Assembly: GCA_025350695.1 (NCBI GenBank)
Contig: JANXXI010000184.1
Coordinates: forward strand, 1 to 64,000
Length of the DNA stretch: 64,000 nucleotides
From: Acidobacteriota bacterium
Lineage (GTDB): Bacteria; Acidobacteriota; Terriglobia; Bryobacterales; Bryobacteraceae
Reading direction: 5' to 3'
Below are positions 1 through 64,000 of the stretch, one piece after another. Both the position numbers and the translations under genes were made by a program. The notes beneath the pieces were generated by a model. It was not told the origin of the DNA, did not search any database, and saw only the letters and a list, made by a program, of their open reading frames with translations. Position 1 is the stretch's first letter. Each line of letters starts with the position of its first letter.

Positions 1-2
1 GG

Positions 3-89
3 AGGCTTATCCTCAGCGCCGCCTTTCGCGCCTTCCTGCGCGGAAAAGTCCCCGGAAGTACTCCTCGCTTCGCCAACACTACCGACTAA
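3..89 (+). CDS. C-terminal end of an unidentified protein (truncated by window start)
   Basis: An open frame enters from the left edge and stops at TAA (87-89), giving about 28 residues that end in 'RFANTTD'. The tail is basic and alanine-rich. It is too short to assign. It is followed by about 130 bases without a clear gene and then a terminator shared with the convergent receptor gene, which fits a real gene end. Sequence to the left of the window would settle it. Confidence 0.4.
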   Translation, partial: RLILSAAFRAFLRGKVPGSTPRFANTTD

Positions 90-220
90 CTGCCGTTTTT
101 AGGATCATCGGAGTAATGTTTATCTTCGCCCGCGGTCCAGGTGAGTTGAAAACGCCTTTGCTTTGTTCTCCCTGCCTCTTCAGACGCCATAAAAGAAGCA
201 GTTGTTCCCAGTTCCTACGA

Positions 221-258
221 AATTAAAGAAGCCCTCCCGAAAGAGGGCTTCTTTAATT
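221..258 (-). terminator. Strong intrinsic terminator between convergent genes
   Basis: A perfect 16-bp inverted repeat (221-236 and 243-258) encloses the 6-base loop CCGAAA. The stem has a GC-rich top (GCCCTC/GAGGGC) and an A/T base ending CTTTAATT, so it can act on both strands. It lies 14 bases past the stop of the minus-strand receptor gene. Confidence 0.85.
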
Positions 259-272
259 AGCGGATCGACTTC

Positions 273-3200
273 TTAGAACTGGAAGCGAACCACCAACTGC
301 ATAATGCGTGGATCGCGAGCGCCGCTGACGGTCCCGAAACCATTCTTATCGCGAAGAGTTCCATCTGCGTTGAACGGCAAGTTCGTCATCGTCGGATTCA
401 CCAGACCGCTAAAGTTGAGGGTGCTGTTGATGCCGCTAAACTGCGTGTGGTTGAAGACGTTAAACGCGTCGGCGCGAAGCTGCATGCGGAGACGTTCTTT
501 GATAGTGAACGTCTTCTGGAGTGTGAAGTCGTTGTTCAAGATACCGGGGCGGATCATATATCCTCTTGGAGCGGTTAGGCCGATTGTGCCGACCGGAGGA
601 ATTGTAAGAGCCGCCGGGTTCAGGCGCCGGTAGGGATCATCACTGGTTCCGGTAAGCGGATTGCCGATGACGTTGATGCGCGCCCCCTCGGTGTACGAAC
701 CAGTGAGGTTTTGATTGCCGACACCGGAGATGCTTAAGCCGATATCATACGGTTGGCCAGTTTGCGCCGCGAAGATACCGGAAATCTGCCATCCGTCGAT
801 CAGAGAGTGTAGCACTCCTGAATTGGAGATAAAACGGCTGACGCCTGGAATTTCGTAAACGTAGTTAATCGCCAAGGTGTGGGCGCGATGGAAATCAGCC
901 AGACCGTAATTGGCCTTGCGATTGTTTGAGTCAATACGGAAGAAGCTGCCATCGCCGCTAGCAGTGGTGAGGGCTCTGCTCCAAGTGTGTGACAGGCCAA
1001 ACAGGAAGCCTTTCGTGAAGCGCTTGTTCACCGTGGTTTGTAGCGAATTGTAATTCGACGTGCCGCCCATCTGATGCAGGTTGATGTTGCCGAATCCTTG
1101 ATAAGGCCGCAGGAAATCCTGATTGTAGGCATTGTTTCCGAGAATCGCATTCGGCGAGCCGGCCACTTTCGTGGGGTCCTGATTCTGGGGCAGGAACGTG
1201 GCGCCGTAAGGAATCGCATTGAGGTTCAGGCGCTGCAATAGGTGACGTGAGAGGGAACCGACGTAGGCGGTATCGAGCACCATGCCGAAAGGCAGACGGC
1301 TCTGAATACCGAAGTTAAAGTTGTACACGGTCGCCACTTTGCCCTCGAAGCTGAAAGCATCAAGAGTGGGGGGAGCCAGGAGCGCACTCTTCGGGTCGAT
1401 GTCCTTAACGAAGCCGTTGAACAGGGTGGGGGAGAAGGTAGTTGGCGGATTCTGCAACATAGCGAACACTTCGTTACCTTGGAAGCGATCGTAATAAACG
1501 CCACCACCACCACGAACTACCAGGCTTTGTTTGCCGGTTACGTCATAGGCAAATCCAAAACGGGGCGCCCAGTGGATGCCGCGGTTTTCCATCAGGTACT
1601 TCGACACATCCTTGCCGGCTTGTGCAATTCCATTTAGGATGTTGCCGGAGCCAGTGATGATGCGGCCAACCGAGGTCACCGGGTTGGTGACGGCCGGGTT
1701 GGCGGGATCGACGGCGATCTGCTGCCCGTTGACGATGGCGGGGCGCCATAGGCGTGAGGCCTTAGTTGGGTCGAATTTGTTCGGCAGGAAGGTGGATGTT
1801 TGGAGCCCCGCATCGAATTGGGGCTGAATCCAATACAGACGCAGACCATAATCAAGAGTCAAGCGACGTGTAATCTTCCAGTTGTCTTGGATGTATCCTT
1901 CGGCATTTGTATAGCGGTACATGCCGTTGGCGTATTGCGAAGCCTGCTGGAATGTTTGGAATACGCCCAAGGCGGCATTCGCGTAACCGTATCCGCTATC
2001 TAGCGGATTGCTCGCCGTATCGCCGAAGTTGAAATTGCCGTTGAACGGAGCAAACGACGACTGATCCTTGCGGCTGCGTGAAACGTAGATGCCGCTTTTG
2101 AAGGTGTGAGCGTTCCAAATCTTGCTGATGTTGTCGATGAAGTCAATTGTTGTGTTGTAGTTAACGAAGGGAGCATCGGGCGTGTTGCGGGTTGGGCCGG
2201 ATGCCAAGCGAGTGCCGCCGAAGGTGAAGCCGGGGAGGTAATCATTCTGAACGGCCGAAGGATAGAGTTGCGGCAAGTTGGATAGCCCGTTCTTGGCGCG
2301 TGTTAATCCATCACCCACGCCATCAATGTTGATCTTGTTGCCGCCGACTCCGAAAGTAGCTTCGTTGGTCATGGTCGGGTTGATCAGCGTGGTAGCGCTG
2401 AAAACTGTGCTGCGGGCGGGCCGTGCATCGCTGTGTAGGTTTGGTCCGGCGAAGTTCCCGTTCAGGACGAATGACGCGTAGTTGGTAGTGATTACGTCGC
2501 TGTTATTGACGAAACGGCCGAACACCTTCCACTTGGAACTCAAATTGTAATCCACGCGCAAGGCGTCCTCGCGGCGTGGTTGTGTATCCGACACCTGCGA
2601 CTGAAAGTTGAATCCTTTGTTCGCGGTGGATTGCGCGTTAGGCAATGGATAAAAATTGAGGATGGCGATTCCGGGTGCATACAAGCGGCTTGCAGGGATG
2701 CGGCCAAGCACTCCACCATCGGCAAAGCAGCCGAGCTGATTGGCAGCGTTGCAAGGCGAAGTGGACAAGGGGTCCCTAATGTAAGGGAATGGGTTTCCGT
2801 TGTTATCCACGGTTTGAGAGAAGTCGCCTTTACGTTCGAGCGCGGTGGGCATCGTCACATTACGCGTCGCTTGGGGCACTAGCTGCTTTTGGAATTCCTG
2901 GCTGAAGAAGAAGAACAGTTTATCCTTGTTGGTATTGAACAGTTTAGGGACAAAAACCGGACCGCCAATCGTGTAACCAGGATCGTTGTAACGATATTTA
3001 TTGCGTTGTAGGCCGTCGCGGTTGTTTTTCCAGTTGTTGGCGTTCAACCCTTCGTGCCGATGGAATAGATAGGCGCTACCATGAAATTCGGAGCTACCGC
3101 TCTTGGTCACCACGCTAATTTGGGCGCCCGAGGAACGGCCGTATTCTGCCTGATAGTTGCTGGTAAGAATTTTAAACTCCTGGACGGAATCCAAGCTGAT

Positions 3201-3827
3201 GGTGGCTAGCTGCCCGCCGTTACTTCCAGTGTCTACGTTACCGATGCCATCGAGCGTCAGGTTGTTCTGGCTGGTGCGGGCGCCGTTGGCCGATATAGAT
3301 CCAAGACCGCCGCTACCCGCTGTTTGCAGATTCACCGTGCTGACAACGCCGGGGGCCAGGCCAACCAGCGCAAGATAACCGCGGCCATTGACCGCGACAT
3401 TCTGCAGTTGCTTGCCGGTGATAGCTGCTCCGCGCTCCGCGCTCTCGGTTTGCAATTCCTGCGCTTGTGCCGAGACTTCGATTACTTGATCAATGGACCC
3501 GATCTCGGCTACAAACGTTGGCAGCGCCAGTTTGTCGTTTGCGTTCAATACGATGTTCTTCTGTTCGATCTTCCGGAAGCCGGCTGCTTGGATTACGACC
3601 GTGTAATTGCCCGGTTGTAGTTGTGGAAACGCGAAACGACCGGCACTGTCGGCCTTAGCCTCAATTATGTTTCGCTTTTCCTGATCAGTGATGGTGATTT
3701 TGGCATTGGCCAAGGCTGCGCTTTGAGCGTCCTGGATGGTTCCAGAGATAGAGCCTGATGCAGTTTGTGCCAGGACGCTAGGATGGATGAACAAGCAACA
3801 TAACGACAAAATTAGAAGTGACTTCAC
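273..3827 (-). CDS. TonB-dependent-receptor-like outer membrane protein (Oar-like, carboxypeptidase-regulatory domain)
   Basis: Predicted large outer-membrane beta-barrel of 1184 residues. A signal peptide (about residues 1-20, ending VLAQ) is followed by a carboxypeptidase-regulatory/Cna-B-like domain (about 24-110, 'GSISGTIQDAQSAAL'), a plug-like region (about 130-260, 'VNGRGYLALVGLAPGVVS') and a long barrel ending in aromatic 'VVRFQF', typical for outer-membrane insertion. The start is GTG, preceded by AAGGGGG at a good distance. This family is greatly expanded in Acidobacteriota. It is usually assumed to import or bind large substrates, but ligands are mostly unknown. A promoter is visible upstream and a strong terminator downstream, so it is probably monocistronic. 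It is one of four paralogues in the window. Confidence 0.93.
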   Translation of the reverse strand: MKSLLILSLCCLFIHPSVLAQTASGSISGTIQDAQSAALANAKITITDQEKRNIIEAKADSAGRFAFPQLQPGNYTVVIQAAGFRKIEQKNIVLNANDKLALPTFVAEIGSIDQVIEVSAQAQELQTESAERGAAITGKQLQNVAVNGRGYLALVGLAPGVVSTVNLQTAGSGGLGSISANGARTSQNNLTLDGIGNVDTGSNGGQLATISLDSVQEFKILTSNYQAEYGRSSGAQISVVTKSGSSEFHGSAYLFHRHEGLNANNWKNNRDGLQRNKYRYNDPGYTIGGPVFVPKLFNTNKDKLFFFFSQEFQKQLVPQATRNVTMPTALERKGDFSQTVDNNGNPFPYIRDPLSTSPCNAANQLGCFADGGVLGRIPASRLYAPGIAILNFYPLPNAQSTANKGFNFQSQVSDTQPRREDALRVDYNLSSKWKVFGRFVNNSDVITTNYASFVLNGNFAGPNLHSDARPARSTVFSATTLINPTMTNEATFGVGGNKINIDGVGDGLTRAKNGLSNLPQLYPSAVQNDYLPGFTFGGTRLASGPTRNTPDAPFVNYNTTIDFIDNISKIWNAHTFKSGIYVSRSRKDQSSFAPFNGNFNFGDTASNPLDSGYGYANAALGVFQTFQQASQYANGMYRYTNAEGYIQDNWKITRRLTLDYGLRLYWIQPQFDAGLQTSTFLPNKFDPTKASRLWRPAIVNGQQIAVDPANPAVTNPVTSVGRIITGSGNILNGIAQAGKDVSKYLMENRGIHWAPRFGFAYDVTGKQSLVVRGGGGVYYDRFQGNEVFAMLQNPPTTFSPTLFNGFVKDIDPKSALLAPPTLDAFSFEGKVATVYNFNFGIQSRLPFGMVLDTAYVGSLSRHLLQRLNLNAIPYGATFLPQNQDPTKVAGSPNAILGNNAYNQDFLRPYQGFGNINLHQMGGTSNYNSLQTTVNKRFTKGFLFGLSHTWSRALTTASGDGSFFRIDSNNRKANYGLADFHRAHTLAINYVYEIPGVSRFISNSGVLHSLIDGWQISGIFAAQTGQPYDIGLSISGVGNQNLTGSYTEGARINVIGNPLTGTSDDPYRRLNPAALTIPPVGTIGLTAPRGYMIRPGILNNDFTLQKTFTIKERLRMQLRADAFNVFNHTQFSGINSTLNFSGLVNPTMTNLPFNADGTLRDKNGFGTVSGARDPRIMQLVVRFQF

Positions 3828-3940
3828 ACGGCCCCCTTAAGAATTGCCCCACAAGCAACGCGTTTCAAATGCGAGAAGGGCGCGATTCGGTTCCCTTCGA
3901 AAGCTAGCCCGACTCATTGCAAGCCGGGAAAAGCATCCCA

Positions 3941-3969
3941 AGCATATCAATTATTTGACCGACAGACAA
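3941..3969 (-). promoter_or_regulatory. Sigma-70-like promoter for the receptor gene
   Basis: Read on the minus strand, TTGTCT (3969-3964) and TATGCT (3946-3941) are separated by exactly 17 bases, about 115 bases upstream of the GTG start. The flanking stretch to about 4025 is A/T-rich and contains two related octamers, CGTTAACG and CGTTAATG, which could be an operator. Confidence 0.55.
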
Positions 3970-4026
3970 TAGCGGGACTTGCTAATTTTTGCGGTATCGT
4001 TAACGTAAAGTTTCGTTAATGTTAAT

Positions 4027-5154
4027 TTAGCTGCCGCACTCTTGAGGCGAGCCAAACGCCAACGAAACTGCCGGACGCAGCCGTTGGTGTCCGAGCAAAC
4101 GTGTCATTCCTACAAACGCTTTCACCAGATGCGGCGGCTTGCCCTTGTTCCAGTAGGAGGACATCGACCGCACGCCATGCATCGGGCAATCGAAGAACAC
4201 ACGGTCGCTCCAGCGGACCCAGCCCCGTTCGTGGTCGGGCTGATCGCCCATTACGTCCAACATATTTTGCATCAATCGCGCACCGAGCGGAGTGCGGTAA
4301 TGGTTTAAGAACAATATTTCGGAATGTCCGGATCGCACCTCATCCACGAATTCAGAAAAGGAGCATTTGCCGGTGAGGTTGATACAAGAGTTAGGTTCGC
4401 TGGCATGGCGGTCTCCGCCGGAGATCAACGGCTTGGCATACTGTTCGGCAAGCGCTGGCACCAAGCGATTTTCGTTCCAAGGACGAAGGCCATTCAACTC
4501 GAATGCGTGGATCCTCCGCTGATAGCGGTCCAGAAAATCGACGATCATTTTTTGATGGACCGCGGCTCCTGCTTTGGGTTCGTCCCACATGGGGTGGTTG
4601 AACACAATAAGGACTTCAGGAATGGAATCGAGACCAATGAGAACGTCATCGAGGAATTCCAGATCTAGCGAAGTTCGGTAGTGTTGCATCGCTTCATGCA
4701 AAGTTTGTGCGCGGTTGGGCGGCAGATTGTGGATGCCTAGGTGAATGAAGCTTCCGGTTAGCGGGACGGTCCATTCCACGGAAATAGGACTGACACCGTC
4801 TTGCGCACGCAGTGACGAAGACGCTTCAATTTCATTGTGGTCAGTGAGGGATACAAGTGGCCGTAGTTCCCGGTCCATTAATTGTTTGGATTCTACTTTG
4901 AAAGCCTGGCGCGGAGATAAAGGGGGAGTCCAAAAGCCGCGGTTGAAATTAAGATCCTGGCCATTCAGCCGCTTGTAGCGGTCGGCCTGATACTGGACGG
5001 CTGTCCGGAGTCCGGGAATTGGTTTTGAGATACGGGGGATAAAGCCCAACAGCTCACGCGAATGGTAGGTGTGGCCGTGCAGCGAAACACCGGTTTCAAA
5101 TAGTTGCGCACGGTTTCGAGACCGCCATTCAAACGACAAAGTTGAAGAGATCAT
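4027..5154 (-). CDS. PHP-domain metal-dependent hydrolase-like protein
   Basis: The protein has 375 residues. Metal-ligand motifs of the PHP (polymerase and histidinol phosphatase) superfamily are visible in order: H-G-H at 26-28 ('SLHGHTYHSRE'), 'SLTDHNEIEA' near 100, 'FNHPMWDE' near 185 and 'GGDRHASEP' near 250. Such proteins bind two or three metals and hydrolyse phosphoesters, but the substrate cannot be read from the sequence. No signal peptide, so it is probably cytoplasmic. It is transcribed divergently from the DUF2277 gene (63-base gap) and followed by the receptor on the same strand after about 190 bases that contain that receptor's own promoter. Confidence 0.85.
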   Translation of the reverse strand: MISSTLSFEWRSRNRAQLFETGVSLHGHTYHSRELLGFIPRISKPIPGLRTAVQYQADRYKRLNGQDLNFNRGFWTPPLSPRQAFKVESKQLMDRELRPLVSLTDHNEIEASSSLRAQDGVSPISVEWTVPLTGSFIHLGIHNLPPNRAQTLHEAMQHYRTSLDLEFLDDVLIGLDSIPEVLIVFNHPMWDEPKAGAAVHQKMIVDFLDRYQRRIHAFELNGLRPWNENRLVPALAEQYAKPLISGGDRHASEPNSCINLTGKCSFSEFVDEVRSGHSEILFLNHYRTPLGARLMQNMLDVMGDQPDHERGWVRWSDRVFFDCPMHGVRSMSSYWNKGKPPHLVKAFVGMTRLLGHQRLRPAVSLAFGSPQECGS

Positions 5155-5174
5155 TCAGAGGGGAGATTTCCAAA

Positions 5175-5203
5175 TTGCCAAGTCAGACTTTGTATTGTAA
5201 TAG
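5175..5203 (+). promoter_or_regulatory. Candidate promoter of the DUF2277 gene
   Basis: TTGCCA (5175-5180), a 17-base spacer and TAATAG (5198-5203) lie in the short divergent gap between the PHP gene and DUF2277. An AGAGGA ribosome-binding site follows before the ATG at 5218. Confidence 0.4.
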
Positions 5204-5217
5204 ATATAGAGGACGAA

Positions 5218-5535
5218 ATGTGTAGAAGCATCAAAATTCTTAGACAGCCCGCCGAAACCGCATCCGAGGAAGAAGTTCGCGCGGCGGCGCTGCAGTTTGT
5301 TCGCAAGATTAGCGGAACCCGCAAGCCGTCGAGGGTGGACCAGGCGGCATTTGATAGGGGAGTGGAGGAAGTGACTGCGGCCAGTTCGCGATTGCTCCAA
5401 ACGATGACTCAAAAAGCGCCTAAAAAAACAACGACCCCCAAGCGTCCATCGCTTGGGGGTCAGGAAATAACCTTGAACCAGACGAATCGGAGCCGGGGGA
5501 GGTGGACCCAATTCGTCACTGCGCCTGGCTATTGA
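5218..5535 (+). CDS. DUF2277 family protein
   Basis: Small cytoplasmic protein (105 residues). It opens with the conserved 'MCRSIKILRQP' and continues 'EEVRAAALQFVRKISG' and 'AFDRGVEEVTAASSRLL', which matches my memory of the DUF2277 family: short proteins of unknown function with an N-terminal Cys and an all-alpha DNA-binding-like body. The family domain covers about residues 1-65. The 40-residue tail is read through the minus-strand terminator hairpin and is probably not conserved. The start is supported by AGAGGA 5 bases upstream. The overlapping 139-residue minus-strand ORF is a shadow. Confidence 0.85.
   Translation: MCRSIKILRQPAETASEEEVRAAALQFVRKISGTRKPSRVDQAAFDRGVEEVTAASSRLLQTMTQKAPKKTTTPKRPSLGGQEITLNQTNRSRGRWTQFVTAPGY
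5422..5461 (-). terminator. Intrinsic terminator of the Tudor-like gene
   Basis: A 12-bp perfect stem (GACCCCCAAGCG, 5433-5444, with 5450-5461) and 5-base loop. On the minus strand it is followed by GTTGTTTTTTT. It lies 76 bases past the minus-strand stop at 5537 and inside the 3' end of the convergent DUF2277 gene. Confidence 0.8.
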
Positions 5536-5536
5536 T

Positions 5537-5785
5537 TTAGGGCGCCGCAGCGGCTTCGACCGGGACTGCGGCAACAGCCTTTTTGCGGCTGGCGCGCTTC
5601 TTTTCGGCCGGAGGTTGGCGATCAGACTTCTTGAGGTGACCTAACGCTATGGAGTTCAAAAACTTCTTTTCTCCGTGGTCATCAAACTTAATTACGATTT
5701 GTTCTTCGGTGCAGCTTACAACACTGCCGAGCCCAAATTTCTGATGCTCGACTTGAGCTCCAGAAGCATATGCGGGTTTGGCCAT
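5537..5785 (-). CDS. Small UvrD/PcrA C-terminal Tudor-like domain protein
   Basis: 82 residues. Positions 8-50 read 'SGAQVEHQKFGLGSV' then 'IVIKFDDHGEKKFL' and 'ALGHL', the pattern of the small Tudor-like fold at the C terminus of UvrD/PcrA helicases, which contacts RNA polymerase. Here it stands alone, followed by a Lys/Ala-rich tail ('EKKRASRKKAVAAV') that could bind nucleic acid. A link to transcription-coupled repair or polymerase binding is inference from the fold. AGGAG lies 13 bases before the ATG, somewhat far. A terminator follows. Confidence 0.8.
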   Translation of the reverse strand: MAKPAYASGAQVEHQKFGLGSVVSCTEEQIVIKFDDHGEKKFLNSIALGHLKKSDRQPPAEKKRASRKKAVAAVPVEAAAAP

Positions 5786-6080
5786 TCTTTAGACGACTCC
5801 TAAAAGAATGATAACAAACTCTTTAGGTTTTGTCTAATTTCGGCCCAGGACGGCTGTTACTGGTGCGGCGCTCCCGTTTTGTTCCGTCACGCGGTCTCAT
5901 TTGCATAGGAACTGGAATGACGACAGCTTTCACCGCACGGTATACAAAGATTCCCGAGTAATGCTGCAAGACGCCCTGAAAGAGATGATCCTCGCCTCCA
6001 CTCAAGTTGGACAAACTATTCCCGGGGAAGGCTTTGCTTGAGCCGATGTTGGCTGAGGTTTGAACTTGTGATTTTAACCG
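5786..6080. other. Intergenic region, no supported gene
   Basis: About 295 bases between the Tudor-like gene and the DUF1501 gene. A 63-residue minus-strand ORF (5823-6014) and a 26-codon plus-strand ORF resemble nothing I know and lack ribosome-binding sites. An A/T-rich TTATCATTC just upstream of the Tudor-like gene may be its -10 element. Confidence 0.4.
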
Positions 6081-7448
6081 TTATGCCCAGAGCTCGTTCA
6101 CTGGTCCGTACTGATCCCGGTCAGAAAATGGCACGTACTCGAAACCGCGGCCACTGGGGTCTTCCATCCGCTTCGTGTAGTCGATTCCCATCGCTGAATA
6201 GATGGTTGCCTCTAAGTCTTCAGGCCGGATATCTCTTTTGCGCGACCAGCCCGGATCCGCTGTAGCTTTGCCGTCTTTATCCGTTGATCCGATAATGGCG
6301 CCGGCGCGGGTCTTAGCGCCAGCCATGAGTACCGCTTGCTGCGCATAATGATCGCGCCCCGCAGTGGAGTTCAAGGCTCCTGGCACACGGCCAAATTCGC
6401 CGATGGCAATGATCAAAGTTTCCTCTAGCAGTCCGTCCTTTTCCAGGTCACCGATTAGAGGGGCAAGACCGGCATCGAAGGTTTTGGCCACGGAAAAGTG
6501 CCCGCTGTTTGGGGTGTAGATATTGTCGTGCTGGTCCCAATCGCCTTGTGTGATCTGAATGAAACGGGCTCCGGATTTTGCACGCAACATATTCCTGGCG
6601 GCGATGCAGGAGTTTCCAAATCCAGTATTGCCGTAACGATTCTTTTCTGTTTGATCGAAGGTGAAGATGCGATCCACATCGCTGTTGTACATCAATTTCC
6701 TGGCGGCGGTGGTGTAGGTGAAACTTTCGTCAACGTTGGAGCCCAATTCCTTCGATGCCGCCAATTCCGCATCCATTTTCTGTAGGGCGGCAAAGCGGGA
6801 GTTGAAGCGAGGCAGGCCGTCGCGATGGGTTGTATTGAGTAGTCCACCGCCGCCGGGGCTCATGTAAAAAGGGCTATTGCCGGAATCCAAAAACCCGGGA
6901 CCAGGTCCGTTGGTCGCATTTAAGGAGACGAACGCGGGAAGCGTGGCATTGGGATTCTGCCCCGCCAGTTCCATCGAAATCACAGATCCCATGTGCGGGG
7001 CAAAGCGCGAGTTGGACGACGCTGGATTACGCCCAATTTGGACCCAAGTCCGAGCCAACACATGGACGAGCGCCCAAGACTTCACCGATCGCACCAAAGC
7101 CACTGAACCGAGTTTGTCGGCTAAATTCGGCATCAGACCGCGGGGCCAACGGACATCCCCATAACTGGTTGGTTGAAACGCGGCGGGGGTGTAGGCGCCT
7201 TCTTTCAAATCGAAAGTATCCACGTGGCTCGGCCCGCCGGACATCAAGATCATGATGCAGTTGCGTGCTGTGGATTTTAGCGGAACGGCCGCGCTGGCCA
7301 GCGTTCCCATTGGTGCGGAAGGTAGCAGCATATAGCCGCCAACGGCAGATGCGGCATGGCGAAAAAACATACGCCGACCGATTTGCGGCCGCTTCCAGAA
7401 GCGAGTGCCTTGTTGTTCGTTGAAGTCGAATCCGAAACGATCTTTCAT
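6081..7448 (-). CDS. DUF1501 family exported protein (Tat signal)
   Basis: 455 residues. A twin-arginine signal ('GRRMFFRHAASAVGGY', Arg 25-26) precedes an alkaline-phosphatase/sulfatase-fold DUF1501 domain with 'ILMSGGPSHVDTFD' near residue 68, 'GEFGRVPG' near 350 and 'GRDHYAQQA'. DUF1501 proteins are very common in Planctomycetes and Acidobacteria, are exported folded, and are nearly always paired with a DUF1549/DUF1553 protein, as here (22-base gap, same strand). Substrate unknown, and polymer breakdown at the cell surface is only a guess. The usual sulfatase Cys/Ser maturation motif is not visible. Confidence 0.92.
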   Translation of the reverse strand: MKDRFGFDFNEQQGTRFWKRPQIGRRMFFRHAASAVGGYMLLPSAPMGTLASAAVPLKSTARNCIMILMSGGPSHVDTFDLKEGAYTPAAFQPTSYGDVRWPRGLMPNLADKLGSVALVRSVKSWALVHVLARTWVQIGRNPASSNSRFAPHMGSVISMELAGQNPNATLPAFVSLNATNGPGPGFLDSGNSPFYMSPGGGGLLNTTHRDGLPRFNSRFAALQKMDAELAASKELGSNVDESFTYTTAARKLMYNSDVDRIFTFDQTEKNRYGNTGFGNSCIAARNMLRAKSGARFIQITQGDWDQHDNIYTPNSGHFSVAKTFDAGLAPLIGDLEKDGLLEETLIIAIGEFGRVPGALNSTAGRDHYAQQAVLMAGAKTRAGAIIGSTDKDGKATADPGWSRKRDIRPEDLEATIYSAMGIDYTKRMEDPSGRGFEYVPFSDRDQYGPVNELWA

Positions 7449-7470
7449 GGCTTTGCTGGTTAACCGGTTC

Positions 7471-9297
7471 CTAATAACTAAACAAAAACTCAGCCTTGTT
7501 CACGCAAACCCAGGCAAGGTCTTCAATAGCGGCATTACGTTCGGCGGTGGTTTTCGCCGCGGTCAACATGCCCCTTGCTGTTTCCAGCTCGCTATCAGAA
7601 GGGGAACGCGAAAGGAATAACAGGAACATTTCGTCGACCAACGTAGCATTGTCGGTGATCTTCGCCACTGCCTGCAAGCCCGGGGCAGTCGCCACCTTTA
7701 AGCGGTTGGTCACGAACTGATCATTCATGATGTTCAGCCGTTGCAGAATAGAAAGTTCCTGGCTACGAGGTTGTGAATCACGATTGCCTCGTAGAAACAT
7801 ATTCAAGAATGTCGCTACGTTGCCGTCCGTTCGGGGTTCGCCGGGTTCGGCGAATTCCATGGCCAATGTCGCCGGAGTCTTCAGATTCTTCACCGGATAG
7901 TTGCCGCGAACGCCGGTTGCCAGCGCGATCGCGTCATGGATCTCTTCGGCCATCATGCGTCGCGGATAATGACGGGCAAACAGTGTGACGTATTCCGGTT
8001 TCCAAGGAGCGTCGTAACGAGAGCTCATCTGATAGGCATTCGACTGCACTAAGAGGCGGAGAAAGTCGCGGAGACTGTAGTCCGATTCTATGAAGGAATC
8101 GGTTAGTTTCTCGAACAATTCGGGATGGCTTGCTTGCAACGTCCATGGCTCTGGCGGTGGATTCGCGGGGTCAAGCCGGTCGGGGTCCAGCATGTCGAAC
8201 GGTTCAACCAAACCCATTCCGAACATCTCGCGCCAGAGGCGATTGGCGAAGTTGCGGGCAAACATACGGTCGCGCCAGACACGGCGCCCGAACGATGTGC
8301 GCCAGTCTTCACTTGCCGTTTCGCCGGTGCGATACACAGGAGTCAGGTTCTTTAACGTCCCAACCGGAGGCCTATCGGGCCGGTTGCCGCTATTGGTGTT
8401 TAGATCGTATGTTCCTGAGGTTTTGTCACTGACGTCGTAGCTGAAATAGTAGAAATCGGTGGTAGGCACGTTCTTCGACGGCATATTTAGCCGCGAGAAG
8501 AATGCCGCCATTTGTTGGGCTTCAAGACGCGTTCGCCGCGCGCCCCATAGATTGATCTGATCAAGGTGGCCTCGACCGTTGTGGCAAAGCAGGCAATCGT
8601 ATTGGGCCATGCCCAGAAAATAAGTGGATGCCTTAACCAACATGTTGTCATAGGTGTCCTGCGCAGGGCCCATGGACGTTTTGCCGGTGATGGGAAAATT
8701 GGTCGCCCCGGCTTCGGCATCGTAATGATTGCCAGTTGCGGTCACAAGGTCGAAAGCCATCTGACGAATCGGTTTTTTCTCCGTGACGGATTTCTTGATC
8801 CAGGAATTGTATGCGTTGCGGCCGTCTTCACGGCGATCGAATAGGGCGGGGAAGGAGCAATTTTCGAGTAGGTCCCCAAACCACATCGTCCACTTGTCGA
8901 TGAACGCCGCGGAGTCGAGAAGCTTGTCGATGGCGGCATCTCTTTTGTTGGGCGCGGAGTCGCCGAGGAATGCGCGAATCTCAGATGGCGTTGGAAGGCG
9001 TCCTGTCAGATCGAGGCTGATGCGGCGAAGGAACTCCGCATCATTAGAAAGCTCCGCTGCTGGGACGTTCGATAGCTCCAGTTTACGGAAAATTTCGGAG
9101 TCGATGAAATTGCGGCGGGGCGCATCAGAAGCGGCAATCGCGGTTTTGGGCGTAAGCTTCGCTTGGAGCGTGCGGTGATAGACGGATTGCACTGCCCTGC
9201 TTTGACGTTGGAGGAAATCCTCACGGTTCGCGACGAAGCTACATTCGGCTCCCACGAGTGGAAAGCAAAGTATCGAGACAAGCAAAAAGCGCCGCAT
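7471..9297 (-). CDS. DUF1549/DUF1553 exported protein with CxxCH motif
   Basis: I choose the ATG at 9297 (608 residues) over the ORF-track start at 9447, because it begins a proper signal peptide ('MRRFLLVSILCFPLVGA'). DUF1549 follows ('EFLRRISLDLTGRLPTPSE'). Next come 'CLLCH' (possible haem-binding or zinc-binding CxxCH) and DUF1553 ('RRVWRDRMFARNFANRLWR' and 'LVQSNAYQMSSRYD'). A TATAAT lies only 10 bases before the ATG and no Shine-Dalgarno is visible, so the message may be nearly leaderless. It is the first gene of an operon with DUF1501. Such pairs are thought to act outside the cytoplasm. Function unproven. Confidence 0.9.
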   Translation of the reverse strand: MRRFLLVSILCFPLVGAECSFVANREDFLQRQSRAVQSVYHRTLQAKLTPKTAIAASDAPRRNFIDSEIFRKLELSNVPAAELSNDAEFLRRISLDLTGRLPTPSEIRAFLGDSAPNKRDAAIDKLLDSAAFIDKWTMWFGDLLENCSFPALFDRREDGRNAYNSWIKKSVTEKKPIRQMAFDLVTATGNHYDAEAGATNFPITGKTSMGPAQDTYDNMLVKASTYFLGMAQYDCLLCHNGRGHLDQINLWGARRTRLEAQQMAAFFSRLNMPSKNVPTTDFYYFSYDVSDKTSGTYDLNTNSGNRPDRPPVGTLKNLTPVYRTGETASEDWRTSFGRRVWRDRMFARNFANRLWREMFGMGLVEPFDMLDPDRLDPANPPPEPWTLQASHPELFEKLTDSFIESDYSLRDFLRLLVQSNAYQMSSRYDAPWKPEYVTLFARHYPRRMMAEEIHDAIALATGVRGNYPVKNLKTPATLAMEFAEPGEPRTDGNVATFLNMFLRGNRDSQPRSQELSILQRLNIMNDQFVTNRLKVATAPGLQAVAKITDNATLVDEMFLLFLSRSPSDSELETARGMLTAAKTTAERNAAIEDLAWVCVNKAEFLFSY

Positions 9298-9307
9298 AAC
9301 GAAATCG

Positions 9308-9313
9308 ATTATA
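9308..9313 (-). promoter_or_regulatory. -10 element (TATAAT) for the DUF1549/1553-DUF1501 operon
   Basis: A perfect TATAAT on the minus strand ends 10 bases before the ATG at 9297. No good -35 is visible 17 bases upstream. The spacing predicts a leader of only a few bases. Confidence 0.4.
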
Positions 9314-9500
9314 TCAAATTTCGCATTGGTTAACTTTTCTCCACCAACCGCACGACTCTTGGCATCTCGTGTTACATTGGAGAAAATATTTCCAAAGTTG
9401 CGCAGCTCGAGGGATGGTAGTTTTTCCAACGTGGCCTGCGGCGTCAAAGCCTCCTCGTTCGAGCTCGCCCAATTAAATTCGCTCGCTTGAAAGGGGACTT

Positions 9501-12500
9501 ATGAAACAACATTTGCTGACTGGTCTATTGGCGATGGTCCTGTTTGGATCTTTGCCGCTCGCGGCGCAGAACGCCGCCTTAACCGGAACGATCAAGGACG
9601 TACAAGGCTCGGTCATTCCCAATGTCAAAATAACTCTTGCAAACCTTGATACGGGTGTCGAACAAAGCTCAAATGCCGATGGGTCGGGCAACTACGAGTT
9701 CCCAACTGTTCGCCCGGGCAACTATTCCCTCAGGGCTGAACAGGCTGGCTTCAAGACTTATCTACAGAGTCCGGTCACGGTTGCTGTGCAGGATCGAGCT
9801 CGCATCGATGTGACTTTGCAGATCGGTGAAACTAGTTCAGTGGTAAATGTTGAGGCCCAACCGGGCACGGTTCAAACGGATTCCTCCACGCTTGGCGATG
9901 TGGTTGAAAATAGGAAAATAGTTGAGATTCCGCTCAATGGACGCTTCTTCTTGGACCTGGCTTTGTTGACCGCCGGAACAACTGTGCCGTCCACTAATAA
10001 TCGGACTTTCCTGGCTGTTCCCAGCGGCATTGGCATGTCGGGAATTAACGCATCGGGTACGCGCGAGGATTCCACCAACTACATGTTCGACGGCCAGAAT
10101 TTGAGCGACATGGTGCAGAATCAGATCACGTTCCAGCCGAACGTCGATAGTATTCAGGAGTTCAAAGTGCAGACCAACGCTTTCAGCGCGGAGTATGGGC
10201 GCAATGCCGGCATCATCATTAATGCCGTGTCGAAATCGGGAACCAACAGGATACACGGCTCACTTTGGGAATTCGTCCGTAACGAAAAATTGGACGCGAA
10301 GAATTTCTTCGATCGCGCGGATTTGCCGATTCCTCCTTTCAAGCGAAATATTTACGGATACTCCGTAGGCGGTCCGATTATCCGCAACCGAACGTTTTTC
10401 TTCACTAGTTATGAAGGGCGTCAGGGTAGGGAGGTGGCGAACATCAACAGTCAAGTGCCGACGACTGCGGAACGGGCGACTGTGACCAATCCCGCGATTA
10501 CGAAACTGATCGCCTTGATTCCCGCCGCGAACACTGGAACCAACCGCTGGTTAGCCACGGCTCCCCGCAAGCGGGAATTGAATCAATTCACCGGTCGCAT
10601 TGATCACAACTTTTCTTCGCGCGATATCGTGTTCGGCAACTTCATTTCCAACCGTGACAGCCGCACCGAGCCGACTCTACAAGGCAACACGCTGCCGGGC
10701 TTCGGCGATTTTCGTCCAGCGCAACGCTACCTGCTTTCACTAGGCTACACGCACGTGGTTGCGTCGAACATGACCAACGAATTCCGCGCTGGCTTGAACC
10801 GCGTCCACATCAGCTTTACGCCGGACGTGTTGGGTGTCTACGATCCCAATACTTTTGGCCTTACGACGGGTTCGCCGGTGCTGCCGAACATTAACGTTTC
10901 CGGCGTGATGCGCTTTGGCGGGATTGATGGATTCCCGCAAGGGCGCGGCGATACCACGATGCAATATTCCGATACGATGGCGATAATCAAGGGCCGGCAT
11001 TCGATCAAGTTCGGTGCGGAGTACCGGCGATTCCGGAACAACAACTTCAATGGCGGAACGGGCGGGACGATTACTTTCGCATCCCTTGCCACCTTCCTGG
11101 CAGGCACCCCCTCAAGCGCCACGCAGACAAAGATTCCCGTGAATACGAGTCTTCGGGTGAATGCACTGGGGACGTTTATTCAGGACGATTTCAAGGTGAA
11201 TTCCAAATTGACAATGAACCTGGGCCTGCGCTGGGAGTACAACGGCGTGCCTAGCGAGAACTACAATCGTATGGCTATTTTTGATTTTAGCCAGAAGAAA
11301 CTTGTGCAAGTTGGAACCAACGGCGTTGAGGGGCCCTACGCCAAGCAGTACGACAACTTTGGCCCGCGCATTGGTCTATCTTATGATCCATTCGGCAAAG
11401 GCAAGACAGTGATCCGCACAGGCGTTGGTCTTTATTACGATCAACCGGTGACGAATTTGGTGAGCAACCTGGGCGCCAATCCTCCCTTTTCTTCGTCAGT
11501 GAATTTCACTAGTGGAGTGGTGCTGGCTTCGCCTTACAGCCAACCTGGCGGTGGCCCAGCGCTAATTGCCGCCCAAGCCGTGGACCCTAATTTCAAGAGC
11601 GGCCGGCTGCTTTCCTACAACATCAACATCCAACAGGAAGTGGCGGGTACGGTGTTTCAAGTAGCTTATGTTGGTTCCGGCGGACGGCATCTCCGGATCA
11701 ACGGGGACTACAACCAAGGCATCAAGGGCGTTCGTCCGATCGCCGGATTTTCCAGCATCAACATCAATGAATCCGCATCCAGTTCCAACTACAACGGCAT
11801 GTGGCTTTCGGCGAATCGCAAATTGGCCAAGGGTCTTACGTTTAGCGGATCGTATACTTTCTCGAAGTCGATCGACACGAATTCGGTTTCAAGCTCAAAC
11901 CCGCAGGCGCAGGATTTCCGCAACCTTAAAGGGGAGCGGGCGCTTTCCGATTTTGATGCGCGGCAGCGGTTTGTGCTGAGCGGTGTTTACCTTCTTCCAT
12001 TCAAAGGTTCCGGCGCGTTGATGGGACGGCTTGCCGAAGGGTGGAGCATTTCGCCGATCATCAATCTTCAAACAGGCAGCCCGTTCAGCCCCATCATTCC
12101 GTTGTTGGCTGACGGTAGTGGAAGCTTGGCGGCATTTGATCGTCCCGATGTTGTGGCTGGGCAGTCGGTGAAGATCTCAGACCCGAAGCCGGAGCTTTTC
12201 TTCAATAAGGCGGCTTTTGTTCGTCATCCCGGCGGTTTCGGCAACGCTGGACGGAATATCATCACAAGCCCAGGTTTTGAGGATATGGACTTTTCCTTGG
12301 CTAAGATGACGCACCTAAAAGAAGGCATCAACTTGCAATTCCGTGCGGAGATATTCAATATCTTGAATCATCCGAACTTCACGCAACCGAATAATACGGT
12401 GACTTCGACGGACTTCGGACGCATCACGGCGACGCGGACCGCGCGCGGAGATCTTGGATCTTCACGGCAGCTGCAGTTGGGTTTGAAGATGACTTTCTAG
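9501..12500 (+). CDS. TonB-dependent-receptor-like outer membrane protein (Oar-like)
   Basis: 999 residues, the shortest of the four paralogues. Signal peptide 1-22 ('GSLPLAAQ'), carboxypeptidase-regulatory domain (about 26-108, 'ALTGTIKDVQGSVIPNV'), plug (about 130-250, 'LNGRFFLDLALLTAGTTVP', 'YGRNAGIIINAVSKSGTN'), then barrel strands ending 'QLGLKMTF'. The start has AAAGGGGA 6 bases upstream. It is followed by GC-rich hairpins and then an exported M28 peptidase on the same strand, which suggests, but does not prove, a peptide-related role. No TonB/ExbB/ExbD genes are in the window. Confidence 0.93.
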   Translation: MKQHLLTGLLAMVLFGSLPLAAQNAALTGTIKDVQGSVIPNVKITLANLDTGVEQSSNADGSGNYEFPTVRPGNYSLRAEQAGFKTYLQSPVTVAVQDRARIDVTLQIGETSSVVNVEAQPGTVQTDSSTLGDVVENRKIVEIPLNGRFFLDLALLTAGTTVPSTNNRTFLAVPSGIGMSGINASGTREDSTNYMFDGQNLSDMVQNQITFQPNVDSIQEFKVQTNAFSAEYGRNAGIIINAVSKSGTNRIHGSLWEFVRNEKLDAKNFFDRADLPIPPFKRNIYGYSVGGPIIRNRTFFFTSYEGRQGREVANINSQVPTTAERATVTNPAITKLIALIPAANTGTNRWLATAPRKRELNQFTGRIDHNFSSRDIVFGNFISNRDSRTEPTLQGNTLPGFGDFRPAQRYLLSLGYTHVVASNMTNEFRAGLNRVHISFTPDVLGVYDPNTFGLTTGSPVLPNINVSGVMRFGGIDGFPQGRGDTTMQYSDTMAIIKGRHSIKFGAEYRRFRNNNFNGGTGGTITFASLATFLAGTPSSATQTKIPVNTSLRVNALGTFIQDDFKVNSKLTMNLGLRWEYNGVPSENYNRMAIFDFSQKKLVQVGTNGVEGPYAKQYDNFGPRIGLSYDPFGKGKTVIRTGVGLYYDQPVTNLVSNLGANPPFSSSVNFTSGVVLASPYSQPGGGPALIAAQAVDPNFKSGRLLSYNINIQQEVAGTVFQVAYVGSGGRHLRINGDYNQGIKGVRPIAGFSSININESASSSNYNGMWLSANRKLAKGLTFSGSYTFSKSIDTNSVSSSNPQAQDFRNLKGERALSDFDARQRFVLSGVYLLPFKGSGALMGRLAEGWSISPIINLQTGSPFSPIIPLLADGSGSLAAFDRPDVVAGQSVKISDPKPELFFNKAAFVRHPGGFGNAGRNIITSPGFEDMDFSLAKMTHLKEGINLQFRAEIFNILNHPNFTQPNNTVTSTDFGRITATRTARGDLGSSRQLQLGLKMTF

Positions 12501-12539
12501 GTCGCTAGCTGGCTGACTGGCTCCGCTTGAAGCCGAGCG

Positions 12540-12576
12540 GGCTGGCCAGGGCGCCAGCCGCGGACCAGGGGGTCCG
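12540..12576. repeat. Tandem GC-rich hairpins after the receptor gene
   Basis: Two adjacent perfect stems: GGCTGGC/GCCAGCC (12540-12546 and 12553-12559) and CGGACC/GGTCCG (12561-12566 and 12571-12576). There is no T-tract. They lie within about 90 bases of very GC-rich sequence, unlike the flanking DNA. They may be an RNA-stabilising or REP-like element, or a factor-dependent stop between receptor and peptidase. Confidence 0.5.
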
Positions 12577-12660
12577 CCCGGGGTCCGCCCAGCCCCACTT
12601 CGGACCTACCTACCGTGATAGTATCTTGAGAAAATCTAATTTTAATTAAGGGTTGGTCGA

Positions 12661-14022
12661 ATGAGAGTTTGCTTTTTTGTCTTCATGGCCGTGGGGCCTT
12701 GTTTGGGGCAGTATAAATCGGTTAATCCTCAGATAACTAAGATTGTTGAATCCGTTTCAGAGCAGCGAATTATTGAAACGCTCAAGAAGCTGGAGGGGTT
12801 CGGAACGCGCAACCTACTTTCGACGCAGACGGATCCGGTTCGTGGGATCGGCGCGGCGCGGCAGTGGATCTACAATCAATTCCGAAGTTACAGCCCGAAG
12901 CTGGAAGTGACCTACGATCAGTACAAGGTAAAGAAGATCAACGAGCCAAATTCCCGTGTGCCGCGCGATGTGGATCTTTATAACGTTGTTGCCGTATTAC
13001 CAGGCAAGGTGCATCCGCAGCAACGGATCATCATCAGCGGTCACTACGATACTTTGGTGCTGAAGGGTCCGACGGGGAATAGCACGACGGCTGGTGAAAC
13101 TCCTCCGTCAGGGGATCCGAACGGGCATGAACCCGGTGTTTCCGATAACGCAAGTGGCACGTCCTGCGTGATGGAATTGGCGCGGGTGATGAGCCAATAC
13201 GAATTCGACAAGACGATTGTGTTTATCGCATTCGCTGGGGAAGAAGAGGGTCTCATCGGAAGCACGCTGTATGCGGCAAAAGCCAAGAAAGCCGAGCAAC
13301 AAATTGAGGCTGTGCTGAACAATGACATCATCGGTTTTGAGGCTTCGGGCAGCGGGCGGAGCGATAGCCGGCGTGTGAATGTGTTTAGTGACGACCCGGC
13401 CGATTCGCCGTCGCGTACGTTGGCCCGTTATGCGCGGGAGATTGGCGAGCGTTACGTGCCGATGATGAAAGTGGATAACGTCTTCCGATCGGATCGCGTC
13501 AGCCGTGGTGGGGATCATACGCCTTTTTCTCTCGAAGGCTACGCAGGGGTGCGATTTTCTTCTCCGCAAGAAAATTTGGCGAACGAACATACGGTGACTG
13601 ATACTTTCGCGAATACTTCGCCGGGGTACATTACTCGAGTGACGAAGGTGAATGGAGCGGTGGCGGCTTCGCTTGCACTGGCTCCGAAATCGCCGGCTGT
13701 TTCCGAGCTGGTGGAACGGAATGGCAAGAAGACCCCGAGACTTCTTTTGACGCGCGGCGCATCAAGGTCTGATGCCGTTCTGAAGTGGAAGCATGAAGCA
13801 GAATCCGACCTGGCGGGGTATGCGGTTGTGGTGCGCTCCACGACTGCGCCCTATTGGGAACGGGATGTGTTTGTTGGCAAGGCCAATGAGTACACTTTTT
13901 CGGACCTTTCGATCGACGAGCTTGTGTTCGGCGTTAAGGCGGTGGATAAGGATGGCAACGAAAGTTTAGTGTCACCCTACGTTCCGGTTGGCCGGCCTAA
14001 GCGTGTGATTGAAACATATTGA
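12661..14022 (+). CDS. Exported M28 family zinc metallopeptidase
   Basis: 453 residues. A short signal peptide ('FVFMAVGPCLGQ') precedes an M28 (aminopeptidase Y/bacterial leucyl aminopeptidase-like) domain: 'ISGHYDT' (first zinc His), 'GVSDNASGTSCVMELARVM' (bridging Asp), 'FIAFAGEEEGLIGS' (catalytic Glu and zinc Glu), 'NNDIIG' and 'GGDHTPFSLEGYAGVRF' (last His). All expected ligand positions are present, so it should be active. The last 100 residues ('DAVLKWKHEAESDLAGYAVV') look like a fibronectin type III-like domain. It lies downstream of a receptor on the same strand, 160 bases away. The substrate is probably oligopeptides in the periplasm or outside. Confidence 0.92.
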   Translation: MRVCFFVFMAVGPCLGQYKSVNPQITKIVESVSEQRIIETLKKLEGFGTRNLLSTQTDPVRGIGAARQWIYNQFRSYSPKLEVTYDQYKVKKINEPNSRVPRDVDLYNVVAVLPGKVHPQQRIIISGHYDTLVLKGPTGNSTTAGETPPSGDPNGHEPGVSDNASGTSCVMELARVMSQYEFDKTIVFIAFAGEEEGLIGSTLYAAKAKKAEQQIEAVLNNDIIGFEASGSGRSDSRRVNVFSDDPADSPSRTLARYAREIGERYVPMMKVDNVFRSDRVSRGGDHTPFSLEGYAGVRFSSPQENLANEHTVTDTFANTSPGYITRVTKVNGAVAASLALAPKSPAVSELVERNGKKTPRLLLTRGASRSDAVLKWKHEAESDLAGYAVVVRSTTAPYWERDVFVGKANEYTFSDLSIDELVFGVKAVDKDGNESLVSPYVPVGRPKRVIETY

Positions 14023-14110
14023 GCTTCGACTCGGTGCTTGGTAGACCGCTCCCTTACGATCACGGCTCGCTGCCGGTGTTCGAGGTGATTGTTTGTTCGA
14101 GCAGCGGATG

Positions 14111-17100
14111 CTAGAAGAGCAGCTTGAGGGCGAACTGCATCCTTCTTGGATCGCGAGCCGATGTAATGCGGCCGAAGGCGTCGTTGGCGTTCAAGCCGTT
14201 TGAGCCGGCGGTGAAACTTCCGTTCGCGGCGCTGTAGTTCGTATGATTGGGTGCGTTGAACGCCTCAGCGCGAAATTGTAGCTTCAACCTTTCTCGCAAT
14301 TGGAAGGTCTTGAACGTGGATACGTTTACGATGAACGCTGCCGGCTGCCGCACTGTACTGATCGATCGAGGCACGTTGCCGAATGTGTAAAGCGATGGGT
14401 TGATAAACGCTGAGGAATCAAACCACTGGATACCTCGACCGGGATTGGGGTCCACGAAATCGTCAGGTAGAGATGGGGCTCGCAGAATGTTCGGACGGTC
14501 GGCTAGGCCGTTATTGGCTCCACGGATTACCAAAGGTTGACCGGAGCTAATGGTTGTCACCGTATTCAATTGCCAGCCGCTGATGAAGTTGCTTAGCGTG
14601 CGATGATCAGCGCGCCACGTTTTTCCCCGGCCGACCGGGATCTCAAAGATGCCGCTGATGGTCAGGCGATAGGGGACGTTTGAAGGGTCCTCGGCGCGCT
14701 CGGCGGCTCGGTTATATTTCCCATTCTGATAGCCAAACGTTCCGGTGCCTTCGCCACCTCCGAAGTTCAAAGGATTAGCGACCGTATCGCTGATCAATTT
14801 TCCCCAGGTAAAAGAAGCGAGCAGACGGGCGCTCGAAGACAGCCGCTTTTCGACCGTCGTCAGCAATGCGTTGTAGTTGGAGTTTCCCAGGCGTGGGGCG
14901 CGAATTGTAATGGTGCTGATGTATGGATATTGCAGCAGCAATTGCCGACGAGTGATGGTCGAAGCGCCAAGAGTGCTGGGCACTTTGCCTGAATAGGGAT
15001 TATCTAACCTATCGTTGAGTTGGTTCAGCAATCCGTATTGGCTGAGAAGATCCGGGCTGATTTGGTTGTAATCATAGCTGCCCCCGAATAAGTGGATCGA
15101 GTGATTGGCTGAGTAGGCCGCATCCACCATCCAGGTGCGCGACAGACGTCGTTGGATCGAGATGTTCCATTGTTGGGACATCGGAGTGACCCCGTATTGC
15201 TCCTGATAGGTTGCACTGCCGGAAGTGGCGAATAGGTTGGGTCCCAACTTGGCGCCTTCGGGCTGCGTGGGCGCGAAGGGAAATCCATCCTTCAATTGGA
15301 AGGCCGGCAAAACAGTGCTGCCGCCGGGGGCGTTGTATACCGTTTGCGTTGTTGCAAAGCCGTTGGTGCTTCCGAAATTATCCGTATAGAAAGACCAGAG
15401 CGACGGATAGAAGATGCTGTAGCCGCCACGGATTGCCGTCCGTTGATTCCCGAAAACGTCCCAGGCAAAACCAATGCGCGGAGCGATGTCGTTGTAATCG
15501 GCATTTACGGAACTACGTCCGAAATCCTGACAGGCATATTCGGTGAGACCCTGCAGTCCGTTGAGCGGGTTCTTGGCGAATGGATCAAAGCGGGAAGTAC
15601 CGCAGCGTCTTTCGTAGGGCTGCTGTTGCAGATCGTAACGAACCCCCATGTTAACGGAGAGTCTGCGCGTGGGACGCCAATCGTCATTAATATAGAAGCT
15701 AGCTGATTTGCCCACTTCCGATTCGCCAAGGTGCGTGGTGACAGAAGCACTGCCGACCGCGCCCAGTAAATAAGAAGCGAAGGCGGAGCCAGTGGCCGTT
15801 GTATTGGCTAACGCATTGTTGGTTAGAGCGGCGGAGAAGTTGAAGGTTCCCGATGGGTTGCTCTTCTGCAGATTGTTGGCCTGGATCAGACGCATTTCAG
15901 TGCCGAATTTGATGGAGTGATTTCCTCGGACATAGTTGACGCCGTCATATAGCTGCCAGACTAAGCCGCCGCGATGGCCAACCGTGCCCGTGCTGAAACC
16001 GGGAAGGCCGTTACTAATCGCTGGGAAGACGTCGCCGGGAACAACGGCGGGCAGCCCCAGTTTTTGCGGCCAACCTTGATCGGCGCTAGGAACGGCGAAG
16101 CCAAAATTCTGACGAGCGAGGCCGATGCGGAATTCGTGGAACAGGTTGGGCTTGAGGACATAGCTATCGGACAGCACGACGTTGTGGCCGCCGAATGGAT
16201 CATTGCGACCGCGAATCACGTTGCTGGGATACAAATTGCCGGCGCCCTGATCGGTGAACTGCAAGTAGTAAATATAGCGGCCTGAAATGTTGTGCTTGTC
16301 GTTGAAGCGATGGTCTAGCCGGGATGTGGATTGATTCATCCGCTTGTAGCCGCTGACTGCGCCGTAGTAGTTGTTGAGAAGGGTTAGCGGATTGTCAGGA
16401 GTGCGGTTGGCCAGCGGATAAAATGCCAGAATGTTTTTGGCAACTGGATCGATGCGATTGGTGGGGATGACGTTATTGGGGAATGCCAATCGCGCCGTTC
16501 CAGTTCCGTTGGGTCCGGTGGTGAGAGTGTTGAGATCGTAGATGGTTAGCTTTCGGCTTTGCCCGTCGTAGAGTTCAGAGAAATCTCCGGCACGCTGGGC
16601 ATCGGAAGGCATGGTGTAAAACCCGGAATTGCTGCTGACGAAGCGATAGCCATCGTAGTTGAAAAAGAAGAAGCTGCGGTTGGCGCCGTTGTAGAGTTTG
16701 GGGATTTTAATGGGTCCGCCGATCGTGCCACCAAAATGGTTGTAACGCAGCGGGAGCTTGGGGCGCGCAGTGCGGTTATTGGTCCAACTGTTGGCGTCGA
16801 TTGCGTTGTTGCGCAGGTAGTGGTAGAGCGTGCCATGGAATTGGTTTGTGCCGGACTTAGTCACCAAATTGACAACGCCGCCGAGTGTGAAGCCGTATTC
16901 GGACGACATGGTATTGGTTTGCACTTTGAATTCCTGGACTGCGTCTGTGACGGGATTGACGTTGACATCGGGCACGTAGGGGTTGATGCTGCTAAGGCCG
17001 TCGACGATCAGGTTGTTGCTGGCGATGGGGCCGCCGTTGATGCGGATGGCGGAGACGGTGAGGCCGCGGTCGGCGAAGCCATTGGCGTCGGGGCCGAAGG

Positions 17101-17593
17101 CGGATTGCACGGAGGGCGCGAGAAGCACGAGGGAAAGGGCACTGCGTCCATCAACGGGGAGCTCTTCGATGGCGCGGCTTTCGATGACTTTGCCGAGTGT
17201 GGCGGTGCCTGTGTCAACAAGGGGTGCATCCGCCGTAACGAAAATTTCCTCTGCAACGGAGCCCAATTCAAGGCGGATATCGATTTGCGCGCGCTGATCC
17301 ACTTCAAGTGTGAGGCCGTTACGTACGGATTTCCGGAAGCCGGATTTTGAGATGGTTAAGCGATAGTTGGGGCCCGCTGGAAGGTCGTTCAATATGTAGT
17401 TGCCGCTTTCGTTGGTAGTGGCGGGGTATTCGAAATTCGTGCCTGTGTTGGTGAGGGTGATCGTGGCATTCGGGACAGGGGATCCGGTGGAATCGGCGAT
17501 ACTGCCGAAGAGTGAGGCGCGGCTCTGTTGCGCGTGACTGGTTGCGGACACCATGACAAGCACGGCGAGTGAACGGAACAGTTGGTGACCCAA
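14111..17593 (-). CDS. TonB-dependent-receptor-like outer membrane protein (Oar-like)
   Basis: About 1160 residues if started at TTG 17593. The ORF track starts 28 residues earlier, but AGGAG lies 5 bases before this TTG and the signal peptide ('LFRSLAVLVMVSATSHAQ') begins right after it. Domains: carboxypeptidase-regulatory ('RASLFGSIADSTGSPVPNA'), plug ('VDGRSALSLVLLAPSVQS', 'YGFTLGGVVNLVTKSGTN'), barrel, terminal 'MQFALKLLF'. It is convergent with the M28 peptidase gene (about 90 bases between, no obvious terminator). Substrate unknown. Confidence 0.93.
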   Translation of the reverse strand: MGHQLFRSLAVLVMVSATSHAQQSRASLFGSIADSTGSPVPNATITLTNTGTNFEYPATTNESGNYILNDLPAGPNYRLTISKSGFRKSVRNGLTLEVDQRAQIDIRLELGSVAEEIFVTADAPLVDTGTATLGKVIESRAIEELPVDGRSALSLVLLAPSVQSAFGPDANGFADRGLTVSAIRINGGPIASNNLIVDGLSSINPYVPDVNVNPVTDAVQEFKVQTNTMSSEYGFTLGGVVNLVTKSGTNQFHGTLYHYLRNNAIDANSWTNNRTARPKLPLRYNHFGGTIGGPIKIPKLYNGANRSFFFFNYDGYRFVSSNSGFYTMPSDAQRAGDFSELYDGQSRKLTIYDLNTLTTGPNGTGTARLAFPNNVIPTNRIDPVAKNILAFYPLANRTPDNPLTLLNNYYGAVSGYKRMNQSTSRLDHRFNDKHNISGRYIYYLQFTDQGAGNLYPSNVIRGRNDPFGGHNVVLSDSYVLKPNLFHEFRIGLARQNFGFAVPSADQGWPQKLGLPAVVPGDVFPAISNGLPGFSTGTVGHRGGLVWQLYDGVNYVRGNHSIKFGTEMRLIQANNLQKSNPSGTFNFSAALTNNALANTTATGSAFASYLLGAVGSASVTTHLGESEVGKSASFYINDDWRPTRRLSVNMGVRYDLQQQPYERRCGTSRFDPFAKNPLNGLQGLTEYACQDFGRSSVNADYNDIAPRIGFAWDVFGNQRTAIRGGYSIFYPSLWSFYTDNFGSTNGFATTQTVYNAPGGSTVLPAFQLKDGFPFAPTQPEGAKLGPNLFATSGSATYQEQYGVTPMSQQWNISIQRRLSRTWMVDAAYSANHSIHLFGGSYDYNQISPDLLSQYGLLNQLNDRLDNPYSGKVPSTLGASTITRRQLLLQYPYISTITIRAPRLGNSNYNALLTTVEKRLSSSARLLASFTWGKLISDTVANPLNFGGGEGTGTFGYQNGKYNRAAERAEDPSNVPYRLTISGIFEIPVGRGKTWRADHRTLSNFISGWQLNTVTTISSGQPLVIRGANNGLADRPNILRAPSLPDDFVDPNPGRGIQWFDSSAFINPSLYTFGNVPRSISTVRQPAAFIVNVSTFKTFQLRERLKLQFRAEAFNAPNHTNYSAANGSFTAGSNGLNANDAFGRITSARDPRRMQFALKLLF

Positions 17594-17988
17594 GAAAACT
17601 CCTGCATAACATCGTATCCCATGGCTGGTTTGAAAATCGGAGGAGTAGGCTCGTTCCATGCGCGATGGCGCAACCAAATGCGGATGTCATTTCTTTGAAA
17701 CGCACCATTCGCTTCGGCGCGTGTCCCGCTTCCCTGTTGAGGATTGATTCATCCGGCGCGGGTTCCTTTAGTTTAGGCAAGGCTCTCCAACTGGCGATAG
17801 TTCGCTTGCGGGCCGCGCTGCGCGACAAGCCGCTAAAACAATCGGCAATTCGTAATGGCAGCTACCCGCTCTTCCTGATATACATTGAAAATTCATCCAC
17901 CGCCATACGGGCGTTGCGGGAGCACGCGGCTGCAAACGCCAGCCCGGAGCGTCAAGTGGCCTTGCAGGAAGACGGCTGGAATGGTGAG

Positions 17989-18189
17989 CGCAATGACATC
18001 ATCTTACGGAGCACCGTGAGCGGTGAATACCGCTCTGAAATATCGTCCGCGAGGATTGTGAGTCCAAGCGAGCTCGAAGTGTTAGAGCCTGACAAAACTG
18101 AAATCCTAACGCTCGCGACTTGTTATCCCTTCCCCGCGTTTGGCGCAGCGCCGGACCGATTCATATTACGGTCCAAGCGAATCTGTTGA
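17989..18189 (+). pseudogene. Remnant of a sortase gene (C-terminal part only)
   Basis: The last 66 residues of the 206-residue ORF match the end of a class D/E-like sortase: 'NDIILRSTVSGEYRSEI', then 'RIVSPSELEVLEPDKTEILT', the catalytic-cysteine motif 'LATCYPF' and 'APDRFILRSKRI' with the catalytic Arg. The first half of the enzyme, including the catalytic His motif (GHRD type), is missing. The upstream part of the ORF resembles nothing known and overlaps the divergent receptor start. I read this as the 3' relic of a dead sortase gene. No LPXTG-type substrate is visible nearby. Confidence 0.7.
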
Positions 18190-19002
18190 GCGACCCTGGC
18201 GCGGCTTTGCCCCTTATGCCGGCGAAGTGAACCACTGCCAGATTATGTACAGTTCCGCCGCCACGAAAAGTGTTCCAAAGATTCCCTGGTGGTACTGCGC
18301 CAACCAGAGTGGCAGGTAGGTATCGAGGTTGTCCTTGCGTTTCCCGGTTTATCGACCCGCAACTACAGTTAACGGGCAATGACCAAGGTTCCAGGCAAGA
18401 AACAAACATTGAATCATCACCCGCGAACTTAGCGCATCGGCGCACCGATACTGATGCCTGGCCCCATCGATAGGGATTCCTATGATGCATATTACGAAGA
18501 AGAACCAAATCCTGTGTGAAACAGCTTTGTGCGGACTAAAGCTCGCGAATTGGGGCGCAGCGACGGCTTAACCATAGTCTTCCCAGAGCTAAGCTGTGAG
18601 CATGTTGGGTTGAGAGGGCTAGTCGAAGTGCTTACCCCATTATGGCTACCTCTCCGAAAAACGGGGACATGACGAAATGATATCTTTTTTCGTTATCGCA
18701 AGCGTTTGATTTTCCCAAAAGGGTAACTTTCGAAGAAAGGCTGTCTGTTCCGTCACTCCCCGTTTTTCCGTTGCTTTTGTTGTGGGGCGAATCGTTTTAT
18801 CAACGGCTTAGGGAGTTGGCGTTTCTCAACGCCGAGTTTGATCGAATTTCTCTTTCGGCAACACGCGTCAAATCTGGAGAAAAAACTATTACTGAACCGG
18901 TTTAAGTCGAAATGCACTGTAGCAGCGAGGTGCGGTTACTCAGAGGTTCACGGTAGCTCGTCGCTGTTCTGAAAATTAAAAATTCAAGGTGCATCAATCA
19001 GT
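18190..19002. other. Gene-poor, decayed region
   Basis: About 810 bases with no intact gene. Near 18108-18319 the plus strand holds an open frame of about 69 codons with coding-like composition ('RGFAPYAGEVNHCQIMY', 'VPKIPWWYCANQSG'). It overlaps the sortase relic in another frame. A 28-residue piece ending 'DAYYEEEPNPV' (about 18432-18521) follows a TAG. Both look like gene fragments. The rest (18520-19000) holds an inverted repeat and the leader of the PEP-CTERM gene. No promoter was identified with confidence. Confidence 0.5.
18656..18768. repeat. 12-bp inverted repeat, 113 bp end to end
   Basis: GAAAAACGGGGA (18656-18667) and its exact complement TCCCCGTTTTTC (18757-18768). The match continues inward with one gap (CATGACG against CGTCAC). 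This is the size and shape of a small non-autonomous (MITE-like) element, but no target duplication was identified and no transposase is nearby. Confidence 0.45.
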
Positions 19003-19752
19003 ATGTCAATTTTTCCCCGCTCCATTCAAAGTCTAGCCGTGATCAGTTTTCTTTCCATTTGCGCTCATGCGACGCTCGTTCAATCATTTGACTCGAACGC
19101 ACTGACTGGCTCCGGCCAAGGCCAGAGCGGACTCATGAATTCGGCTCTCTATATTCCAATTCTCCCCAGCCCTTGTACAAGCAACACTCAGATGTATGCC
19201 GAAGGCAGCTGGTCGGTTGGCCCCAACGCGAACAATTGCCACGGACTCTGGGCCCCAACCACTGCGCAATCGGGAACGGGTTCAAACTTTCTCATTGTGA
19301 ACGGAAGTGCGGTCAACAACGGTCGAATATATTCTCAAGTTGTCAATACTGGCGGCGCTAATTCAGGCACTTTCTCCGGTTACTTCACAGGGTTGTTCGT
19401 GGAACATCCGGCTAACTTAAGTATCAACGTGTACGATGGAGTCACCTCGACATTGCTTGGAACAAGATCATTTGACACGAATTTGGCTGGGGGATCCTTT
19501 CCTCCTCCCACTCCTACTCCTGCTGCTTGGGTCCTGCAATCAGTGGATTTCGCCGGTGTCACTGGCTCTTCAATTGTTTTGGAAATTTCCCTAAACAATG
19601 CTATCGCCGGTGGTAACGACTTTGGCGTCGATACGCTGGACGTTGCATTTAGGTCGGCTGGCGCTGGTGCCCCCACTCCAGAACCGGCGACCTTTTTGTT
19701 GAGTGGCGCGGCCCTCGTCGGGCTAGCTCTATTCCGCTCCGAGCGCCGTTAA
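19003..19752 (+). CDS. PEP-CTERM sorting domain protein
   Basis: 249 residues. Signal peptide (1-23, 'SFLSICAHA'), a secreted beta-rich body, and a C-terminal PEP-CTERM signal: 'PTPEPATFLLSGAALVGLAL' then 'FRSERR'. These tails are recognised by exosortase (EpsH/XrtA-type), normally in bacteria that make exopolysaccharide. No exosortase is in the window. The body shares the motif 'GGNDFGVDTLDV' and the order of conserved segments with two paralogues at 59.6-61.1 kb, so this is a small lineage-specific family of unknown function. The nearest upstream gene relic is unrelated. Confidence 0.9.
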   Translation: MSIFPRSIQSLAVISFLSICAHATLVQSFDSNALTGSGQGQSGLMNSALYIPILPSPCTSNTQMYAEGSWSVGPNANNCHGLWAPTTAQSGTGSNFLIVNGSAVNNGRIYSQVVNTGGANSGTFSGYFTGLFVEHPANLSINVYDGVTSTLLGTRSFDTNLAGGSFPPPTPTPAAWVLQSVDFAGVTGSSIVLEISLNNAIAGGNDFGVDTLDVAFRSAGAGAPTPEPATFLLSGAALVGLALFRSERR

Positions 19753-19784
19753 AGGACACGGGTTAATCGCGCCCCGCATCTCTT

Positions 19785-20525
19785 CTATTTAGCCGCAATA
19801 TGAAGGGCGACGACGCCGAAAGTCATGTAGTGGTACTGCACCGTTCGGAAGCCCGCCGCGCTCAGATCCTGAGCAAGCTCAGGTGCGGCGGGGAATTTGC
19901 GCACCGATTCCGGAAGATATTTGTACGCCTTGGGCGAGCCGGAAATCACCCCCCCGATTATAGGAAGCACTTTGGTGGAATAGAAGTTGTAAACGGATCG
20001 AAACGCAGCATTCGGCGGTTGCGTGAATTCCAATACAGCTGCAACTCCGCCCGGTTTAAGGATGCGCAACATTTCTTCGATTCCCTGTCGATAGTTTGCG
20101 AAATTCCTAAACCCGAAGGCGACGGTGACAACATCAACAGAACAGTCACGCAGGGGCAACCTTAGCCCATCGGCTTCAAACAGTGGTGACTTCAATCGTC
20201 CCGCGGCAAACTTGTTTCCCGCCTCAATCAACATAGGATGGCAGAAATCGCTTCCCAGCGCCGGAACGCTTGTCGCTTTTTCAAGCAGGATCGTCATGTC
20301 TCCCGTTCCGCAGCAAATGTCCAAAGCCTTCACGTCGGGCTTGTTTAGGTACGGCTTTAGTCGCGCCACGGTCTGGTTCCGCCAATATTTGTCTATGTTG
20401 GCCGATAGCAGGTGATTTAGAAGGTCATACCTTGGGGCAACTTCGGAAAACATCCCACGTACCCATCGTGAGGCCTCCTCTTCGGTCTGTGTCCCTTCTG
20501 GCGTTGTACCGCTAGAAATGCTCAT
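19785..20525 (-). CDS. ubiE: Demethylmenaquinone/ubiquinone methyltransferase (UbiE/MenG)
   Basis: 246 residues. Class I SAM methyltransferase that C-methylates demethylmenaquinone, the last step of menaquinone synthesis (menaquinone is the likely quinone in this phylum, by inference). Family marks: 'MFSEVAPRYDLLNHLLS', 'YWRNQTV', SAM motif I 'LDICCGTGDMT', 'VTVAFGFRNFAN' and 'ILKPGGVAAVLEF'. Length is normal. It overlaps aroB by 4 bases (ATGA), so the two are translationally coupled. Shikimate made with AroB feeds chorismate and menaquinone. Confidence 0.95.
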   Translation of the reverse strand: MSISSGTTPEGTQTEEEASRWVRGMFSEVAPRYDLLNHLLSANIDKYWRNQTVARLKPYLNKPDVKALDICCGTGDMTILLEKATSVPALGSDFCHPMLIEAGNKFAAGRLKSPLFEADGLRLPLRDCSVDVVTVAFGFRNFANYRQGIEEMLRILKPGGVAAVLEFTQPPNAAFRSVYNFYSTKVLPIIGGVISGSPKAYKYLPESVRKFPAAPELAQDLSAAGFRTVQYHYMTFGVVALHIAAK

Positions 20526-21586
20526 GCCAACGCTGCTTTGATCGCTTCCAGCACTTTATCTTCCGAGAGTCCAGAGGTGATCTTGACCCGTCCGATCGCC
20601 GTAGGCAACACGAAATGCACCGAACCTTGAATCGTTTTCTTGTCCTTGGCAAGTCGACCCAACAGGTTCGTTGGTTCGATCCCCGCCGTTGAAGGAATTG
20701 GGCCATACATGTCGATTGCTCCATGCACGCGCTCCGCCGTTGCCCCATCAAGGAAGCCTGTCGATTGAGCCAGATGCGTCGCCGCCGTCATGCCGAAGCT
20801 GACGGCCTCTCCGTGCAGGAAACGCGAGTATTGCGTCTCCGCCTCAAGTGCGTGCCCAATAGTATGTCCAAAATTCAAGATGCGTCGCAGATCGCCTTCC
20901 TTCTCGTCGGCCGTCACTACCTCGCACTTAATCCGCACCGATTCGCTAATCATTTGCTCAACGGCTTGGGGTTCCTGCGCTAACACTTTATCGCGATGTT
21001 TGGTCAATAACTCGAATAGCTCAGGACTGCGGATAATACCTGTCTTTACCACCTCAAACAATCCCGCCCGATATTCCCTCACGGGCAACGTTCGCAGGAC
21101 GTCCGGGTCAGCCAGCACCGCCGCGGGTTGATGAAACGCTCCGAAAAGATTTTTGCCCCCCACTAGATTCGCGCCCGTCTTACCTCCAATGGAAGCGTCC
21201 ACTTGGGCCAGCAAAGTTGTCGGAACCTGAATCACCGGTATGCCACGCATGAAACTTGCCGCAAGAAATCCACCAAGGTCACCAACAATTCCGCCCCCAA
21301 AGGCGATCACCACCGAGGAGCGATCCGCTCCTTTCGCCAACATTTGCTCGGCCAGCGCTTCAACTTCGGAAAGACGCTTCCGGCTTTCCCCGCCCGGAAA
21401 AAACAGCACGTCGAAAGGAAACTGTCCCGTCAGCTTGTCTCCATGCAACCGCCACAGGTCCTCCGTTGTGACAACAAACAACTTACCGTGCTTGGCGGGC
21501 AAAAAATCGCGCACTCTCGCAAGCATTCCGCGCTCAACATGACATTGATAAGAAGCGGTATTGGTTTTTACCGCGTGGGAGGGCAT
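20522..21586 (-). CDS. aroB: 3-dehydroquinate synthase
   Basis: 354 residues, normal for AroB. It converts DAHP to 3-dehydroquinate, the second step of the shikimate pathway, in the cytoplasm with NAD+ and a divalent metal. Visible motifs: 'GGGIVGDLGGFLAASFMRG' (NAD binding), 'PTTLLAQVDASIGGKTG', 'NFGHTIGHALE' (metal His). The start ATG follows AAAAAAAGGT. It is the first gene of a two-gene run with ubiE. It is divergent from nadB with starts only 9 bases apart, so the promoters and ribosome sites of the two genes overlap. Confidence 0.96.
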   Translation of the reverse strand: MPSHAVKTNTASYQCHVERGMLARVRDFLPAKHGKLFVVTTEDLWRLHGDKLTGQFPFDVLFFPGGESRKRLSEVEALAEQMLAKGADRSSVVIAFGGGIVGDLGGFLAASFMRGIPVIQVPTTLLAQVDASIGGKTGANLVGGKNLFGAFHQPAAVLADPDVLRTLPVREYRAGLFEVVKTGIIRSPELFELLTKHRDKVLAQEPQAVEQMISESVRIKCEVVTADEKEGDLRRILNFGHTIGHALEAETQYSRFLHGEAVSFGMTAATHLAQSTGFLDGATAERVHGAIDMYGPIPSTAGIEPTNLLGRLAKDKKTIQGSVHFVLPTAIGRVKITSGLSEDKVLEAIKAALA

Positions 21587-21594
21587 ACCTTTTT

Positions 21595-23142
21595 TTGTAC
21601 CATGTTAATGAATTGAGTACCCGAAACTATCACGAAACTATTGAAACCGACTTCCTCGTTATCGGAGCCGGCGTCGCGGGCCTTCGGGCGGCAATCGAAC
21701 TGTCCACGCATGGCAAAGTGCTGGTCGTCGCCAAGGATAGCCTCAAAGAATCGGCCAGCGAATACGCCCAAGGCGGCATCGCCGCAGCCCTAAGCGACGA
21801 TGACGAAATTTGGCTTCACGAACAAGACACCCTTTCCGCCGGCGACGGGCTTTGCGATCCCGAAGCGGTCCGGGCCCTGGTCGCCGAAGCTCCATCCGCC
21901 ATCGAAGAACTAATTGAATGGGGGGCCGAATTCGATCGTAAGGACGGCGAACTTATGTTCGGGCGCGAAGGCGCTCACAGCCGCAACCGCATCCTGCACG
22001 CACACGGCGATTCCACTGGCCGCGAAATCGCCCGGGCGCTCTACTTCCACGCCGTCAAGCAACCTAACATCACGTTTCGTAGCTTCTCAGCCGTCACCGA
22101 TCTGTTAGTGCATCAAGGCCGTGTCACCGGCGCCGTCGCCTTGAGCGATAGCCCCATCGCCATACACGCCCGCGCCACTCTGCTTGCCACCGGCGGATTA
22201 GGCCGCGTGTTCCTCGAAACCACCAACCCCCACGTGGCCACCGGGGATGGTGTCGCCATCGGATGGAGAGCCGGCGCTGAAATCCGCGATATCGAATTCG
22301 TTCAGTTTCATCCCACCGCCTTGCACGTCGAAGGCGCACCTCGGTTTCTGCTCTCCGAAGCCTTGCGAGGCGACGGAGCCTACCTCATCAACGCCTCCGG
22401 GGACCGCTTTACGAATGAGCTCAATTCCCGCGATCAGGTTTCGCGCGCCATTGTCGGCGAACTCGAAAAGCGCGGCGATCCACATGTCTTTCTCGACATG
22501 CGCCATTGGCCGGCAGGTTTTGCCAAATCGCATTTTCCAAGGATCTTTCAAACTTGCAAGGCCTACGGTCTCGATATGTCCCAGCAGCCAATTCCCGTGC
22601 ATCCCGCGGCTCATTACGCCATGGGCGGCATAACGACAGACCTCGAAGGACGCACTACTCTTCCCAACCTCTATGCCGCCGGTGAGGTGGCCAGCAACGG
22701 CGTTCACGGCGCTAATCGTTTGGCGTCGAACTCCTTACTCGAAGGACTTGTATACGGGGCGCGTGCTGCCCGCCGAATGGCGGCTGAAGCCCAAGCCCTC
22801 CACCTTGCTGGAGCCGAACCAGAGCTCGAACTATTCCCTGAGATCTCCGAACTGGAGACCCGCACCATCGCCTGGCGTCAATGCGGCCTTGTCAGAAATC
22901 AGGAAGGCCTGCAAGCCGCATTGTCCAAATTGGCGGTAGCCATGAAGCCAAAGTCCGCCGCCGGTCGCCCCGATTACGAACTGCGCAATGTAGATCTCGT
23001 GGCTAGTTTAATAGCCCAAGGCGCACTAGCCCGCAAAGAATCCCGAGGTGGCCACTATCGTTCCGATTACCCGGAGCGGTCGAAAGCATTTGAGAAGCAT
23101 TCCCTACAATCCAAGGCAGAACCAATCGTTCGGTTCAGCTAG
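21595..23142 (+). CDS. nadB: L-aspartate oxidase
   Basis: 515 residues. FAD flavoprotein that oxidises L-aspartate to iminoaspartate, the first step of de novo NAD synthesis. Motifs: Rossmann 'VIGAGVAGLRAAIEL' near 23, 'EYAQGGIAAALSDDD', 'GRVFLETTNPHVATGDGV', 'HPAAHYAMGGITTD' and 'AAGEVASNGVHGANRLASNS'. The start is uncertain. TTG 21595 has GGGAGGG 11 bases upstream. A second TTG at 21613 would remove six residues and lacks a ribosome site. nadA and nadC are not in the window. Convergent with the polysaccharide cluster. Confidence 0.95.
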   Translation: MYHVNELSTRNYHETIETDFLVIGAGVAGLRAAIELSTHGKVLVVAKDSLKESASEYAQGGIAAALSDDDEIWLHEQDTLSAGDGLCDPEAVRALVAEAPSAIEELIEWGAEFDRKDGELMFGREGAHSRNRILHAHGDSTGREIARALYFHAVKQPNITFRSFSAVTDLLVHQGRVTGAVALSDSPIAIHARATLLATGGLGRVFLETTNPHVATGDGVAIGWRAGAEIRDIEFVQFHPTALHVEGAPRFLLSEALRGDGAYLINASGDRFTNELNSRDQVSRAIVGELEKRGDPHVFLDMRHWPAGFAKSHFPRIFQTCKAYGLDMSQQPIPVHPAAHYAMGGITTDLEGRTTLPNLYAAGEVASNGVHGANRLASNSLLEGLVYGARAARRMAAEAQALHLAGAEPELELFPEISELETRTIAWRQCGLVRNQEGLQAALSKLAVAMKPKSAAGRPDYELRNVDLVASLIAQGALARKESRGGHYRSDYPERSKAFEKHSLQSKAEPIVRFS

Positions 23143-23169
23143 GTCTTCAAACGCAAGGCCGCTTGTCAT

Positions 23170-24390
23170 CTAAACTATGTCCGGGAACTGCCGCTTCATT
23201 CGTTTGAACAGCCAATGTCCGAAGAAGAAAAGGAAGATTGAAAAGATCGTCATCTTCAGCATCGGTTCAAACTCCGGAGCCCGGCCTTCCAGCAGGATTA
23301 ACCGGTAGCCGCGCACGAAAGCGTACATCGGATTGCGCCGGAACAAGGGCATTGCCTGCTGAGGCAATGATTTATCGGAATAGCAAATTGGGGTCAGAAA
23401 GAACCACAGCGTCAGAATAAACCCGTTGATTTGCGTAAGGTCACGGATGAAGACCCCAGCCACCGCCATCAGCCAGCACATCCCCATCGTAAACAGGATC
23501 TGCGGAATGATCACCACCGGCAGCCAAGTCATGGACCACTGCAGATGTCCCTTGGCCGCCATCATGAAAAACAGGTAGACAATGAAGGCGAGGGCTCCGG
23601 TAATCAAACCGGAGAGCGTAATGTTCACCGGCAAAATTTCCACCGGGAAAAGCAGCTTCTTTACAAAATTCCGATGTTCCCACACAATGAACGGCGCGCG
23701 CGCCATCGATTCAGCAAAGGCAAGCCATGGCATCATGCCACAAAGAAAAAACAACGCGTAACCGGCCGGACCAGGGTCCCCTTCATACTTGGAATGGAGC
23801 ACCACGCTGAAGACGAAAAAGTAAGTGGCCATCAACAAAATTGGCTGCAGCAATGTCCAGAAAATGTCCCCAAACGATCCTTTGTAGCGCGAATAGATAT
23901 CCCGCTCCACCATGGCTTGTATCAGGCTCCAGTTGCGCCCAATCGTCACAAAGGGGGCCGCTAAGGCCCGCAATAGCGTCTTGGGCAACAGGCTCAACCG
24001 TAAGCGTCTCATCGATGTCAGTCGCTGCCGCAAAACGCGGATCGCGCCAGCCGAAACCTCAGCGTCTACCAATAAAAAGTGCTGCCCACGCTCATATGCC
24101 CAACCATCGGTTGCATGCACTAGGCTAATCCAGAACTGATAGAGTCCGTCCTCGGCAGGCGCCGGGATCGTTAAGGTTCGCCGGCCAGCTTCATCCACCG
24201 GCTCCCACTCTCCTTCAAATAGAAACGCTCCAGTTGCCGGTTCATAGGCTTGATAGGACAAAGCAGCTTGACCGGTGCTTTGAAAGATTTTCCGCCAAGC
24301 CGGCCGCAACTCTACGTCCACTTCCAACGAGTTCGTTTTCGCGACGCAAGTTCCTTGCCCAAGCCAAGACATAAATCTATTCGCCCCCAT
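23170..24390 (-). CDS. ABC-2 type polysaccharide export permease with N-terminal beta-sandwich domain
   Basis: About 406 residues from ATG 24390, which overlaps the end of the upstream gene by 14 bases. The ORF-track start 34 residues earlier is less likely. Residues about 140-406 form a Wzm/TagG-like inner-membrane permease with about six helices ('ILLMATYFFVFSVVL', 'WLPVVIIPQILFTMGMCW', 'FILTLWFFLTPICYS') and the family motif 'RDIYSRYKGSFGDIFWTLLQ'. Unusually, about 130 residues precede this ('FEGEWEPVDEAGRRTLTIP', 'GLYQFWISLVHATDGWAYE'). They resemble the carbohydrate-binding C-terminal domain of Wzt-type ATPases. No ATP-binding partner is adjacent. It probably exports the glycan built by the upstream glycosyltransferases. 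Confidence 0.88.
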   Translation of the reverse strand: MGANRFMSWLGQGTCVAKTNSLEVDVELRPAWRKIFQSTGQAALSYQAYEPATGAFLFEGEWEPVDEAGRRTLTIPAPAEDGLYQFWISLVHATDGWAYERGQHFLLVDAEVSAGAIRVLRQRLTSMRRLRLSLLPKTLLRALAAPFVTIGRNWSLIQAMVERDIYSRYKGSFGDIFWTLLQPILLMATYFFVFSVVLHSKYEGDPGPAGYALFFLCGMMPWLAFAESMARAPFIVWEHRNFVKKLLFPVEILPVNITLSGLITGALAFIVYLFFMMAAKGHLQWSMTWLPVVIIPQILFTMGMCWLMAVAGVFIRDLTQINGFILTLWFFLTPICYSDKSLPQQAMPLFRRNPMYAFVRGYRLILLEGRAPEFEPMLKMTIFSIFLFFFGHWLFKRMKRQFPDIV

Positions 24391-26380
24391 CGTAAAGCCA
24401 CGACGGGTATCGCGCCTTGATTGGACCACTCTTCCGGCCCACCGCGTAAATTCCGTCGCCGCGCAGATCGGTCGAAAGCTGGTACCGCTCAAGAAGGTGT
24501 TTCACCCAGCCGTGGCCCGGTTGGGGTTCATCAAGAAAGGGTCCAGTCTCAAGCAACGTTACGTCGAATCCGGCATCACTCAGAAGACGGTGGATTTCCC
24601 GCGGCGTGTATTCCCGATTGTGTCGCGCCTCCACCTCCTCACCGGGTTTCGAGGGGCGGATGTAAGCGGGGAAAAATCCCGGATGATAGCCCTCAAGAAT
24701 TGCTTTGATGGCCCTCATGGATCCGATATTGGGCGTTGTCAAAACGAAGTGTCCCCCTGGCTTCAGGATGCGGTTAACTTCGCTCATCATGTGCATCGGG
24801 TCAGAAGGCAAGTGTTCGATGAGTTCGCCGCACAGCACCGTTGCGAAATGTTCGTCCGGGTAAGGGAAGGGGTCTTTTTCGGCGTCGAACAGGTCCACGT
24901 CGCACGAAAAAACTTCGCCGGAATCGCTCTCCACCGTTTTGGGATCGGTGTGCCCTGCCTCGCCGTAATAACAGCCGCGCACTTCGCCATAGCCAAGCTT
25001 CGTTTTCAGCGAAGGGGTGATCTGTAGGTACGCGCCCATCTCCAAAATGCGATCATCAGGACCGCCGCGCGGAGTAATGTCCAAGGTTTTAGCAAGCCGC
25101 GTAATATGTGTCTCGGCGTAATCACGAGACTCGTTACTCCACCCCAGTATGTACTCCGGTTCAACCTTCGCCGGAGGTTTCGGTGGCTCAATTTCCGGGT
25201 CGATTTCAGCCAGCGCCTCTTCTAATTGCTCGGGCAGCTTCTCTTCCGGCTGTTGCCACGGCGTCTCATCTCGCACAGCGGTCAGGAAATCCGCGTATCG
25301 TCGCGCAGCCAGGCCCCAGTTGCATTCCTCGGCCACCCACTCGCGAGCCCTCGCCCCTAAATTGCGTCCCAACTGCGGTTGTGAAACCAGAAGATTCAAA
25401 TACTCGAAAATCGTATCCTCTTCGCGCGCATCCACGGGAACTTTCAAACAAACCGAATCAGGAAATTCGGCAAAACTGCCGACGTTGCTGACCAACACAG
25501 GCTGACCCAATCCAAGCGAGCGCAGCAAGGTTCCGGAACTCTCGCCAACGGTCGGAAAGCGCAAGTTCAGCACGATATCCACCGCCGAAATATAACCGGC
25601 GAAGTCCTCCGGTGGCGTAAATCCCATCATGCGCACATGGCGCGAAAGTCCCAGACCGCGGATGATTTCCGCAAGTGGGAATTCAGGATGGGGTTCCCCC
25701 ACCAGAATCATTTTGACGTCGTCCCGCAAGCGCACCAGACGCCGAAATGCCCGCAATGATTCAGCGATGCGTTTGTAAGGTTTCAGGAATCCAAACACGC
25801 CGATTAGCGGAGTCGCCTCGTCCAGCCCCAGCTTGTCGCGGTAGGCCATTCGCTCGGAATCAGGTAGCCAAGCGCCATGCGGGATGCGCGCCACCGGCCC
25901 CGTAAAGCCGGCCTTACGCAGATCTCCTTCCACGGCTTTGCTATGCACAATAGCCGCTTTTGATTTCTGCAGGATTCGGCGCATCATTGGCACGCCCTCG
26001 TAATCCGGACCGATTTCCAGCTTGCGAACGCGCTCGGCGAAAGCCAACGCTCCGGCTCCGCCATCATGTTCGCACTCGCGAACATAAGTATCCCAATCGT
26101 TGCGCTTAATGGTCAGCCCGGCAATCAAATGATGCAGATTCGATTCATGCATCACCACCGTGCCAGGATATTCCATGGCCATCTCGTAAACAAACTCATG
26201 GTGGGGGTTGTTACCTATTTGGTACAACAAGACGTCGTATTTCTTGGCTTCAAACAAAGCAGGCTTTGAAGTGTATACATCCACTTCCGCGATTTGCTTC
26301 AGATGATCAACAAGGACGGCGGAATAGTCCGCAATGCCACTCTTCGTGGGCGGCATGGGGGAAAAGAACGCGATCTTCAG
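24377..26380 (-). CDS. Fusion of GT4-like glycosyltransferase and SAM-dependent methyltransferase
   Basis: About 667 residues. The first half is a GT-B glycosyltransferase ('VFGFLKPYKRIAESLRAF', 'GESSGTLLRSLGLGQPVLVS'). After an acidic/proline linker (about 385-405) comes a class I methyltransferase ('RILEMGAYLQI', 'FATVLCGELIEHLPSDPM', 'ILKPGGHFVLTTPNIGS'). The track starts at ATG 26356, but the frame is open upstream. From CTG 26380 it reads 'KIAFFSPMPPTKSGIADYS', the expected first beta strand of such enzymes. That CTG overlaps the TGA stop of the DUF3108 gene (CTGA), so I infer a CTG start by coupling. It probably adds and methylates a sugar, perhaps capping a chain. Confidence 0.88.
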   Translation of the reverse strand: MKIAFFSPMPPTKSGIADYSAVLVDHLKQIAEVDVYTSKPALFEAKKYDVLLYQIGNNPHHEFVYEMAMEYPGTVVMHESNLHHLIAGLTIKRNDWDTYVRECEHDGGAGALAFAERVRKLEIGPDYEGVPMMRRILQKSKAAIVHSKAVEGDLRKAGFTGPVARIPHGAWLPDSERMAYRDKLGLDEATPLIGVFGFLKPYKRIAESLRAFRRLVRLRDDVKMILVGEPHPEFPLAEIIRGLGLSRHVRMMGFTPPEDFAGYISAVDIVLNLRFPTVGESSGTLLRSLGLGQPVLVSNVGSFAEFPDSVCLKVPVDAREEDTIFEYLNLLVSQPQLGRNLGARAREWVAEECNWGLAARRYADFLTAVRDETPWQQPEEKLPEQLEEALAEIDPEIEPPKPPAKVEPEYILGWSNESRDYAETHITRLAKTLDITPRGGPDDRILEMGAYLQITPSLKTKLGYGEVRGCYYGEAGHTDPKTVESDSGEVFSCDVDLFDAEKDPFPYPDEHFATVLCGELIEHLPSDPMHMMSEVNRILKPGGHFVLTTPNIGSMRAIKAILEGYHPGFFPAYIRPSKPGEEVEARHNREYTPREIHRLLSDAGFDVTLLETGPFLDEPQPGHGWVKHLLERYQLSTDLRGDGIYAVGRKSGPIKARYPSWLYDGGE

Positions 26381-27063
26381 GGCATTAACTCCATGGAAAA
26401 CGTGCCAAGTGTGAAGGGTACTTTAATCAACAAAGGGGTGCGAGCCACAGTCTTAGAGAAGAATATTTCAAACGTGGAATTAGCCACTGGCCCCTTGAAG
26501 CTAACGCGGAATCTGTCGGCTTGCATCTCCGCTCCTCCAATCGAAATGGCCTGACTCCCCAACATTTCAAACTGCAAGTCATACGGGCCACCATAGTAGA
26601 TTATTTGAGCTCCTGGCACGCGCCCTTTTATAAGTTCTTGGCGCGCGAAAAACAAGAAACCAAGCGCGTCATGGGGACAGGATACGGTATTGAACTCCTT
26701 AGTTCCGCCGCCCTCAGTTTTCCTCTTGGCGCTGGCTGCGGCCAAATCAAAAGTAGTGGTCTCTTTCGATTTCCTCGCGCCATGCACCGTATCCCGAGAA
26801 AATTCAAGACTACAAAACTTCTCATTGACCGACGAATTGAACCGGTCCAGAACCTGAAACGCGGGAATCGACGCATCAAGGGTCAATTCAAGTTTCCAGT
26901 CGCCATCAACGGGGATCGTCTTCAGCTGCGCCTCGCCAAGCGGTACTCCGCCCGGCCAGTTCAGTTGATATCGCAACACCTCAGGGCCGGTCTTCGCCGT
27001 GGCTGCGCTCAGGGGCGCGACAGCCAACATGAAAAGTGCAACAGAAGCGCAAAGGGTTTTCAT
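26377..27063 (-). CDS. DUF3108-like exported protein
   Basis: 228 residues with a signal peptide ('ALFMLAVAPLSAATA'). The body opens 'VLRYQLNWPGGVPLGEAQL' and ends 'TLGTFSMELMP', with segments such as 'ALGFLFFARQ', in line with DUF3108, a periplasmic beta-rich family of unknown function. It overlaps the upstream glycosyltransferase by 4 bases and the downstream fusion gene by 3-4 bases, so it is fully embedded in the polysaccharide cluster and probably co-translated. A role as an envelope accessory to glycan export is inference. Confidence 0.85.
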   Translation of the reverse strand: MKTLCASVALFMLAVAPLSAATAKTGPEVLRYQLNWPGGVPLGEAQLKTIPVDGDWKLELTLDASIPAFQVLDRFNSSVNEKFCSLEFSRDTVHGARKSKETTTFDLAAASAKRKTEGGGTKEFNTVSCPHDALGFLFFARQELIKGRVPGAQIIYYGGPYDLQFEMLGSQAISIGGAEMQADRFRVSFKGPVANSTFEIFFSKTVARTPLLIKVPFTLGTFSMELMP

Positions 27064-28208
27064 GATTGTACTGCCGCTGCTTTTTTCGCGCGTGTTCCTT
27101 GGCCTTCGCCCACCGCTTCGTGATAAACCTCAAGCGTCATTTGCGCCGTCCGGGCCCAGGAAAATTGAGCCGCATTCTTTTGCCCCAGCCGCTCCATCCG
27201 TTGCCGAAGCTCGGGATTCAACAGCAGATCGCGCATGGCCCGTACAATCTCACCGGTCGAGTCGGGATTGAATAGCAACCCTGCGGAATCGGCAACCTCT
27301 GGCATGGCCGATGTGTTGGAACAAGCTACAGCCCGTCCGCAAGCCATCGCTTCCAGAATGGGAAGTCCAAAGCCTTCGTAGAAACTCGGGAATACGAAGA
27401 TTTCACAGGCACTGTAGAGTTCCATCAATTCTTTTTCACTTACGTAGTCGGTGAAGTGAATCCGGTCCTTCACAAGCGACTTTTTCGCCGCTTGGTGCAC
27501 GTGCGGTGCGAACCAGGTTTCTTTGCCCACAAGCATCAGATGATGGGGCAGTTCAGGATAGGCGCATAACAACTCTTCAAAAGCATGAATTAGGCCGATC
27601 TGATTCTTGCGGGGCTGCAAATCCCCGACTGTGAGGATGAATGGCCCTGGAACTTTGAATCGTCCCTCCACGAATGCCTTGGATGATTGCCGAGGCTGTG
27701 GATGGAACGAAGCCGAAACCCCGGCCGGTACGACAGCAATCCGCGCCGGATCCAGTCCATAAGCCCGTGCTATCCCTTGCCTTGAAAACTCGCTCAGTGT
27801 CAACACTCTTGATGCGTTGTTGACGGTCCGCTTCACCGTGTATTGAAGCTGCAATCGTCGAGATCTCGTGAAAAACTCAGGGTGCTCGAGGAAACTGACG
27901 TCGTGCACGCTGACAACCACTGGCACAGGGCAGGCAAGGGGAGCGGTAAACTGTACATGCAGTAAGTCAGCTCCGTCCCTGCGTACTTGTTGCGACAAGT
28001 CATAGCCCAATCGAATGAAGGGATTGTCCGATGTTTTCCGAGTCTCAATCGAGGACGGAACATAGGCTTCGGCCCCAGGCGCAGAAACGTAAGCAACAAA
28101 TTCCGAATTGTCGTCTAACGCCGCGAACCCATTAAGGAGATTCCGTACATATGCTTCATTCCCCGTTAAATGGCGCCCTATGGCGTGTGCATCCACACAA
28201 AAACGCAT
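27060..28208 (-). CDS. GT4-family glycosyltransferase
   Basis: 382 residues. GT-B fold retaining glycosyltransferase using a nucleotide sugar. N-terminal 'MRFCVDAHAIGRHLTGNEAY', then 'VSVHDVSFLEHPEFF', 'LTVGDLQPRKNQIGLIHAF', and the donor-site motif 'FPSFYEGFGLPILEAMACGR' with the E-x7-E glutamates. No membrane segments. It overlaps the next gene by ATGA. Acceptor and sugar cannot be told. Probably part of surface polysaccharide assembly at the cytoplasmic face. Confidence 0.93.
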   Translation of the reverse strand: MRFCVDAHAIGRHLTGNEAYVRNLLNGFAALDDNSEFVAYVSAPGAEAYVPSSIETRKTSDNPFIRLGYDLSQQVRRDGADLLHVQFTAPLACPVPVVVSVHDVSFLEHPEFFTRSRRLQLQYTVKRTVNNASRVLTLSEFSRQGIARAYGLDPARIAVVPAGVSASFHPQPRQSSKAFVEGRFKVPGPFILTVGDLQPRKNQIGLIHAFEELLCAYPELPHHLMLVGKETWFAPHVHQAAKKSLVKDRIHFTDYVSEKELMELYSACEIFVFPSFYEGFGLPILEAMACGRAVACSNTSAMPEVADSAGLLFNPDSTGEIVRAMRDLLLNPELRQRMERLGQKNAAQFSWARTAQMTLEVYHEAVGEGQGTRAKKAAAVQS

Positions 28209-28255
28209 GCCCTACCTTTAGTATAGCCCTTGACTAAGACCGTGGGCGGCAACTC

Positions 28256-29440
28256 CTAGTCCCCGGCAGCAAACAACTTCGCTGACTCCAGTTTCTCCCA
28301 AGCAGCTTGCCACGTGTAATCCCTTTCGTATAAACACCTTCCGGCGCTTCCAAGTTGCGCCACAGCGGTTGGATCGTTGAGGAGCTTTAATATCGATTGG
28401 GAGAAGTTAACAGCCGTATCCTGCAGAATAATCTCTTTCCCAGCAGCGCAGGCCAGTCCCTCAGCCCCAAGGTTAGTGGACACTACCGCAAGGCCCGCCG
28501 CCCAGGCCTCCAGTATTTTGATTCGCGTGCCGCTCCCAGAACGTAACGGAACAATCGCGATTCGAGCCGAGGCCAAAGTCTCCACTGCGTTTTCCACCGG
28601 GCCGGTAACCTCAACCCTCGGGTCATTCGCCACCATAGACCGTATGGAATCCGGATGCAGTCCAACGACCCGCCAGGTTGTATCCGGTCTGGCGGCTATA
28701 ATAAGCGGCCAAATCTCTTTCGCAAACCAGCCCACAGCGGCCTTATTTGGCGGATATTCCATGTTTCCGGAAAATACCAGATCGAATGACTTTGCTGTCT
28801 GAGGTAATGGAACACGCGGAATTGAATTTGGAAACGCGAACGTTTGTTTTGTAAACCCCGCAATCGAAGCGGAGTCCGTCTCCGAGCAGGTCAGCAACGA
28901 ATCGAACTGTGGCAGCAGGTTCTGTTCGATGCTTCTACACGATGACGCCCATCGACGATGCGCCATCGAAACCGGCCACCGGTCCGTGCGCGCATAGCTT
29001 TCGAATAAATTGGATTCGATGTTGTGCAGGTTCAGGCAAGTGCGCTTCGCGTGGGGCTTCACCACCCTCAACAGCGGGGCGCACCATAGATGCTCGAAAA
29101 CCGCCATTTCATACTGCGCTGCCCCTATCGCCTTTACGATCTGATCTTCATACCCCTGGAAGCGGTCCACCAAGGGCGGAACTCCGCGAAGCAACCGCAT
29201 TGCATTTCTCAAGACCTTTGAAACCAAATCGCGCCCATGGTGGATCAACGGAATCGTATGGACGTGTTTAACCAACCCCTTTGGAAAATGCGTCGCCGGA
29301 CTGGCATTTTCCGGCTGCGCAAAAACGATCACATCCAGTTCATAGCGGCGGGCCAAAAACTCAACCAAGGAAGCGGTTCGAAGAGCGCCTCCCCCGATGG
29401 CTGGATAAGGTGCTTCAGGGGATATCATCAAGGCCCTCAT
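28256..29440 (-). CDS. GT4-like glycosyltransferase
   Basis: 394 residues. It starts 'MRALMISPEAPYPAIGGGAL' (glycine-rich loop of GT-B enzymes) and carries 'CLNLHNIESNLFESYAR', 'LVFSGNMEYPPNKAAVGWF' and 'VPLRSGSGTRIKILEAWAAG', the donor-binding region of the sugar-transferase-associated GT4 group often seen in exopolysaccharide clusters. The start overlaps the preceding gene by 4 bases (29437-29440). It is followed by 47 non-coding bases before the next glycosyltransferase. Confidence 0.92.
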   Translation of the reverse strand: MRALMISPEAPYPAIGGGALRTASLVEFLARRYELDVIVFAQPENASPATHFPKGLVKHVHTIPLIHHGRDLVSKVLRNAMRLLRGVPPLVDRFQGYEDQIVKAIGAAQYEMAVFEHLWCAPLLRVVKPHAKRTCLNLHNIESNLFESYARTDRWPVSMAHRRWASSCRSIEQNLLPQFDSLLTCSETDSASIAGFTKQTFAFPNSIPRVPLPQTAKSFDLVFSGNMEYPPNKAAVGWFAKEIWPLIIAARPDTTWRVVGLHPDSIRSMVANDPRVEVTGPVENAVETLASARIAIVPLRSGSGTRIKILEAWAAGLAVVSTNLGAEGLACAAGKEIILQDTAVNFSQSILKLLNDPTAVAQLGSAGRCLYERDYTWQAAWEKLESAKLFAAGD

Positions 29441-30468
29441 CCGCTGCGCCTCCGAAAACGGGCGATGGCTTCAACATAAACTTCACGAGTCAGCGTGGCA
29501 GTGCGTCGCCACGAAAATTCACGGGATCGTTGAAGACCTGCCTGCTGCAACTGGCTTCTGCGGTTCTCATTGACAATCATGGTGCGCATGGCATCCACCC
29601 ATTGACCGGCGTCATCCGCGTCGCAATGGATCACCGTGCCGCCCGCCAATTCCACTAATGCTGGATCGCGCGATGCTATCACTGGAGTCCCGCAGGCCAT
29701 CGCCTCCAACACCGGAAGCCCGAAACCCTCGTACAGGGACGGATACACAACCGCTAGAGCTCCCGAATAAAGATCGGGCAACGAGGCGTCGGTCACTTCC
29801 CCGATGATCTCAAGTTCAGGGTGCGGTTTGATCGGCGGGCAATCGGCGCGCCGCCTGCCGGCCAACACCAGCTTTACAGGAATCTCCGCGTACAGCCGCT
29901 TCCACGCCTCAACCAAAAACGGAATATTCTTCCGTGGTTCAAGCGTGCCGACAAAAAGGAAATATGGTTCTTTAGCCGGTGTCTCCGCAGGTCGAAAGCT
30001 CTCATCAGCTGCCAGCGGAATGGCCACCACCCGCTCAGCCGGAAGCCGGAAACGCGCCATCACTTCCCGGCGCACGGCCTCGCAATCAGTAATCACCATG
30101 GTCGCCAAGCCCAGCTTGAGCAAAAACGGCGTTCGGCGGCGAATGCGCCCAGCGCCATGATGCCAAGCCGGATTCATCCATGGGGAAAGATCGTGAACGG
30201 TCATCACCGCCGGGCAAACGGGCAAATACGGGACCGCGAAATCGGGGCCGTGGAAAACGTCAACCTTCAACCTTCGCAATTGTTTCGGCAACCCATACGC
30301 CCACCAGCGCCTCTCCAAATTGCTCAGCCCTTCGCGTCCCTGATCCGTCAACTGAATAAATTCGTCTTCCGGAAAATCCGCAGCCAGCGCTTTTGAGAGC
30401 GCCGAAGTGTACCTGGGGATGCCGCCACTTGAAACGGTTAGGGGTGTACTGTCGATGGCGACTCTCAT
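29437..30468 (-). CDS. GT4-family glycosyltransferase (first gene of the cluster)
   Basis: About 343 residues from ATG 30468. The track start at 30510 adds 14 residues not typical of the family, while 'MRVAIDSTPLTVSSGGIPRY' is the expected N terminus. Motifs: 'VMTVHDLSPWMNPAWHH', 'FLFVGTLEPRKNIPFLVEAW' and 'YPSLYEGFGLPVLEAMACGT'. It heads the minus-strand polysaccharide run and is divergent from the PEGA gene (79-base gap). A TATAGA sequence about 16-21 bases before the ATG may be the -10, without a clear -35. Confidence 0.92.
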   Translation of the reverse strand: MRVAIDSTPLTVSSGGIPRYTSALSKALAADFPEDEFIQLTDQGREGLSNLERRWWAYGLPKQLRRLKVDVFHGPDFAVPYLPVCPAVMTVHDLSPWMNPAWHHGAGRIRRRTPFLLKLGLATMVITDCEAVRREVMARFRLPAERVVAIPLAADESFRPAETPAKEPYFLFVGTLEPRKNIPFLVEAWKRLYAEIPVKLVLAGRRRADCPPIKPHPELEIIGEVTDASLPDLYSGALAVVYPSLYEGFGLPVLEAMACGTPVIASRDPALVELAGGTVIHCDADDAGQWVDAMRTMIVNENRRSQLQQAGLQRSREFSWRRTATLTREVYVEAIARFRRRSG

Positions 30469-30547
30469 TCTTTGGCGGACAATTCTATATTGAAACAGAT
30501 TTAGGCCCACTACGGGTAAACTAGACTGTAGAAGTCGTTTCCAAGAA

Positions 30548-32215
30548 ATGGATCAAGCCCCAAATACTGAAACCCACGAAGAGCCCCGGCCCCGTCCGCC
30601 GGGGCCTTCGAAGTTTAATTGGCAACTAGCGACCGGAGTAGCCGTGGGCCTGTTGATCCTCGCTGCCGGGCTTTTTCCCGTTCCCCCCAAAGAAGAGGCT
30701 AAGAAGAAAACTCGCGCCTTGATGACCTCCTCTCTAGAGGTCCACACCACGCCGCCTGGCGCCTCCATTCGCATCAACAATGAGGTCAAATGCACCTCCG
30801 ATTGCACGCTTGAATTAGTTGAAGGTGAGCACCAGATTCAGGCCTTCCTTCCTGGCTACGAGCCGCGCGTTTCCACGGTGAACCTTTCCGCCGGCGTGCC
30901 GATCACCATCGACTTAACGATGGATCCTCAAACCATGGGGGTGCGCGTTCTCAGCGATCTGCCAGCAGGTAAAGTGACGCTTGACGGGGAAAGTGTCGGC
31001 CTGTTGCAAGACGGCCAGCTAGGAGTGGACCGCATTTCGGCGGGGAAACACAAAATAGAATTGCGTTCCGCCAAAGGGTCGGCCGAGTTTGAGTTCGAAT
31101 CCAGCCCGGGAGCGGCTCCGCAACTGACTTCTCCAATAACCGCGGTTTCACTATTTGCCTCGGCGATGGGATATTCCGAGGGTAAGGGATACCTGTACGT
31201 CAACGAACCTCCCGTGACCCTGCAGATGGACGGGAATCCGATGGGTGAAGTAGGACCTCGTGGCCTGCAACTGGTCAACCTCCAAGCCGGCGACCATTCC
31301 TTCGTAATGGAAGAAGGGCAGAGGCAGAAAAAATTGACGGCTTCCCTTGGTTCGCAGCCGGTGTTGCTGTTTTTTGTCCGGTTCGATCCGAACATCGGTA
31401 GCTTGCTGGTGAAATCAAATGAGGACGATGCGACGGTTTTCCTTGACGACAGTGAGTACTGGCAGAAGACCAAGAAGGGGAAGGTTGAGATCAAGAATCG
31501 GGCTGTGGGGCCGCTACGAGTTCGTTTGGCAAAGTGGCAATTTACCGCGACGCCATTTGCCGTGAAAACGGAGATCAAAAGGGGCGAGCAGACGGAGTTG
31601 GTTTTCCAATTGAACCGCAACGCAGTGGCCGTACCGCCAACTCCTTCAAAAATTGAACTGCCTCCGGCCTTGCGCGAAAACCCAAAGCCCGTGCCCATGC
31701 CACCCGTTACTCCACCCGGAACCATTGTGACGCAACGCGGGGATCCGTTTCTATCCCTTTGGGAGGATCAGACAAACTGGAGCGAACAGCGTGGGTGGCG
31801 CGTGAAGAAAGGTGGCAATTTTGTGTTTCTTGCCAGACGGCCTGTGTCCGGGATCGTGCGGTTCAGCTTGTCTCTTGTGAAAGGAAAACGCCTGGAATGG
31901 TTCGCCGGGTTCCGAGACGCGAGCAACTTCGTCCGCTATCAAATGGATGGCAAGGACTTCATTCGCAAGGAATATGTCGATGGTAAATCGAATGAGGTTA
32001 AGACACCATGTGAATTAAACATCAAAGGTAGCATCACGGTCCAACTACGGATCTCGCAAGGCCAGATCGTCAATGAACTGCTCGATGGTTCAGCTTGGAA
32101 GAAGATTGACTCGGTGGACGCCGCGGGACGAGATTTCTCAGCTGGCCGTTTCGGACTCTACCTTCCTGGTGACGACTCTTTTGCGGTGTCCAACTTCTAC
32201 TATTCGGGGAAATAA
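30548..32215 (+). CDS. Membrane-anchored PEGA-domain protein with C-terminal jelly-roll-like domain
   Basis: 555 residues. A proline-rich cytoplasmic start, one membrane helix (about 27-44, 'LATGVAVGLLILAAGLF'), then PEGA-type beta domains: 'SLEVHTTPPGASIRINNEVK' (about 62-105), a second from about 130 ('VLSDLPAGKVTLDGESVG'), a third ('YLYVNEPPVTLQMDGNPMG') and a fourth-like repeat ('SLLVKSNEDDATVFLDDSEY'). After a Pro-rich linker (about 370-400) the last 150 residues ('FVFLARRPVSGIVRFSLSLV') resemble a DUF1080/LamG-like sandwich. PEGA domains are associated with surface-layer and envelope proteins. Binding of glycan is plausible, not shown. Followed after 1 base by the HD-domain gene. Confidence 0.85.
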   Translation: MDQAPNTETHEEPRPRPPGPSKFNWQLATGVAVGLLILAAGLFPVPPKEEAKKKTRALMTSSLEVHTTPPGASIRINNEVKCTSDCTLELVEGEHQIQAFLPGYEPRVSTVNLSAGVPITIDLTMDPQTMGVRVLSDLPAGKVTLDGESVGLLQDGQLGVDRISAGKHKIELRSAKGSAEFEFESSPGAAPQLTSPITAVSLFASAMGYSEGKGYLYVNEPPVTLQMDGNPMGEVGPRGLQLVNLQAGDHSFVMEEGQRQKKLTASLGSQPVLLFFVRFDPNIGSLLVKSNEDDATVFLDDSEYWQKTKKGKVEIKNRAVGPLRVRLAKWQFTATPFAVKTEIKRGEQTELVFQLNRNAVAVPPTPSKIELPPALRENPKPVPMPPVTPPGTIVTQRGDPFLSLWEDQTNWSEQRGWRVKKGGNFVFLARRPVSGIVRFSLSLVKGKRLEWFAGFRDASNFVRYQMDGKDFIRKEYVDGKSNEVKTPCELNIKGSITVQLRISQGQIVNELLDGSAWKKIDSVDAAGRDFSAGRFGLYLPGDDSFAVSNFYYSGK

Positions 32216-32216
32216 C

Positions 32217-33398
32217 ATGACTTTGTTTCGATGGGTTCTGGTAGTCGTCCCCGTGGCGGCGCTGTCTGGGGCCGCCGATCAATCGAAGATGGGAGAAGGC
32301 AATGCGCGGGCCGTTATGCTCTCGGCTGGCTCCCCAAGAATTCAGCAGGCTCATTCTTATTTGCGTAGCCAGGCTATGCGGATTCAAGATGGCAAGTTGC
32401 GAGCAAACACGACGTCGATCCTCGTTGACCCGGACGTTTGCGTCACCTCAAAAGCGGTGCTCACTGTGCAGAAGAAAGAGGCGATCCTAAAGAAGTTGCA
32501 AAACGAAGGCTTGATCACTTCCACGATAGACGACCGCATGCTGAACGGAGTATTTCCTCCACTACGCGACGAAGCAGGTGAGTGTCCCAAGCTCCCTCAA
32601 CCATACACTTCAGCTCCTGGCAGTGGGTTTGGCGGCCATCATTCTCATCCCGGGGGCCTTGCTGTTCACGCTTCTTTCAATTTAACGAATGCTTTGAGCT
32701 TAGCCCAAGGCTACCGCCAGGTTTACGGACCGGACGTTTTCATCAGCGAAGACCTCATGATAGCTGCGCCCCTTTGGCACGATTGGGCGAAGACCATGGT
32801 GTTTCAATGGAACTCCGATGGAACGGAATTCGCCGAATACAACTTCGGCGGCAACGGCAAGACGGACGCCTGGGGCGGAGCAGGGGATTCCCGCACCGGG
32901 GCGCATCACATTCTAGGTCTAGCGGAAATCATCAAACGCGGATTGCCGGCCGAGTTCCTGGTGACGGTTGCGTCAGCCCACGCGTCTCCGGCCAGTGGCA
33001 ATGAGTACAAGGTAGTGAACTGGATTCGCACTGCCGCCATTGTGGCGGGTGTCGATGCGGTGAGCGCCGGATATCTCGGCAAAGACCCTCAGGGGCGATT
33101 CAGGCTACCCGCCGTTCGAAGTTGGAGCGAGCCGGGCAACCTGTTGGTCGAGTATATGCTTCATCATTTGTCAGACGCGGATTTTGTGTGGACGGGTCCG
33201 GCGGCGTCGGCAGTCGATCAGGCTTTGAAGAAACTGTCCACCAAGTTCGGTTTCGATGCCGGGAACATCGCTGAGTTCAACAATCAGTTCCGCAATCCTG
33301 TACTAGCTCATCTGACTGCGGAACGGTTGTTGATATTGCAGGGCAACGGCGGTGAGGCGGCACTGGCTGCGGAAGTGGCGAAAGCGCTGGGCCGATAG
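32217..33398 (+). CDS. Exported HD-domain protein
   Basis: 393 residues from ATG 32217. The track start lies inside the PEGA gene. This ATG follows its TAA by one base. A signal peptide ('LVVVPVAALSGAA') leads to a region with an HD-superfamily metal pattern: 'GGHHSHPGGLAVH', 'PLWHDWAKTM' (the HD pair), 'GAHHILGLAEIIKRG', 'ASAHASP' and a late 'AGVDAVSAGYL'. HD proteins are usually cytoplasmic phosphohydrolases, so secretion is odd. The substrate outside the cytoplasm is unknown. Co-transcribed with the PEGA protein. Identification is from motif order, not full-length similarity. Confidence 0.8.
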   Translation: MTLFRWVLVVVPVAALSGAADQSKMGEGNARAVMLSAGSPRIQQAHSYLRSQAMRIQDGKLRANTTSILVDPDVCVTSKAVLTVQKKEAILKKLQNEGLITSTIDDRMLNGVFPPLRDEAGECPKLPQPYTSAPGSGFGGHHSHPGGLAVHASFNLTNALSLAQGYRQVYGPDVFISEDLMIAAPLWHDWAKTMVFQWNSDGTEFAEYNFGGNGKTDAWGGAGDSRTGAHHILGLAEIIKRGLPAEFLVTVASAHASPASGNEYKVVNWIRTAAIVAGVDAVSAGYLGKDPQGRFRLPAVRSWSEPGNLLVEYMLHHLSDADFVWTGPAASAVDQALKKLSTKFGFDAGNIAEFNNQFRNPVLAHLTAERLLILQGNGGEAALAAEVAKALGR

Positions 33399-33405
33399 AT
33401 ACCAC

Positions 33406-33772
33406 TCAGACGAAGACGTCGACTGAAACTTGAAAGAAATTGGCCAATTGACCACATCGGAGACGTAGCCTCTTGAGGCAAAAATGTCCAATAGATTCGC
33501 CTGTTTGAGCCCTCGCTGTTCCATGAGGTAGACGAGCATTTCATGGGGAGTTGGATTTGGCAGGGGATGATGTTTCGCTTCATAATCCTGAATGAGGCGA
33601 ACCATCAATTCCAGAACAGCATTTTCTTCAAGAGTGCGGCGAACTCCTACATCCATTAGTGCTTCTACCGCGATAAGGCGCGCTGATGCTCCTCGTTCGT
33701 TTCGATGATGCGTGGAAGAGTCCGCGCCAAGACTCGGGAGTATTTCCTGTCATCAATCGCTAATTCGCCCAT
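33406..33772 (-). pseudogene. higA: Broken higA-type antitoxin gene
   Basis: Three frames together spell one HigA antitoxin. ATG 33772 gives 'MGELAIDDRKYSRVLARTL' and runs into TAG after 'EEHQRALSR'. A shifted frame resumes with 'VEALMDVGVRRTLEENAVLE' and continues through the helix-turn-helix start 'MLVYLMEQRGLKQANLL' to 'GYVSDVVN'. The expected residues before 'LANFFQVSVDVFV' (a third frame, stop TGA 33408-33406) are missing, so about 35-40 bases are deleted. Recognition is from memory of the family. No functional protein can be made from this gene. Confidence 0.85.
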
Positions 33773-34053
33773 TTTTTCCACCCTCCTCGCATGTATTGGG
33801 AATGGGTGAGGATCTCTTCACCATTACCAAATTCGCTTGAAAGTCCACTTTGACGATCAAGCGGTACGAATTGCGCCTGATATTGAAGATCAATAAATTT
33901 CCCCACTGATCAGCATCCGGAGCAAAATACGAACCTCGTGAATGTCACGCCACCGACAACTTCGAGCCGTCTTGTGCCAGCGGGCCAACTCTCGTGCTGC
34001 TCCGCATGTTTGTCTGCAAATTGCCTGATTGTAGCCAAGCTAATCACATTCAC
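33760..34053 (-). pseudogene. higB: Broken higB-type toxin gene
   Basis: HigB mRNA-interferase relic. GTG 34053 gives 'MNVISLATIRQFADKHAE', a second frame gives 'ARELARWHKTA' and 'RWRDIHEVR', a third gives 'LLIFNIRRNSYRLIVKVDF', and a further shift gives 'ILTHSQYMRGGWKKWAN' ending TAG 33762-33760. Read together they cover the whole toxin (about 95 residues) with at least three frameshifts and internal stops. Its end overlaps the start of higA by 13 bases, the usual higBA arrangement. Confidence 0.85.
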
Positions 34054-34114
34054 GGCTTAGGTTTGCATATCGCGAGTGCGAGGTCAAGGTTCAACTTCAG
34101 GATGTACTGAACAA

Positions 34115-34145
34115 GCCCCATGCCACTCTGGTGCGGCATGGGGGC
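34115..34145 (-). terminator. Hairpin downstream of the fourth receptor gene
   Basis: CCCCATGCC pairs with GGCATGGGG (9 bp, loop of about 10 bases) within 34115-34145, about 20 bases after the minus-strand stop at 34165. The following minus-strand sequence (CTTGTTCAG) has only a weak T run. Confidence 0.5.
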
Positions 34146-34164
34146 ACTTCACCCGAATGGGCGA

Positions 34165-37100
34165 TTAGAACGTCAGCCGCAACTGTACGGTGATCCAGCG
34201 GTTGGTGGCCGCTGATTGCGATGTGATCTTACCGAAGTTCGTATTTGTCGGATCCGTACTCGGTCCATTCATTTGCGACCGGTTCGCCACATTCAACGCA
34301 TCAAGGCGCATCTGCATGTTGACCCGTTCGTTGATCGGAAGGTTCTTCGCCATATTTGCATTCCATTGGTTGGTCATATCGGCCCTGATACCCGCAATGC
34401 GCGTGGGGAATTGCCGCTTGTGGAAGGAGTTCGCAGTCTTTGCTGAAGTTCTCTCGAAGTCGGCGGTATTGAACCACGTATCGAATGTCTGGTTTACGTT
34501 GCCGACATTGCTCACATCGCTTCCGTAGTAGAACGGATTGCCCCAATCGAGAAGCGGGCCTGGCTGCCATTCATAGGTTGCCGCCGTTTGCCAACCGCCA
34601 ATCAAGTAATTCACCGCCTTGTTGACGTTTGAGAAAAGCGGGCGTCCCTTGCCGAAAGGAAGCTGATAGATGGACGTCATCGTGAAGCGATGCGGGCGTC
34701 CGTTGTTCGACAGACGCTCGGTGGGCGTTGCGTCGTATTCGTAGTAATAGAAGTCATGATCGCGAATCTTCAACCCGGTGTAACCTGCATTGAGATTGAA
34801 GCCCTTCGAAAAGCGGCGTTCAAAGTTCAACCGGAATTCATGAACGTTGTTCGATCCGGAATTGGTCGTGTTGTTGGTGACGCCATTCATTTGTGGGAAC
34901 GCGCGCAACAAAGTAGACTTGCGGATCGTCGACGAAGTAAAGAATCCATTTGTATTCATATCGGCCCAAACCAGCGGCGTGAACTGGCTCGCATTGAAAT
35001 TGCCGATAAAGAAAGGGTTGGTTACGTTGGCATTCAGGTTGTTGGCAATGGTGTCATTGCGAACGTTGCCCGAGGCCCAATATTGCTCGGGTAAAGGGCT
35101 AAGGCTATGACCGATCAGAATGCGATCGGAGTGCGAGCCGGCATACTGCACGTCTATCATCATGCTCGACCCGAACGAACGCTGCAGACTTACCAGCCAA
35201 CGCTGTTGCCTCGGCCGCGATTCGTTATAGTCGGTAAAGCCGAAACCACGGCCTTGCTTACCCATTACGCCAAGCAGTTCGCGTGTTGGAACGTCAAAGC
35301 GCGTGCCATCGGAACGGATCGGGAATGGATCAACCAGCGGGCTCTTCCCGTTGTTTGGATTCGCATTGTCAGGGAAATTCCAGGTTTGTCCGAAGTTGTT
35401 AGTGATGGTTGGGCTGGTGCTGCGCGAGAAACCGGATTGATCCACTCCGAAGTTGAGAACATTCAAAGTGTCGAAGTAGATTCCGTAGCCAACGCGAATT
35501 ACTGTCTTGTCGTTCATTTTGTAGGCTGCGCCAACGCGGGGCAGGAACATCAACTCGTTCTTGTTCAGAGCGCGCGGCGTGCTTCCAATACCGGCGTACG
35601 TATTGCCGCCTTTGACGATGAAGGCGCCGGCGGCTAATTCAGGAATGGGGTTCTTGGCATATGCCGCTTGTGAAGCCGCAGCGATGGGAACATCGAGCGT
35701 CGGATCAAAGGCGCCGATCAGGCGGTTATAACGCTCGGTCGCGCCCTTTTCATACTCGACGCGCAGACCCATGCTCAGCGTAAGTTTTTCAGAGAAGCGC
35801 CAACTGTCTTGCACGAACCACGCGTAGTAGGGGTTGAACAAGGCGAATGTGTCATTGGTCGCCGCGCTTATGCCGTTGGGCGTGCCCAAAATGAACGACG
35901 CCCAACCCAAACCGAGGTTGGAGGAAGGTGTATTGCCATCGTCATCCTTGCGCGTATAGGAGTTGCTGAACGTGAAGTTACCGGATGTGTTGCCACCGCC
36001 GCCGCCAGTGCGGAACTGATCGCGAACATCAAATGCGGCGCGCATGCTATGTCTACCAAAAGTCTTATTCACTTCAGCCTTGGCGGTGAGACCGCGCGTA
36101 CGGGTCCAGTTGGTGATGCCGCCGGGGCTGATCTGGGTGTAGCCGTTTACGTTCATTAATGGCAGGATATTCAGTCCGGCAGCCTTCTGATCAATATACG
36201 TTGGCAGTCCGATATCGCTGGCTTTATAGGACAGCGCCTTCGGTTGAATGTTGCCCTCCCGGAACTGTTCAAACGCTACGTTGAAATCCCACAGGGTTGT
36301 GGAATTCTGCGTGTAAACCACGTCGAAATTCGCGCCCTTGTTATTGCGGACCAAACCGCCAAGGTTTAGGCCGCGAGCGCTTTCGTAAGTCCAGTCACCA
36401 CGATCTTCCGGCCCGAAATCGTTGAATGACCAGCGGCCGTAGCTACGCCACTTGTCGGAGATCTGATAGTCCACACGGTTGGAGTAGGCCTTGTAATCCC
36501 AGTTGTAGGGCGTCTGCGACGCAAGATAATTGTTGGTCGGGTCAGCAAGCGGATCGAGAGGATTGTTGTTGGGATTCGGATAGAGCTTGGTGATGGCGTC
36601 GTAGGACGGGTTGGCAAAGCGGCTCTTCGGAATTACGTTGCCCGGGAAAGGGGTTCGAATGATGTGCGTTGCGCGAGCCGGGTCGGGTCGCGCCGTGGCG
36701 GGGTCATACACCTGGTAAAGGGCGGCGTTCTTCAAGGTTAACATGTCGCTGAAGTCTCCTTGACGCGCTCTGAGTGAGGGTACGGTGCGGTTGAATGTGG
36801 AGGGATCTTCGTTCTTGACGTCTTTAAACGCGTTGTAGGTAAAGAACCAGAACAACTTGTTGCGTCCGTTATAGACTTTGGGAATCACTAGCGGTCCGCC
36901 AGCCGAAGCGCCCCAATTATTGGACCGGCCAGTGGGCTGCTTGTCGGTATTGCGGAGTTGTTCGGCCAACGTATGATTACCGGCTGCTTCCGCCGCGTTG
37001 ATATTCCGGTAATAGGTTTGCTTCGTGAAAAATGGCGTCCCCTGCCAGCGCTGTTGCCAATGCTGCCACGTGGCTGTGCCGTGCATTTGGTTGGTACCCG

Positions 37101-37824
37101 ATTTCGAGATCATCGTGATCGCCGCGCCGGAGGATTGCCCAATCGCCGCATCGAAATTCGACGTTTCCACTTTGAATTCAGCTACTGCGTCGGTGTAGGG
37201 TAGATAGGCTGTCCGGCGTCCAGGGCCCTGATTGGGCGATCCGTCAAGCGTCCATGAGTTACCACCGACATTGCCGCCAACGTTATAGTCCGAACCACCG
37301 GCGTTCGAGTGCAGGGCCAGGTAGTTGTTCACTCCGCCCGTTTGTATGCCGGGGACTAGTTTCACCAGTAGAATGGCGCTGTTTCCCATAATCGGCAATT
37401 CCATCACCGACTTGTTGTCCAGTACGCGGCCCGACGTGACAGCATTGACTTCGAGCAGTGGAGCTTCCCCAGTGACTGAAACAGTTTCGGCAAAGCCGCC
37501 GATTTCGAGTTTCAGTTCCACTTCGCGGCGACTGGACACTGGCAGAGTGACGCCCTTGTGAACCAGCTTCTTGAAACCGCTGAATTCACCGGTGATTTCG
37601 TATTGGCCGGGAAGCAGCAGCGAGGCTTCGTAGTAGCCGGTGTCATTGGTTTTGGAGGTTGTGGTGACGCCAGTATCGGCATTGCGGATGATAACGGTGG
37701 CTCCAGAAATCGAGGCTCCTTGAGCATCGAGAACTTTGCCGTAAATAGTGGATCGGGTTTCCTGTCCGACGCTCGAGGATGCGAGCAAACATAGCGCCAG
37801 AAATTGACGTGAGATGCGGTTCAT
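34165..37824 (-). CDS. TonB-dependent-receptor-like outer membrane protein (Oar-like)
   Basis: 1219 residues, the largest of the four. Signal peptide ('FLALCLLASSSVGQ'), carboxypeptidase-regulatory domain ('STIYGKVLDAQGASISGATV'), plug ('VMELPIMGNSAILLVKLVPG', 'IGQSSGAAITMISKSGTN'), long barrel, end 'ITVQLRLTF'. ATG start with GAGGGGC about 8 bases upstream, and TATAAT further up. Compared with its paralogues it lacks nothing visible. The selenoprotein gene lies upstream on the same strand, about 180 bases away, and the dead higBA pair lies downstream. Ligand unknown. Confidence 0.93.
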   Translation of the reverse strand: MNRISRQFLALCLLASSSVGQETRSTIYGKVLDAQGASISGATVIIRNADTGVTTTSKTNDTGYYEASLLLPGQYEITGEFSGFKKLVHKGVTLPVSSRREVELKLEIGGFAETVSVTGEAPLLEVNAVTSGRVLDNKSVMELPIMGNSAILLVKLVPGIQTGGVNNYLALHSNAGGSDYNVGGNVGGNSWTLDGSPNQGPGRRTAYLPYTDAVAEFKVETSNFDAAIGQSSGAAITMISKSGTNQMHGTATWQHWQQRWQGTPFFTKQTYYRNINAAEAAGNHTLAEQLRNTDKQPTGRSNNWGASAGGPLVIPKVYNGRNKLFWFFTYNAFKDVKNEDPSTFNRTVPSLRARQGDFSDMLTLKNAALYQVYDPATARPDPARATHIIRTPFPGNVIPKSRFANPSYDAITKLYPNPNNNPLDPLADPTNNYLASQTPYNWDYKAYSNRVDYQISDKWRSYGRWSFNDFGPEDRGDWTYESARGLNLGGLVRNNKGANFDVVYTQNSTTLWDFNVAFEQFREGNIQPKALSYKASDIGLPTYIDQKAAGLNILPLMNVNGYTQISPGGITNWTRTRGLTAKAEVNKTFGRHSMRAAFDVRDQFRTGGGGGNTSGNFTFSNSYTRKDDDGNTPSSNLGLGWASFILGTPNGISAATNDTFALFNPYYAWFVQDSWRFSEKLTLSMGLRVEYEKGATERYNRLIGAFDPTLDVPIAAASQAAYAKNPIPELAAGAFIVKGGNTYAGIGSTPRALNKNELMFLPRVGAAYKMNDKTVIRVGYGIYFDTLNVLNFGVDQSGFSRSTSPTITNNFGQTWNFPDNANPNNGKSPLVDPFPIRSDGTRFDVPTRELLGVMGKQGRGFGFTDYNESRPRQQRWLVSLQRSFGSSMMIDVQYAGSHSDRILIGHSLSPLPEQYWASGNVRNDTIANNLNANVTNPFFIGNFNASQFTPLVWADMNTNGFFTSSTIRKSTLLRAFPQMNGVTNNTTNSGSNNVHEFRLNFERRFSKGFNLNAGYTGLKIRDHDFYYYEYDATPTERLSNNGRPHRFTMTSIYQLPFGKGRPLFSNVNKAVNYLIGGWQTAATYEWQPGPLLDWGNPFYYGSDVSNVGNVNQTFDTWFNTADFERTSAKTANSFHKRQFPTRIAGIRADMTNQWNANMAKNLPINERVNMQMRLDALNVANRSQMNGPSTDPTNTNFGKITSQSAATNRWITVQLRLTF

Positions 37825-37869
37825 GAGTTAAGCCCCTCTTGTTTAGGTTGTGAACTTTGCGTGCGTGAA

Positions 37870-37875
37870 ATTATA
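37870..37875 (-). promoter_or_regulatory. -10 element (TATAAT) for the fourth receptor
   Basis: TATAAT on the minus strand, about 45 bases before the ATG at 37824. The -35 region is weak. Confidence 0.4.
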
Positions 37876-37931
37876 TCATGGGAACATCGTTATAATCGCT
37901 AATTGAAGAGCGCGGGATTACTGGACTTCGC

Positions 37932-37973
37932 GGTGTCTCCAACACCTGGGCAGGGCGTCCTGGGCGGCCGCCC
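37932..37973. repeat. GC-rich palindromes after the selenoprotein gene
   Basis: GGTGT/ACACC (37932-37936 and 37942-37946) and the perfect 12-base palindrome GGGCGGCCGCCC (37962-37973) lie 30-75 bases past the selenoprotein stop. They could form a terminator-like structure without a T tract. The GC-rich composition recalls the block at 12.54 kb. Confidence 0.4.
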
Positions 37974-38004
37974 GCCGATCGAGCTTCGGCCTACTATTAC
38001 ATCG

Positions 38005-38703
38005 TTAGATGATTGTCTTAAGGGCTTGCTCGAGATTATGCGGAACGAACCCAAATGGGCCGGGAGCGCTTTTGAATCGGATCTTGCCGTCACGCCCTAT
38101 CAAATACAGGCGATCCGGCCAGCCTGAATAATCCTGTTCGGTCCGGTTTGAGGCTCGATCCACCAGGGCGGGAATGCGAATGCCCAATTTGCGAACGCAC
38201 GCCGAGGCAGTTTGGGTTCGTTCTTCGTCTGACCGCGCGGCCGGGAATAGAACCCCATCCCGGACGTTAGCCTGCATTTGCCACAGATCCGTGGGATGAG
38301 CTTCGGTGATGTAAACAACGTAGAATGCAACGCGGTCCTTGTAATCGTCATAGAGCTTATTAAGCGCGGGAACCTCCCGGCGAAAGGGTGGTCATGTGTA
38401 ACTACCGAACACGAGGACCACTGGTTGTTCTCGATACTCATTTGAGAGATGCACCAGCTTGCCTTCACCGAGCATGGGCAACTCAAAATCCGGGGCATTG
38501 TCTCCTATCGATAAACGTCCTCCACGGGCCGACATCCAAAGCGGGCGGAAGGGGAGGATCATCATGGAAACCCCGGGGACTTTGGCCATGATTGCGCCGA
38601 AAGTGTCGGGAGTTTGCAACATTGCCAGGTAAAGCAGGCAAGTAGCAAATCCGTAGAGGCCTACAAAGGTGACCAGAATCATTACTAAGCGCTTTTTCCA
38701 CAC
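38005..38703 (-). CDS. Deiodinase-like membrane-anchored selenoprotein (in-frame UGA = selenocysteine)
   Basis: One continuous frame of 232 codons broken only by TGA at 38394-38392 (residue 104). GTG start 38703 (ATG 38682 is an alternative; an in-frame stop lies just upstream). One membrane helix (about 6-28), then a thioredoxin-fold domain: 'IGDNAPDFELPMLGEGKLV', 'VVLVFGSYT' - U - 'PPFRREVPALNKLYDDY', 'FYVVYITEAHPTDLW', 'IPALVDRASN', 'YSGWPDRLYLIGRDGKI', 'GPFGFVPHNLEQAL'. This is the order of the iodothyronine-deiodinase family, whose catalytic site is T-U-P-P-F or T-C-P-P-F. A SECIS-like hairpin follows the TGA. Probably a thiol/selenol redox enzyme or reductive dehalogenase, substrate unknown. 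The ORF track splits it into pieces. Confidence 0.88.
38365..38382 (-). promoter_or_regulatory. Bacterial SECIS-like hairpin for selenocysteine insertion
   Basis: Minus strand, 10-27 bases after the TGA: CGC-C-GGG-AGGUU-CCC-GCG, i.e. a stem of 6-7 pairs with one bulged C and an apical loop AGGUU (GGU if the A-U pair closes). In E. coli fdhF the SelB-binding loop is AGGUCU with the AGGU at bases 18-21 after UGA. Here AGGU is at 17-20. The position inside coding sequence and the bulge on the 5' side also fit. Confidence 0.8.
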
Positions 38704-38748
38704 TTGGAGAGGGTATCACGATATCCAGCCTTGCCGATAAGATAATCC

Positions 38749-40452
38749 GTGAGCCGCATTTCAATCCTCCTTCTCTTCTTCAGTCAATTCGGTCTTTGGA
38801 GTCAGACCCCTAGTGGGATAGGATTCAAGGTCACTCCAGTTAGTCTGAGTTTCACTCAATTGACGAATGCGACAACCTTGCCCGCCGCGCAATCTATTGC
38901 AATCGCGACGATTACAGGTGTGACTTCAGTTGTGAATTCGGTTACCGTCTCACCGCCGGTTAGCCAGTGGCTTACGGTAACGCCACCCAGCGGGCGTTTG
39001 CCGGTTTCGATTAAGGTGGCCGTTAACCCCACCACACTTCCTGTTGGCATATACACCGAGACGCTGGTGGTGACCCCGGATGGCGCAAATCCGGTTCCGT
39101 TCAGCATTCCTGTTACTTTGCAGGTGCTTTCGCCCCCTTCGGATTTGACGATAGCCGCTGCCTCGCTCTCCTTCACATACAAACTGGGTGACCCGGCATC
39201 GGCCTCCCAACAGATAAACTTGGGGACCACCGGAGGCTTATTAAGTTGGTCGGCTTCGGTGACGGGCGCTAGCTGGTTGAGTCTGCCTGTGTCGTCAGGA
39301 GTGATTTTCCCCGGTTTTACCGCTTCCCTTTCGGCCAGCGTGGTCACAGCCGATCTTGCGCCAGGCAGCTATAAGGCGACCATTCAAATCAGCACGCCGG
39401 ACGCGCTAACTAAACAGAAAAGCATCGCTGTCACGCTTGTTATTCAACCTGGATTGCCAGTGATAATTTCCACTTTCCCGGCGCAGATTTCGGTTGGTTC
39501 GGGGGACGTTAACGTAACGATCAATGGAATCCGTTTCTACAAGGACACGGTGTTTCGAGCCAATGGCGCGGCGGTAAAGGGCAATGTACTTGGAATTACG
39601 GCAGCAACTATTCTCCTGCCGGCGGCCCTGTTTACGGCGCCGGGAAACATCAGCATTGTGTCGTCGAACCCGAACCCTGGTGGCGGGGATTCAACGGTCT
39701 GGCAACTTCCCGCAAGCACGAACGGGCCGGTAATCGCAGCCATGACAAATGCCGCCAGTTATTCGCCTAGCTCCATTTCACCGGGTACTGTTGTCACATT
39801 TTTCGGAAGAGGATTGGGCCCGGTAACTCTGACCGAGTTTGACAATACGCAGCCCATCATTCAGAATTCTCTGGCCGGAACGCGGGTGTTTTTTCAAAAC
39901 ACGGCGGCGACCATCCTCTATACCTCGGCGACTCAAGTCAGCGCCATCGTTCCCTATGGAATTCCGCCTGGGGCCACCATTGCCGTGGTGGTTGAGTACA
40001 ACTCGGTCGCCTCTCCTCCCATTCTGATTCAGTTGGCAACGACTGCACCGGCAATTTTCTCCACTTCAGGGATAGGTACTGGTCAGGTTGCAGCCTTCAT
40101 CGTGGATGCAACCACTGGCAAGATGTTCTTGAACAACGACAAGAATTTCGGAGCCAAGGGGCAGATCTTGATCTTCTATGCAACAGGGGAAGGACTCAGC
40201 GGCTCGATCATACCGATCGATGGCCAAATAGCCACCACGCCCGCGGCGATCATCAATCCCGCCGTATCCGTCGATATCGGAGGGGCTCCAGCGGAGATCC
40301 TCTACGCTGGTCCGTCGCCTGGACTGGTAAACGGAATTCTACAGATAAACGCGAAGATTCCGGGCAGCGCCACATCCGGTAAGGCCGCGCCGGTGGTGCT
40401 TCGAATCGGATCGGGCACGAGTCAGGTTGGGATCACTATGAATTTGAAGTGA
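38749..40452 (+). CDS. Secreted BACON/IPT-like protein with TIGR03437-type C-terminal domain
   Basis: 567 residues. Signal peptide ('ILLLFFSQFGLWSQ'). Two BACON-like repeats ('LTVTPPSGRLPVSIKVAVNP' and 'WLSLPVSSGVIFPGFTASLS') precede an IPT/TIG-like segment ('NVTINGIRFYKDTVFRANGA'). The last 230 residues ('AMTNAASYSPSSISPGTVVT', 'YATGEGLSG', 'ILYAGPSPGLVNGILQINAK') match the C-terminal module I know from Solibacter proteins (TIGR03437). Such proteins are exported and their role is unknown. The start is GTG, 45 bases from the divergent selenoprotein start. The stop overlaps the convergent helicase gene by 17 bases. Confidence 0.88.
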   Translation: MSRISILLLFFSQFGLWSQTPSGIGFKVTPVSLSFTQLTNATTLPAAQSIAIATITGVTSVVNSVTVSPPVSQWLTVTPPSGRLPVSIKVAVNPTTLPVGIYTETLVVTPDGANPVPFSIPVTLQVLSPPSDLTIAAASLSFTYKLGDPASASQQINLGTTGGLLSWSASVTGASWLSLPVSSGVIFPGFTASLSASVVTADLAPGSYKATIQISTPDALTKQKSIAVTLVIQPGLPVIISTFPAQISVGSGDVNVTINGIRFYKDTVFRANGAAVKGNVLGITAATILLPAALFTAPGNISIVSSNPNPGGGDSTVWQLPASTNGPVIAAMTNAASYSPSSISPGTVVTFFGRGLGPVTLTEFDNTQPIIQNSLAGTRVFFQNTAATILYTSATQVSAIVPYGIPPGATIAVVVEYNSVASPPILIQLATTAPAIFSTSGIGTGQVAAFIVDATTGKMFLNNDKNFGAKGQILIFYATGEGLSGSIIPIDGQIATTPAAIINPAVSVDIGGAPAEILYAGPSPGLVNGILQINAKIPGSATSGKAAPVVLRIGSGTSQVGITMNLK

Positions 40453-42901
40453 CGCTGCCCGATGCCCCGGGGTTAAGTGGAGTAAGGAGAGCGGCGATGA
40501 TTCGTTTGGCGATAATCTTGCCACGCTCACCGACTTCGCCAATCGGGCCAACGCAACTTGGACATCCTGATTCGCACGGGCAGTGTGCAAACAGTTCCGC
40601 TGTTCCTTGCAGCAACTTTTCGGTCATGTCCCACAAAGGCGCACTGCCGCCGATGCCGCCAGGGTAGTTGTCGTATAGATATAGATTTGGTTCAAATCCT
40701 CGAATCAGTTCCGATGGGTTTTCTGTAATCGCCACCGAAAGGTCGCGCGGGTCGCACATCAGCAACAGGGCCGCCACTGCCCGAAGTCCGTTGCCTAGCC
40801 CCACTAATCCGTTCTGTTTCTCCGTCGGTGTCAAGTCGGTGAAGTCCGCCAGGAAGGGCTCGGGGAAATGCAGCCAGAACGATGTTGTATGCATTTCCTG
40901 CTCAGGCAAAGACAGGTGTCCTGCTCCAATGTTTTCGAGCGTATAGAACTTCACTTTTTTGAAGCCGACGATCTGAGTATTCACCCGAACCTCGCCATGT
41001 AAGGCAGCGGCGCTACTGACCGGCTTGGTGGCAAATTCGTTGAGGATTTTCACTTGTGTGTAATCGATCGCGTCGGTGAAATAGTCGCATTCCACTTTTC
41101 GCACATAGGCTTTGCGGTTATCGTAATCGAACTTCTCGACTTGGTATTGCCGCGCGTCGTGGAGGTAAATTGCCTTCTCGTGGAGCGAGGTCAGCGCCAC
41201 GGGAAAGGAAACTTCGGCGATCACTTTGGGCTCGCCCGTCGTATCGATCACCACAAAATTATCACTCGTAACGGCTCGCAGACTGACCGCGTCGGCCGGG
41301 TAGGAATCGCTGGTCCAGTGCCATTGCTCTCCGGCCTGATGAAGCACGCCGAGTTCCTGCAGGAAACGGCACATGTCGCCCACCGCATGCGGCCCGAACT
41401 TTTCGCTATCGCGGATGGGCAACTCAAAGGCGGCGCACTTCATGTGACTGAGTAGAATCTCCAAATTGTCGGCATTGATAAATGCGCTTTCCGGGCTGCG
41501 GTTGAAGAAATACTCGGGGTGCTCGATGATGTATTGGTCGAGTGGCGCACTGGAAGCCACGAGCACGGCAAGCGATGTATTCTGCCGTCTTCCGGCCCGG
41601 CCAGAACGCTGCCAAGTGGAAGCTATGGTTCCCGGATAACCGGCCATTACGACGGCATCGAGCGAGCCGATATCCACGCCCAATTCCAGAGCATTCGTCG
41701 AGACTACTGCACGGATTTTGCCTTCCCGTAAATTCTTCTCGATCTCGCGCCGCTCTCGCGGCAGGTAGCCGCCACGATAGCCCCGCACCGCGCCTGGGCC
41801 GCGCGGTGGCTTGTCGAGAGCATCCTTCAGGTAGGTGGTTAGCACCTCAGTCGCCAAGCGGTTATTGGCGAAGATGAGCGTTTGTTGGCCCCTTTCGACA
41901 AATTCAATCGCCAAACGCCGCGCCTCATGCAAATAGCTGCGGCGGATTCCAAGCTGGCGATTAATGACTGGCGGATTGTAGAAGACGAAGTATTTCTCAC
42001 CGGCCGGAGCACCGTTGTTATCGACCAGCGAAAAAGGCTGCTCAACGAGTGCTTCAGCCAACTGCTTGGGGTTGGCTATGGTTGCAGAACAGCAAATGAA
42101 TTGCGGCTTAGATCCGTAGAATTCGCATATGCGCTTCAGACGTCGAATCAAGTTGGCTAAATGGCTGCCGTACACACCCCTGTAGTAGTGCAGTTCATCG
42201 ATGATGAAGTAGCGCAAATTCTCAAAAGCCTTGGCCCACTTGGTGTGATGGGGCAACACACCGCTGTGCAACATGTCGGGATTCGTGAACACCACGTTGG
42301 CTCTTTCGCGAATCGCACGCCTGGCATCTTGTGGTGTATCGCCATCGTAGGTGAACGCCCGGATGTCTGAGCCCATCGCTTCCACCAGGCCGTTGAACTC
42401 CTGAAGTTGATCTTCGGCGAGGGCTTTAGTGGGAAACAAATACATCGCGCGGGCGCCAGGATCAGTCATCAAGTGGCTTAGCACGGGCAAGTTGTAGCAG
42501 AGAGTCTTGCCGCTAGCGGTTGGCGTAACCACGACCAGGTTCTTGCCCGCCGTCGCCAGATCAAACGACTCGGCTTGATGCGAGTAGAGATGTCCGATGT
42601 TGCGCTTGGTTAAAGCTTGCGCCAGCTTTTCTGGAACTTGAGGAGGAATGGGAGAGGTTTGGCCAATTCTAGCGGGCTGATGATGAATGGAGCGAATCGG
42701 GGAATTGCCGTCACCCATCCCTTCACGAAAACGGTTGAGAGCGCCTTCCACACCTGCGGGGCGGCCCAAGGCTTGCTTTACTTTTTCAGAAACGTCATCT
42801 AATGCTGACTTGGAAATTGAGTCGGGAGAGCTTGAGTCGGGGGAATTTGGTCTAGTGGAGGGATCACTTGACGCGTCTGGGAAGCCTAAAGAGAGATTCA
42901 T
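40436..42901 (-). CDS. MrfA/YprA-like DEAD-box DNA helicase with DUF1998 C-terminal domain
   Basis: 821 residues. Superfamily 2 helicase: Q-motif and Walker A 'VVVTPTASGKTLCYNLPVL', Walker B-like 'FIIDELHYYRGVYGSHLANL', 'ICCSATIANP', 'LIFANNRLATEVL', 'ALELGVDIGSLDAVVMAGYP' and 'QRSGRAGR'. The C-terminal DUF1998 domain ends with the zinc cysteines 'CPCESGCPSCVGP'. Relatives (B. subtilis MrfA, fungal Hrq1) repair mitomycin C and crosslink damage, so a repair role is likely. The first 55 residues are Ser/Asp/Pro-rich and probably unstructured; a later start is possible. uvrA lies 0.9 kb away on the other strand. Confidence 0.92.
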   Translation of the reverse strand: MNLSLGFPDASSDPSTRPNSPDSSSPDSISKSALDDVSEKVKQALGRPAGVEGALNRFREGMGDGNSPIRSIHHQPARIGQTSPIPPQVPEKLAQALTKRNIGHLYSHQAESFDLATAGKNLVVVTPTASGKTLCYNLPVLSHLMTDPGARAMYLFPTKALAEDQLQEFNGLVEAMGSDIRAFTYDGDTPQDARRAIRERANVVFTNPDMLHSGVLPHHTKWAKAFENLRYFIIDELHYYRGVYGSHLANLIRRLKRICEFYGSKPQFICCSATIANPKQLAEALVEQPFSLVDNNGAPAGEKYFVFYNPPVINRQLGIRRSYLHEARRLAIEFVERGQQTLIFANNRLATEVLTTYLKDALDKPPRGPGAVRGYRGGYLPRERREIEKNLREGKIRAVVSTNALELGVDIGSLDAVVMAGYPGTIASTWQRSGRAGRRQNTSLAVLVASSAPLDQYIIEHPEYFFNRSPESAFINADNLEILLSHMKCAAFELPIRDSEKFGPHAVGDMCRFLQELGVLHQAGEQWHWTSDSYPADAVSLRAVTSDNFVVIDTTGEPKVIAEVSFPVALTSLHEKAIYLHDARQYQVEKFDYDNRKAYVRKVECDYFTDAIDYTQVKILNEFATKPVSSAAALHGEVRVNTQIVGFKKVKFYTLENIGAGHLSLPEQEMHTTSFWLHFPEPFLADFTDLTPTEKQNGLVGLGNGLRAVAALLLMCDPRDLSVAITENPSELIRGFEPNLYLYDNYPGGIGGSAPLWDMTEKLLQGTAELFAHCPCESGCPSCVGPIGEVGERGKIIAKRIIAALLTPLNPGASGSVTSNS

Positions 42902-42962
42902 GTTCCTTCGCCTTTTCTTTGCTATGGTACACGAATTCGCGGCCCCCAGGGGAACTCGAATT

Positions 42963-43304
42963 TTAGTTTGCTTTATTTCTTATAAATTCGTACCTTTCCA
43001 GTGTCGCCGCGATGCGGTAGGGGCGTTCGGAGATTAGTTCGACGGCTTCTTCCCGCGTCTCCGTTCGAGTCACCTTCCCCATACATCGTATGCGAACCTG
43101 GGTTCCGGCGCTTACAGTGGAGGGAAGGGTGACCAAGTACTCTATGGGATCCCCGACCTCCATGAGGCTTTGAGAGGTAAACAACACCCCACCGGAGCTC
43201 ATGTTATGAGTTTCACCTGTTAAGTGGACGGGGATTGAGCCCGTCTTCACCAGTTCGACTGGCAGGTTCAGTTGAAAGCGTTTTGTTCTTCTTTGTTCCG
43301 ACAC
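42963..43304 (-). CDS. PilZ-domain protein
   Basis: 113 residues, essentially one PilZ domain. The c-di-GMP-binding RxxxR box is 'RRTKRFQLNLPVEL' (residues 5-9) and the second motif is 'NMSSGGVLFTS', a variant of D/N-x-S-x-x-G. Both are intact enough for ligand binding. It probably acts as a small c-di-GMP-responsive adaptor controlling motility or exopolysaccharide. Target unknown. It sits alone, upstream of the helicase gene on the same strand (61-base gap). Confidence 0.9.
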   Translation of the reverse strand: MSEQRRTKRFQLNLPVELVKTGSIPVHLTGETHNMSSGGVLFTSQSLMEVGDPIEYLVTLPSTVSAGTQVRIRCMGKVTRTETREEAVELISERPYRIAATLERYEFIRNKAN

Positions 43305-43842
43305 AACACGTCCAATGTAATGTGAACAACTTAATACGTCAATAGCGATGGTACCAAAGCTAAATGCATCTCTTCAGTACTTTGCACGCGTTCTTTAAGT
43401 TTCTTTCCAGTACACAGGCGGATTAGCCATTCAGGATTAGTTCCTTCAATCCTTTACTATCTGCTTTATTTTGAATCGTTTACATCCGTAAATAAGGTTG
43501 GTTTCCTACAGTTCGTTAATCTCTCCGTGGCTGCAGTTTCGATAGAACCAATGGCAAAGAAATTTTAACTTTTTTCCAGCCCTCAATGTCGCTTTTTCGG
43601 CGTTTGGCACGAATTTGGACCTGAACTCAGTATTTCAACAAACAGGGTTAAAGGACTAATCGAGCTTAATCTAAATGGTTGAAAGGAAATTAGATGACGG
43701 AATTCCGGCGCTTGTGACGTTACCTATTGAACGAAGCGGAACACTATTTCGATGGGCTTGATGTTGTTAGAAAGTACTACTACCAGGTAAACCAATGGCC
43801 CCTATTAGGCCCACTGAATCAGAATGACGCTACAATAGAAGC
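43305..43842. other. Intergenic region upstream of uvrA and the PilZ gene
   Basis: 538 A/T-richer bases between divergent genes. The only coding hint is a 28-codon ORF from ATG 43675 without a ribosome site. TACAAT at 43832-43837 is a plausible -10 for uvrA. I searched by eye for LexA-type boxes (CTGT-N8-ACAG and GAAC-N4-GTTC) and saw none. Confidence 0.45.
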
Positions 43843-46602
43843 TTGCTCAAAAGGATCACCGTGCATGGCGCACGGCAGCATAACCTCAAGAACATTGACG
43901 TATCCATCCCGCGAAATTCTCTAACCGTGTTTACTGGTTTAAGCGGGTCGGGTAAGTCTTCGTTGGCCTTCGACACAATCTACGCGGAAGGGCAGAGAAG
44001 GTACGTCGAAACCCTTTCCCCTTATGCGCGGCAGTTTCTGGATCAAATGGAGCGTCCTGAGGTCGATTCGATTGAAGGGTTATCGCCGGCTATTTCGATT
44101 GAGCAGAAGACGACTAACCGCAGCCCTCGGTCCACGGTCGGCACTGTTACCGAGATTTACGATTACCTTCGGCTCCTATATTCCGCCATCGGTGTGCCGC
44201 ACTGTCCAAATTGCCACATTGAGATTCGCCAACAATCGAGCGAACAGATTTTGGAGCAAGTCCTGGCCATGAAGCAGGACGAGCGGATTATGATCCTGGC
44301 TCCCATCGTGCGCGGTCGCAAGGGCGAATACAAGAAGGAACTGGAGAAACTGGCGCGGCAGGGGTTCGTTAAAGCGCGGATTGACGGCGAGCTCCGTTCG
44401 CTTGATGAAGACATTCAGTTGGACAAGCGTAAGAACCACAGCATCGACGTGGTGGTGGACCGGCTGCTGTTGAAGGCGGGCGTGGAAAAGCGTCTTGAGG
44501 CCTCCCTCCAAACAGCGACGCAGTTGGCTAATGGGTTAGTAATTGTCGCGGTGGTGGATGGCGAAGAGAAATTCTTTTCACAGAAACTAGCCTGCCCAAA
44601 TTGCGGGGAAGGCGTACCGCAACTTGAGCCTCGCTCCTTCTCTTTCAACAGTCCCTTCGGAGCTTGCTCCACATGCAACGGACTTGGTAGCCGTTGGTCG
44701 TTTGATCCGGCGAAAATCGTGGTTGACCCGGCAAAGCCGCTGTTCGATGGAGGTCTTGGCCCGGGTGGTAATTCCGGTTCGGTGTGGAACCGCACGGATG
44801 AATTTGCCAGGCGCACCAAGATTCCGGTCTCCAAGCCGTTCGACAAGCTTTCGAAGACCCATCAGGAACAACTGATGGATGGGGGTGTCGGATTTCCCGG
44901 CATCTTGAAGCTGCTCGACAGCCTGTACAGGGAATCGCAAGATAGCGAATTTCTGGGCGATTGGGTCTTGTCTTATATGTCACCCATCACTTGCGCGGAT
45001 TGCGGCGGTAAACGGTTGAAGGCTTCGAGCCTGGCAGTGAAGGTTAAGAATACGACTATTGCTGATTTCACGGGCATGTCGCTGCTGCGGGCGGTTAAAG
45101 AGGCGCGCGGTTGGCAATTGGCTGAGCGTGAAGAACAAATTGCCGGCCGTATTCGGGAAGAGATTCAGAACCGCTTGGAATTCTTGCTGGCTGTTGGTCT
45201 CGACTATCTAAGCTTGGATCGTTCGGCGATTTCTCTTTCTGGGGGCGAGGCTCAGCGTATCCGGTTGGCGACTCAGATTGGGTCGAAACTGCGTGGCGTT
45301 CTTTATGTTCTGGATGAACCATCGATAGGCCTTCACCCGCGCGACAATGACCGTCTTCTTGAAACGCTAACGCATCTGCGCGATTTGGGAAATACAGTAC
45401 TGGTCGTAGAGCATGATGAGGAAACTATCGGCAGGGCCGATTACGTTGTTGACCTGGGTCCGGGAGCGGGCCGGTTGGGCGGATATGTGGTTGCCGAGGG
45501 AACGCCGGCGGAAATTCGCAAGAACAGGAAATCGCTGACAGGGCAGTATATGTCGGGGGCGCTTTCAATTCCCGTGCCGACCGTGCGGCGCACCGGCAAC
45601 GGGAAGAAGATCACAGTAGAAGGCGCCACCGAACACAACCTTCGTAACGTCTACGTGGAATTTCCTTTAGGCGCTTTGACTGTGGTCACTGGTGTAAGCG
45701 GCAGTGGTAAATCGACTCTTGTGAACGACATTTTGTACCGGGCCTTGGCTCGGGAGGTTTGGGGTTCACGAGCAGAACCGGGCAAGCACGAAAAGATTAC
45801 TGGCATTGAAGAAATCGACAAAGTGATTGAAATCGACCAGTCGCCCATTGGGCGCACGCCTCGTTCGAATCCAGCGACTTATACGGGCGTCTTTTCGCCA
45901 ATTCGCGATCTGTTCGCCATGCTGCCCGAGTCTCGAGAACGCGGCTACAAGCCTGGCAGGTTCAGCTTCAACGTCAAGGGTGGGCGCTGCGAAGCTTGCC
46001 AAGGGGACGGTCTCAAACGCATTGAAATGAACTTTTTGCCTGACGTGTATGTCACGTGCGATGCGTGCCGAGGCCGCCGCTATGGTCACGAAACGCTACA
46101 GGCCAAGTACAAAGGCAATTCCATTGCCGACGTTCTGGAAGCGACCGTGGAGCAAGCGGTGGGTATTCTTGAGAATATTCCGAACATCGAGAACAAGCTT
46201 CGAACGTTAGTGGATGTCGGCTTGGGGTACATTCACTTGGGGCAATCCTCGACGACCCTATCCGGGGGAGAAGCCCAGCGCATCAAACTGGCTAAGGAAC
46301 TGAGCAAACGGCAAACCGGCAAGACGCTTTATATATTGGATGAACCGACCACGGGCTTGCACTTTGAAGACGTGCGCAAGCTGCTGGATGTGTTGGCGCG
46401 TCTGGTGGATTTGGGCAACTCCGTGATTGTCATTGAACATAATCTTGACGTAATGAAGTGCGCCGATTGGATCATCGACCTGGGTCCCGAGGGCGGTGAC
46501 CGCGGTGGACACATAATCGTAACGGGCACGCCGGAAGAGGTTGTGCTCAATAAAGACAGCTTCACGGCTCAGGCTCTTGCGAAGGTTTTGCATAAGAAAT
46601 GA
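43843..46602 (+). CDS. uvrA: Excinuclease ABC subunit A
   Basis: 919 residues. Damage-recognition ATPase of nucleotide excision repair, working as a dimer with UvrB. Two ABC modules with Walker A '[10 protein letters not shown]' and '[10 protein letters not shown]', and two signatures 'LSGGEAQRI'. Two zinc fingers are visible: 'CPNCGEG' paired with 'CSTCNGLG', and 'CEACQGDG' paired with 'CDACRGRR'. The start is TTG 43843, which aligns with the family N terminus ('[13 protein letters not shown]'). A GTG at 43861 has a better ribosome site (AAGGA) but would drop conserved residues. The stop overlaps the next ATG (ATGA), heading a coupled five-gene run. Confidence 0.97.
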
Positions 46603-47558
46603 GCAAATACAAACAGCAGCCGATTGACTTCGCCGGTCTGAAGACGATTTCCGTATTTTCACGAGGCGGCAAAGTTCGCGTGGAAGATTTTGCCCGCACT
46701 TATGAAAAGGGCGGCGGCCTGAAATCGCTCGTTGATTCGATGCCTGCAATCCTTGCAGGTGATTCCTTTCGCGCCGTGGTGGATCGCATTCTGGAAGCCA
46801 AGGCCAAGGGTAAACCCGTGCTGTGGGGATATGGCGGCCACGTCATCAAGTGTGGGATGGCTCCCATTCTGCTGGATCTGGCGCGTCGCGGATTGGGCCA
46901 CGGGTTTTCCACCAACGGTTCGGGTTCGATTCACGATTTCGAGATTGGCATAGCCGGTTGGACCAGCGAAGACGTCGAGGCGGTGTTGCCCGATGGAACA
47001 TTTGGGTCGGCCGAAGAGACAGGGCGCTGGATGAACGAGGCAATTAGCGAAGGGTCGGCCGGTGGGTTGGGTATGGGAGAGGCCTTGGGCCATAAGCTGG
47101 AAAGCTGCGGCAAGCCGGAATTCGCGTCGAAGTGTATCCTGCTTAGCGCTTACCGTTCGAGCATTCCGGTGACAGTGCATGTGGCAGTTGGCACCGACAC
47201 CCCGCACACGCACCCGGCAGCGGTTGGCGCGGCGATTGGCGCGTCAACATACCAGGATTTTCGCTTATTCTGCTCCATGGTGAAGGAGCTGAACGGCGGC
47301 GGCGCCTACATCAATTTAGGTTCGGCGGTGGTGATGCCCGAGGTGTTTTTGAAAGCTGTCTCCTCTGTTCGCAACCTTGGTCACGAGCTGAAAAACTTCA
47401 CGACGGTTAACCTTGACTTCATCCAACATTACCGGCCGAAGGTGAATGTAGTTGACCGTCCCCACGCTGGCAGCGGGGGCAAAGGATATTCCTTGACGGG
47501 GCATCATGAGATCATGATTCCTTTATTGGCGGCTGCGCTGATTGAACAATGCGACTGA
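46599..47558 (+). CDS. Conserved cytoplasmic protein of unknown function
   Basis: 319 residues. Well-ordered conserved-looking blocks: '[20 protein letters not shown]', '[20 protein letters not shown]', '[20 protein letters not shown]', '[17 protein letters not shown]' and '[14 protein letters not shown]'. I recall similar uncharacterised proteins in Deltaproteobacteria and Acidobacteria, sometimes likened to deoxyhypusine synthase (Rossmann-like, NAD-binding). I cannot confirm that. The His-rich blocks ('TPHTHP', 'GHHE') suggest a metal or catalytic site. It overlaps uvrA by 4 bases and the CPBP gene by 10, so it is made with them. No signal peptide. Confidence 0.85.
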
Positions 47559-48235
47559 GCGAACCATTTTGGAATTATTGGGATCTGCTGATAGGCATTG
47601 GGCTGATCGCGCCAGCCTATGCCGCGAGCGCCTTGGTCATGGTGATGGGGACCGCGCCGAAAATCGTCAAAGCGAATTTGGGAACGCTGGTGTTTTATTT
47701 GGTTTTGTTCAGCGCGATGTACTTCGTTCTTAGCGGGAAGTATTCCAAGTCAGTCAAGGACGGATTGGCTTGGGTACCGGGCGCCGTCGCCAGTTGGAAA
47801 GCTGCGCTGGCGGGTGTTGTGCTGGCCTTTGCAGTTTCGATGCTGGGGGCATTGCTGCCTAGCGCCGACCCGGTAACGCCTGTGTCCGGATACTTAGAAT
47901 CTAAGTTGGGATTGTGGCTTATTTTAATTGCTTCGACAACCATCATGCCCGTTTGTGAGGAAATAACTTTTCGCGGGTTTGTCCTTCCTTTGTTAGCCGA
48001 TACCCTTGGAGTCTGGCCCGCCGTTGGCGTCACTGCCATCCCGTTTGCGCTGCTTCATGGGCAGCAATATTCGTGGGCTTGGCAGTCAATTCTTGTTTTG
48101 CTGCTTACTGGGATCGCTTTCGGTTGGATGCGGGTTGCCAGCCGATCAACGATTTCCGCAAGCGTCATGCATGCCAGCTATAATTTGATTCCGTCACTCT
48201 TTTCGATTGCGGATCATCCCGAACTATCGAGATAA
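47549..48235 (+). CDS. CPBP-family intramembrane metalloprotease (copy 1)
   Basis: 228 residues, several membrane helices. CPBP/CAAX-protease (Rce1-like, ABI) motifs: 'PVCEEITFRGFVLPLL' (E-E-x3-R), 'PFALLHGQQ' and 'SRSTISASVMHASYNL', carrying the Glu, His and Asn/His residues of the active site. It is an intramembrane protease of unknown substrate. It begins '[18 protein letters not shown]', almost the same as the following copy. The start overlaps the previous stop by 10 bases and no Shine-Dalgarno is visible, which suggests coupling. Confidence 0.92.
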   Translation: MRLSEPFWNYWDLLIGIGLIAPAYAASALVMVMGTAPKIVKANLGTLVFYLVLFSAMYFVLSGKYSKSVKDGLAWVPGAVASWKAALAGVVLAFAVSMLGALLPSADPVTPVSGYLESKLGLWLILIASTTIMPVCEEITFRGFVLPLLADTLGVWPAVGVTAIPFALLHGQQYSWAWQSILVLLLTGIAFGWMRVASRSTISASVMHASYNLIPSLFSIADHPELSR

Positions 48236-48236
48236 C

Positions 48237-48932
48237 ATGAGGATCAAAGAACCGTTCTGGAATTATTCGGACCTTGCCATCTTTCTTGGCCTTGTTCTTC
48301 CATCGCTGTTGGTTACGGGCCTGATAATGGCATTACTCCGCGGAGCGCCGAAAGCGGTTGCTCTGATCATCGGGCAATCGGGGCTGTACGTGACGCTTTT
48401 CGTTGGACTCTATCTGGTGCTGAAGAATAGATACAACGAGCCGGTGTGGGAGGGTCTCGGTATGGTCGGGTCTCAAGTCGCCCAATGGAAAGCAGCGGTG
48501 TTCGGTATCGCGCTGGCCTTTGCTCTTTCCGGTTTTGGACTCCTACTCCGCACGCCCCAAATGACCGATCCGATGAAGGAATTGTTGGACGGGGATCTAG
48601 CCGTCATAGTGGTCGGCATCGCCGCCACAACGGTCATGCCGGTGTGCGAGGAGCTAGCTTTCCGCGGCTTCCTCTTTCCGCTGTTTGCCCGCACTTTCGG
48701 CACGGCATTGGGCATTCTCTTCACAGCGTTGCCATTTGCGCTGATGCACGGTCCGCAGTATGAATGGCACTGGCAACACATGCTGCTGCTGACCATGGCC
48801 GGCTGCGCCTTTGGCTGGATGCGAGCTTGGACAGGCTCCACCATATCAGCCAGTTTAATGCATGCCGCCTACAACATGACGTTCATGTTGGGATATATCG
48901 CCAATCAAAAGGAACTTTCCGGAACATGGTAG
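48237..48932 (+). CDS. CPBP-family intramembrane metalloprotease (copy 2)
   Basis: 231 residues from ATG 48237 (the track start 10 residues earlier lies in copy 1). '[18 protein letters not shown]', '[16 protein letters not shown]', '[12 protein letters not shown]' and '[16 protein letters not shown]' match copy 1 motif for motif, so the two come from a tandem duplication that has diverged considerably. The active-site residues are kept in both. It begins one base after the stop of copy 1. Its end overlaps mtnA by 7 bases. Substrates unknown. Confidence 0.92.
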
Positions 48933-49954
48933 AAACCATTCAGTGGACGCCCGCGGGCGTCGTGATGATTGACCAGACGAAGCTGCCGCGCGAGACGGTT
49001 TTTGTCACCTGCAAGAACTACGAAGAAGTGGCCGAGGCGATTCGTTCGATGATCATCCGTGGCGCCCCTGCAATTGGCGTGGCCGCTGCGATGGGTGTGG
49101 CGATTGGCGTGGGGCAAGCTAGCGAAGCGAATCTTGATGCCCAGTTCGAGGCGATCTGCAATACTCTTGCCGGAACGCGACCGACGGCGGTGAATTTGTT
49201 CTGGGCGATCGACCGGATGAAGCGGCTGTACGCTGGCCATCGCGGCAAGCCGATTGCGGAAATCAGGGCAGTACTTACGGCCGAAGCACAGGAAATTTAC
49301 CATGAGGACATTGCCATTTGTAAGCGTATCGGCGCGCATGGGGCGGGGCTGGTGCCGGACGGCAAAACTGTCCTGACGCACTGCAACGCCGGAGCCCTTG
49401 CGACGGCCGGTTACGGTACGGCGCTTGGTGTGATCCGCGCGGCAGTCGAGGCAGGGAAGAAGATTGATGTGTTCGCTGACGAGACCCGCCCCTTTCTGCA
49501 GGGCGCGCGTTTGACGGCTTGGGAGTTGATGGAAGACGGCATTCCCACGACGCTAATCACCGACAACATGGCTGGGCATTTCATGAAGGCCGGGCGTATT
49601 GGATGCGTGGTGGTGGGCGCCGATCGCATCGCCGCTAATGGGGATGTGGCTAACAAGGTCGGTACGTATACGGTGGCGGTGCTTGCTAAAGAAAACGGCG
49701 TGCCTTTCTATGTGGCGGCCCCTATTTCGACGCTTGATCTGACTTTGGCGACGGGCGATTTGATTCCCATTGAAGAGCGAAGCGCGGCGGAAGTGACGCA
49801 TGTATTCGGCGTGGAGATTGCCCCGAAGGGCGTCGGGGTGGAAAACCCCGCGTTTGATGTGACGCCGAATCGTTATGTGACAGGGATTATCACGGAGCGT
49901 GGCGTGGCGACGGCCCCGTTTGAGCAGTCGCTACGGGCACTGGTGGGAAAATAA
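48926..49954 (+). CDS. mtnA: Methylthioribose-1-phosphate isomerase
   Basis: 342 residues from ATG 48926. The longer ORF-track start lies inside the CPBP gene. Converts 5-methylthioribose-1-phosphate to the ribulose form in the methionine salvage pathway. Family motifs: '[20 protein letters not shown]', '[20 protein letters not shown]' (catalytic Cys), '[17 protein letters not shown]' and '[20 protein letters not shown]' (catalytic Asp). eIF2B-alpha-like fold. Length is normal. It is the last core gene of the uvrA run. No other salvage gene is in the window. Confidence 0.96.
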
Positions 49955-49980
49955 TCGTCCTATAATTGAATGGAGGCAAG

Positions 49981-50292
49981 ATGACTGCAACTCTTACTAC
50001 TCAAATCGAGATCGACAGCGGAGGCGTCGCGTGGCTTGCCGGTACACAGGTAAAGGTTGTGGAGATCGTTCTGGACAAACGGGCCCATGGTTGGAGCCCG
50101 GAAGAGATCCATTTTCAACACCCGCATCTTTCCATGGCTCAAATTCATGTAGCCTTGACGTATTACTACGAAAATCAGGTGTTGCTCGATGGGCAAATCG
50201 ATCAACGAATTACGGCTGCACGTTCACTGGCGCGCAAGTCCTCGGATCCTGTCTTTCGCAATAAACTCGTCGCGTTTAAATCATCAGTTTGA
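49981..50292 (+). CDS. DUF433 family antitoxin
   Basis: 103 residues from ATG 49981, with GGAGG 5-6 bases upstream; the track start 5 codons earlier overlaps that site. 'GGVAWLAGTQVKVVEIVLDK', 'GWSPEEIHFQHPHLSMAQIH' and 'ALTYYYENQ' are the hallmarks of DUF433, a small winged-helix-like DNA-binding family that forms the antitoxin partner of DUF5615 PIN-like toxins. It overlaps the next start (TTGA), giving coupled production. Probably autorepresses its promoter. It lies 26 bases after mtnA and may be co-transcribed. Confidence 0.9.
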   Translation: MTATLTTQIEIDSGGVAWLAGTQVKVVEIVLDKRAHGWSPEEIHFQHPHLSMAQIHVALTYYYENQVLLDGQIDQRITAARSLARKSSDPVFRNKLVAFKSSV

Positions 50293-50636
50293 AACCGTCG
50301 TTCCTTATGGACGTTCACGTCCCATTTGCAGTCACCGTCGCGCTCAAGCTGCGTGGAATTGAAGTTTTAACCGCCCAGCAAGACGGCTGCTCGGAGTTTG
50401 ATGATGTGGCGCTGCTGATTCGCGCTGCAGAACTAGTGCGCATTCTCGTCACTCAAGATGATGACCTGCTGCAGATTGGGGCTTCGTGGCAGGCTGAAGG
50501 CCGCAGGTTCGCTGGGATAATTTACTCACACCAACTTCAGATCACGATTGGCCAATTGGTTAAGGATATCGAGCTGATAGCTACCTTGACTACAACTGAC
50601 GAGTGGATGGGTCGCATCGAATACCTGCCCTTTTGA
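50289..50636 (+). CDS. DUF5615 PIN-like toxin
   Basis: 115 residues, TTG start overlapping the DUF433 stop. PIN-like acidic residues are visible: 'FLMDVHVPFAVTVALKLRGI' (first Asp), 'LVTQDDDLLQIG' (Asp cluster) and 'FAGIIYSHQLQITIGQLVKD'. This is the Mut7-C/DUF5615 RNase family paired with DUF433. The frame is intact and all acidic positions appear kept, so the toxin is probably functional. It converges on the dead hicB gene 12 bases away. Confidence 0.9.
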   Translation: MKPSFLMDVHVPFAVTVALKLRGIEVLTAQQDGCSEFDDVALLIRAAELVRILVTQDDDLLQIGASWQAEGRRFAGIIYSHQLQITIGQLVKDIELIATLTTTDEWMGRIEYLPF

Positions 50637-50647
50637 ATTTTTCTGAC

Positions 50648-50959
50648 TTACGGGGCCGTTGGGCAATAATCGCTCTGCTCCGCTAAAGCTTCCATACTGG
50701 CGCGAGCGATAAATCCGGACCTTGTCTCTCCATGCTTCCTTGCTGAATCATCAATAGCCGTTAGCAGCTTCTTGGGCAGCCTTGAATAGCAAAGCCATCT
50801 TCAATTAGCAATTCCAGGTGCCCTTTATTGCTTCCGAGGCTTTGGTTACGTTACCGCTTCGTCTAAGCTATCCCCCGCGGAAAAGCATCCCTTCAGATCG
50901 GGAATAGTGACTCCGTGACAGGAATTCTTTTCTTTGTGAATGGCCAACGGGAAAAGCAT
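50648..50959 (-). pseudogene. hicB: Broken hicB-type antitoxin gene
   Basis: ATG 50959 gives 'MLFPLAIHKEKNSCHGVTIP' and 'GCFSAGDSLDEAVT' then TAA. Other frames supply the remaining HicB parts: 'VTKASEAIKG', 'HLELLIEDGFAIQG' and the C-terminal ribbon-helix-helix 'LPKKLLTAIDDSARKHG' plus 'TRSGFIARASMEAL', ending TAA 50650-50648. At least three frameshifts separate them. The family order is complete, so this is a recently decayed antitoxin, one base downstream of hicA. Confidence 0.85.
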
Positions 50960-50960
50960 T

Positions 50961-51146
50961 TTAGTTTTGTAGACCTGCCTGTTTGAAGATGCCGCGAACC
51001 GTACTCAATGGTAAATCCTTTTTCGGATGAGGGACAGTGACCAGTCCCTTCTGTTCGGAATGGCGAAAGTGGTGGTGGCTGCCCGTAATGCGAACCAATT
51101 TCCATCCTGTCTTGTTCGGCTTTCGGATTACTGAACCGCTGTCCAT
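50961..51146 (-). CDS. hicA: HicA-type mRNA interferase toxin
   Basis: 61 residues, the normal full length. 'GWKLVRITGSHHHFRH' carries the catalytic His of the double-stranded-RNA-binding fold, followed by 'KGLVTVPHPKKDLP' and 'TVRGIFKQAGL', the classic HicA C-terminal half. Only the N-terminal segment ('VIRKPNKTGW') departs a little from the family. The frame is intact although the hicB antitoxin gene next to it is broken. The gene lies 23 bases after the ApnL-like gene on the same strand and shows no Shine-Dalgarno, so expression may be low. Confidence 0.88.
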   Translation of the reverse strand: MDSGSVIRKPNKTGWKLVRITGSHHHFRHSEQKGLVTVPHPKKDLPLSTVRGIFKQAGLQN

Positions 51147-51169
51147 CTATGTGTCGTACGCAGACCCCT

Positions 51170-53071
51170 CTAAGCAGGGTCCACGCGAACCACCGCATAC
51201 GGTAACAGCGTGATCTCCAAATCCTCACCCATCTCCACCAAACGGCCCGGCCTCGCCCGCCACTCCTTAGGCTTCCCTGTCGCATCGGCGTAGCTGTGCT
51301 CATCGAGCGATTTCACTCGAACCCTGCCGCTCATGCCCGCCTTGCTCCATCGGACGACTTGCAACTCAGCACTGAAGTTCGCGGCGATGCAGCAGCGCTT
51401 GGCGCCCTTACTCAGCGCCAGACCCGCCGCCTTAAACTTGTCGCCTGATGCAACTTCGGTCACCTCGCCGCCGGAAAACTCCGCCACATCGGCTAACACA
51501 TGATAGATGGGAAATACGGCATCGACCGAAGTCATCACGCCAGCACTACCAGACGCTTCGTAGTAAGTTACTGATGCTGCGGAAGCTTCGCTCAGGTACT
51601 TGATGCTCCCTAGTGTCCACGCGGCGCCGAATAGGCTGTTCATTCTTGGGTCAGGCACGGTTGGTTGTTTCGATACTTGGTTAAATCGCGGCCGCAGTGT
51701 CACGGGTGAAATTGCAATTGGCTTCGTTCCCAAAAAGTGCCTGGCCGACCGAACAGTGTCGCCCTGCGACGACAAATTCTCCACCAGACTTAAGTTATCG
51801 AAGGAATGGACTTGAGGGTTGACGGAATAGGCCGCCAAGTCAATCGTCTCTAGAACGGGCCTTCCTCGGTTCAGCTCGGCAAAATATTGATTCGTGCCTC
51901 CGCCAATCGGCGCGCCCTTCAAATGCCGCCGAGCCAGACGCAACCACTTCTCGCTGGTCGCCGGCTCATCGTTGTGGAAGACCAGGTAACGAGCCACACG
52001 CAGGCCCGCAGCCGATTTGGTGAAAGTCTTCAACTCAGCGTCAGCATCATTGGAAACAAAAAGAGCCAATTCCAAACCCGCCCGATTCGCGAGTGCACTA
52101 GCAGCCGCGCGCTTCAGTAACTCCGGATACGCTGGGTCGTTCAACTTCAAATCCACACGAAGATGCGCGGCGTTCAATGCTCCTAATAATGGCATCGATG
52201 GCGAATAACCCGACCCGATCATCGGTAGCTTAGTTTTCGCATTGCCGGTCGTGAAAAAAATCTCTTTGCTTTCACTGCTCACTACCGGCTGGGTAGATTC
52301 CGCAACGATCTTCACCGTCACCGTCTGCTCAATCGCGTCCCCTTGCCGCACTTGCACAGGGAAGGGAAGCGCCAAGGGCGTGCAATAGGTTTTGAAATTC
52401 CCGTCCGTCCAATTGCGATGATCCTCAGTCTCGAACGTATCGCCCTCAAAACGGACTTCTGCCTGAACCCCTGGCCTCACAGTATGGGTGATCGCCCGCA
52501 AGCCAATGAACGGCTGATTGGGTGAAACGGAACTTGGGAATGTGCCGGTTTCAACCAGTCCACCCTCTTTTTCCAGCACAGCCTTCTGACCCACGCACCC
52601 TTCCAGTGGATGCAGCACGGCAAAGCCGATCCGATTTTTCATGAAGGCCGTGCGCGCCTTGCCGGCGAACTCAAATCGAAGAACGCCGGTGGCCTCCCCC
52701 GTAATCCGGCCCTTCCATCTAAAATCAATATCGCCTTCGGCGCACTGAACGTCGAAGTTGACCAGGAAGTGCTCCGCACTTTTTTCAATAACAAGGTTTG
52801 AAACCTTTGGCGTCACCGTTCCCCAGGATTTATCGCGTACAGCAGCATAGATTCCACGCAGCACTTCGGAACCGTTGAATCTAATGAACCGCAAGAAACC
52901 CAGGTCAGGCTCAAAGAGGGCGCTCCAGGGGCCCGCGGTCAGTTCGATCGGCGCCCTCGGGGCCCCAGCCACGCCATAAAGGATTTCGTTACGGCCAGCG
53001 GCCCGGCCCGTAGCCGACCCCAAAAGGGCCAGCGCTCCACCCAGCAATTGACGGCGATTCAATGGTGTCAT
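51170..53071 (-). CDS. Tat-exported D-apionate-lactonase-like protein
   Basis: 633 residues. Twin-arginine signal ('NRRQLLGGALALLGSATG'). The body has 'IGFAVLHPLEGCVGQKAVLE', 'EDHRNWTDGNFKTYCTPLAL' and 'PFIGLRAITHTV'. These resemble what I remember of the ApnL (D-apionate lactonase) family: an N-terminal beta domain, a central TIM-barrel-like region (about 290-520) and a C-terminal beta domain. ApnL acts in apiose breakdown and is normally cytoplasmic, so export suggests another carbohydrate target. No other apiose gene is nearby. Motif-based call with moderate certainty. A generic glycosyl-hydrolase-like secreted protein is the alternative. Confidence 0.7.
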   Translation of the reverse strand: MTPLNRRQLLGGALALLGSATGRAAGRNEILYGVAGAPRAPIELTAGPWSALFEPDLGFLRFIRFNGSEVLRGIYAAVRDKSWGTVTPKVSNLVIEKSAEHFLVNFDVQCAEGDIDFRWKGRITGEATGVLRFEFAGKARTAFMKNRIGFAVLHPLEGCVGQKAVLEKEGGLVETGTFPSSVSPNQPFIGLRAITHTVRPGVQAEVRFEGDTFETEDHRNWTDGNFKTYCTPLALPFPVQVRQGDAIEQTVTVKIVAESTQPVVSSESKEIFFTTGNAKTKLPMIGSGYSPSMPLLGALNAAHLRVDLKLNDPAYPELLKRAAASALANRAGLELALFVSNDADAELKTFTKSAAGLRVARYLVFHNDEPATSEKWLRLARRHLKGAPIGGGTNQYFAELNRGRPVLETIDLAAYSVNPQVHSFDNLSLVENLSSQGDTVRSARHFLGTKPIAISPVTLRPRFNQVSKQPTVPDPRMNSLFGAAWTLGSIKYLSEASAASVTYYEASGSAGVMTSVDAVFPIYHVLADVAEFSGGEVTEVASGDKFKAAGLALSKGAKRCCIAANFSAELQVVRWSKAGMSGRVRVKSLDEHSYADATGKPKEWRARPGRLVEMGEDLEITLLPYAVVRVDPA

Positions 53072-53117
53072 TCAGGGCAATTGTATCGTGTTTGCCACCC
53101 AATTTACGTAATCCCAA

Positions 53118-53146
53118 TTGACACCTGCCCCTGGCATCACTATCAT
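53118..53146 (+). promoter_or_regulatory. Near-consensus sigma-70 promoter of the ABC operon
   Basis: TTGACA (53118-53123), a 17-base spacer and TATCAT (53141-53146), about 100 bases before the ATG at 53245. The perfect -35 and spacing make it the best promoter in the window. Confidence 0.7.
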
Positions 53147-53168
53147 AGATTGTTGCACCCACTATCAT
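53138..53168 (+). repeat. Direct repeat overlapping the -10 (possible operator)
   Basis: CACTATCAT occurs at 53138-53146 and again at 53160-53168, 22 bases apart (about two helical turns). The first copy contains the -10 hexamer and the second lies in the early transcribed region. The arrangement suits cooperative binding of a repressor, but no candidate regulator is adjacent. Confidence 0.4.
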
Positions 53169-53244
53169 GCCCAAATTTTGCATCATTTACCGGGCGTCAA
53201 TTATTGGGGAGCGATATTACGTCTAATCTCATTCGAGTGAATTT

Positions 53245-54213
53245 ATGATCAAAGTCGAAGGTCTCTCAAAGAGATACGCGCGCCACGTCGCCGTCGACAA
53301 CATTTCCTTCGAGGTTGAAAAAGGAAAGATTGTCGGCTTTCTGGGGCCCAATGGGGCCGGAAAGACAACCACCATGCGCATTTTGACCTGCTTCATGCCG
53401 CCTTCTGAAGGGTTTGCGGAAGTCGCCGGGTTCAATGTGATGGATGCCCCGATGGAGGTGAAAAGGCGAATAGGCTACCTGCCTGAAACGCCGCCACTCT
53501 ATCCGGAAATGGAAGTTGGTGAGTACCTCACCTTCGTTGGCAAGCTGAAGGGGCTTTCGGGCACCGATCTAGCCAAGCGGGCTGAGGAAGTCGCCGAACG
53601 CTGCAACGTTGCCGATGTCCGCAACAAGCTGATCAGCAAGCTTTCGAAAGGGTATAGGCAGCGCGTCGGGCTGGCTCAAGCCATTATTCATAATCCTGAA
53701 GTGCTTATACTTGACGAGCCCACCTCTGGCCTTGATCCCAAACAAATTATTGAAACTCGCGATCTTATCAAGAGCCTTGCCGGGGACCACACCATCATCC
53801 TTTCCACCCACATTCTTCCCGAGGTGGAGCAGACCTGTGAATCGGTGATCATCATCGCAAATGGGAAAGTGGTCGCCCGTGATTCGGTGGAGAACCTAAC
53901 CAGCCGCCTACGAGGAGCTGAAACGGTAGCGGTTGAAGTGGAGCCGCGTAGCGGCGAACTGGATTCGGGCGCCGTTCAAGCCAAGCTGGAACAGGTTTCC
54001 GGGGTTAGCCGTGTTGTGCTGAAAGATTCTAAGACTGGCCGCTCGTATTTTGAAGTGGAAAGCCTCCAAGGCCGGTCGGTCCGCGCGGAACTTGCTCGGG
54101 CGGTAATTGAATCGGGCTGGAATTTGAATGAACTTCGCGGAGTGAACGTGAGCCTTGAAGACATCTTCCTTCAACTGACGAGTGCTGACCAGCCTTCCAA
54201 GGGAGACGCATAA
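53245..54213 (+). CDS. ABC transporter ATP-binding protein (GldA-like)
   Basis: 322 residues. One ATPase domain: Walker A 'GPNGAGKTTTMRIL' (near 38), signature 'LSKGYRQRVGLAQAI', Walker B 'LILDEPTSGLDP' and switch 'LSTHILPEVE'. The C-terminal 90 residues ('AVEVEPRSGELDSGAVQAKL') are the regulatory extension common in ABC-2 exporters. It heads an operon with an ABC-2 permease, a GldG-like protein and a DUF4340 protein. In Bacteroidetes the relatives support gliding. In Acidobacteria the cargo is unknown, so I assign no gene symbol. The stop overlaps the next ATG by one base. Confidence 0.93.
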   Translation: MIKVEGLSKRYARHVAVDNISFEVEKGKIVGFLGPNGAGKTTTMRILTCFMPPSEGFAEVAGFNVMDAPMEVKRRIGYLPETPPLYPEMEVGEYLTFVGKLKGLSGTDLAKRAEEVAERCNVADVRNKLISKLSKGYRQRVGLAQAIIHNPEVLILDEPTSGLDPKQIIETRDLIKSLAGDHTIILSTHILPEVEQTCESVIIIANGKVVARDSVENLTSRLRGAETVAVEVEPRSGELDSGAVQAKLEQVSGVSRVVLKDSKTGRSYFEVESLQGRSVRAELARAVIESGWNLNELRGVNVSLEDIFLQLTSADQPSKGDA

Positions 54214-54980
54214 TGAATAACATCCTCGCGATTATTCAAAGAGAGATGAATAGCTATTTCCGTTCCCCTATCGCCTATGGTTTGATGGCGTTCTTCGGGT
54301 TGATTACGGGATGGTTTTTTTACGTCGCAGTTGCTTTTTTCATGCAGGCGTCGATGCGTTCGGCCATGCAAGGCGGCGGCGGTCCGATGAGCGTGAATGA
54401 ATATGTGATCCGTCCGATGCTTATGAATGTAAGCGTTATCGGGCTGTTCATCATACCCATGATCACCATGCGTTTGTTCGCCGAAGAAAAACGGTCGGGA
54501 ACTATCGAACTCTTGCTCACTTCTCCAATCACGGACATTCAGATCATCCTCGCCAAATGGATCTCCGCGCTTCTGATGTATTGCGCCGTGCTCGCTTTGC
54601 CTTTGATCAACATCTTGGTGCTTTTCGCGTTTGGAAAACCCGATTGGAAGCCGATGCTGATTGGCATTCTCGGCCTCGTCCTCCAGGGTGGGGCGCTGCT
54701 GGCGATCGGAACGTTTATTTCCAACACGACTAAAAACCAAATAGTCGCTGGTGTTTCCACGTTCGCCATTTGCCTATTGCTTTGGGTCCTCGATTGGGTC
54801 AGTTCTTTTGAGTCCGCGGCTTGGGCCAAGGTCGTTTCTTATATGTCGGTAGTCGCCCATTTTGAGCCCTTCTCGAAAGGTGTGGTCGACACGAAAGACG
54901 CGATTTTTTATTTATCCCTGATTTTCCTCGGGCTGTTCCTCACGGCGCGCTCGATGGAATCGTTGCGGTGGAGGTCCTAA
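54213..54980 (+). CDS. ABC-2 permease (GldF-like)
   Basis: 255 residues with about six membrane helices. 'IIQREMNSYFRSPIAYGLMA', 'MRLFAEEKRSGTIELLLTSP' (the ABC-2 signature coupling loop), 'LGLVLQGGALLAIGTFISNT' and 'LSLIFLGLFLTARSMESL'. It forms the membrane part of the exporter with the preceding ATPase, sharing one base with it. The GldF-type call rests on the operon order and the large extracellular part being supplied by the next gene. Cargo unknown. Confidence 0.93.
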   Translation: MNNILAIIQREMNSYFRSPIAYGLMAFFGLITGWFFYVAVAFFMQASMRSAMQGGGGPMSVNEYVIRPMLMNVSVIGLFIIPMITMRLFAEEKRSGTIELLLTSPITDIQIILAKWISALLMYCAVLALPLINILVLFAFGKPDWKPMLIGILGLVLQGGALLAIGTFISNTTKNQIVAGVSTFAICLLLWVLDWVSSFESAAWAKVVSYMSVVAHFEPFSKGVVDTKDAIFYLSLIFLGLFLTARSMESLRWRS

Positions 54981-54983
54981 CGA

Positions 54984-56342
54984 ATGAATCGGCAAACGAA
55001 ATATACCGCATACGCATCGGTCTACGTCTTGATTATTGTGGGCGTTTTGGGAACGGTGAATTTTCTCGCCAACCGCTACAACAAGTCGTTTGACTCAACG
55101 GCCAATAAGAATTTTAGCCTTTCCGAGCAGACCGAAAAGATCGTGAAGAATTTGACCCAGGATGTCAAGATTAGCTATTTCGACGAAGCGCAGAGTCTGG
55201 AAAGGTCGCGCGATTTGCTGGATCGCTACAAGAACCTGTCCCCAAAGGTCACGGTTGATTTTGTGGACGTCAAGAAGAAGCCGATTGAAACCAGAGCCGC
55301 CGGGATCAAGAACTGGGGGGCCGTTCAGATTCAGTCCGGATTGAAAAAGGAAGACGCACGCAGCTTGTCTGAGGAAGCTGTTACTGGCGCAATCATTCGA
55401 GCCATCAAGACTGGCCAGAAAACGGTTTGCTCGGCTACCGGAGCAGGGGAAAAGACCTTCGAGGAAAGCAAGGGTGAAGGTCTAAGCACAGCGAAAACGG
55501 AACTCACCAATAGCAACTACGTTACTAAGTCGTTCAATCTTGCATCTGATCCGAAGGTGCCGGCTGATTGTGCCGTGCTTCTGTTGGCCGGTCCGCAGGT
55601 GGACTACTTCGCTCCCAGTATTCAAGCAGTGAAGGAATATGTGGAAGCCGGCGGCGATGCCCTAATCCTGCTTGATGCTCCACTAAAGATGGCCAAAATG
55701 CAAATTGCTGAGAATGCGGATTTGGCAAAGATGTTAGAGGGCTGGGGCGTGAGTCTCGGCAAAAATCTTGCGATCGATCCCAGAAGCCCACTCGGCGCCG
55801 CTGTTTCGTTTGCTGTCGCTTACGATCAACATCCGATTGTAAACGACATGAGGGCGCCAACCGGGTTCCCTTATGCGCGCACGGTTGATCCAAAGGCTGA
55901 AGGCGCTGGTAAGGCCACGAAGTTGTTTTCAACCTCAGATTCCAGTTTTGCCGTCACCGACATGAGCCCGAAGGAAGTGGCGTTCAAGGAAGGACGGGAC
56001 AAAAAAGGTCCACTGAATTTGGCCGTGGCCGGCGAGCATAAGGCTCCGGACGATAAGAAAATTGGCGATGGTAAAGGCCGCTACATCGTGGTTGGCTCCA
56101 GTGCGTGGGTCTCCAACGATTTCATTTCCATCCGCGGTTTGCAAAATAAAGACCTATTCGTCAACATGGTCAATTGGCTTTCGGCCGACGAGGATTTGAT
56201 TTCAATTCGCCCCAAAGATCCTGAAGATCGCCGTTTGACCATCAGCCAGTCGCAGATGAACATGCTGTTCTTCTTCAGCGTCTTAGTTCTGCCGATTGTG
56301 GTGATCGCCAGTGGCGTCATGATGTGGTTGCGTAGGAGATAG
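54984..56342 (+). CDS. GldG-like ABC transporter auxiliary protein
   Basis: 452 residues. N-terminal membrane helix ('VYVLIIVGVLGTVNFLANRY'), a long extracytoplasmic domain ('FSLSEQTEKIVKNLTQDVKI', 'VEAGGDALILLDAPLKMAKM', 'RYIVVGSSAWVSNDFISIRG') and a C-terminal helix ('LFFFSVLVLPIVVIASGVMM') followed by 'RRR'. This matches the GldG/ABC_transp_aux family: thioredoxin-like and IFT52-like folds outside the membrane. It begins 4 bases after the permease stop. Its partner DUF4340 follows 8 bases later. Confidence 0.9.
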   Translation: MNRQTKYTAYASVYVLIIVGVLGTVNFLANRYNKSFDSTANKNFSLSEQTEKIVKNLTQDVKISYFDEAQSLERSRDLLDRYKNLSPKVTVDFVDVKKKPIETRAAGIKNWGAVQIQSGLKKEDARSLSEEAVTGAIIRAIKTGQKTVCSATGAGEKTFEESKGEGLSTAKTELTNSNYVTKSFNLASDPKVPADCAVLLLAGPQVDYFAPSIQAVKEYVEAGGDALILLDAPLKMAKMQIAENADLAKMLEGWGVSLGKNLAIDPRSPLGAAVSFAVAYDQHPIVNDMRAPTGFPYARTVDPKAEGAGKATKLFSTSDSSFAVTDMSPKEVAFKEGRDKKGPLNLAVAGEHKAPDDKKIGDGKGRYIVVGSSAWVSNDFISIRGLQNKDLFVNMVNWLSADEDLISIRPKDPEDRRLTISQSQMNMLFFFSVLVLPIVVIASGVMMWLRRR

Positions 56343-56349
56343 TGCGGCC

Positions 56350-57684
56350 ATGAAAGTGAAAGGATTGATGACGTCCGCAGCGCTGCTTGCCGCCCTTGGC
56401 GGAGCAGTTTGGTGGTCGAATAAGGATGAGGAAGCGAAGAAGGGTCAGCCGGCGAAAGACGCCCCGCCCAAAATCCTTACCGTTGCCGACGCTGAAGTAG
56501 CTGAACTTCGTTTTCAGCACAAGGGCGGCGAATCAACTATTGTGAAACGCGGAAAGGATGGACGTTGGGAAATCACCGCCCCGAAGCCCTTACCCGCCGA
56601 TCAGTCAGCAGTGGGCGCTATCCTTGGCGCTTTGGCTCCCTTCAGTTCCGATAAATTGGTGGAGGAGAAGACCGATAATCCCGCTAACTTCGGATTAGCC
56701 CAACCGGCCGCTGAAATCACCGTCGTTAAGAAGGATGGCAAGACAATCAACATTCTTTTTGGCGATGACACCGCCATTGGTTCAAGCACCTACGTTAAGA
56801 TTGGCGCCGAACCACGCATCTACACGATTGCCTCCAAAGCCGCCATCGACAAGGATTGGAAGGACCTGCGCGACAAGCGCTTGCTGACTTTCGATTCCGG
56901 AAAACTTTCCCGGCTGGAAATTCTGAACGGCAAGGAAACCGTCGAGTTTGGTAAAAGTGGAGCCGATAGCTGGACCATTTTGAAACCGTCAACCATGCGC
57001 GGCGATAACTTCGCGGTTGAGGAGTTGGTCCGTAAACTGAACGAAGCCAAAATGGAAGATGCGCCTGATGACGCTGCTGCTGCCGATGCTATTCGAAAGT
57101 TTTATGGCTCGGCGCTGGTGGGTAAAGCTCGTACGGCGGACTCGTCCGGAACTCAGGAATTGGAAGTTCGTAAAGGTAAAGACGGTGCTTACTACGCCAA
57201 GTCCTCCGCGGTGGCCGGGGTTTACAAGGTAGCCAATGAACTAGGCGAAGCCGTCGCCAAGGGGCTGGACGATTACCGCAACAAGAAGGTTTTCGATTTC
57301 GGCTTCCAGGAACCTACTCGCCTTGAAGTCAAAGGCTCCGCGCGTGCCTGGGTCTTTGAGAAAACCAAGAACGAATGGAAGCTTGATGGTAAGGTGATGC
57401 AAGCCGACCAACTGCAGGCGCTGATTGATAAGCTTCGTGACCTAAGCGCCGTGAAGTTCAAGACCGCAGGCGGCGGAAACCCGCATTCGGAATTCACGAT
57501 AACCACGCAAGATGGTAAAACAGTGGAGAAGGTAATCGTGACTAAGTCCGGCGATAGCCTGCTTGCTACCAGGGCAGGCGAGACCGCTGTCTATGAACTT
57601 GACGGGTTGAAAGTGGAGGAAATTCTGAACGCCGCATCGGCCGTTAAGGACGCTTCCGCCGCCAAGCCGGCCGCGAAAAAATAA
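56350..57684 (+). CDS. DUF4340 protein
   Basis: 444 residues. A short membrane anchor (about 6-22, 'MTSAALLAALGGAVWWSN') and a periplasmic region of repeated beta domains ('ADAEVAELRFQHKGGESTIV', 'WEITAPKPLPADQSAVGAIL', 'LLTFDSGKLSRLEILNGKE', 'NEWKLDGKVMQADQLQALID') typical of DUF4340, which is often encoded next to GldG-like ABC genes. It ends in an Ala/Lys-rich tail. Function unknown; probably an accessory of the exporter. pncB begins 5 bases after the stop and may be read from the same transcript. Confidence 0.9.
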   Translation: MKVKGLMTSAALLAALGGAVWWSNKDEEAKKGQPAKDAPPKILTVADAEVAELRFQHKGGESTIVKRGKDGRWEITAPKPLPADQSAVGAILGALAPFSSDKLVEEKTDNPANFGLAQPAAEITVVKKDGKTINILFGDDTAIGSSTYVKIGAEPRIYTIASKAAIDKDWKDLRDKRLLTFDSGKLSRLEILNGKETVEFGKSGADSWTILKPSTMRGDNFAVEELVRKLNEAKMEDAPDDAAAADAIRKFYGSALVGKARTADSSGTQELEVRKGKDGAYYAKSSAVAGVYKVANELGEAVAKGLDDYRNKKVFDFGFQEPTRLEVKGSARAWVFEKTKNEWKLDGKVMQADQLQALIDKLRDLSAVKFKTAGGGNPHSEFTITTQDGKTVEKVIVTKSGDSLLATRAGETAVYELDGLKVEEILNAASAVKDASAAKPAAKK

Positions 57685-57688
57685 CTGA

Positions 57689-59026
57689 GTGAACGCTCTT
57701 CATACCGATCTCTACCAGTTGACCATGGCCGCCGGATACTTCCAGGCGGGCAAGACCAAGGATCGGGCCACGTTCGAAATGTTCGTCCGGCGCATGCCCT
57801 ACAATCGGAATTTTTTTCTGGTTGCTGGGCTAGAGCAAGCTGTCGATTACATCCTAAACTTGAGCTTTGAAGCCGATCAAATAGTCTACCTTCGGAATCT
57901 GCCTCAATTCCATAACGCCCCCGAAGAATTCTTCGAGGCTCTGGCTCATTTCCGTTTTACAGGCGACGTCTTCGCTGTTCCAGAAGGGACCCCCATCTTC
58001 GCCGGAGAACCATTGCTGACCGTCCGCGCCCCTATGGTTGAAGCGCAGTTGCTTGAAACCTACTTACTCTCCACAATTGGGTTCCAGACAACCATTGCCA
58101 CTAAAGCCGCACGGATTGCGGAGGCGGCTGGGGAGGCCGGTGTGGTTGAGTTTGGTTCCAGGCGCGCGCATACGCCAACTGCAGCCGTGTTGGGTGGCAG
58201 GGCTGCTTACATTGGCGGTTGTATCGGGACCAGTAATGTGGAAACCGGCTTTCGCTTCGGCGTTCCAGTGATGGGTACGGCTGCCCATAGTTGGGTCATG
58301 TCGTTTCAATCCGAACGTAAGGCATTTGAAGAATTACAGAAGCTGCTTGGTAACGCCACCGTCTATCTGATCGACAGTTACGATACGCTTGAGGGCGCAC
58401 GTATTGCCGCCTCACTGGGCAAACCTATGTGGGGCGTACGCCTTGATAGCGGGAACCTTTTGGAGCTGGCCCGCAAGGTTCGTGTCATCCTCGATCAAGC
58501 TGGATTCACCGATGCCAAGATCATGGCTACCGGTGACCTGAACGAGTATCGCATCCTTGAAATGACCGCCGCTGGCGCTCCAATTGACCTATATGGTGTT
58601 GGAACCGATTTGGCCACGGCCGTGGACTGTCCGAGTTTGGGCGCGGTATACAAATTGGTGGAACTGGATGAGAACGGTGTGAAGCGATTCACGGCCAAAT
58701 ACAGCCTTGAAAAACACAGCATGCCCGGCGCCAAGCAGATCTTCCGTTACGCTACTCATGACGAAGTGGCGTGCGAGTGGGAATGTCCTGCTGAGGCCGA
58801 TGGCGTGCAGGCGCTGCTACGGCCGGTAATCATCGGTGGCGAGCTGATTGAACCTTTACCGAAGCTAGACGAAATCAGAAACTACGCGGCCGATTCGTTG
58901 AAGAAACTTCCTCGTGTCTGCCGCAGCCTGTATGGATCGGAAAATCCATGGAAAGTGCGTTACAGCCCCAAGCTGCTAGAGGTAGACAAGGAAGTTCACG
59001 CACGAATTGCTGGTGTGGGGAAGTGA
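57689..59026 (+). CDS. pncB: Nicotinate phosphoribosyltransferase
   Basis: 445 residues, GTG start. Joins nicotinate and PRPP to nicotinate mononucleotide, using ATP (NAD salvage). 'LHTDLYQLTMAAGYFQAG' is the family N terminus. Also 'VEFGSRRAHTPTAA', 'GTAAHSWVMSF', 'LIDSYDTLEGARIAASLG', 'GVRLDSGNLLELARKVR' and 'PIDLYGVGTDLATA' (phosphate binding). Normal length. Followed after 9 bases by a nicotinamidase-like gene that would supply nicotinate, so the pair forms a salvage unit complementing nadB at 21.6 kb. Confidence 0.96.
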   Translation: MNALHTDLYQLTMAAGYFQAGKTKDRATFEMFVRRMPYNRNFFLVAGLEQAVDYILNLSFEADQIVYLRNLPQFHNAPEEFFEALAHFRFTGDVFAVPEGTPIFAGEPLLTVRAPMVEAQLLETYLLSTIGFQTTIATKAARIAEAAGEAGVVEFGSRRAHTPTAAVLGGRAAYIGGCIGTSNVETGFRFGVPVMGTAAHSWVMSFQSERKAFEELQKLLGNATVYLIDSYDTLEGARIAASLGKPMWGVRLDSGNLLELARKVRVILDQAGFTDAKIMATGDLNEYRILEMTAAGAPIDLYGVGTDLATAVDCPSLGAVYKLVELDENGVKRFTAKYSLEKHSMPGAKQIFRYATHDEVACEWECPAEADGVQALLRPVIIGGELIEPLPKLDEIRNYAADSLKKLPRVCRSLYGSENPWKVRYSPKLLEVDKEVHARIAGVGK

Positions 59027-59035
59027 GGTGGGGAA

Positions 59036-59581
59036 ATGAAAACGGTTTATTTCGACATTGATACACAACTCGATTTCATGGTTCCTTCCGGTTCGCTTTA
59101 TATCCCCGGCGCTGAACAAATCGTGGGCGAAGTGGCGAGATTAAACCGGAAAGCAGCCGTCGACGGTTCCCTCGTTATTTCCACGATGGATGCGCACTCC
59201 GAAGATGACCCTGAGTTCAAACTGTGGCCGCGTCATTGCGTTCTGGGCGCTCTTGGCCAACGAAAGGTTAGCGCAACGCTCCTCGATGGGGCCGTAACTA
59301 TTCCCAATTCTCCAGACCTTGCCGATTGGCGTGGGGCTCCGCAATTACTGCTGGAAAAGCAAACCGTTGATTGCTTCACGAATCCTAATTTGACGGTCAT
59401 TCTGAGGGAATGGAATGCTGCCACGTTCGTTGTTTACGGAGTGGTGACCGAGATCTGCGTCAGGAACGCTGTGGTTGGCCTCTTGCCGTTTGGTAAGCCC
59501 ATCCACGTTGTTCGATCAGCAATTCAGCATCTGGAAGAGGAAAAGGCCAGCGCTTTCCTTTCTAGCGTCAGCGTCATATAA
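59036..59581 (+). CDS. Nicotinamidase/isochorismatase-like cysteine hydrolase
   Basis: 181 residues. Catalytic triad of the isochorismatase fold: Asp in 'YFDIDTQLDFM' (residue 9), Lys in 'LLLEKQTVDCF' and Cys in 'VVTEICVRNAVVGLL'. The metal-binding segment is changed ('MDAHSEDDPEFKLWPRHCVL' instead of the D-x-H-x(n)-H of PncA), and only some metal ligands are evident. Next to pncB the likely reaction is nicotinamide to nicotinate, but another amidase activity is possible. A terminator follows the stop. Confidence 0.88.
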   Translation: MKTVYFDIDTQLDFMVPSGSLYIPGAEQIVGEVARLNRKAAVDGSLVISTMDAHSEDDPEFKLWPRHCVLGALGQRKVSATLLDGAVTIPNSPDLADWRGAPQLLLEKQTVDCFTNPNLTVILREWNAATFVVYGVVTEICVRNAVVGLLPFGKPIHVVRSAIQHLEEEKASAFLSSVSVI

Positions 59582-59590
59582 ACCAAGAAA

Positions 59591-59617
59591 AAAGCCAGAG
59601 CAGGTTGCTCTGGCTTT
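59591..59617. terminator. Bidirectional intrinsic terminator
   Basis: Perfect 12-bp stem AAAGCCAGAGCA/TGCTCTGGCTTT with the 3-base loop GGT. The minus-strand transcript ends in a TTTTTT run. The plus strand has CTTTCCTT. It sits between the convergent pncA-like and PEP-CTERM genes. Confidence 0.9.
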
Positions 59618-59644
59618 CCTTGACGCAAGTGAACAACTAAGTGG

Positions 59645-60337
59645 CTATATCCGTCGTCGTATTCCAATACCTGCCAGTAAGATCCCAGTGAGCAATAATG
59701 TGCTCGGTTCGGGTGTGGGGTTGATAATAGCCCCGCCGATATACGGAGTCACATCCAACGTATCGATGCCGAAATCATTTCCATCGGCAAACGAAGTTAT
59801 GTTGAAAACCTGCACTGTAACTGTGTTTGTAGTGGGAACGAATGCGACGGACATTTTGGCCCACAGAGGATTAGGGACCGGAGGATTGATGCTAGTGTTG
59901 AATTGAATCGTACTTAGCCGGTTGGCGTCGTCTGTACTATTTCCAGTGAATACCCGAAGTTCAAGTCCAGCGGGCGCCTGAAGATAGAGACCGGTTATGT
60001 AAGCACTGAAAACGGAAGAGGCCGAAGGGATCACGCCAGTGACTGTTTGAGTGTAAACAACACCTCCAGCGGTACTGCCGTTCACTACCATATATTTGCT
60101 TCCAGCTTGTGCCGGTATATTGGCCCAAAGTTTATGGCAGTTCGCTGCGTTGGAATCAATCGCGTAGGTACCCTCGGCGAGAAGCGAGGAAACGGGGGCA
60201 TTTACGTTACAAGCAGTCAGGGTCAGGTTGGATGTCCCTGGACTAATGCTCGTCTCAAAACTCTGAATTACAACCCCAAATAGGGTGGCTGAAGATGTAG
60301 AGACTAGAAAACAACAGGACAGGATTTTTTTGACCAT
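59645..60337 (-). CDS. PEP-CTERM sorting domain protein
   Basis: 230 residues. Signal peptide ('ILSCCFLVSTSSATLFG'), beta-rich body with 'LWANIPAQAGSKYMVVNGST', 'SVFSAYITGLYLQAPAGLEL' and 'DGNDFGIDTLDVTP', and a PEP-CTERM tail 'PTPEPSTLLLTGILLAGIGI' then 'RRRI'. The start has GAGGT 7 bases upstream. It is a paralogue of the next gene and of the protein at 19.0 kb. A long hairpin in its leader separates it from the upstream copy. Likely processed by an exosortase encoded elsewhere. Confidence 0.9.
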   Translation of the reverse strand: MVKKILSCCFLVSTSSATLFGVVIQSFETSISPGTSNLTLTACNVNAPVSSLLAEGTYAIDSNAANCHKLWANIPAQAGSKYMVVNGSTAGGVVYTQTVTGVIPSASSVFSAYITGLYLQAPAGLELRVFTGNSTDDANRLSTIQFNTSINPPVPNPLWAKMSVAFVPTTNTVTVQVFNITSFADGNDFGIDTLDVTPYIGGAIINPTPEPSTLLLTGILLAGIGIRRRI

Positions 60338-60370
60338 TTGGTGGACCTCAACTTTTTTTATTTGTTCTCA

Positions 60371-60413
60371 AGAACCCTCACTTTCGGTCGGTATTCCGAA
60401 ACGAGAGGGTTCT
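60371..60413 (-). promoter_or_regulatory. Two-tier hairpin in the leader of the downstream PEP-CTERM gene
   Basis: Outer stem AGAACCCTC/GAGGGTTCT (60371-60379 and 60405-60413) encloses an inner stem TTTCGG/CCGAAA (60382-60387 and 60396-60401). No T tract follows on the minus strand, so it is more likely an mRNA processing or stability structure between the two genes than a simple terminator. Confidence 0.55.
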
Positions 60414-60440
60414 CTGATAATGTTTTTGAACGAAAAAACC

Positions 60441-61124
60441 TTACAACTTCTTCCGTACGGCCAACGCAAGCAGTGCAACTCCCGCAAGCAGGAACGTTGC
60501 AGGCTCAGGGGTCGCGACGAGGGCCGCGCCGAACTGGGTCACGTCCAAACTATCGACGCCAAAATCATTACCGCCCGTTGAGGTGCTTGTATTGTAGATT
60601 TGAACCGTTACTTGGTTCCCTGTAGGAACAAAGGAGAGCGATTGTAGCGTCCATGTTGGGCTCGGCACGGCTGGAGGATTAACGGCACTCGTGAACTGTA
60701 TTTGCGAGGCAGGCGTTCCCAGCGAGGACGTTCCATTGTAAACGCGCAATTGGAGAACTGCCGGACCGGACGAAAACAGGCCCGCAAAATATGCGCTGAA
60801 GACGCTATTCAAGTTTGCCGTGACACTCACAGTCTGTTGGTAAACAAGGTTTCCAGTACCTGTGCTTCCATTCACAATCATGTAATTGGAGCCTGCCTGA
60901 GGGCCAACCGATGCCCATAGCGGATGACAAAGGGATGAACTACCGCCAATGGAATAAGTGCCTTCTCCAGTCAGACCGGGAACGGGGCAACCCAAAAGGG
61001 CTAAACTTGTCGACCCTGGGGCGATTGCTCCAGTTTCAAAGGTCTGAATTGGAGTTGCAAAGGAGAAGACGGAAGCGAAGGACAAAAGTAAAACGTGCGA
61101 GAGAATTGGGTGAGTCTTGATCAC
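60441..61124 (-). CDS. PEP-CTERM sorting domain protein
   Basis: About 227 residues. I prefer GTG 61124 because AAGAGG lies 8 bases before it, whereas the ORF-track GTG at 61133 overlaps that ribosome site. Signal peptide ('VLLLSFASVFSFA'), body with 'LWASVGPQAGSNYMIVNGST', 'NSVFSAYFAGLFSSGPAVLQ' and 'GGNDFGVDSLDVTQFG', and a PEP-CTERM tail 'TPEPATFLLAGVALLALAV' then 'RKKL'. Closest relative is the adjacent downstream gene. The intergenic region upstream holds a good promoter and palindromes. Confidence 0.9.
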   Translation of the reverse strand: MIKTHPILSHVLLLSFASVFSFATPIQTFETGAIAPGSTSLALLGCPVPGLTGEGTYSIGGSSSLCHPLWASVGPQAGSNYMIVNGSTGTGNLVYQQTVSVTANLNSVFSAYFAGLFSSGPAVLQLRVYNGTSSLGTPASQIQFTSAVNPPAVPSPTWTLQSLSFVPTGNQVTVQIYNTSTSTGGNDFGVDSLDVTQFGAALVATPEPATFLLAGVALLALAVRKKL

Positions 61125-61173
61125 TGCGAACACCTCTTGTTTGTTAATTTTCTTAATTTCTATTTTAGGCGTA

Positions 61174-61233
61174 GTAGTACTACAACTGTTTTACACCTAC
61201 TCAATAATCCTACATACTAGGAGTACTAGTCAA
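61174..61233 (-). promoter_or_regulatory. Promoter and palindromic operator candidate for the PEP-CTERM pair
   Basis: Minus strand: TTGACT (61233-61228), an 18-base spacer and GATTAT (61209-61204), about 80 bases from the start. Downstream lies the perfect palindrome GTAGTACTAC (61174-61183), and related AGTACT sequence also occurs in the spacer. A regulator binding these is plausible. Confidence 0.5.
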
Positions 61234-61450
61234 GAGAAAATGTGGGGTGCCTCCCTCGTTTGGAGGGAAGGATATACTTTTTGTTTTGATTCTAAAAGGG
61301 TTAGCTGTAAACTAAGAGAGTGACCTGCTAGTACCAGCATGGGCATATCGATAGTGTATTTGCACAAATCCAGATTCTTAGATGCCTTTGATTCGGGATT
61401 TCCGGTTCAAACTGATTTTTTTCGAACGGGGCTCGCTATAATCAAACAGG

Positions 61451-61476
61451 TCGCAAAGAAGCCCCCTCCTTTGCGA
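61451..61476 (-). terminator. Terminator-like hairpin after rsfS
   Basis: TCGCAAAG pairs with CTTTGCGA (61451-61458 and 61469-61476, loop of 10 bases), 35 bases past the rsfS stop. The T tract is poor, so termination efficiency is uncertain. Confidence 0.4.
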
Positions 61477-61510
61477 TGTCGTTTTATTGCCAAAGTGTCG
61501 ACGAATATCC

Positions 61511-61984
61511 CTATTCTGGTCCGTCGGGGATTTCGATCAGCTTTGCGTTTCGGTACAACCGTTCTAAGTCGTAGTACGCTCGTTTCTCTTCGGAGAAGAC
61601 GTGGACGATGTAATCGCCGTAATCCATCAGCACCCACTCGCCCGTTTCATACCCTTCGATACTCGATGGCCGATCGTTTAGTTCGCGCTTCAAACGGCCT
61701 TCCACTTCATCGCAAATCGCCATGTTTTGGCGAATATTCGTTCCATTTGTGATGATGAAAAAATCAGTGAAAGACGTTATATCTCGCAGGTCTAGGACGC
61801 GAATTTTACGGCCCTGCTTATCTTGGATCGCCTTTACAACCTCTTCCCAAGCGTACGAATCTTCCTGAAGCACGTCTTCGACGGGCGCGGATTCGGATTC
61901 GAGCTTTGGGGCCTTTGATGCTGCGGCTTTCTTTTTCGGCAACGCCGTTTTGACTGCTTTCTTTGCCGCCGTTTTGGTGGCCAA
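61511..61984 (-). CDS. rsfS: Ribosome silencing factor RsfS (Iojap/DUF143)
   Basis: 157 residues or slightly more. Binds ribosomal protein L14 and blocks 50S-30S joining in starvation. The core (about 45-152) shows 'IQDKQGRKIRVLDLRDITSF', 'DFFIITNGTNIRQ', 'GEWVLMDYGDYIVHVFSEEK' and 'YYDLERLYRNAK'. An unusual Lys/Ala-rich N-terminal extension ('KTAAKKAVKTALPKKKAAAS') precedes it. The start is unclear: TTG 61984 has no ribosome site. A strong AGGAGG (62025-62030) lies 10 bases before an in-frame ATA (62014). No nadD or proA is next to it. Confidence 0.93.
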   Translation of the reverse strand: MATKTAAKKAVKTALPKKKAAASKAPKLESESAPVEDVLQEDSYAWEEVVKAIQDKQGRKIRVLDLRDITSFTDFFIITNGTNIRQNMAICDEVEGRLKRELNDRPSSIEGYETGEWVLMDYGDYIVHVFSEEKRAYYDLERLYRNAKLIEIPDGPE

Positions 61985-62076
61985 TTTCTTTGTGACTGCT
62001 TTCTTTAATGCTATGGGGCTCAGTCCTCCTACAATCGGTATCGTACTACAGTTGAGGCATAATAATAGAGGAAACC

Positions 62077-62907
62077 TTGCTGACGATCCGTTTGGCCGCC
62101 ATTTTTGTGCTGACTTCCATCGCTTGCCGCGCCCAGGACTCCATTCGGGTCCGTTCCGCGGCTGAAGACTTGGAACGCGTGCGTGAATTAGTGGCTGTGG
62201 GCGCCGCCCCTCGACATCAACTCGAGTTGGCCGAAGAGAAATTGCAGGAAGCTAAGCAAGCGCAGTCGCTCGATACGCTTTTGTTTAGTCAGGTCAAAAT
62301 CGAGGAATTGACTGAGTCCCAGGCGAAAGAAATGGTGGAAGCCGCCACGGGTTTCGTGGATCGCGAAAAGCTCCGCCTTGATCAAGCCTTGAAAATGGTG
62401 GAGAACGGACTTCGTCCCAAGCATTCTCTTGAACCATTCGAAGACAATCTGACAAGGGCTAATCATACGCTGGGATTGGCGAAATCCAGAGCTTCACTAG
62501 TTCAGGAATTAGTGGCCATCGTAATGGCGGAGAAGGAAGCGGCAGAGCATCCCGCCGAGCCTGAAACACCGAAGGGCCCTAAACCAGTGTTTGAAAAATT
62601 TGACGGAAAAATGGCGTTCAGCACTGCTGAACTTAAGCAGGTTATGCTGGCATACGAGAAACGGTTTTCCTCACCTTTGCCGATCAGCGCTAGAGGGGAA
62701 ACCGCGGTACACAAAGCGCTGGGGTACGATCATCGCGGCCGAGTCGACGTCGGACTTAAACCGGACGGTGAACAAGGTCTGTGGCTGCGTCATTACCTGG
62801 AAGTAGCCAAAATCCCCTACTTTGCTTTCCGTAAGTGGGTACCCGGTCAGGCTACTGCTCCCCATATTCACATTGGTCCGCCAAGCACGCGCCTGGTGGC
62901 CGATTAG
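62077..62907 (+). CDS. Secreted coiled-coil protein with M15-like C-terminal domain
   Basis: 276 residues, TTG start with GAGG upstream. Signal peptide ('AAIFVLTSIACRAQ'). Residues about 25-150 are helical with TolC-like repeats: 'ELVAVGAAPRHQLELAEEKL' and, further on, 'DQALKMVENGLRPKHSLEPF'. After a Pro-rich linker, 'ALGYDHRGRVDVGLKPDGEQ' and 'FRKWVPGQATAPHIHIGPPS' give the His, Asp and H-x-H pattern of zinc M15 (D-Ala-D-Ala carboxypeptidase/VanY-like) folds. I infer a peptidoglycan-related or metal-binding role. It is divergent from rsfS, and hpt follows after 40 bases. Confidence 0.8.
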   Translation: MLTIRLAAIFVLTSIACRAQDSIRVRSAAEDLERVRELVAVGAAPRHQLELAEEKLQEAKQAQSLDTLLFSQVKIEELTESQAKEMVEAATGFVDREKLRLDQALKMVENGLRPKHSLEPFEDNLTRANHTLGLAKSRASLVQELVAIVMAEKEAAEHPAEPETPKGPKPVFEKFDGKMAFSTAELKQVMLAYEKRFSSPLPISARGETAVHKALGYDHRGRVDVGLKPDGEQGLWLRHYLEVAKIPYFAFRKWVPGQATAPHIHIGPPSTRLVAD

Positions 62908-62947
62908 ACCATAATATTTCTAGTTACTTATTGGAGGGAGCCTCTTT

Positions 62948-63487
62948 ATGGCCCTTGGCAAGCTTAGTGTCCTTATCTCAGTCGAACAGATTCGCGAACG
63001 GATTAATCATATCGGAGCTCGCATTGACGCCGATTACCCCAATCACGCCGAAACCGTTCACTTGATCGCCATCTTGAAAGGCGCGTACGTATTCATGGCC
63101 GACCTATCCCGCGCAATTAAGCGCCCTGTGACGGTGGATTTCATGGGAATTTCGAGCTATGGTAAAGGCAAAACCAGTTCGGGAGAAGTCCGCGTCACCA
63201 AGGATCTGGATACCGTAATCGAAGGCAACCACGTCATTATTGTTGAGGATATCGTTGACAGCGGCGTCACTCTGACCTACCTGCTGAACCTGCTGGATCA
63301 GCGCAAGCCGAAATCGATCAAGATCGCGGCGCTACTCGACAAGCCGGAGCGCCGTCTTCGTCCAATCAATGCGGCTTATGTTGGCTTCAGTATTCCGGAT
63401 GAATTCGTTGTGGGCTACGGTCTCGACTATGCTGAAAAGTATCGCAATCTGCCGGATATTTGCGTGCTTAGCGAAGAGGACGAATAA
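62948..63487 (+). CDS. hpt: Hypoxanthine phosphoribosyltransferase
   Basis: 179 residues. Purine salvage: hypoxanthine (and often guanine) + PRPP to IMP/GMP. 'LIAILKGAYVFMADLSRAI', 'VDFMGISSYGKGKTSSGEV' (flexible loop), the PRPP motif 'VIIVEDIVDSGVTLTYLL' and 'KPERRLRPINAAYVGFSIPD'. Start ATG 62948 has a strong TGGAGGGAG. Normal length. Convergent with the truncated gene at the right edge, 4 bases apart. Confidence 0.96.
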   Translation: MALGKLSVLISVEQIRERINHIGARIDADYPNHAETVHLIAILKGAYVFMADLSRAIKRPVTVDFMGISSYGKGKTSSGEVRVTKDLDTVIEGNHVIIVEDIVDSGVTLTYLLNLLDQRKPKSIKIAALLDKPERRLRPINAAYVGFSIPDEFVVGYGLDYAEKYRNLPDICVLSEEDE

Positions 63488-63491
63488 CTTT

Positions 63492-64000
63492 TCACTGCAG
63501 CGAAACTAGATGCTGACCGCTAGGCAGTGTCAAAACGAAAGCCCCATCGTCACGCTTTACAAAAACCGGCTTCACTTTTAGGCCGTCCACCTCAACCGAC
63601 GCTGGCTGCCGATCTAAAACGGCAATAGCTCGCCAAGATTGCTGGTACGAAATCTCAACGGCTTTTCCGGCAACACTCGCCGTCCGCAACTGCCCGTTGA
63701 AATCCAAAACATGGAACGCAGTGTCTTGCGACGAATGTTCCGCAACCACTGGCCCCGCGGGCAGCCAAAGCGTCGTGTTACTTCGCACCGGCCACAACTT
63801 GCCATTCACAAACGCGGATCCCTCCCAAGGAATGCCCACGCCGTAAGGTGAATCCACAACTGTTTTCGTTCCCACCGTTTCGCAACGCGTCACCGACGCC
63901 GCGGCCGAGCCCACCCACGGAACATCCTCTGGGCCGATAGAATTCTCAAAATACAAAGCCACCCGAGGAAACGCCCGCGCAGCCGTGTGCACCAGCTGAA
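63492..64000 (-). CDS. C-terminal part of an unidentified protein, possibly secreted (truncated at window end)
   Basis: The frame stays open to the right edge, so only the last 168 residues or so are seen. The visible part looks like beta-sandwich sequence: 'ALYFENSIGPEDVPWVGS', 'TVVDSPYGVGIPWEGSAFVN', 'TTLWLPAGPVVAEH' and 'VLTLPSGQHLVSLQ' at the end. This style is common at the C terminus of acidobacterial secreted glycosidase-like proteins, but I cannot name the family. The GTG the track uses as start (63992) is probably internal. Confidence 0.7.
   Translation of the reverse strand, partial: QLVHTAARAFPRVALYFENSIGPEDVPWVGSAAASVTRCETVGTKTVVDSPYGVGIPWEGSAFVNGKLWPVRSNTTLWLPAGPVVAEHSSQDTAFHVLDFNGQLRTASVAGKAVEISYQQSWRAIAVLDRQPASVEVDGLKVKPVFVKRDDGAFVLTLPSGQHLVSLQ

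Follow-up and report, generated by a model that had tools for sequence, protein, structure and literature searches.

To our knowledge, PEP-CTERM proteins are numerous and their ectodomains mostly lack an assignment. The locus studied here, a stretch of 64,000 nucleotides from the genome of a soil acidobacterium of the Bryobacteraceae (hereafter the window), encodes three such proteins and poses the question of which fold their exported part adopts and what it may bind. Copy 1 (59,645 to 60,337, minus strand) is a protein of 230 amino acids with a predicted signal peptide, a CBM-like β-sandwich, a GND motif (DGNDFGIDTLDV) and a PEP-CTERM tail; its fold was assigned via homology to copy 2 (60,441 to 61,124, minus strand), the mature domain of which was used for structure modelling. 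Copy 3 (19,003 to 19,752, plus strand; 249 amino acids) is the most divergent of the three and adjoins a convergent ubiE-aroB pair. The frame of copy 2 can be extended to a GTG at position 61,133; the GTG at position 61,124, which sits 8 nt past an AGAGG sequence, is the more plausible start. Signal peptides were assessed by eye only.

The three proteins are clearly related to each other. Identities among them are 50% and 36%, a search of the genome with the 60.4 kb protein (copy 2) recovered the other two window copies at E values of 2e-56 and 5e-34, and an end-to-end alignment, far beyond chance, covers the LWA, MIVNGS, FSAY/GYFTGL, and GNDFGxDxLDV blocks. An earlier note on this DNA had described three homologous proteins with these common blocks, and the ORFs found in place, together with the full-length alignment, bear this description out. 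The PEP-CTERM tails that it had assigned to all three exceed the Pfam cut-off as well (PF07589; 23.7, 26.1, and 23.5 bits versus 20.7). In direct Pfam and NCBIfam scans of the window proteins, only this tail was matched convincingly and no ectodomain was named, so that the absence of a named domain holds for these scans; the CBM_4_9 model (PF02018) had no match to any of the three at E ≤ 10.

The family is larger than the three proteins from which it had been described. The same genome search brought up a further close paralogue, the fourth, on contig C157 (E 3e-42) and, more distantly, a PEP-CTERM protein on contig C244 and, on contig C6, an ORF with two domains in tandem. The larger protein on contig C6 (L006:727-2421) has its two tandem modules but no recognized PEP-CTERM tail, and a 2148-aa frame of a congeneric genome (L136, contig C47) also possesses a tandem module pair. 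It is through such relatives that a connection to a named family appears: the tandem-module protein on C6 passes the CBM_4_9 cut-off (32.2 versus 25.9 bits), as does a Bacteroidota relative (L057; 26.8 bits), while others come near and another passes MAM. The profile search that the earlier note had called for gave a divided answer. Relatives pass CBM_4_9, and CBM and lectin structures of the PDB are matched; the window proteins themselves stay below CBM_4_9 and are therefore not filed as members of that family.

To follow the module into other genomes, contigs were scanned with a profile built from the four close copies, combined with the patterns GNDFG and FSxYFxGL, and 80 of 184 confirmed stretches were kept. 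Nearly all of the kept stretches belong to Bacteroidota, and the match spans the domain, beyond the motif alone. Since the scan selected on GNDFG and FSxYFxGL, conservation of these words among its hits is partly by construction; whole-genome searches with a wider profile were thus added to obtain paralogues that had not been motif-selected. These retain a looser pattern (GNDFA, GNDLA, GNSFG), and 42 of 43 relatives, some of them not motif-selected, have the final Asp of GNDxxxD. The module occurs in 26 of 198 sampled Bacteroidota genomes as a block of about 170 amino acids within multidomain surface proteins; in the phylum of the window it is rare, with 3 of 396 genomes positive with the close profile. 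The Bacteroidota module (NGDFExGNxGF ... EGxYxV ... HTxGxGNFMIVNG ... GGNDFGLDDISF) is homologous to the window proteins over nearly the whole domain and has the same conserved blocks, but it is a part, sometimes a repeated one, of large multidomain proteins, whereas proteins of the window clade have one domain, a PEP-CTERM tail and a pair of cysteines, and read IQxFE/D where the Bacteroidota module reads NGDFE. The notion of a lineage family therefore survives in a restricted sense: six core proteins form one supported group in the tree, and this close clade was seen only in the two compared genomes of one genus, yet the domain and its motifs are widespread among bacteria. Likewise, GNDFGxDxLDV is present in the three proteins for which it had been proposed as the family motif, but its GNDF..D part belongs to a far wider module.

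Two cysteines set the clade apart. In 7 of 56 aligned modules, namely those of the six core proteins and of an acidobacterial PEP-CTERM relative (L042), the domain contains exactly two cysteines, of which one precedes the EGxY strand and the other lies within the 'CHxLW' block; the two occur together in none of the other 49. We infer that the pair probably forms a disulfide. Particular to the clade are this two-cysteine signature, the single-domain exosortase format, and a tandem gene pair that is missing at the corresponding site of the other genome.

This tandem pair, copies 1 and 2, lies in a segment (59,582 to 61,510) that separates an isochorismatase ORF from a convergent rsfS ORF. Both flanking genes are conserved in the second genome of the genus, where they stand 6 bp apart (L192:4070-4077), with no PEP-CTERM gene between them; as two genomes were compared, the tandem pair may represent either a gain in the window lineage or a loss in the other. 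Direct DNA repeats of at least 20 bp were not found within the tandem pair, which indicates that the duplication is old or diverged. The spacer between the copies (60,338 to 60,440, minus strand) folds into a long hairpin (MFE -26.6 kcal/mol, z -2.2), possibly an attenuator or terminator. It was also considered as a repeated element, and this was dismissed for want of a convincing second copy in the genome; an Rfam search of the window gave no match. Copy 3 has a positional counterpart in the same-genus genome (L050:4932-5615) that adjoins ubiE-aroB-nadB, although the tree sets this long-branched protein nearer to the C157 type. The two family members of that genome flank a third PEP-CTERM-type gene, which is small and unrelated to them (L050:4290-4772). 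Adjoining rsfS, the window also encodes a 276-aa protein (62,077 to 62,907) that has no Pfam match, carries PHIHIGPPSTRL at its C-terminus, and is conserved in the same-genus genome (L192:2672-3748).

The fold of the mature domain was predicted for copy 2 with AlphaFold2 from a 56-sequence alignment. The resulting model is confident (mean pLDDT 93.2, pTM 0.89) and consists of ten strands with essentially no other secondary structure. Foldseek comparisons with the PDB returned Stig cyclases, a porphyran-binding CBM, CBM22, CBM61, CBM16, CBM4, and gingipain cleaved-adhesin domains, all with a probability of 1.00, query TM values of about 0.45 to 0.64 and 10 to 17% identity. The model, together with these CBM matches, describes a jelly-roll of two antiparallel sheets. 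The mature domain is accordingly modelled with confidence as a jelly-roll of the CBM4/16/22 type, and the fold prediction that the earlier note had asked for points to a known CBM-type β-sandwich; judged by this model, the lineage did not invent the domain, which has a known fold in variant form. The jelly-roll is common to CBM_4_9 and to the CBM4, CBM16, CBM22, and CBM61 structures, a group within which a structural Ca2+ is conserved; unlike these, the window proteins come without a glycoside hydrolase and without a direct CBM_4_9 match, and they possess the GND motif. The top matches have TM values of about 0.6 at 10 to 13% identity, and the fold therefore does not fix the function.

A more specific lead came from sequence profiles, which matched the PDB entries 8xmz (E 4e-4) and 6yf6 (E 9e-4 with the wide profile, GNDF falling on GNDF). 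The latter, absent among the 50 Foldseek matches listed, belongs to the publication on the Enterobacter cloacae fucose lectin EclA (PMC11875179). Ile214, Ile215, Lys217, Tyr218, Ser269, Met270, Gly271, Asp273, and Arg275, which are named in that paper for the C-terminal domain, can all be placed on the 6yf6 chain with one and the same offset, 139. The GND of the motif GGNDFGVDSLDV in the last strand of copy 2 (60,540 to 60,575, minus strand) is thereby aligned with Gly271-Asn272-Asp273 of the C-terminal EclA domain (EclA-C), that is, with its Ca2+/fucose site. In EclA-C, Gly271 and Asp273 coordinate the fucose-bearing Ca2+ and are within hydrogen-bonding distance of the fucose 4-OH; the Ca2+ binds the fucose cis-diol, and its removal has a drastic effect on ligand binding (PMC11875179).

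For the comparison with EclA-C, we took five of its relatives from genomes of Pseudomonadota and built a profile with them. These relatives (L186-L190) reside in frames of 330 to 932 aa, and two of the three genomes possess two copies each; a search of plasmids for EclA-C relatives gave no match. With this profile, hhalign reported 97.1% for the wide profile and 96.5% for the window-genome clade alone, whereas controls made by reversal or by column shuffling (10 shuffles) did not exceed 0.6%. When the GND segment was left out, the values were 84% and 51%, respectively. The profile homology covers the second half of the domain, GND included, whereas its N-terminal half is not alignable to EclA-C. 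Within the aligned part, the FSAYFTGL block falls on the stretch that contains the sugar pocket of EclA. The alignment starts after the VNG block, and ungapped extrapolation would put the Ca2+ ligands Ile180-Thr181 within one to three residues of VNG; its leftward extension with a hybrid query halted at chain residue 49. EclA-C is likewise a β-sandwich whose GND triplet precedes the last strand at the aligned position, but it is fused to a LecA domain, has neither a PEP-CTERM tail nor the last-strand Asp170, and differs in its pocket side chains, whose residues are not conserved as identities in the window clade. Conserved candidate Ca2+ ligands of the clade are E/D9, D166, and D170 (numbering of the modelled 178-residue domain); position 9 is Glu or Asp in all six members, and the invariant residues cluster on the last strand. 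The guess that the Asp/Asn-rich motif could bind calcium is supported by the position of GND on the Ca2+/fucose site of EclA, and related β-sandwiches have a conserved Ca2+ too (PMC9063808).

What such a calcium ion would do is where the readings part. Judged from sequence and model, the domain would best be read as a Ca2+-dependent glycan binder, and of the two solved relatives closest in sequence, one has a ligand-binding Ca2+ site that coincides with the aligned GND triplet. This coincidence, and the fact that CBM cousins bind sugar, weighs against a scaffold or protein-binding matrix adhesin, in which the calcium would be purely structural and GND kept for folding, with fold and sorting unchanged. 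Such a scaffold is nevertheless a serious possibility, albeit at less than even probability: the conserved Ca2+ of β-sandwich CBMs has been tied to stability (PMC9063808), gingipain cleaved-adhesin domains are among the fold matches, and the last strand, on which the invariant residues are concentrated, is also a folding element. We consider a catalytic β-sandwich very improbable. The Stig cyclases FamC1, FilC, and FisC, which are enzymes, are Ca2+-dependent CBM-like β-sandwiches, share their calcium site with β-sandwich CBMs (PMC9063808) and account for the four best Foldseek matches; however, the window domains are only about 10 to 13% identical to them, very many relatives are modules of large surface proteins in Bacteroidota, a setting that fits binding rather than the cyclization of small molecules, and the window genes adjoin isochorismatase, rsfS, and ubiE-aroB, with no biosynthetic neighbours. 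A new lineage-restricted domain without kinship to known folds, to which the restriction of direct Pfam and NCBIfam matches to the tail might have pointed, is scarcely credible in view of the confident known-fold model, the sequence-profile matches to CBMs and a lectin in the PDB, and the relatives passing CBM_4_9.

The partner exosortase that the earlier note had proposed to look for has a candidate. The genome contains one exosortase (L174:8087-9617, contig C215) with EpsI adjacent; it scores 240.9 bits with PF09721 and 196.5 bits with TIGR02602 (cut-off 105.55), and none of the subtype cut-offs was reached in comparisons with the subtype models. Jointly, the exosortase and EpsI look like a split XrtD. 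Its neighbourhood was considered as an exopolysaccharide locus and set aside, the usual genes being absent among those scanned over 12 kb near the contig end. Genome-wide, PEP-CTERM is matched 33 times, in 32 cases above the cut-off; together with the exosortase and EpsI, these matches indicate that the sorting machinery is present in this genome. In this respect the system resembles PepA of a floc-forming bacterium (PMC9850573) and the EpsH system (PMC1569441), where a signal peptide is likewise combined with a PEP-CTERM tail, the genome encodes an exosortase and many PEP-CTERM proteins, and the ectodomain is barely homologous to named domains. It differs from them in that no sigma-54 signature stands upstream of the PEP-CTERM genes checked: none was found in 27 upstream regions of PEP-CTERM-type ORFs (a few of these ORFs being spurious or mis-started), and matches across the window to the sigma-54 promoter of proteobacterial PEP-CTERM genes did not exceed chance. 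Common upstream words among the PEP-CTERM genes revealed nothing notable.

We slightly favor the view that the window proteins are secreted, single-domain CBM-like coat proteins that are sorted by the exosortase and bind Ca2+ and glycan. They would be exported by the Sec system through the N-terminal signal peptide; the PEP-CTERM tail, as in the known system, would be held in the inner membrane and then cut by the single exosortase of the genome, so that the protein would reach the cell surface or the extracellular matrix. Ca2+ may be bound at the GND triplet before the last strand, beside the VNG turn, at the position aligned with the EclA-C site. A possible second, structural site of the CBM type could involve the N-terminal F-E/D and the last-strand Asp170, a site not present in EclA-C. 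The calcium site and the FSAYFTGL block would bind a glycan, most likely the exopolysaccharide of the cell itself or a soil polysaccharide, and the proteins would thus act as matrix-binding coat lectins. More tentatively, and with some doubt on our part, the VNG turn, FSAYFTGL, and GNDF might together hold a sugar through a bridging Ca2+, as EclA-C does, in which case the module would represent a broad, unmodelled family of calcium-dependent lectins that appears in multidomain proteins of Bacteroidota and as disulfide-bearing PEP-CTERM units in the coat of an acidobacterial genus.

With these data, a PEP-CTERM ectodomain can be assigned a fold and a likely metal site, and sugar binding by it becomes a hypothesis that can be tested. 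The module is present in about one-eighth of the sampled Bacteroidota genomes, and we found no dedicated Pfam or NCBIfam model for it. If the Ca2+/sugar site proves true, exosortase-sorted proteins of this kind would be lectins that tie cells to their own polysaccharide matrix.
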